NCBI GenBank assembly: GCA_002726445.1
Contig: PBSZ01000043.1
Location: 1 to 33,373 of the forward strand
From: Cellvibrionales bacterium
Lineage (GTDB): Bacteria; Pseudomonadota; Gammaproteobacteria; Pseudomonadales; UBA7434
Length of the DNA stretch: 33,373 bases
Direction of reading: 5' to 3'
The notes under the pieces were generated by a model that was given only the letters and a program-made list of their open reading frames with translations, ran no database searches and was not told where the DNA came from. This document shows, piece after piece, positions 1 to 33,373 of the stretch (its first letter is position 1; every line of letters begins with the position of its first letter). Both the position numbers and the translations under genes were made by a program.

Positions 1-128
1 CGGCCGTTAGGTGTTAGTTGCGAAATATCGATCACGTCAGGGCCAATGGTCCCTTGGTGGATGGGTAGCTCGAGGGTTGGGCCACCATCAATGATAAGTG
101 TTGCTTTTGAATCTGACTTGTCGGGCAT
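1..128 (-). CDS. gltA: Citrate synthase, N-terminal part (runs off window edge)
   Basis: Reverse strand reads MPDKSDSKATLIIDGGPTLELPIHQGTIGPDVIDISQLTPNG, matching the GltA N-terminus (..LELPI..GT.GPDVIDI..L); start codon CAT at 126-128; divergent from sdhA. Confidence 0.9.
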   Translation of the reverse strand, partial: MPDKSDSKATLIIDGGPTLELPIHQGTIGPDVIDISQLTPNG

Positions 129-888
129 CGTTGAGTCCTGTTCTTTGAATGAGATTCTTAGTGTCAATGCATGTGCTTTTATGCATTAGAGGTCCATAAT
201 TTTTAATTTTACCTTTTTTTGTAATAAATTGGCAGTCGTAGTTGGCCTTTTTTGTCGGTTTGATTAGCTTGATTGCGTATTAAGGATCGTTAAATAATAC
301 GTTAAGCTAATTGAAAAAAACGACTGCTTGATAAGACCCTTTGAGCTTACAGTCGATAAATGCGTTATGTATTGTCGACATTATCACTTGATTTAAGCGG
401 CTAACTATAGAGGGCTCGACTTTTTTGTCAATACAGATGATTTAAATGCATCAGCTCTACCCATGAGCGGATGCAACTGCCACCGGCTTTATATGCTATC
501 GAAATTAACTATTCAGTGCATAAATATTGTATGAAGCGGACTTTTATTGTTTCCAAGTAACTAGCTGTCTATAATCTCGCGGGTTTTTGCTGGGTCTTTA
601 CGGTTTTCCTCCATCATTCCCTGTTTAAGCTTTGGCGCATGGGCTGATGAAGAAGCCGCGCGGCCTCTAAATGCGAAGTGATCTCAATAGCTGCGAAGTG
701 GCTTGTTATTGCTCGAAAATAACGGTTTTTTTATCCCAAGAATGAATCTCTTATTGCAAAATAAGCGTAAGATTTAATGATATGATGCGCAAGCATTTAT
801 TTACTCAAAATCGAATTTGAGTTTTCTAAATTTTAATCAATAAGATGCTGCGAATCTGACAAGTTGCAGTGATTGGAGTTAAGGCAGT

Positions 889-2664
889 ATGGCAAATATT
901 AGAACGCTTACCTATGATGGTGTAATTGTTGGTGGCGGCGGTGCTGGCATGAGGGCTGCGCTTCAATTGGCACAGTCTGGCTACAAAACAGCCGTTATTT
1001 CCAAGGTTTTTCCTACCCGTTCTCATACTGTTTCGGCCCAAGGCGGCATCACCTGCTCCATTGCCAGTGCCGATCCCGATGATGATTGGCGGTGGCATAT
1101 GTATGACACCGTTAAAGGATCTGATTATATCAGTGACCAAGACGCTGTTGAATATATGTGCAGCGTCGGCCCTGAGGCGATTTTCGAGCTGGAGCATTTA
1201 GGTTTACCTTTTAGCCGAACTGAATCGGGTCGAATTTATCAGCGACCGTTTGGCGGTCAATCGAAGGATTTTGGTGCCGGCGGACAGGCTGCGAGAACGT
1301 GTGCCGCAGCCGATAGAACCGGTCATGCCTTGCTCCACACCTTGTACCAAGCCAATATTAAGAACAACACTGTATTTTTGAATGAATGGTATGCCACCGA
1401 CTTGGTGAAAAACCAAGATGGCGTTGTGGTCGGTGTCATTGCGATTTGCATCGAGACCGGTGAAACGGTTTACGTGAAGTCCAAAGCCACCGTTTTTGCG
1501 ACGGGTGGTGCGGGTCGGATTTATGCATCAACCACCAACGCACATATTAATACGGGCGATGGTGTCGGTATGGCCATTCGTGCGGATGTACCCATGCAAG
1601 ATATGGAGATGTGGCAGTTTCATCCGACGGGCATTTATGGTGCTGGGACTTTGGTGACGGAGGGTTGTCGCGGTGAAGGCGGTTATCTGATTAACAAAGA
1701 TGGCGAGCGTTTTATGGAGCGCTATGCACCGAATGCCAAAGACCTTGCTGGTCGAGATGTGGTTGCTCGCTCGATGGTGATGGAAATTCTCGAAGGTCGT
1801 GGCTGTGGCCCCGATGGTGACCATGTGTTTTTAAAACTCGATCATCTAGGCCAAGACGTTTTGCACAGCCGCTTGCCGGGTATTTGTGAATTGTCTGAGA
1901 CCTTTGCTCACGTTGATCCCGTATACGCTCCCGTCCCTGTGGTGCCCACCTGCCATTACATGATGGGTGGTATCCCCACTAATGTTCACGGACAGGCGCT
2001 GACGCAAAATGCTGCCGGTGAAGACGTCGTGGTTGAGGGCTTATATGCCTGCGGCGAAATTGCCTGTGTTTCTGTCCATGGCGCGAATCGACTAGGTGGT
2101 AACTCTCTGTTAGATCTAGTCGTCTTTGGCCGCGCTTCGGGCTTATTCATTGAAAAAGCGCTAGGCGACGGCATTGAACAGCGCGATGCCAGTGAAACTG
2201 ATATTGAGCGAGGGCTAGATAGGGTTATCCGACTGAATGAGAATAAAGGCAATGGTGAAAGCGTTCCTGCCTTGAGAAAAGAATTGCAAAATATTATGCA
2301 GCTGTACTTCGGCGTGTTCCGTACCGGTGACAAAATGGATGAAGGCGTCAAGCAGTTGGACGACCTGCGGGGCCGGATTATGGAGGCGACTCTGGTTGAT
2401 AAAAGTGATGCCTTTAATACCGCGCGTATTGAGTCACTGGAGTTGCATAATTTATTTGAAGTCGCTGAAGCGACCGCTATTTCCGCCAATGTTCGTAAAG
2501 AAAGCCGTGGTGCGCATGCGCGAGATGATTTTCAAGAGCGAGATGATGAAAATTGGCTGTGTCATTCGATGTATTACGCCAAGGACAAGCGAGTTGGTAA
2601 GCGAGGGGTTAATTTCAAACCGCTCACGGTTGATACCTTTGAGCCAAAGGCGAGAGTCTATTAA
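889..2664 (+). CDS. sdhA: Succinate dehydrogenase flavoprotein subunit
   Basis: 591 aa; FAD-binding [14 protein letters not shown]-attachment motif SHTVSAQGG, substrate-site [21 protein letters not shown], full-length ending EPKARVY. Confidence 0.97.
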
Positions 2665-2777
2665 TCGTAACTTTTTGTGGCTGTTTAGCTGGAGTTGGAT
2701 TTTTAATTGAAAGCTTTTTATATCGCTAACGCCGGATTGAATTATGTCTCGGTCAAGCACTGAAGGAAGAAAGTATT

Positions 2778-3476
2778 ATGTTACAGGTAAGCATTTATCG
2801 ATACGATCCAGCGCAAGACTCTGAACCGTATATGAAGGAATATCAAGTCGATACTCACGGCAAAGATATGATGGTGCTTGATGTGCTGGAGTTGCTCAAG
2901 GCTGAAGATCCGTCCTTGGCTTATCGCCGTTCTTGTCGCGAGGGTGTTTGTGGTTCTGACGGTATGAACATGAACGGAAAAAATGGTTTGGCGTGTATTA
3001 AGCCTCTATCTGAAGTCGTCAAAAAGAACAAGTTAGAGTTACGCCCGCTTCCTGGCTTACCCGTTATTCGCGATTTGGTTATCGATATGAGCCAATTCTA
3101 TGCGCAATATGAAAAGGTTAAACCTTACTTGCAGGGCGATATACCGGAGACTGGCATTGAGCGAAAACAAACGCCAGAGGAGCGAGAAAAGCTTGACGGT
3201 TTGTATGAGTGTATTCTATGTGCCTGCTGTTCAACCAGTTGCCCTTCTTTTTGGTGGAATCCTGATAAGTTCATCGGTCCCGCTGGCCTGCTTCAGGCTT
3301 ACCGATTCTTAGCCGACAGTCGAGACAATGAGGCTGAATCGAGGTTAGAAAGCCTGTCTGATCCTTTCAGTGTTTTTCGCTGCCACGGTATTCAGAATTG
3401 CGTTTCAGTGTGCCCAAAAGGCTTAAATCCGACTAAGGCGATTGGTCATATTCGCTCCATGCTACTGGGTATTTAG
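2778..3476 (+). CDS. sdhB: Succinate dehydrogenase iron-sulfur subunit
   Basis: 232 aa; 2Fe-2S (CREGVCGSDGMNMNGKNGLAC), 4Fe-4S (CILCACCSTSCP) and 3Fe-4S (CHGIQNCVSVCPKGLNP) motifs. Confidence 0.97.
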   Translation: MLQVSIYRYDPAQDSEPYMKEYQVDTHGKDMMVLDVLELLKAEDPSLAYRRSCREGVCGSDGMNMNGKNGLACIKPLSEVVKKNKLELRPLPGLPVIRDLVIDMSQFYAQYEKVKPYLQGDIPETGIERKQTPEEREKLDGLYECILCACCSTSCPSFWWNPDKFIGPAGLLQAYRFLADSRDNEAESRLESLSDPFSVFRCHGIQNCVSVCPKGLNPTKAIGHIRSMLLGI

Positions 3477-3489
3477 CCCCACGCAACGG

Positions 3490-3511
3490 CCATTTGTGTT
3501 GAGGCAAATGG
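3490..3511 (+). other. Intercistronic hairpin sdhB/sucA
   Basis: CCATTTG-TGTTGAGG-CAAATGG, 7-bp stem, 13 nt after the sdhB stop. Confidence 0.45.
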
Positions 3512-3694
3512 ACCAGTTGATGGTACTTTTTGCCATTTATCGCTGGCTTTTGACGTGACTATTGGCTCACATCGGTTGCTTGGTCAACTTTGCCGTTATT
3601 TTCTGCGAAGAATTAGCAATTTTCTTCCTTGTCCCCTGCGTGATTCACGATACACTTATACATAGAATTTCCAATCTATATTTGAGTAGCCACA

Positions 3695-6553
3695 ATGTCG
3701 GAGTCTCCACAGCAGCAGCATCCAATGGATCATTGGTTGCGATCGTCTTACATATCCGGAGGCAATGCCGATTATGTCGAAGCGATGTACGAGACCTATC
3801 TCGAATCCCCTAATTCAGTCGATCAAGATTGGCGCGATTGCTTTGATAAATTGCCACGAGTTAACGGCAATATCCGCCCCGATGTTCCTCACGGGACGAT
3901 AAGAGCTCATTTTCTTGAACTGGCTCGCCAAAAACGCGGTGCGGTCAGAGCCACGGTTGCAGACAGCCTAGCGACTGAGCACGAGCGAAAACAAATTCGG
4001 GTACTGCAACTTATTAGTGCCTATCGGCAGCGAGGCCATCAAAAAGCCAATATCGATCCGTTGGGGCTTTTGCATCGAGAACCTGTGCCTGATCTTGATC
4101 CCGCCTACCATCAATTAAGCCCCGCTGATTTTGATACCGAATTTCAAACCGGTGTTTTTTATATCGGTAAAGATCAGGCTAGCTTGGGTGAGATTATTGA
4201 TGCTTTAGAGCAAACGTATTGTGGCTCTATTGGTGCTGAAATCATGCATATTGTCGATACTGAGCAGCGTCAATGGATCCAGAAGCGAATGGACGGTGTG
4301 CGTTCGTCCCCTGAATTTAATCTCGATACTAAGCGTCATCTGCTAGAGCGGTTAACCGCTGCCGAAGGCTTAGAGAAATATCTAGGCTCACGTTACCCAG
4401 GGACGAAAAGATTTGGTCTTGAAGGCGGTGAAAGCTTAATTCCGATGTTAGATGAGCTGGTTCAGCGCTCCGGTTCTTATGCTGCGAAAGAAATAGTTAT
4501 TGGCATGGCCCATCGCGGTCGGCTGAATGTCTTGATCAACACGCTGGGTAAGCAACCTTCAGAATTATTTGATGAATTTGAAGGCAAGGCTATCTTTAAC
4601 TCCTCTGGTGATGTGAAGTACCACCAAGGATTCTCATCAAATGTGATGACGGCTGGTGGCGAATTGCATTTGGCATTGGCATTTAATCCCTCGCATCTTG
4701 AAGTGGTTTCCCCCGTGGTTGAGGGTTCGGTTCGCGCTCGACAAGATCGTCGAAAAAATATTGAACGTGATCAGGTTATTCCTATTATTATGCATGGCGA
4801 TGCGGCTTTTGCTGGGCAAGGCGTAGTCATGGAAACGTTTCAGATGTCACAGACTCGGGCCTATAAAACCGGCGGTTCGGTTCATATCGTCATCAATAAT
4901 CAAGTGGGTTTTACTACCTCGCATATTGAAGATGCCCGATCCACTGAATACTGCACAGATTGCGCTAAGATGGTGCAGGCGCCTATCTTTCATGTTAACG
5001 GCGATGATCCCGAGGCTGTTTTGTTTGTCACACAGATGGCGTTAGATTTCCGTCAACAGTTCAAACGCGATGTCGTCATTGATTTGCTTTGTTATCGACG
5101 CCGCGGCCATAACGAGGCCGATGAACCTTCAGGCACGCAACCCTTAATGTATAACGCAATTAAGGCCCAGCCGACTACGCGTGAAATTTATGCAAGAAAA
5201 TTGGTTGAAGAAGGGATTATTAGTTTGTCAGAAGTACGACAAATGGAAGACGATTATCGCGAAGCGCTAGAGGCTGGCGATCATGTGGTAAAAAGCCTGG
5301 TAAAAAAGCCAAATGAAGAATTATTTGTTGATTGGACACCTTATTTGGCACACGACTGGGAAGTGCGTGGTGACACTCGCTATCCACTTGAAAAACTTCA
5401 GCAGTTAGCCCAATCGGTCTCACAAGTGCCAGAAGGGTTTGCACTGCAACGACAAGTCTCAAAGATTATTGAAGATCGTATCAAAATGGGCGCTGGCGCT
5501 ATGCCGGGTAATTGGGGTTTCGGTGAAACACTGGCTTACGCTACCTTACTCGAGCAAGGCTACCCTGTCAGAATAACAGGACAAGACGTCGGTAGAGGGA
5601 CGTTTTCTCATCGTCATGCTGTATTGCATGACCAGCAGACAGCAGAAACCTATGTGCCTCTGGGCGCTATGCCAGAAAGCCAGTCTGAATTTGAAATTTA
5701 TGATTCTCTTTTGTCTGAAATGGCGGTGTTGGGTTTTGAGTACGGCTATGCGACCACCAGTCCAACCGGTCTGGTAATTTGGGAAGCCCAGTTCGGTGAT
5801 TTTGCCAACGGCGCGCAAGTAGTGATTGACCAATTTATTGCCAGTGGTGAGCATAAATGGGGGCGTTTATGTGGTTTGACCATGTTATTGCCGCATGGCT
5901 ATGAGGGACAGGGTCCTGAACATTCGTCAGCAAGGCTAGAGCGTTATTTACAAATGTGTGCAGAGCATAATATTCAAGTTTGTACCCCGACCAGCTCTTC
6001 TCAAATTTTTCACTTACTGCGCCGACAGGCCATTCGTCCACTGCGACGACCGTTGATTATTATGTCGCCTAAAAGTTTATTACGTCACAAACAAGCGGCG
6101 TCAAGTTTAGAAGATTTTGCAGACGGTCAATTTCATAACGTCATTGCTGAAATCGACGAGATTGATTCGCGCAATGTTAAGCGGCTAGTTATTTGCAGCG
6201 GTAAAGTTTACTTTGATTTATTAGAAGCGCGGCGCGAGCATCAACTCGACCACATTGCGATTATTCGATTAGAGCAGTTGTATCCATTTCCAGATGCAGA
6301 AATGTTTGCCGCTATTGCAGACTATAGCCGCCTTGAAAGCGTGGTTTGGTGTCAAGAAGAACCTAAGAACCAGGGTGCATGGTATACTAGCCAGCACCGC
6401 TTACGCCGTGTTTTGGATCTCATCAATAAAGATTTACCGCTGAGTTTTGCGGGTCGTCAGTCATCTGCTTCACCGGCGGCAGGCTATATGGCTTTGCATT
6501 TACAGCAACAGAAACGATTGGTCTCGATTGCATTAGAATTACCCTTAGAGTAA
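3695..6553 (+). CDS. sucA: 2-oxoglutarate dehydrogenase E1 component
   Basis: 952 aa; [26 protein letters not shown], transketolase-like C-terminal half; position between sdhB and sucB. Confidence 0.97.
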
Positions 6554-6611
6554 AGATTTTAGCTTGGCCGAAAGCCTATTAATTAAGCATTTATGTGAAG
6601 AGCATTACCTT

Positions 6612-7829
6612 ATGACTATTGAGATTAAAGCCCCCTCATTTCCTGAGTCAGTGACCGATGGAACTATTGCTACTTGGTATAAGAAGCCCGGTGAAGCTTG
6701 CCTAAGGGATGAGTTGATTGCTGATATAGAGACCGATAAAGTCGTCATTGAAATTAATGCTCCCGCGCAAGGTGCGTTAGCAGATATATTAAAACCAGAG
6801 GGCGAAACGGTGATCAGCGATGAGTTGATTGCACATTTTGAGGCGGGAGAAATAGCAGAATCACCCGCGCCAGCAGTGGGTATTAATGAGCTAGAAGCTG
6901 AGGTGAATGTCGATAGTGCCGAACTTATTATCAGTCCTGCAGCGAAAAAAATGATGGCTGAAAATCAGGTTGAAAATGACGAGGTTACGGGTACTGGAAA
7001 AGCCGGCAGGGTGACCAAGGAAGACGTGCAAGCCGTTATTGAACAACGAAGGACATCAAGCGCACAGGCAGTTAAAGACACGCCATCGGCGGCAACTGCA
7101 ATCGCTGCTGAAACGTTTTCCGGTGATCGAACTGAACGACGAGTGCCTATGACCCGTTTACGGGCAAGGGTAGCTGAACGCTTGTTGAATGCCACTCAAA
7201 CCACGGCGATGTTGACCACTTTTAATGAAGTCAATATGCAGCCTGTGATGGAGTTAAGAGCTAAATATAAAGCGCAGTTTGAGAAAACGCATAACGGCAC
7301 CCGTTTAGGTTTTATGTCATTTTTTGTACGAGCTGCAACAGAAGCTCTTAAACGCTTTCCTGCAGTCAATGCCTCAATCGATGAGCAAGATATTGTCTAT
7401 CATGGCTATTACGATATTGGTGTGGCTGTCTCCAGTGACCGTGGTTTAGTTGTGCCAGTGTTACGCGATACCGATGGCATGAGTTTAGCCAGTATCGAAA
7501 GTAAAATTCGAGAATTTGGTGGTAAAGCAGCGGATGGTAAATTGAGTATCGACGATATGACCGGTGGTACATTTACTATCACTAATGGCGGCGTGTTTGG
7601 TTCCCTGATGTCGACGCCGATTTTGAACCCGCCGCAAACCGGTATTTTAGGGATGCATAAAATTCAAGATAGGCCGATGGCCGTTAATGGTGAAGTGAAG
7701 ATTTTGCCGATGATGAACTTAGCCTTATCGTATGATCACCGATTAATAGATGGTAAAGAAGCGGTTCAGTTTTTAGTGGCTATCAAAGAAATGATTGAAG
7801 ATCCAGCGCGGATCTTACTCGAGCTTTAA
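6612..7829 (+). CDS. sucB: Dihydrolipoyllysine-residue succinyltransferase (E2)
   Basis: Lipoyl domain [10 protein letters not shown]3-binding domain, catalytic [17 protein letters not shown] track begins at 6564, but [17 protein letters not shown] at 6612 is the family-typical start. Confidence 0.95.
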
Positions 7830-7853
7830 CTGCTTTTTAGTTCGCTTGAATTC

Positions 7854-7883
7854 GCTGCGATTCATTTTTAGATGAATTGCGGC
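7854..7883 (+). other. Intercistronic RNA hairpin sucB/lpd
   Basis: GCTGCGATTCAT-TTTTAG-ATGAATTGCGGC: 12 pairs including two G-U pairs that are possible only in the plus-strand RNA; no U-tract follows. Confidence 0.7.
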
Positions 7884-7909
7884 TCGCTTACACTTCAAAC
7901 CACATGTAG

Positions 7910-9382
<1,473 letters not shown>

Positions 9383-9389
9383 CGAAGAT

Positions 9390-9427
9390 TACCGTCATAT
9401 CACATGGCTAATGGTGATATGACGGTA
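9390..9427 (+). other. Intercistronic hairpin lpd/sucC
   Basis: TACCGTCATATCAC-ATGGCTAATG-GTGATATGACGGTA: perfect 14-bp inverted repeat, 10-nt loop, 7 nt after the lpd stop, no U-tract. Confidence 0.8.
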
Positions 9428-9539
9428 TTCGGTCTTGCTTAACACCCCCTTTTCTTGCGAAAATCTCCGCTTCGTTTTGACAGCGAAAATACCAAGCATT
9501 AAGCATTTATTATTCTTTTCATAACTGGAACTTAATCTG

Positions 9540-10706
9540 ATGAATTTGCATGAATATCAAGGTAAGCAGTTGTTTGCCGAATATGGCTTGCCTGTTTCGA
9601 AAGGCTATGCGGTAGACACGCCCGAAGAAGCAGTGGCTGCGGCAGAAAAAATTGGTGGCTCTGAGTGGGTTGTTAAGGCTCAGGTGCATGCTGGCGGGCG
9701 CGGTAAAGCTGGTGGCGTTAAATTACTCAAGGATACGGCTGAAATAGCGGCATTTGCTAAGCAGTGGTTGGGTAAAAATCTGGTTACTTATCAAACAGAT
9801 GAAAATGGCCAGCCAGTTAGCAAGATCTTAGTTGAGTCTTGTACAAATATTGCACAAGAGTTGTATTTAGGTGCGGTGGTTGATCGTTCGACGAGAAAAG
9901 TCGTTTTTATGGCATCGACCGAAGGGGGTGTTGAAATTGAGAAAGTAGCGCATGAAACGCCAGAGAAAATTTTAAAGGCGACCATTGATCCCTTGGTTGG
10001 TGCGCAACCTTATCAGGGCCGAGATTTAGGCTTTAAGTTGGGTTTAAACAGCGAGCAAATTAAGCAGTTCACAAAAATATTTATGGGTCTTGCCAAATTA
10101 TTTACCGACCTTGATTTGGCATTGCTTGAAATTAACCCCTTAGTGATTACCGATGAAGGGAATCTTCATTGCCTCGACGCCAAAATTAATATCGATAGCA
10201 ATGCTATTTATCGCCAACCCAAGTTACGTGAAATGCATGACCCCTCTCAAGAGGACGAACGTGAAGCAAACGCGGCTAAGTGGGAGCTCAACTACGTGGC
10301 TCTTGATGGCAATATTGGTTGTATGGTCAATGGTGCAGGACTGGCGATGGGAACGATGGATATCGTTAACTTGCATGGTGGTTCACCGGCAAACTTTCTC
10401 GATGTGGGTGGGGGCGCAACTAAAGAGCGGGTCTCTGAAGCATTTAAAATCATTTTATCCGATGATAATGTCAAAGCTGTGTTAGTGAATATCTTTGGCG
10501 GTATTGTTCGCTGTGATTTGATCGCCGAGGGTATTATTGGTGCTGTTGAAGAGGTTGGAGTAACGATTCCTGTTGTTGTTCGTCTAGAAGGGAATAATGC
10601 TGAGAAAGGTTCAGCAATCTTAGCCGATAGTGGATTAAATATTATTGCTGCGACCAGTCTGAAACAAGCGGCTGAATCGGTTGTTGCCGCGGCAGGGGGT
10701 GCTTAA
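9540..10706 (+). CDS. sucC: Succinyl-CoA ligase subunit beta
   Basis: 388 aa starting [27 protein letters not shown]-grasp and C-terminal [16 protein letters not shown]. Confidence 0.97.
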
Positions 10707-11578
10707 TGAGTATTTTAATTGATAAGAACACTAAGGTGCTTTGTCAGGGTTTTACTGGCGGCCAAGGAACGTTTCACTCTGAACAAGCGGTTGCTTATGG
10801 CACGCAAATGGTGGGCGGTGTGACCCCTGGCAAAGGCGGGCAGTCCCACTTAGATTTGCCTGTGTTTAATACTATGCTTGAAGCGGTGGAGCAAACTGGG
10901 GCAGATGCATCGGTTATCTATGTACCGGCACCTTTTTGTAAAGATTCTATTCTTGAAGCGGCGAATAGTGGCGTTAAGTTAATTGTTTGTATTACCGAGG
11001 GCATTCCTACCTTAGATATGCTCGACGCGAAAGTGGCTTGTGATCAATTAGGGGTGCGTTTAATTGGGCCTAACTGTCCTGGCGTTATTACACCTGGCGA
11101 GTGCAAAATTGGCATCATGCCTGGCGCTATTCACTTACCCGGTAAAGTGGGCATTGTGTCTCGCTCGGGAACGTTAACCTATGAAGCGGTTAAGCAAACG
11201 ACGGATGCTGGGTTTGGCCAAACCACCTGCGTGGGTATCGGCGGAGATCCAATTCCAGGCTCCAACTTTATCGATATTTTAGGTTTGTTTGAGCAAGATC
11301 CTAGCACTGAAGCGATTGTGATGATTGGTGAAATCGGTGGTACAGCTGAAGAGGAAGCGGCCGAATTTATTCAATCCAACGTGACCAAACCGGTGGTTTC
11401 CTATATTGCCGGTGTTACTGCCCCTGCGGGCAAGCGAATGGGTCACGCTGGCGCCATTATTTCTGGCGGCAAAGGTACGGCCGATGAGAAGTTTTCCGCC
11501 TTGGAAGCTGCCGGTGTCAAAACCGTTCGAAGTTTAGCGGATATAGGCTCTGGCTTAAGCGAGATTACCGGCTGGTAA
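10706..11578 (+). CDS. sucD: Succinyl-CoA ligase subunit alpha
   Basis: 290 aa; [18 protein letters not shown], phospho-His region [17 protein letters not shown] overlaps the sucC stop (TAATG). Confidence 0.97.
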
Positions 11579-11607
11579 CAGCGTCGGTGGTCAGGCCGCA
11601 TGCTGCT

Positions 11608-11639
11608 AAAACGCCCTGCTTAACCACAGGGCGTTTTTT
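11608..11639 (+). terminator. Intrinsic terminator of the sdh-suc operon
   Basis: ACGCCCTG-CTTAACCA-CAGGGCGT perfect 8-bp stem followed by TTTTT, about 30 nt after the sucD stop. Confidence 0.9.
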
Positions 11640-11786
11640 ATGCTGAATAAAATGCTATTGCCGCTGATTTTAGCGAGTGTTACAACTGCCTAATAGATGC
11701 CAAGCGATTTTTTTGATAGCGTATTGATATTGGTTGAGCGCAAGCTAAAGGCTTTTGATAACTACTTAAAAATAATAGGTGAATCT

Positions 11787-12701
11787 ATGTTAACAGGTCA
11801 AAAAATATTGGTCACGGGTGCGACGGGTCAAGTTGCACGTCCGATTGCCGAGCAATTAAATGCCAATAATGAGGTGTGGGCAGCGGCACGGTTTTCTGAT
11901 CCAGAAGCGAAACAGGCACTTGAAGCGCAAGGTATTAATACTGTTGCATTTACTATGGGTGAGTCTGATCTATCGCATATGCCAGATGTCGATTACGTCA
12001 TTCATTGTGGTGTTAATACTATGCCAAAAACCACCGATATTGGCATGCATGACAATGCCGAAGGCACGGGATTTTTGATGAAACGTTACCGCAACGTTAA
12101 AGCATTTTTCCATATGTCGTCAGACTCGGTTTACCGTGATACGGCTGACCCAAAAGAAATTATTGACGAATCAGCCGTTTTGGGCGGTTACTCAAATTAT
12201 GCTAAGCATTACGCTATGAGCAAGTTAGTTGCAGAGGGCGTGGTGCGCTTTCAAGCACGAGAGCTCAACTTACCAACAATTATTGCTCGCCTCGATGTGG
12301 CTTATGGTGTCTGTGGCCATGGTGGCGTACCTACGGTGTTGTATCAATTTATGCAGGGTGGCATTCCTTATACGCAAAAAGATAATGGCGAGAGTTACTG
12401 TTGTCCTATTCATCAAGATGACATTGTCCAACAGATTCAGGGTTTAATTGCTCATGCTTCAGTGCCTGCAACTACGGTTAATTTAGGTGGCGATGAAGTG
12501 GTTTCCGTTGAAGAGATGATTCGTTATATCGAGTCTTTGACGGGCTTAACGATGAAGATGGAAGTGGGTGAATTAGCAACTTGGGGTATGAAAGTGGTTG
12601 ATAACACACTCCGTAAAAAATTAGCAGGCCCTTGTCATATTGGTTGGCAAGATGGTGTAAAAGGCGTGCTTGAAGCACGTTTTCCTGGTTGTTTGAAATA
12701 G
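11787..12701 (+). CDS. NAD-dependent epimerase/dehydratase family protein
   Basis: Rossmann motif TGATGQVARP, active-site YAMSK; start placed at MLTGQKILVTGATG (upstream AGGTGA) rather than the ORF-track start 11697. Confidence 0.8.
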   Translation: MLTGQKILVTGATGQVARPIAEQLNANNEVWAAARFSDPEAKQALEAQGINTVAFTMGESDLSHMPDVDYVIHCGVNTMPKTTDIGMHDNAEGTGFLMKRYRNVKAFFHMSSDSVYRDTADPKEIIDESAVLGGYSNYAKHYAMSKLVAEGVVRFQARELNLPTIIARLDVAYGVCGHGGVPTVLYQFMQGGIPYTQKDNGESYCCPIHQDDIVQQIQGLIAHASVPATTVNLGGDEVVSVEEMIRYIESLTGLTMKMEVGELATWGMKVVDNTLRKKLAGPCHIGWQDGVKGVLEARFPGCLK

Positions 12702-12727
12702 GCATTTAATTATCGTCGGGAGCTAGC

Positions 12728-13495
12728 ATGAGTGATGAGCTATACGGTAAAACTGCCTTAGTGACAGGTGCAGCCAGTGGTATTGGTTTAGCTGCCGCAG
12801 AATTATTTGCTGATCAAGGCGCAACGGTTATTGCGGCTGATATTAATTTAGCTAAGGCCCAAGAAGTGGCTTCAAATATAGTGCTTAATGGGGGGCAGTG
12901 CCAAGCCTTATACGTTGATATTGGCGACCCTGTTTCTGTAGCATCGTTATTCAGTCAGATTAAACAGCAATACTCACGGCTCGATGCCGCTTTCAATAAT
13001 GCGGGTATCAGTGACGTACAATGTTCTTGGGTAGACTTCCCGCTTGAGCAATGGCAACGCATGATCGATGTCAACTTAAACGGTGTTTTTTATTGTCTTC
13101 GTGAAGAGTTAAAGCTAATGAGTGAGCAGCAGGCTGTCGATGGCCTGCGCGGTCAGATAGTTAACACGTCTTCCGGTGCTGGTTTAATACCCGCGCCAGG
13201 TCAGCCGCATTATACTGCAGCTAAGCATGCAGTGTTAGGTTTAACCCGATCGGCGGCGCAAGACTTTTCGCCTCAGGGAATTCGAGTCAATAGTGTTTTG
13301 CCGGGTCTTACTCAAACGCCAATGATTGAATCCCAGCCGCAATCGATGTTAGATGCCTTGGCAAAAATGTCCCCAACGGGCAAGTTAGGTCAGCCGATCG
13401 ATATTGCAAGGGTAGCGGTTTGGCTTTGTTCACCTGCTGCTCAGTGGGTGAATGGTCAAGCCATTGTCGCTGATGGTGGCGGCTTAATGCACTAA
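12728..13495 (+). CDS. SDR family oxidoreductase
   Basis: TGAASGIGLAAA, NNAG, NTSSGAG, YTAAKHA, C-terminal ADGGGLMH: classical short-chain dehydrogenase. Confidence 0.9.
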   Translation: MSDELYGKTALVTGAASGIGLAAAELFADQGATVIAADINLAKAQEVASNIVLNGGQCQALYVDIGDPVSVASLFSQIKQQYSRLDAAFNNAGISDVQCSWVDFPLEQWQRMIDVNLNGVFYCLREELKLMSEQQAVDGLRGQIVNTSSGAGLIPAPGQPHYTAAKHAVLGLTRSAAQDFSPQGIRVNSVLPGLTQTPMIESQPQSMLDALAKMSPTGKLGQPIDIARVAVWLCSPAAQWVNGQAIVADGGGLMH

Positions 13496-13529
13496 GCCGG
13501 CAGTAAAGTCATTCACAAATGGTAGGGTT

Positions 13530-15173
13530 ATGAGTTTTAATATTGCTGATGTTTTTGAATTAGCGGTAGATCATTATGCCGAGCGAGAATATTTAGTTTG
13601 TGATCAGCAGCGTCGGACTTATGCCGAAATGGAAACTCGCGCGAATCAACTAGCGCACCACCTCCAAAAGCAGGGTATTGGCCCAGGCGATCATGTCGGC
13701 ATCTATGCAATGAATTGCGTCGAATGGGTTGAGGCTATTTGGGCAACTTTAAAAATTCGAGCCCTGTATATCAATATTAACTACCGCTATGTAGCCGATG
13801 AATTGGCCTATATTTTTGATAATGCCGATCTAAAAGCGGTTATTGTTCAGTCGCAATACCTGCCATTATTAAGTCAGTTAAGTGTCAGTTTATCCAAGCT
13901 TGAGCATGTCTTAGTAATTGATGACAGTGCAGGTGATGAGTTCGTAGAGCCTAGCTTAGCGTTAGCAGATATTTCTTTCATAGCCTATGAGTCAGCTTTA
14001 GCGGGTCAGTCTGGCCAGCGAGATTTTTCCGTTCGCAGTGGTAATGATCATTATATGGTTTATACCGGGGGTACCACGGGTATGCCCAAGGGAGTGGTGT
14101 GGCGTCATCAAGAAGTCATGTTTGCATTAGGTGGCGGTGTTGATCAACTAACTCAACAGCCGGTCGAGCAACCACAGGAGATTATTGATCGTGGTAAAGA
14201 CGGTTCAATGACGGTAATGTCAATCGCGCCATTAATGCATGGCGCCGCGCAATGGAGTTGTATTTCACGTGCTTTTGAAGGCGGTAAGGTCGTTATCATG
14301 CCGCAGTTTACCGCTGACAAAACTTGGCAATTAGTCGAGAGTGAGCAGGTTAATTCAGTCTTTATTGTTGGTGATGCAATGGCGAGACCGATGATTGAAA
14401 ACTTCTTAGCCGCGGTGGAAAAGCCGAATATTGACTCACTATTTTTATTAGCGAGTTCAGGCGCTATCTTTTCCGCTTCAATCAAAGATCAATTTTTTGA
14501 TTGTTTTCCAAAGCTGATGATTGTTGACAGTATTGGCGCCTCAGAAGTAGGCGGTCAAGGTGTGGCAATGATTGAGCCAGGTAAAACCGCGATGACCGGT
14601 GGCGGGCCAACCGTGACCCCCTTGAGCGGTACGGTTGTACTCGACGAACAGGATTTAACGATTCTACCTGCAGGCAGTCCATGCATTGGTAAAGTTGCCC
14701 GTCGAGGCTATATCCCTGTTGAGTATTATAAAGACCCAGTTAAGACTGCAGCCACATTTGTCATCGCGGCTGATGGTCATCGTTACGCCTTGCCAGGCGA
14801 TTATGGCAAAGTCGAGCAAGATGGTCGTATCACTATGCTTGGCCGAGGCTCAGTGTCAATTAATTCTGGGGGTGAAAAGATTTTCCCTGAAGAGGTTGAG
14901 GCTGCTGTAAAGGCCCATGCAGAAATTTTCGACTGCGTTGTTTGTGGTGTGCCCGACGAGAAATGGGGCAGTCGGGTGGCGGCTGTAGCACAATCGCGAG
15001 CACTGCCTGCGCCGAGTTTAGAGGCGATTCAGGCGCATTGTCGAACCCAACTTGCGGGATATAAAATCCCCCGTCAAATTCACTATGTTGATTCGATACC
15101 GCGCTCGCCAGCCGGTAAACCTAATTATCAATGGGCTTTGAGCGTTGCTCAACAAAACACAAGCAAGGAGTAG
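13530..15173 (+). CDS. Acyl-CoA synthetase (AMP-binding), FadD19/FadD17-like subgroup
   Basis: YTGGTTGMPKGVVWRH, GDAMARPMIENF, GRGSVSINSGGEKIFPEEVEAAV, C-terminal SPAGKPNY; pattern resembles mycobacterial steroid-acid CoA ligases from memory. Confidence 0.88.
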   Translation: MSFNIADVFELAVDHYAEREYLVCDQQRRTYAEMETRANQLAHHLQKQGIGPGDHVGIYAMNCVEWVEAIWATLKIRALYININYRYVADELAYIFDNADLKAVIVQSQYLPLLSQLSVSLSKLEHVLVIDDSAGDEFVEPSLALADISFIAYESALAGQSGQRDFSVRSGNDHYMVYTGGTTGMPKGVVWRHQEVMFALGGGVDQLTQQPVEQPQEIIDRGKDGSMTVMSIAPLMHGAAQWSCISRAFEGGKVVIMPQFTADKTWQLVESEQVNSVFIVGDAMARPMIENFLAAVEKPNIDSLFLLASSGAIFSASIKDQFFDCFPKLMIVDSIGASEVGGQGVAMIEPGKTAMTGGGPTVTPLSGTVVLDEQDLTILPAGSPCIGKVARRGYIPVEYYKDPVKTAATFVIAADGHRYALPGDYGKVEQDGRITMLGRGSVSINSGGEKIFPEEVEAAVKAHAEIFDCVVCGVPDEKWGSRVAAVAQSRALPAPSLEAIQAHCRTQLAGYKIPRQIHYVDSIPRSPAGKPNYQWALSVAQQNTSKE

Positions 15174-15180
15174 AATAACA

Positions 15181-15549
15181 ATGATTAACTATATTACCCT
15201 CGGCACCAATGACTTAGCTAAATCTGCTGAATTTTATGACCAGTTATTGGCAGAGTTCGGTGCCAGTCGCGTCATGGCCAGTGAGCGAATGGTGTTTTGG
15301 ATGGTTGAGGGCGGTGGTCCGGGTATTTCTGTCTGTATCCCTGCCGATGAGAACAAAGCGACGGTAGGTAACGGCAGCATGGTTGCTTTAGCCGCTGAAA
15401 ACACCGAAAAAGTTGATAGCATCTATCAAAAAGCCATTGCCTTAGGCGCTCAGTGTGAAGGTAAGCCAGGCAAGCGAGGCGATATGTCTTATGCGGCTTA
15501 TTTTCGTGATCTCGATGGCAATAAAATCAACGCTATTTGCTATGTCTAG
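15181..15549 (+). CDS. VOC (glyoxalase/bleomycin-resistance fold) family protein
   Basis: MINYITLGTNDLAKSAEFYDQLL and YFRDLDGNKINA; start at 15181 rather than 15145 by family alignment. Confidence 0.85.
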   Translation: MINYITLGTNDLAKSAEFYDQLLAEFGASRVMASERMVFWMVEGGGPGISVCIPADENKATVGNGSMVALAAENTEKVDSIYQKAIALGAQCEGKPGKRGDMSYAAYFRDLDGNKINAICYV

Positions 15550-15557
15550 TGGAGATT

Positions 15558-17939
15558 TTAGCTACTGTCATCCAATAGCGTTAGCAGACCTTTATCAGCA
15601 TCGAGGCGTACTTTATCACCGGTTTTAAATTGCTTAGTGGCTTGTCGTAAATTCACTATCGCAGGTAGGCCGTATTCACGTGCGATCACAGCACCGTGTG
15701 ATACAGCTGAGCCAACGTCTGTTGCTAGACCGCCGATGACATTAAAGTAGGGTGTCCAGCCAACATCGGTAATGGGTGCAATCAATATTTCACCGGGCTG
15801 CAAGGCGGCAGCTTCTTCGATGGTCAGTGCCACTCTTGCATAGCCTTCGATGATACCGCGACTAACAGGGCGACCACTTAATTCTCCACTGTGGGTATTT
15901 TCTGCTGGTTTCCATTGCACGGGTTCAGGTTTTCCCACATAGATATCATCAAATTCCATCTTTTCGTGAAAAGACAGTGCAACTCTGCGTTGGCGAGCTT
16001 TTTCGGCCCATTCGATGGTTGGTCGACGGGTAAATTCATTCAGTTCATCATGGGTAAAAAAGAACACTAAATCCTCGTCGGGTAAGTGCCCTTCGTTAAC
16101 CAAGAGTTTAGCTAAGTGACGATAACCCCGCTTTAATCGGTGGGTGACTAATACGAGCATCGATTTAGTATGCTCTCTTCGGCGAATGGCATTATGCGCA
16201 ACCGGCAATGCTTTTTGAAGCAATTTTGGCAGCTCGTGCAGTGCAACTTTATCAGCTGTTCTGGGTGTGTAGTTACCCTGACGTCTGGCCGCTACCGATA
16301 CTTGCATGGTAACAATTAACTTTTCGGGTTCGTCAATCCAGCCTTTTTCGCGCACGCACAGTTCGCGAATGGAGCGATGACCATGGGCGTTTAAAAATTC
16401 TTCAAATCGAAGTTTTGCCGCGCCAGCTGCATCGCTGCTTAGCCATTCAAGCGCTTCGCTAGGGGAGGTCGTTTGAAAAGCATTTTCTGCATCGGGGTGT
16501 TCAGCAATGATCCCGACCACATTTTCTAAGCGATCAACCATAACAGCGCTTTCTACTTCAGAGGCGCCAGCCAATAAACGCGCCGCTTCAGCTTGCTGAT
16601 CATTATCGGGAGTTTGGCCACCGCCGGATACCAGTGCTTGAATCACCCCTTCCATAACCCCTGATAGGGCAGAACAGCGGAGATGCACTTCATTGGTCTC
16701 AAGAATCCAAGGGAAATAGTCATTAATGGCTTGCATCATGGTTTGGCTGTCATTGCTATAGGCAATGAAGCCATGCTTGAAACGCGTTTCAAATTCGGTT
16801 AAGTATTTTTGCCCCTGCAAGCAATACCGAATAAAGGTTAGTGTTCCCCACCAGCGTCGCCAAATGGGTGCTGTGTCACTTAGTGGCTTTAATTCAGGCA
16901 CGGGACCGCCACAAAGGCTTTGGCCCATCGTTTCCGGCGTATTAATCGATACGTAGCGCGAGGATTCTAAACCGCCAGACATGTTAATAAACATATGTCC
17001 AAAAAACAGATTAATTTGGCTCCAGTCATCATTAATAGCCGGTCTGCCGGCATACTTAAGGTGCATGTGCTGCATGCCATGCTCTATGGCTCGACCCTGT
17101 ACGGTAAATGTTAGTGGGCATACCGCACCGGGCATCATTTCGCCGACATTACAGCGAGTAATGACATGGTCTACAGGAATAGCAGTATCTAATTCATTGA
17201 GATCAGATCCTAAGGTTGTGATCGGTCGTGCTTGTAGCCAAAATAGCTCACCACTTTTATCAATTGCCCATTCCATGTCGAGCAGTGAGCCCATGGTCTG
17301 AGCCGCTTGCCTTGCTCCTATTGCCAGTTTAGAAATATCATCATTATTAAGAATGGCGCTGCTTGAGCTGAGCTCGGAGTGGGTGATGGCATTAGAAGGA
17401 TCTAATTCGAAGTGGTCGGGTGTGACTTCGCCGCTGACCAAGGCTTCGCCTAAACCAGCCACCGCATCAATAATTAAACGATCATGTCGTCCCGTCACAG
17501 GATCCGCAGTAAATAAGACCCCAGCCGCTCGTGGATCGACCATTCTTTGGACCACGACACACATATCGACATCACCGATATCTGCCTGCTCAGATTTATA
17601 AGCATTGGCATGTTCGCTAGAAAGTGAGGCAATGCACTGATTAATTGCCTGTTTTAAATTATCAATGCCGCTAACATTAAGCAGTGTTTCGTATTGGCCT
17701 GCAAATGAGCTTTCATCGCCGTCTTCGCCAATAGCTGAGGATCTAACCGCCACTAAGCCACCACCAATATTGTGATAGTGCGACTCTAGGTCATCAGGGT
17801 GCTGATTGATTTTCGCAGCAGGAATCACAAATGCGGGCGGAACCGGAAGGCCTAAACGGGTTAATTCAGCTAAGCCTTTGGCTTTACCGCCAACAGCTTG
17901 GTCACTAATTTGTTCAAGAGTGAGGATCTTACTATTCAT
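15558..17939 (-). CDS. PEP/pyruvate-binding plus PEP-utilizing (phospho-His) domain protein, rifampin phosphotransferase-like architecture
   Basis: 793 aa; PPDK_N motifs VRSSAIGEDGDESSFAGQ, FTADPVTGRHD, AGLGEALVSGEVTPDHF, LQARPITTL; C-terminal phospho-His motif GSAVSHGAVIAREYGLPAIV; ORF ends after the His domain (no PEP-binding barrel). Confidence 0.88.
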   Translation of the reverse strand: MNSKILTLEQISDQAVGGKAKGLAELTRLGLPVPPAFVIPAAKINQHPDDLESHYHNIGGGLVAVRSSAIGEDGDESSFAGQYETLLNVSGIDNLKQAINQCIASLSSEHANAYKSEQADIGDVDMCVVVQRMVDPRAAGVLFTADPVTGRHDRLIIDAVAGLGEALVSGEVTPDHFELDPSNAITHSELSSSSAILNNDDISKLAIGARQAAQTMGSLLDMEWAIDKSGELFWLQARPITTLGSDLNELDTAIPVDHVITRCNVGEMMPGAVCPLTFTVQGRAIEHGMQHMHLKYAGRPAINDDWSQINLFFGHMFINMSGGLESSRYVSINTPETMGQSLCGGPVPELKPLSDTAPIWRRWWGTLTFIRYCLQGQKYLTEFETRFKHGFIAYSNDSQTMMQAINDYFPWILETNEVHLRCSALSGVMEGVIQALVSGGGQTPDNDQQAEAARLLAGASEVESAVMVDRLENVVGIIAEHPDAENAFQTTSPSEALEWLSSDAAGAAKLRFEEFLNAHGHRSIRELCVREKGWIDEPEKLIVTMQVSVAARRQGNYTPRTADKVALHELPKLLQKALPVAHNAIRRREHTKSMLVLVTHRLKRGYRHLAKLLVNEGHLPDEDLVFFFTHDELNEFTRRPTIEWAEKARQRRVALSFHEKMEFDDIYVGKPEPVQWKPAENTHSGELSGRPVSRGIIEGYARVALTIEEAAALQPGEILIAPITDVGWTPYFNVIGGLATDVGSAVSHGAVIAREYGLPAIVNLRQATKQFKTGDKVRLDADKGLLTLLDDSS

Positions 17940-18054
17940 AGTTGTGTATTCTTTTTGGCCGCTAAACGCTACACATAGTAGCGCTTTTGATTGAGTTTGT
18001 TCATGTTAAATTGTTCAGCCACTGATAATATAATTATTTAAGACCGCTAATAGA

Positions 18055-18468
18055 TTATTCTAACACTTTTCCCCTTAGCGATTTTGTTTTACCACGCTGT
18101 GTTTTTGTATCCACTCGCTTTCGTTGCGAGGTCTTGCTGGGTTTAGTGGCAAAGCGGGGCTTCTTTTCCGTTAATATATCTCTGATAGTTTGCAGTAAGC
18201 GGTCAATAGCATCGGCGCGATTTTTTTCCTGACTACGAAAGCTTTGCGCTTTGATGATGATAACGCCCTGTTTATTAATTCGCTGATCATTCGCCCGCAG
18301 TAATTTACGCTGATATTGTTCTGCTAAAGAAGAGGCCTTGATATCAAAACGTAAGTGAATAGCCGTTGAAACTTTATTGACGTTTTGACCGCCAGAACCT
18401 TGTGCGCGTATGGCTGAGAAATCGATTTCTGATTCAGCGATACTAAGTGCCGCAGTAATACGAAGCAA
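18055..18468 (-). CDS. arfB: Alternative ribosome-rescue factor ArfB (peptidyl-tRNA hydrolase)
   Basis: 137 aa; RAQGSGGQNVNKVSTAIHLRFD GGQ motif and basic C-terminal tail; apparent TTG start 4 nt after the SDR stop with GGGAG upstream. Confidence 0.9.
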   Translation of the reverse strand: MLRITAALSIAESEIDFSAIRAQGSGGQNVNKVSTAIHLRFDIKASSLAEQYQRKLLRANDQRINKQGVIIIKAQSFRSQEKNRADAIDRLLQTIRDILTEKKPRFATKPSKTSQRKRVDTKTQRGKTKSLRGKVLE

Positions 18469-18472
18469 GTGA

Positions 18473-19279
18473 TTAAACTCCCATACTCTTTTTTAATACT
18501 CGGCCAATGAGTTTTTGTCCCCAAACAGGCGATAGTCGTTTAATCCATTCGGTAATGTAAGCTTCAGGGCCCGTTCTAATTCGAAATTTATCTTTTTTTA
18601 TCCCCTTAATTATTTTTCTAGCAACAGTATCTGCGCTTTGAGAGCGCTCCATCATTGATGAAAAAAATCTTCGAAATTCACTGCTCGCTGCTCGAGAGTC
18701 GTTCATCAAGTTGGTGTTAACGCCGCCAGGGTGAACCAGCATAACGCCAACATTGGTTGGCTCTAGTTCAGTGTATAGCGCTTCTGAGAATCCACGAACA
18801 GCGAATTTACTGGCACAATAAGCCGATTGACTCGCAACAGCTGTCCAGCCAAACATACTGGAGATGTTAAAAATCTTGGCTTGAGGTCGTGACTTTAAGT
18901 GCGGTAAAAAGAATTTACAGCCGTGAATGACGCCAAAGAAGTTGATATTGAATAACCATTGAAAATCGTCGAGTTGATTGTCTTCAAAATACCCCCACAA
19001 GGTAACACCGGCGTTATTGATAACGATGTCGATATGCTGATGCTGCAATAAAACCTGTTCCGCCATTACTTTCATAGCTTCAGCATCGCTAACGTCAACG
19101 CTGTGAAGAGTGATGATATTGTTCGATTGTTTGAGTTTTTCTGCTAACGGCTCTAGACGATCAGTGCGAAGGTCTACCAGCGCTAAATTTGCGCCCATAG
19201 CCGCCAGCTGTTCGGCAAGTGCAGCGCCAATACCGCTGCCAGCGCCAGTGATAACAATGCTTGTGTTTTCTACTTTCAT
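18473..19279 (-). CDS. SDR family oxidoreductase
   Basis: TGAGSGIGAALAEQ, NNAG, NISSMFGW, YCASKFAVRGF. Confidence 0.9.
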   Translation of the reverse strand: MKVENTSIVITGAGSGIGAALAEQLAAMGANLALVDLRTDRLEPLAEKLKQSNNIITLHSVDVSDAEAMKVMAEQVLLQHQHIDIVINNAGVTLWGYFEDNQLDDFQWLFNINFFGVIHGCKFFLPHLKSRPQAKIFNISSMFGWTAVASQSAYCASKFAVRGFSEALYTELEPTNVGVMLVHPGGVNTNLMNDSRAASSEFRRFFSSMMERSQSADTVARKIIKGIKKDKFRIRTGPEAYITEWIKRLSPVWGQKLIGRVLKKSMGV

Positions 19280-20187
19280 TGAATTGATTCCAACGTTAAT
19301 TTTTCTTCGCTCATGCTTTGTCGAACAATAATAAAGCCAGCTAAAAGGATAATCAATGTGCCTACAATCGTATGTTGTTTAGGTAGTATATCCCATAGCA
19401 ACCAGTCAAAGAGGCCTGCGTAGATGACTGCGAAATAGCTCGTGGCCGATACAATAGATGATTTAGCATAGGCGTAGGCGCGAGTATAAGGAATAAATGC
19501 GAAATACATACCAAAGCCAATCAGCAATAGCCAGGGCAGAGTTTGCATAGGAATAGGCTCGAAATTAGCGATGAAAAATGGCGTTGATGCTAGAAGTGAT
19601 ATTATAAAGTAGTAAAAAAGAATTCTTTTTTCAGGTTCATTTTTACTGAGTTTTCGAGTCAGCACCATTGAAAAAGCCAAACCTATCCCAGAGCATAAGC
19701 CGATTAAATGCCAGAAGCTTGCCTGTCCCTCTGTCGGTCTTAATATCATAATGACCCCTATGAAGCCAAGTAGTAGGGCTACCCATCGCAAAACTGGTAT
19801 TTTTGTCTGATAAAAAATAAATAAAATCAGTGGGACGATTAATGGTGCGCTGTGACGAAGCAAGGAAGCTTCAGCTAAAGAAATATGATTAATTGAAAAA
19901 TAAAAGGCATAAAAGCTTAAACAGCCAAAGATGCCACGGATTAAATGTGTGATTGGTTGGTCGGTCTTGAGTTCATTGCGACCGTTAGACATTAACCAAG
20001 GTAATAAGCAGATTAAGCAAATACCAAATTGAAAAAAAACGACCGTGAAAATATTCACTTCAGAGGCTATTAGTTTTACAACAACGGATAGAATGCTGCC
20101 AATAAAAACAGTAAACAACCCCAAAGCAATGCCTTTTATCGTATTTTGTTCGCTATTGATTCGAGATTGTGAGTTAGCGTTAGTCAT
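19276..20187 (-). CDS. EamA/DMT-superfamily transporter
   Basis: 303 aa with about ten hydrophobic segments and EamA-like repeats; stop overlaps the downstream SDR start (ATGA). Confidence 0.85.
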   Translation of the reverse strand: MTNANSQSRINSEQNTIKGIALGLFTVFIGSILSVVVKLIASEVNIFTVVFFQFGICLICLLPWLMSNGRNELKTDQPITHLIRGIFGCLSFYAFYFSINHISLAEASLLRHSAPLIVPLILFIFYQTKIPVLRWVALLLGFIGVIMILRPTEGQASFWHLIGLCSGIGLAFSMVLTRKLSKNEPEKRILFYYFIISLLASTPFFIANFEPIPMQTLPWLLLIGFGMYFAFIPYTRAYAYAKSSIVSATSYFAVIYAGLFDWLLWDILPKQHTIVGTLIILLAGFIIVRQSMSEEKLTLESIQ

Positions 20188-20397
20188 ATTAGATACTTTG
20201 ATTGATTTCTGGCATCAATGTTAACCTAAAAAAGGCCATTAGGTTCGTCTGCAATAATGATTTAAAAATACTTAATTTTAGAAGGGTGCGTTACTTTTGT
20301 TCTGAGCATCATAATAATGGAGTGGCAGGAATAGTCTCAAGGCGCTATAACTCAAATATTTTGTTGCGTGTCTGACTTGCCAGTGAATGGTCAGTTG

Positions 20398-21939
20398 TTA
20401 TATAGATTGCAATTCCGTGTCATTAATGGTCTCTGTCGTATGATAGGGATGAAGGTCTAAAGCGGATTGAGAGACCCCGTTGCTATCAACAATATGCAAG
20501 TGTTCGCGGCCTAGTTTTCTTGGTTCATCCACGCCGCAGGAATGCGAAATAACACCCACTTCGCGGACTAGATTGGTCGCATAATTCGCGACCCTTTGAG
20601 CCTTGTTAGTTGGGTCAAGTCCATTTTGTAGTTTTTTATTGTGTGTGGTAATGCCAGTTGGACAGGTATTTTTGTTACATTGCAAGGCTTGTATACAACC
20701 TAGTGCGAACATAAAGCCTCGTGCCGATACAACAAAGCTTGCCCCCATGCATAACGCCCATGCTGCATCAGCAGGAGTGATCATTTTTCCAGAGGCAATG
20801 ATTTTTATCCGATTACTAAGGCCATAATGGCTAAGCTTATCTGACAATAAGGGTAGGCTTTGCTTTAATGGTAGCCCCATATAGTCGATGAGGCTTTGTG
20901 GCGCGGCACCGGTGCCGCCGTCAGCACTATCAAGCGTAATGAAATCAGGCGCCGCTTCAATACCTCGATTTAAAATAGCTAAACAAAGCTGATCGAGCCA
21001 TCGGTGCTCGCCAATCACGAGTTTAAACCCAACCGGTTTACCAGTAAGCGATCGAATGAATTCAACGTAGTCAAGAAGTTCAGAAACAGAATTTATGTCG
21101 GGATGGCTGTTAGGGCTAATTGAATCTTGGCCCTCTGGAATGCCTCGGATGTTGGCTATCTCTGCTGACACTTTATTGCCAGGAAGTATGCCTCCCTTGC
21201 CGGGTTTAGCGCCCTGCGAGAGTTTAATTTCAAACATGCGTATTTGAGTTAGTGCGGCTAAAGCTTTCAACTTATCTTGCGAAAAGTTACCGTTCATATC
21301 ACGCAGGCCATACTTTGCCGTGCCTATTTGGTAAATAATGTCGCAGCCACTTTCCAGATGGTAGGTGCTAATACCCCCTTCACCCGTATTTAACCAGCAG
21401 TTGGCTTGTTTGGCGCCATGTGAAAGTGCAATAACCGCTGGTTTTGAAATGGCACCATAGCTCATGCCAGATATATTGAAGAGTGATTGTGCATGGTAGG
21501 GGGTTCGACAAAAAGGGCCAATTAACATTGCATCTGTAGTGGAAGCGTCAGTGTGACGCGAAGGGAAAGGGCAGTTCAAAAAAATAATATTGTTGGGGTG
21601 TAACAGGCTTCGGGTGGATCCAAAGGCAATCGTGGTATCGATATTCTTTGCTGCGCGATACACCCAAGAACGATCAGCTCGATTAAATGGTAATTCTTCT
21701 CTATCCATTGTGAAAAAATATTGCCGAAAGAAATGGCCTAAGTATTCAAATAAATAACGAAGCCGACCAATCACAGGGTAGTTTCTTCGCACACTATGAT
21801 TGGTCTGGTTTTTGTCGATGAAATAAAGTATTAGTGTGCCTAAAATGACTAAAATAATAGCGGCTAAAAGAAACAGAGAAAAGAATTGGTCTAAGTAATA
21901 AAACAATGATCCATTAATGGTTTCAGTAGCATTTGTCAT
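20398..21939 (-). CDS. FMN-binding glutamate-synthase-domain protein with N-terminal transmembrane anchor
   Basis: SGMSYGAISKPAVIALSHGAK, GEGGIST, KLSQGAKPGKGG, SADGGTGAAPQSL, CIQALQCNKNTCPTG (3Fe-4S); hydrophobic LFLLAAIILVILGTLILYF near the N-terminus. Start placed at MTNATETINGS. Confidence 0.88.
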   Translation of the reverse strand: MTNATETINGSLFYYLDQFFSLFLLAAIILVILGTLILYFIDKNQTNHSVRRNYPVIGRLRYLFEYLGHFFRQYFFTMDREELPFNRADRSWVYRAAKNIDTTIAFGSTRSLLHPNNIIFLNCPFPSRHTDASTTDAMLIGPFCRTPYHAQSLFNISGMSYGAISKPAVIALSHGAKQANCWLNTGEGGISTYHLESGCDIIYQIGTAKYGLRDMNGNFSQDKLKALAALTQIRMFEIKLSQGAKPGKGGILPGNKVSAEIANIRGIPEGQDSISPNSHPDINSVSELLDYVEFIRSLTGKPVGFKLVIGEHRWLDQLCLAILNRGIEAAPDFITLDSADGGTGAAPQSLIDYMGLPLKQSLPLLSDKLSHYGLSNRIKIIASGKMITPADAAWALCMGASFVVSARGFMFALGCIQALQCNKNTCPTGITTHNKKLQNGLDPTNKAQRVANYATNLVREVGVISHSCGVDEPRKLGREHLHIVDSNGVSQSALDLHPYHTTETINDTELQSI

Positions 21940-22095
21940 AGTGTCTAACCTTTGCATATTAGCTATTCAATAGAATAGCTTGCAATGATTTAGTCATTTG
22001 TAAAATATGAAAATAATGTTAGGTTTTTTTCTTGATTGTAAATAATCGTCTTATTAAGGATAATCATTGCTGTTGGATTTGGGGTTTTGATTTTT

Positions 22096-23466
22096 ATGGT
22101 TAATGTAATAAAAGCTCTCGCTGCCTTGCTCCCTGGTCGGGTGATTTCCGGTTCACAAGTAAGTGATAAGTATTCCGTTGATTGGAGCGGCGAATCGGCA
22201 TTTACGCCTGCTATCGTTGTGCGCGCCAAGACAGTTTCTGACGTCTCTAAGCTGCTGGCATTCTGTGATCAGGAAAAGTTGCCTATTGTCACTCAAGGTG
22301 GCATGACAGGCTTGTCAGGCGGTTCAACGCCACAAGCTTCAGAGATTGTTTTATCACTGGAGTTGCTTAGCGGCATTACAGATGTGGATGTTGAATCCAT
22401 GACTCTTACGGCGTTGGCGGGCACGCCCCTTGAGCAATTACAGCAGGCAGCCAATGAGGCGGGTTTTTATCTGCCACTGGATTTAGGTGCTCGAGGAAGT
22501 TGTACGATTGGTGGTAATGTGGCAACTAATGCCGGTGGTAATCAAGTGCTTAGTTATGGCATGACTCGCGCTTTGGTGCTAGGACTAGAAGCAGTAACGG
22601 CCGACGGTACCGTGATTCGATCCATGAATAAAATGCTTAAAAATAATGCCGGCTATGATGTTAAGCAGTTATTTATTGGCAGCGAGGGAACTCTGGGTGT
22701 TGTGACTGAAGTCGTTTTACGCCTGTTTCCCAAACCGCTGACTAAGCAAAGTGCCTTATGTGGGTTTTCTAATTTTTCTCAAGTAGTATCCTTTCTTCAG
22801 TATATGCAGCGGAGTTGTTCGAGGGTCTCTACATTTGAGTTGATGTGGGATAACTACGTTAAACAAGTGCGGCAGATGAATCAGCAATTAACGCCAGTGT
22901 TAGCCAATGATGACCTCCTTTATGTGTTAATCGAAACGGAAGGTAATGATCCAGAGGGTGATGATACGTTTTTTAATTGCCAACTTCAGGCCTGTCTTGA
23001 TGATGGCATACTTAATGATGCTGTCGTCGCTCAGTCAGAAAGAGACGTCAGTCGATTCTGGCAATTACGGGATGGTGTCACTGATATACTGGCTAAGGTT
23101 AAGTATCGGGCCAACTTTGATATCGGTGTGCCGATCAGTCAAATGGCGAATTTTGTTCATACAGTAGAAGTTGAATTAACCGCCTCCTTTGAGAATCTAC
23201 AGTTATGTACGTTTGGTCATATGGCCGATGGTAATTTGCATATCATTGCATGGACGGGGCGAGAGGCCGATGTCGATGTGATTTATAAGCAGGTGTATAC
23301 CTTGGTAGGTGAAATGGGCGGTACCATTACCGCTGAACACGGGATTGGCACCCTAAAGCGCCAATATTTATCTTTATGTCGATTAGAGCAGGAAATTAAC
23401 TTGATGCGCGCCTTAAAAAAAGCCATGGATCCAAATAATATTTTAAACCCTGGCCGGGTTATTTGA
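22096..23466 (+). CDS. FAD-binding (PCMH-type) oxidoreductase, GlcD/D-lactate dehydrogenase-like
   Basis: VTQGGMTGLSGGS, GSCTIGGNVATNAGGNQVLSYG, GSEGTLGVVTEVVLRL, AEHGIGTLKRQYL, MDPNNILNPGRV. Confidence 0.92.
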   Translation: MVNVIKALAALLPGRVISGSQVSDKYSVDWSGESAFTPAIVVRAKTVSDVSKLLAFCDQEKLPIVTQGGMTGLSGGSTPQASEIVLSLELLSGITDVDVESMTLTALAGTPLEQLQQAANEAGFYLPLDLGARGSCTIGGNVATNAGGNQVLSYGMTRALVLGLEAVTADGTVIRSMNKMLKNNAGYDVKQLFIGSEGTLGVVTEVVLRLFPKPLTKQSALCGFSNFSQVVSFLQYMQRSCSRVSTFELMWDNYVKQVRQMNQQLTPVLANDDLLYVLIETEGNDPEGDDTFFNCQLQACLDDGILNDAVVAQSERDVSRFWQLRDGVTDILAKVKYRANFDIGVPISQMANFVHTVEVELTASFENLQLCTFGHMADGNLHIIAWTGREADVDVIYKQVYTLVGEMGGTITAEHGIGTLKRQYLSLCRLEQEINLMRALKKAMDPNNILNPGRVI

Positions 23467-23473
23467 GGTATTT

Positions 23474-24319
23474 ATGTTGGAAGCTCTGCGTTTTTTTTGC
23501 CGCCATCAATTGCACCGACCATTATGGTGTGTTTTGCTGCTTTTGACCGCTTGCTCGAATCCCGCTTTAGTTCATCGAGCCGAAACTGACCGCGCTTACC
23601 AACAATCAGTATTAGCGGCGAAAGCCGTGCAGTGGCAAATGATCGATCGTCGCGCAGAAGTGACGCCCATTGTAGGTTATAAGGTAGCGTTAGCCGGTTC
23701 AGCTGCCCAAAATATGTTTGGTTTGAGTTCGCCCGTCGTGGGAGCCTTATTCTCAGACACAGTGTTGGCATCACCTCAGCGCATCGATCACACTCAGTTT
23801 CAACGCTTAGCGTTTGAGGCGGATTTATTAGCCGTTGTTAATAGTGCTGAGATCAATGAGGCCAGTAGCATAGAATCGGTTGCTGAGCATATTAGCCATA
23901 TCATGGCCTTTGTTGAATTGCCGCTGCTTTCTGTTGCCCCTCATCCCTATGCAGGACCTGACTTTATTAAGAGTAATGCAGCAGTAAAGTGGGGTGTGTC
24001 AGGCACAAAAATAACCGCTACTGCTGACCAAGTTTTTATCGACAGTTTAGCTACTATGACGGTTAAAAGTTTTAATGCTCAAGGTACATTATTATCGTCT
24101 AATCGAGGCGGCGTTATCATGGGTCATCCCTATCAGGCGATACTTTTTTTACTGCAAGAACTTAAAGCACAGAGTCGATCATTAAAGGCTGGTGATATCA
24201 TTAGCCTTGGCTCATTTTCAAAGCCCACCTTAGTTGGTGAAATGAAGCAACTAACCGTTATTTATAGAGGGCTAAAAGATGATGCAGAAATGCGAGTTGA
24301 GGTTGACTTTACGCCTTAA
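23474..24319 (+). CDS. 2-keto-4-pentenoate hydratase (MhpD)-like predicted lipoprotein
   Basis: Lipobox-like VLLLLTAC, then GYKVALAGSAAQNMFGLSSPVVGALFSD and FEADLLAVV hydratase-family motifs; starts 7 nt after the upstream stop. Confidence 0.75.
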   Translation: MLEALRFFCRHQLHRPLWCVLLLLTACSNPALVHRAETDRAYQQSVLAAKAVQWQMIDRRAEVTPIVGYKVALAGSAAQNMFGLSSPVVGALFSDTVLASPQRIDHTQFQRLAFEADLLAVVNSAEINEASSIESVAEHISHIMAFVELPLLSVAPHPYAGPDFIKSNAAVKWGVSGTKITATADQVFIDSLATMTVKSFNAQGTLLSSNRGGVIMGHPYQAILFLLQELKAQSRSLKAGDIISLGSFSKPTLVGEMKQLTVIYRGLKDDAEMRVEVDFTP

Positions 24320-24843
24320 TCGTCGTTAATTAATCCGCGGATATAAATAAATAGTTTTCTAGCAGCAGCGGGGGGCTTGTTTTTATCGGTTTCATGCCAG
24401 CTTTGTCTGACCATTTGTCGTAACCATTGTCGATCGCCATTTGGGTATTGCGCGACTAATGCTTCAATTTCAGAATTTTCTTTATTCAGTAACCGATCTC
24501 GCCATTGCTCGATAAGGTGAAGATGTTGCGTATTATTTTGATGCTGATTGCGCAGTTTATCGAAATAAGCTTCTATTTTTTCGATAGTTTCAGTGGGTTC
24601 TTTTCGCATTAATTTACCAATGAACTGCATTTGCCGGCGTAATCCTTCACGGTGTTTAATGCGTTTCGCTTCGTTTAGGGCGTCAATCAATACCTCAGTG
24701 ATAGATAACTTTTCGATTTCCTCTGCCTTAAGGTCAATTAATGCCTTGCCTAAGTCTTGTAAATGATGCATCTCACGCTTGAGTTGGCTTTTGCTAATCA
24801 GAGCGTCTTGATCATTATTTTTTTCGGGTTGTGATTTAGCCAT
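24316..24843 (-). CDS. darP: Ribosome-associated protein DarP/YjgA
   Basis: 175 aa; SKSQLKREMHHLQDLGKALIDLKAEEIEKL.., HREGLRRQMQFIGKLMR, AARKLFIYIRGL. Confidence 0.92.
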   Translation of the reverse strand: MAKSQPEKNNDQDALISKSQLKREMHHLQDLGKALIDLKAEEIEKLSITEVLIDALNEAKRIKHREGLRRQMQFIGKLMRKEPTETIEKIEAYFDKLRNQHQNNTQHLHLIEQWRDRLLNKENSEIEALVAQYPNGDRQWLRQMVRQSWHETDKNKPPAAARKLFIYIRGLINDD

Positions 24844-24872
24844 AGAATTATTTGAGTGAGATAGTGGTAAGC

Positions 24873-26231
24873 TTAAGCGTAAAAAATAGTGGCTAGGCCA
24901 AGAAAAGACATAAAGCCAACAACGTCGGTAATGGTCGTTAAGATCACACCACCGGCAAGCGCCGGATCAATGTCCATTTTTTTCAATACTAAAGGTAAGA
25001 CCGCACCGGCAAGGGCGGCCGTGATTAAATTGATAATCATTGCGGCGGCGATAATACCGCCGATGATAAGGTCATCAAACCATGCAATGGCAGCAGCTGC
25101 AACGACTGCAGCCCAGATAAGGGCATTGATGAGCCCGACGCTCAATTCTCTGACGATCAGCCAGCGCTGGTTATGTTGCTCAATATGACCGACGGCTAAA
25201 CCTCGAATTACAATCGTGAGCGTCTGCGTGCCTGCAACACCACCCATGCTGGCTACAATGGGCATCAGGATAGCTAAAGCGACGACTTTGTCGATTGCTC
25301 CTTGAAATAGGTTTATGACGGAGGCGGCGATAAACGCTGTCAGTAAGTTAAGGCCCAGCCACAGTGCGCGGCGCGGTGTGGTTTTGATGACGGGTGAAAA
25401 AGTATCTTCCTCCTCATCCAGGCCTGCAAGGCTCATTAGGGCATGATCGGCGTCTTCACGTATCACATCGACGATGTCATCGATAGTGATTCGGCCAAGT
25501 AGTTTCCCTTCGTGATTAACAACCGGTGCCGATACCCAATCCTTTCGCTCAAATCGACGAGCAACCTCATCATCCGGCATATCGACAGGGATGGTTTCAG
25601 CGTCAGATAACATAATTTCGCGAACGGTATTATTAGGATCAGAAACCAGTACTTTAGCTAATGGTAAGCTGCCAATAAAGGCATCGCTGCGATTGACGAC
25701 ATAGAGTTTATCTGTCATCTCAGGAATTGCATCATGACGACGGAGGTAGCGAAGCACCACCTCGACTGAATGGCTGGCTCTTACTGTAATGGTGTCAGTG
25801 TTCATCAAGCCACCGGCGGTATTCTCAGGGTAACTCAATGCGGTGGCGACGCGTTGACGATCTTGAGTGCTCATGGCTTGCAATACTTCCCGGGTGACTT
25901 GCTCGGGTAATTGCTGAAGAATATCAACCATGTCATCAGTTTCTAGCTCTGCCGATAGGGCGACGAGTTCTTCATTGTCCATCTCGAGTGCAAATTGCCC
26001 TTGCAATTCATCACCTAATAACGGCATCACGTCGCTGCGCCGTTCTTCGTCAATGAGAGCCCATAAAATTTGTCGAGACGGCGGTGGCGAGGCATCTATG
26101 AGATGCGCTGTTTCTTCAGCGGCAAGTACTTTAAGCATATGACGGGCATGCTGAAACGTGCCTGACTGAAGCAGTTTGGCCACTTCTTGGCTATGAGAGC
26201 GGTTTTGCTTGTGATCGATTTTAGCTGGCAT
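24873..26231 (-). CDS. mgtE: Magnesium transporter MgtE
   Basis: 452 aa; MgtE N-domain, CBS region, membrane part with MPIVASMGGVAGTQTLTIVIRGLA and GVILTTITDVVGFMSFLGLATIF. Confidence 0.95.
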   Translation of the reverse strand: MPAKIDHKQNRSHSQEVAKLLQSGTFQHARHMLKVLAAEETAHLIDASPPPSRQILWALIDEERRSDVMPLLGDELQGQFALEMDNEELVALSAELETDDMVDILQQLPEQVTREVLQAMSTQDRQRVATALSYPENTAGGLMNTDTITVRASHSVEVVLRYLRRHDAIPEMTDKLYVVNRSDAFIGSLPLAKVLVSDPNNTVREIMLSDAETIPVDMPDDEVARRFERKDWVSAPVVNHEGKLLGRITIDDIVDVIREDADHALMSLAGLDEEEDTFSPVIKTTPRRALWLGLNLLTAFIAASVINLFQGAIDKVVALAILMPIVASMGGVAGTQTLTIVIRGLAVGHIEQHNQRWLIVRELSVGLINALIWAAVVAAAAIAWFDDLIIGGIIAAAMIINLITAALAGAVLPLVLKKMDIDPALAGGVILTTITDVVGFMSFLGLATIFYA

Positions 26232-26248
26232 AACGGCATCTAACTCAT

Positions 26249-26286
26249 AAAAAAAACCTGCGATATCGCATTAAATGACGTATCGC
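26249..26286 (-). promoter_or_regulatory. Terminator-like hairpin with U8 in the mgtE 5' leader (candidate attenuator)
   Basis: Minus strand GCGATA-CG-(T)-CAT-TTA-ATG-CG-(A)-TATCGC (11 pairs, two single-nt bulges) followed by AGG and TTTTTTTT, 17 nt between the U-tract and ATG. Confidence 0.6.
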
Positions 26287-26358
26287 TGCTAAATGACTAT
26301 GAATAGTCTTAGAGTATGCGGCAAAGTTTTTATTGCAACAAGCCTAGAAGCAGGCAAG

Positions 26359-26390
26359 ATTACCGATGTTGGTCATGCCGCATCGGTAAT
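26359..26390. repeat. Inverted repeat between mgtE and the small membrane-protein gene
   Basis: ATTACCGATG-TTGGTCATGCCG-CATCGGTAAT, perfect 10-bp arms, 12-nt spacer. Confidence 0.7.
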
Positions 26391-26459
26391 TGCCGGTAAG
26401 TAATTGTTTTTCTGTTGAGCGTCTAGAACGCTCTCATAGGTTGTTGTTGACTAGAACGC

Positions 26460-26849
26460 CTAAGAGCTATTTTTTGACTGGCAGAGTAATAAGCCGCTGA
26501 GTGAGCTGCCGGTGACCTTCATCATACCCAATATATAAACTAAGCCAATAGTGCCATCAAATACCACCAGCGCGTATTCGGGTGACGTTGCCAATCCGTT
26601 AGGTACTGCATAAAGCACGGCAGATACAGCCGTTAGACGCACTAGCCCCTGCCAAAAAATCACCGGCGAGCGATTGACCATATCGTTGGAGGCCCACATT
26701 AAACAGGCTGCAGCCATGGCAAGGAACATGCCGAGCGTCATCAGTGATACGAAATACCCTGCTGCTGGATTTGAGATTGCGCCATACCAGCAACCTGCGG
26801 CAATCACAAAGTCGAAAGCGCCTGTCCAATATACGAATTTTTGTAACAT
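26460..26849 (-). CDS. Small four-helix hypothetical membrane protein
   Basis: 129 aa from MLQKFVYWTGAFDFVIAAGCWYG; several hydrophobic helices. Upstream extension in the ORF track (to 27011) overlaps the epimerase gene and is unlikely. Confidence 0.7.
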   Translation of the reverse strand: MLQKFVYWTGAFDFVIAAGCWYGAISNPAAGYFVSLMTLGMFLAMAAACLMWASNDMVNRSPVIFWQGLVRLTAVSAVLYAVPNGLATSPEYALVVFDGTIGLVYILGMMKVTGSSLSGLLLCQSKNSS

Positions 26850-26898
26850 AGTCTTTTCCTTTTTTAAATTAAAGTGTTGGTTAGTGGGACATTGTTTT

Positions 26899-27897
26899 TT
26901 ATTTTTTATCGTAACCTTGTTCTCTGAACCAGCTAACCGCGTCTTCAATAGCCGTTTCAATCGGCGTTTGCGGCATGCCCAACTCGTCAATCGCTTTGCT
27001 GGGATCAACAAACACGTCTTGCATCACGTATTTTGAATTTTTAACGGTCGTCATTGGCGCTTTGCCGGTTATTTTCGACAAAAACTCCATGACTTTAGCG
27101 GCTGTTAGCATGGTCTTAGGCGATAAGTAACTGGTGGCAACGTTTGGTACGCCGGCAATGTTACCTACCAGTTGTGCAAGGTCTTTTTGTGAGAGGTTAC
27201 CTTGCTTATTAGCCAATAAATATGTTTCTCCAATACGGCCTTTTTCCATTGCCAATAAATGACCTCGCGCGACATCGCGAACATCAACTGCACAGAGTCC
27301 GCCATCATAATACTGTTTCATTTTACCCTTAAGAATACTGACGATCAGCGAACCGGTAGGTGTTGGCATGCGGTCGCCTGGTCCAAACGGAAAGCCAGGG
27401 CAGACAATCGTGGCGGGCAGTCCAGAGGCGACCATCCCTTTGACCACGTGGTGACTGATAAACTTAGAAATGATGTATTCACTGCCATCTTCCCAGCTAT
27501 TGTAAAATGTCTCTTCGTCACTTAATTGGCCATTACCCAATACGCCTAAGGCAGCGATACTGGAAGTGAAAACGATTTTTTTTACGCCGGCTGCTTGAGC
27601 GGCGGCCATCATCGCCTGCGCGCCATTGATATTGACTTTATGATGCAAAAAAGGATCCTTAGTCCAGACAGCGAAGAGGGCGGCTAAATGGTAAAGTCCC
27701 TCGACACCTTCAACACAGTGCGCTAAAGAAGCGGGGTCAAGTAGGTTGCCTTCAACAAATTCTACCGCCATGCCATCGAGCGGAGAGCGATCTTCGCCTG
27801 GCATTACCATCACCCTTACCTCATCGCCTTGTTCAAGGCACATGCGGGTAACGTGGTTGCCAATGAAGCCGGTAGCGCCGGTAATGAGTACTTTCAT
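26899..27897 (-). CDS. NAD-dependent epimerase / dihydroflavonol-4-reductase-like protein
   Basis: MKVLITGATGFIGNHVTRMC, GLYHLAALFAVW, FTSSIAALG, YIISKFISH. Confidence 0.88.
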   Translation of the reverse strand: MKVLITGATGFIGNHVTRMCLEQGDEVRVMVMPGEDRSPLDGMAVEFVEGNLLDPASLAHCVEGVEGLYHLAALFAVWTKDPFLHHKVNINGAQAMMAAAQAAGVKKIVFTSSIAALGVLGNGQLSDEETFYNSWEDGSEYIISKFISHHVVKGMVASGLPATIVCPGFPFGPGDRMPTPTGSLIVSILKGKMKQYYDGGLCAVDVRDVARGHLLAMEKGRIGETYLLANKQGNLSQKDLAQLVGNIAGVPNVATSYLSPKTMLTAAKVMEFLSKITGKAPMTTVKNSKYVMQDVFVDPSKAIDELGMPQTPIETAIEDAVSWFREQGYDKK

Positions 27898-27935
27898 AAT
27901 TGACTCCTGTTCAAGTAGATTAAATTCAAATACGT

Positions 27936-28985
27936 TTATAAACTGGCTTGATCCGCTAAATCAGTGGCCATTGCTAAATAACTGTCGACACGGCTTGCAA
28001 TCGTGTCAATTGAATCAACTTTCATTCCGCCACTGGCTCCTTGTTTAAGTCTGGCGTAGACGCCTTCTACGATGCAGGCTTGTTTCCACCAGCTAAAAGC
28101 TAGGTAGTAATCCAGTTTTGACAAGTCTAAGCCTGAGCGCTGAGCATACCGTTCAACTACCGCATCACGTTGAATAAAGTGGGGGTTAAGCGTTGGTGGA
28201 TCCAATAGCCAGGTAATTGAATCTTTCGGTTCGGCCCAATACAGCAGTGACCATATAAAATCGGCGATAGGATCACCGACCGTACAGAGCTCCCAGTCCA
28301 AGACTGCGGCAATACGGAAGTCATCTGCCAGTACGGTATTGTCAAATCGATAATCGCCATGCGCCAGTCCAGGTCGCGTTTGCTCGGCAGGAATGTTTTT
28401 TGATAAGCGTTGGTGTAAGCTGTCGAGAAGTGGTAATTCACGTGTTTTTGCGGCGTCGATTTGCTTGCGCCAGCGTCTTAATTGCCGTTCAATATAATGA
28501 CTGCGGGTTTTTGCCAAGCCACTTAGGCCTACAGCGTCAATATCCACCGAATGAAAAGCCACTTGTGTATCGATTAAGGAGTGGGTGGCGGTTAAGCACT
28601 GCGCTTCTGTAAGATGGCTGGCTGAGGCTTGATCGCGAAGTATAAGCCCTTCAACAAAACCCATGACATAAAAAGGCGCTTGATTCACCTTAAGGTCATC
28701 GCAATAGCCAAGCATTTTAGGCACAGGAACATCGCTGTAACGATCTAACGCAGACATAATGTTCCATTCACGGGCCATGTCATGCGCGGTGGCTAAGCGT
28801 GCGGAGACCGGCGGACGACGCAGCGCCCAAGTATGGCCTGCCGCATCAGTCACACGAAAAGTGAGGTTTGAGCCGCCGGCCGCGATCAATGAAAAGTTAA
28901 ACGGGGGTGTTGCGCCATTAACATGAGTCGTAAGCCATTGACCTACCGCTTTGCTGTCGAGGCCTTTAATACTCGTTTTATTCAT
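27936..28985 (-). CDS. APH-fold phosphotransferase (ACAD10/ACAD11 N-domain, LvaA-like)
   Basis: Kinase motifs LAHGDYRFDNTVLADD and AVLDWELCTVGDPIADFIWSLLYW; N-terminal GGSNLTFRV. Confidence 0.88.
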   Translation of the reverse strand: MNKTSIKGLDSKAVGQWLTTHVNGATPPFNFSLIAAGGSNLTFRVTDAAGHTWALRRPPVSARLATAHDMAREWNIMSALDRYSDVPVPKMLGYCDDLKVNQAPFYVMGFVEGLILRDQASASHLTEAQCLTATHSLIDTQVAFHSVDIDAVGLSGLAKTRSHYIERQLRRWRKQIDAAKTRELPLLDSLHQRLSKNIPAEQTRPGLAHGDYRFDNTVLADDFRIAAVLDWELCTVGDPIADFIWSLLYWAEPKDSITWLLDPPTLNPHFIQRDAVVERYAQRSGLDLSKLDYYLAFSWWKQACIVEGVYARLKQGASGGMKVDSIDTIASRVDSYLAMATDLADQASL

Positions 28986-29050
28986 AGTGGATCTCTTAAT
29001 TGAAATCTATTATTGTTGAGGTGGCCAGAAAAGTATCGTACTGCGTCATT

Positions 29051-30382
29051 TTATTGCTTGTTTTTAATGGTATTGACTAAATGACCAAATTTTTTCCAAG
29101 CGTCTTTTTTGCGTGTTGGAATGTGCATGGAAGGCAAGCCTTCAACGGCTGTGGTTGATTTCAGTAATTGACGAGCGACCGTTTGTTTGTGCACCTCATC
29201 GGCGCCATCAGCAATCCGCAATGCGCGGCCAGAGCGGTACATGTATTCCAATGGTAAGTCGGTGGTATAGCCCAAGGCACCGTGTAACTGTATCGCTCTA
29301 TCGATAATGGTGAGAAGAATACGCGGTACATGAAATTTGAGCATGGCTATCTCGGTTCTTGATTCAGAGCCATGACCGCCACGGGTATCGATAGTCCAAG
29401 CGGCTTTTAAGGTCAGTAGACGCGCTGTTTCAATTTCAACAGCTGATTCTGCAATCGAATCTTGTACCATTTGTAATTGACCTAAAGCTTTGCCTTTTGT
29501 TTGTCGAGAAACCGCGCGTTCACACATCATTTCAAATGCCATGTGGCATTGGCCAATGATTCGCATGCAGTGATGAATCCGGCCACCACCAAGCCGCTTT
29601 TGTGCAAGAAGAAAGCCTTCACCGGGTTGGCCTATCATATGGTCGAGAGGAACTCGGCAGTTATCGAACAGCACTTCGGAGTGGCCGCCAATTCGGTCGC
29701 TAATGTACGGCGTTTGCTGATCATCAGTGTCGTGCATGGGGTGGCTCATGGTACCGACATCACGAACCACTTTCATGCCAGCTGTTCCTCTGGGCACCAC
29801 TAGCATAGAGGCGCGCTGATGAGGTGCCGCGTCGGGATCGGTGACGGCCATTAATACTGTGAAGTCGGAGACTGAGGCGTTCGATGCATACCACTTATGC
29901 CCGTTAATCACCCATTCATCGCCCTCTTGATGGCAGCGTGTCGTGATTGCAGTAGGGTCTGAGCTGGCAATATGTGGCTCAGTTAATGAAAAAGTACTGC
30001 GGACTTCGCCGCGCATTAATGGGTACAACCAGCGTTCACGTTGCGCTTCTGTGGCGCCCACGGCCAATAATTCTGCATTACCAGAATCGGGACCTTGGCA
30101 ATTAAAAATTTCAGGAGCTAATTCACTGCGACCGAGTATTTCATGGATTAGTCCTAACTTTAGCTGACCCATACCTTGGCCGCCGTGCTCTGGCCCGAGG
30201 TGGGGCGACCAGAGGTTTTGTGCTTTGACTTTTTCTTTCAGAGGTGCCCAAAGTTGGTCTAGTTGGGCTTGATTGAGTCCACCTTGAATCAGTTCTATCG
30301 GAATAATTTCATTATCGACAAAGTCTCGAATCCAATCGAGCTTGTGTTGAAATTCTGTCTCGGTAGAAAAATCCCAGGCCAT
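29051..30382 (-). CDS. Acyl-CoA dehydrogenase family protein
   Basis: TFSLTEPHIASSDPTAI, NGHKWYASNASVSD, HGALGYTTDLPLEYMYRSGRALRIADGADEVH. ATG at 30382 has GGAG upstream; ORF track uses TTG 30394. Confidence 0.92.
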   Translation of the reverse strand: MAWDFSTETEFQHKLDWIRDFVDNEIIPIELIQGGLNQAQLDQLWAPLKEKVKAQNLWSPHLGPEHGGQGMGQLKLGLIHEILGRSELAPEIFNCQGPDSGNAELLAVGATEAQRERWLYPLMRGEVRSTFSLTEPHIASSDPTAITTRCHQEGDEWVINGHKWYASNASVSDFTVLMAVTDPDAAPHQRASMLVVPRGTAGMKVVRDVGTMSHPMHDTDDQQTPYISDRIGGHSEVLFDNCRVPLDHMIGQPGEGFLLAQKRLGGGRIHHCMRIIGQCHMAFEMMCERAVSRQTKGKALGQLQMVQDSIAESAVEIETARLLTLKAAWTIDTRGGHGSESRTEIAMLKFHVPRILLTIIDRAIQLHGALGYTTDLPLEYMYRSGRALRIADGADEVHKQTVARQLLKSTTAVEGLPSMHIPTRKKDAWKKFGHLVNTIKNKQ

Positions 30383-30428
30383 TTGATACTCCAATGTTGC
30401 ATATTTGTTAAGTCATTGAGTCAAGACA

Positions 30429-30902
30429 TTAGTCATTCGGATGTGCAGCGTCAAGATCCCAGTTATCAAGTAGGATTTTATTGGCATACCAGGTATTCCA
30501 ATGCTCGGTTAAGTATTGGATCTTACCTTGGTTATTAAAACGAAAAACAAAACAATAAACGTTTTTATAATCCTTACCTGAGTTAGTCTTACTGTGTTGG
30601 GTGTGTTGGCGCATGACATAGTCATTATCAGCGATAACTAGCAAGTCAGTAAATCGATTGGTTGATAAGTCGTAGGAGTCAGTTCCTGAATTGGGTTGGT
30701 CTTGACCAGCACCATAAAGTATCTTTTTAATCGTTTCGATGCCTTTATGCTCGGTTTTTCCTTCAAGACCGGGTAGTCTCGGAAGGCCGTTCCACCACAC
30801 GGCATCATCAGCAAATAAACTAGCGGGGTCTCCGCAACTGCCATCAAATAATGAGTTGGCGCTGGCGATATTGTTTTTTTCTTGTTCCGAGTAGTGAGGC
30901 AT
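30429..30902 (-). CDS. NTF2/SnoaL-like fold protein
   Basis: 157 aa, single cone-fold style sequence (FADDAVWWNGLPRLPGLEG.., YVMRQHTQ, VFRFNNQGKIQYLTEHWNTWYA). Confidence 0.65.
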   Translation of the reverse strand: MPHYSEQEKNNIASANSLFDGSCGDPASLFADDAVWWNGLPRLPGLEGKTEHKGIETIKKILYGAGQDQPNSGTDSYDLSTNRFTDLLVIADNDYVMRQHTQHSKTNSGKDYKNVYCFVFRFNNQGKIQYLTEHWNTWYANKILLDNWDLDAAHPND

Positions 30903-30923
30903 GATAAATAATCTCTGATTGAG

Positions 30924-31577
30924 TTATGGCTTGTTGAAGTAATTCCAGCTAAGCACTTCTTCGACTGGCTTTCTGTAGGCCGGTTTAAAGTCGGTGCCAA
31001 TAGTATAGGCAATGGGGAATAAGCCAACTTGAGTGTATTGATCAAAAGGAATGTCCAGTAATTCAGCGAGTTCTTGCTCTCGCCAGAGATGGGCTGTGGT
31101 CCATGCACTGCCTAAACCCTGTGATCGCAGTGCTAAAAAGAAGCTCCAGACGGCTTGAATAATCGAGCCATAAGAACTGGCTTGCATAAATACGCCTGCA
31201 CTTTCAACCCGGCCCGACATTAGTGGGATTAAGATCGCAGGGGCCTTGGCTAAATTTTCTCGCAGGTAATCGACGGATTGATTAATCTTGTTAAAGCCAG
31301 GGATTTCAGCGCCCATATAATTTTCACCGACAGCATCGCCTAGTAATGCAACATAGTCATCCATGGCGCCATTATAAATTTTACCAATTGATGCAATGGT
31401 TGACGGGTCGTCGATAATTAACCACTGCCAGGTATTCATGTTTGAGCCATTGGGCGCTTGAAGGGCAAGCTCTAGGCAGTCCTCCAGGAGTGTTCTGCTA
31501 ATTGGCTTAGAAAAATCGAGACGTTTACGGACGCTTCGAGTGGTGGTCAATAATTCTTTTGTATTAAGATCAAGCAT
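30924..31577 (-). CDS. Nitroreductase family protein
   Basis: RSVRKRLDFSKPISRTLLEDCLELALQAPNGSNMNTWQWLII; C-terminal GLFPIAYTIG.DFKPAYRKPVEEVL. Confidence 0.88.
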   Translation of the reverse strand: MLDLNTKELLTTTRSVRKRLDFSKPISRTLLEDCLELALQAPNGSNMNTWQWLIIDDPSTIASIGKIYNGAMDDYVALLGDAVGENYMGAEIPGFNKINQSVDYLRENLAKAPAILIPLMSGRVESAGVFMQASSYGSIIQAVWSFFLALRSQGLGSAWTTAHLWREQELAELLDIPFDQYTQVGLFPIAYTIGTDFKPAYRKPVEEVLSWNYFNKP

Positions 31578-31757
31578 AATCGAGGTCTACTCTATTATCT
31601 GCCAATAAGCTAGGGCTAGGAGGTTTAATTCTTACCCTTTGGACACGGTTGAGCAATAGTTGGTAAGGTTAATTAACTGTTATGTGTGGAATTTGTGAAT
31701 GAAAGTGTGGGGTCATTATCTGCGATAGATAATCATATCTGTTAAAAGTAACTGGGG

Positions 31758-32027
31758 TTATTCTTCTTCATCAAAGCGATTTTTTATTAATTCTTTTATT
31801 GCTTGCATCGCGATTACTTCATCAGAGCCGTTCGCGGTGATGAATAATTGACTGCCTTTTGCGGCGGCTAAAAGCATGACCGACATGATGCTTTTTCCAT
31901 CAACCTGTTTATCATTAAAAGTGAGTGATATCTCACTGGCGAATTGGCAGCTCACATCAACCAGTTTACTTGCCGCTCTGGCGTGTAAGCCAAGCTTATT
32001 TTGAATGATGATTTCTTCTTTGATCAT
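31758..32027 (-). CDS. ptsO: HPr-family phosphocarrier (NPr)
   Basis: 89 aa; NKLGLHARAASKLVD active-site His and DGKSIMSVMLLAAAKGS; immediately downstream of rapZ. Confidence 0.93.
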   Translation of the reverse strand: MIKEEIIIQNKLGLHARAASKLVDVSCQFASEISLTFNDKQVDGKSIMSVMLLAAAKGSQLFITANGSDEVIAMQAIKELIKNRFDEEE

Positions 32028-32095
32028 GAGCTTGTTTATTGTCTAAGTAAGTTAATAGTCATTGAACCTAGTTAAAGTCGTTATTTTTATATCCC

Positions 32096-32971
32096 TTAAG
32101 CTGTATTTTTTTTGCGTAATTCTCGGTGTCGAATTTGAATAATCTCCATTTGATGTTTGAAGTGCTGGTATAAGGCATTTGCTACGAATACAGATCGATG
32201 TTGTCCGCCAGTGCAGCCGATCGATATAGTGGTGTAGCTTCGATTGGTTTGTTTGAATTTAGGTAGCCAGATAGTTAGGTAATTAATGATGCTATCAATC
32301 ATTGTTGCCACATCTTCTTCCTTACCGAGATATTCGATAATTTCTTTATCGTTGCCATTATAGGGGCGAAGTGCTTTATTCCAATAAGGGTTAGGTAGAC
32401 ACCTGACATCAAAAACAAAATCAGAGTCGACGGGAATATGACTTTTATAGCCGAATGATTGAATCAGCAGTGACATCTCACCGGCAGGTTTGTCGCTGAT
32501 TCTATCGCTAATAATTTCTCTTAATTCATGGAAAGTCATTTTGCTGGTTTCAATGATTATGTCGGCCATTTGCGCGATGCTGTCAAGTAGTCCTGCTTCT
32601 TGAATAATGGCCTCTGATAGTGATACTGAACCACTGCTCAGCGGGTGCTTTCGCCGAGTTTCTGAGAAACGTTTAATGAGTGTATTATTGTCTGCATCAA
32701 GATAGATAATGTTAGTGTCGATATCAGCGGGAATATTTTGAAATATGGTGGGGAATTGAGATAGTTCATCATGGTTATTTCTAGCATCAATGCTGACGGC
32801 AACTTTGCTTTGAGATGTTGTTCTTGTTTCACTCTTAAATGACTGAAGTGCTAATGCAGGCAGAAGACTAGCAGGTAAGTTGTCGACACAATAGAAGCCT
32901 AAATCCTCTAGCATGTTCAGTGCGCTACTTTTTCCCGATCCAGAGCGACCACTAATAATGAGTAATTTCAT
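32096..32971 (-). CDS. rapZ: RNase adapter protein RapZ
   Basis: MKLLIISGRSGSGKSSALNMLEDLGFYCVDNLPASLLPAL Walker A and C-terminal SIGCTGGQHRSVFVANALYQHF. Confidence 0.95.
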   Translation of the reverse strand: MKLLIISGRSGSGKSSALNMLEDLGFYCVDNLPASLLPALALQSFKSETRTTSQSKVAVSIDARNNHDELSQFPTIFQNIPADIDTNIIYLDADNNTLIKRFSETRRKHPLSSGSVSLSEAIIQEAGLLDSIAQMADIIIETSKMTFHELREIISDRISDKPAGEMSLLIQSFGYKSHIPVDSDFVFDVRCLPNPYWNKALRPYNGNDKEIIEYLGKEEDVATMIDSIINYLTIWLPKFKQTNRSYTTISIGCTGGQHRSVFVANALYQHFKHQMEIIQIRHRELRKKNTA

Positions 32972-33005
32972 TGGCGTCCTATCGTTATGATTTGAGATGA
33001 CATTT

Positions 33006-33373
33006 TTAGTGCCTGCCTTCTGTCAAAAGCTGATACAGCCGGGCTGGGTCTTGAGCTTGCCGAATCGCTTTGCAGGTTTCAATTTGTGATAATTTCTCTG
33101 CCATTAATGCTAGCGTTTGCAAGTGGCCATCATTTGCATCGGTTGGCACGATCAAAGCCCATAAGATATCAACGTTTTTTCCGTCACTTGCATCAAATGA
33201 GACGCCGCCGTTATTTAGAGTAATAATGGCGCATAGTGGTTGGCAACAATCGGCATAGCGGCAATGGGGTATGGCTATACCATCACCAAGTCCCGTGCTG
33301 CCGAGCTTTTCGCGATCCGTTAATGCGTCAAAGACCAGATCTTTACTTATGCTAGGGGTATCCTTTGCAAGCA
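33006..33373 (-). CDS. ptsN: PTS IIA-like nitrogen-regulatory protein PtsN, C-terminal part (runs off window edge)
   Basis: Reverse strand reads LAKDTPSISKDLVFDALTDREKLGSTGLGDGIAIPHCRYADCC...QDPARLYQLLTEGRH*; phospho-His motif GIAIPH. Confidence 0.92.
   Translation of the reverse strand, partial: LAKDTPSISKDLVFDALTDREKLGSTGLGDGIAIPHCRYADCCQPLCAIITLNNGGVSFDASDGKNVDILWALIVPTDANDGHLQTLALMAEKLSQIETCKAIRQAQDPARLYQLLTEGRH

Follow-up and report, generated by a model that had tools for sequence, protein, structure and literature searches.

A probable conserved promoter with an adjacent putative protein site and a short hairpin leader upstream of mgtE in a Cellvibrionales bacterium

Background

Leader RNAs control other Mg2+ transporters, as in the case of the M-box and of the mgtA leader. 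The M-box (ykoK), a Mg2+ riboswitch collected in Rfam as RF00380, is located upstream of Mg2+ transporter genes and can end in a terminator. A search of the literature for an mgtE leader or promoter in gammaproteobacteria returned nothing, and the control of mgtE in gammaproteobacteria without an M-box seems to be little studied.

The window analyzed here is a stretch of 33,373 nucleotides from a Cellvibrionales bacterium, in which mgtE is preceded by 228 nt described, in a first-pass annotation, as a structured leader possibly sensing Mg2+ or a metabolite. The region resembles three described systems in part. Like the M-box it precedes a Mg2+ transporter gene, but no covariance-model match is found in the window or in its relatives, and the predicted leader, about 75 nt long, contains one hairpin and no conserved aptamer. 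With sigma-70 promoters flanked by an activator or repressor site it shares hexamers spaced by 17 bp, an A/T-rich -10 element and a protein-site-like sequence upstream of the -35; it differs from them in having TTGTTG instead of TTGACA and an additional TTT within the spacer, and in being nearly unique to mgtE. Finally, as in intrinsic terminators and attenuators, a hairpin followed by U6-8 lies between promoter and gene in four species, whereas its modest stability, its restriction to one lineage and the lack of a detected antiterminator or sensor set it apart.

The mgtE locus

The assembly containing the window is incomplete (70%), and the genomes nearest to it are Cellvibrionales MAGs. Comparisons within the genus were based on 11 genomes, window included, featuring a complete mgtE and its upstream region, while a twelfth contains only a fragment. 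The gene is located as follows.

24873..26231, minus strand: mgtE, Mg2+ channel/transporter with MgtE_N, CBS and MgtE domains (Pfam PF03448, PF00571, PF01769); ATG at 26231

It is followed by darP/yjgA. On the upstream side, compared between the window and loci L006-L012, most relatives carry an HPr-like npr gene; in the window subclade the position is occupied by a gene for a small membrane-like protein that matches no Pfam family (26460-26849 of the window, minus strand), preceded in turn by a NAD-dependent epimerase gene. The promoter block described below remained with mgtE across this rearrangement. A search of the parental genome for repeats of the whole 228-nt stretch detected only the stretch itself.

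The first-pass annotation had listed four inverted repeats and a U8 tract, all of which were found at, or very near, the reported positions when the minus strand is read. Three of the repeats are given here, and the fourth, closest to the gene, is described with the leader.

26433-26417, minus strand: hairpin GAGCGT-TCTAG-ACGCTC, whose arms drift in relatives
26390-26381 / 26368-26359, minus strand: inverted repeat ATTACCGATG/CATCGGTAAT
26308-26295, minus strand: hairpin GACTA-TTCA-TAGTC

When folded as RNA, a 231-nt stretch scores better than 200 dinucleotide shuffles (z -3.9), while the 101-nt part downstream of the promoter suggested by the annotation is unremarkable (z -1.2). The GAGCGT/ACGCTC hairpin, upstream of the promoter, probably falls within the 3' region of the preceding gene. 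In the alignment of upstream regions the GACTA/TAGTC pairing is broken in relatives; this hairpin, the 5' arm of which spans the predicted start site, is judged not to be a conserved part of the region.

A conserved block upstream of mgtE

Comparison of the 11 species revealed that the DNA flanking mgtE on its upstream side is unalignable between distant congeners, and that a single block is nearly fixed. It extends over 53-54 bp (GGTAATsTTGmCTGCwTC-N3/4-nCTTGTTG-N9-CTwT-N4-CATAmT, minus strand 26364-26313), and 30 of its 54 columns are invariant. The elements recognized within or next to it are the following.

26350..26364, minus strand: operator-like 15-mer GGTAATCTTGCCTGC, directly upstream of the -35 (GGTAATsTTGmCTGC in 11/11 congeners)
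26341-26336, minus strand: -35 element TTGTTG, invariant in 11 congeners and also present at mgtE in 11 loci from other families
26323..26326, minus strand: CTTT inside the promoter spacer (CTwT in 11/11 congeners; TTT, or ATT in two loci, in other families)
26318-26313, minus strand: -10 element CATACT (CATAmT in 11/11 congeners; GATAAT, GATACT or CATAAT elsewhere)
26306, +/-2 nt, minus strand: predicted transcription start, placed from the position of the -10

The spacer between TTGTTG and CATAmT measures exactly 17 bp in all 11 congeners, while CATAmT lies anywhere from 81 to 207 nt upstream of the start codon. Fixed spacing combined with variable distance from the ATG corresponds to promoter geometry, and the block shows what is expected of a sigma-70-type promoter, namely two hexamers separated by 16-18 bp and conserved upstream of orthologues. 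Both hexamers match the sigma-70 consensus weakly, and the site was not listed by a simple promoter scan. The annotation had indicated a possible promoter, TTGCAA-16-TACTCT, exactly in this place; its register is slightly off, the conserved version being TTGTTG-17-CATACT. Each genome of the genus contains a single exact copy of the pattern, the one at mgtE.

Two different readings of the block were discarded. By-eye inspection of both strands for coding potential revealed variable columns without codon periodicity, frames broken in several congeners and a 1-nt insertion in one species. A heat-shock sigma-32 reading of CTTGTTG...CATA was rejected as CCCC is missing on the -10 side.

The exact operator-like 15-mer has at most one further match per genome. 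As only two stray exact matches besides mgtE were found in 12 genomes, its use as a regulon marker was abandoned. A sequence model built on the block was used to scan 392 genomes of the order: strong matches were confined to the genus and always located at mgtE, while the remaining ones, outside the genus, did not rise above chance (E 0.001-0.01).

In the four closest species, the window species included, the operator-like site is accompanied by an inverted partner.

26381..26394, minus strand: inverted partner GGCAATTACCGATG of the operator-like site; present only in the four closest species, with retained arms and a variable loop

The inverted repeat listed above thus extends to GGCAATTACCGATG (26394-26381) and CATCGGTAATcTTGCC (26368-26353), with a two-base bulge, and in the four species it is present at the mgtE locus only. 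Since its right arm coincides with the conserved site, which is retained even where congeners lack the left arm, and its arms lie 21 bp apart, centre to centre, around a variable loop, the TTACCGATG dyad is better read as DNA, and would fit protein binding better than an RNA stem.

The promoter pattern outside the genus

The genus-derived pattern CTTGTTG-17-CATAmT, allowing up to two mismatches, was run on 82 mgtE upstream regions from outside the genus. It matched 11 of them, against 0.38 expected from shuffled sequences; as controls, reversed sequences gave no match and other spacer lengths gave 0-1. The matching loci belong to four lettered families of the order (f23, f30, f31, f41), to the named isolates Seongchinamella and Pseudohaliea, to a Halieaceae MAG and to an unclassified gammaproteobacterial MAG. 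They share the TTT within the spacer, replaced by ATT in two. Of a mixed set of genomes, eight gave hits, some in this genus and some in other families; every hit except one is located at mgtE. These comparisons point to a sigma-70-like promoter specific to mgtE and retained in several families.

In four loci from other families (L013, L014, L018, L024) the -10 region reads GGATAATTGnC or GGATACTTGAC, resembling the genus-specific GGTAATsTTGmC. Possibly, one protein recognizes both.

The predicted leader and its terminator-like hairpin

A start near 26306, as deduced from the -10 at 26318-26313, would leave the GAGCGT hairpin and the TTACCGATG dyad in upstream, untranscribed DNA, and would deprive the GACTA hairpin of the first bases at its 5' end. 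In the resulting leader, predicted to be about 75 nt long, the last hairpin with its U-run is the only one of the annotated hairpins lying wholly inside. A longer leader, including the other hairpins, could arise from an extra promoter further upstream or by read-through of the preceding gene.

26260..26286, minus strand: terminator-like hairpin in the predicted 75-nt leader, better than shuffles in the window and three relatives
26249..26256, minus strand: U8 run; six of its T columns do not vary among the four closest species

The hairpin reaches 11 pairs only when one bulged A and one bulged U are tolerated, and because of these bulges it was missed by a simple terminator scan. AGG and then U8 follow it, with 17 nt between U8 and the ATG. 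Using a bulge-tolerant score for hairpin plus U-run, equally good shuffles were obtained in 5/200 cases for the window and in 6, 3 and 1/200 for the three closest relatives, i.e. 0.5-3% per species. In the four species the stability is modest, between -8 and -14 kcal/mol, and the structure ends in U6-U8. GCGAU/AUCGC at the base of the stem and six U's show no change, while the inner, loop side drifts. The consensus hairpin, of 10 pairs, is 95% paired and one pair is changed on both sides; with only four sequences, pairing support is not significant relative to shuffles (128/500). As had been noted in the first pass, the mgtE transcript must cross hairpin and U-run. The comparison adds that the three closest relatives have retained them.

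Outside these four species the structure is missing. It is absent from the other 7 of 11 congeners, despite the same promoter and gene, and was sought in the 11 other-family loci and not found. In 10 of the latter the leader measures 32-70 nt; the value for L016 (8 nt, implausible) is unreliable, depending on an automatic choice of the start codon. This distribution marks the hairpin as an addition specific to one lineage, the four-species subclade, and apparently a young one.

No clear Shine-Dalgarno precedes the mgtE ATG in the window, and GATGCCGTTATG does not vary among the four closest species. Short leader ORFs, compared by eye, are not conserved between window and relatives. In the window, two further start codons lie shortly ahead of that of mgtE (region 26248-26229, minus strand): the one in ATGAGTTAG (26248-26240), where a stop follows after a single codon, and an ATG in another frame (26239-26237).

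Discussion

Taken as a whole, the stretch upstream of mgtE is probably for the most part a conserved promoter rather than a new Mg2+-sensing RNA. In the proposed explanation, a sigma-70-like promoter, TTGTTG-17-CATACT, would start mgtE transcription near 26306, and a protein bound to GGTAATsTTGmCTGC, directly upstream of the -35, would probably help or control it. In the four-species group that includes the window species, the site has acquired its inverted partner, with 21 bp between the two centres. The product would be a leader of about 75 nt with one terminator-like hairpin and U-run, lowering read-through into mgtE in the four-species subclade as a fixed or regulated attenuator. The combination of conserved promoter, adjacent putative protein site and short hairpin leader is considered likely. 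Genome comparison shows the conservation of promoter and site and the restriction of the hairpin to four species; start site, protein binding, termination and any Mg2+ response are inferred.

The sensing-leader reading of the first pass, extended to a riboswitch-like RNA covering all 228 nt and governing the terminator ahead of mgtE, draws on the better-than-shuffled folding of the stretch, on the terminator-like hairpin preceding a Mg2+ transporter gene and on the precedents of the M-box and the mgtA leader. It now appears very improbable: the upstream repeats precede the predicted start, and the covariation expected of such an RNA did not emerge, since RNAalifold of the genus-wide block with its flanks predicted zero base pairs over 11 species. 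The proposed comparison with Rfam was equally negative: neither the window nor any of 15 related loci reached the gathering score of a family, and a 461-bp region gave nothing even at E 10. Moreover the block has promoter geometry, with its fixed spacer, and recurs in other families, while the hairpin which should act as expression platform is missing from 7/11 congeners and from other families having the same promoter. The block might instead be the operator of a multi-gene regulator, or another DNA element distinct from a promoter, given that the 15-mer and the spacer CTTT are more conserved than an ordinary promoter requires; the -35-like and -10-like boxes at a fixed 17-bp spacing and the single complete block per genome, with no regulon seen, make this quite unlikely.

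The role of the hairpin may be discussed within the frame of the conserved promoter. As transcripts from this promoter must cross it, attenuation is plausible, and in this lineage the hairpin may work as an attenuator or may terminate transcription in part; conditional termination is a possibility in the four species. The specific version in which a protein, or a short leader ORF being translated, switches the hairpin is tentative, and less probable than its opposite: the unchanged GCGAU/AUCGC base and six U's next to a drifting loop side, and a score beating shuffles in each of the four species, speak for it, against which stand the failure to identify an alternative antiterminator fold, the lack of conservation of leader ORFs and the little covariation in the inner helix. 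That hairpin and U-rich strand, 17 nt before the ATG, serve as a translational standby or S1-binding site rather than as a terminator is unlikely; the lack of a good Shine-Dalgarno in the window and the invariance of GATGCCGTTATG would suit such a function, whereas a stem with an 8-nt U-run directly behind it is the classical layout of a terminator.

Conclusion

A broader scheme can be sketched for marine gammaproteobacteria, in which a family-spanning mgtE promoter (TTGTTG-N10-TTT-N4-SATAAT plus the genus-specific GGTAATsTTGmCTGC) would be served by a putative novel Mg2+-responsive regulator and, in one subclade, by a conditional attenuator; in this full form it is speculative, and doubtful. 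At the level of the locus, the candidate riboswitch gives way to a model that lends itself better to testing, in which mgtE has a conserved promoter and a putative regulator site at a fixed place, and the promoter may be used as bait for the regulator.
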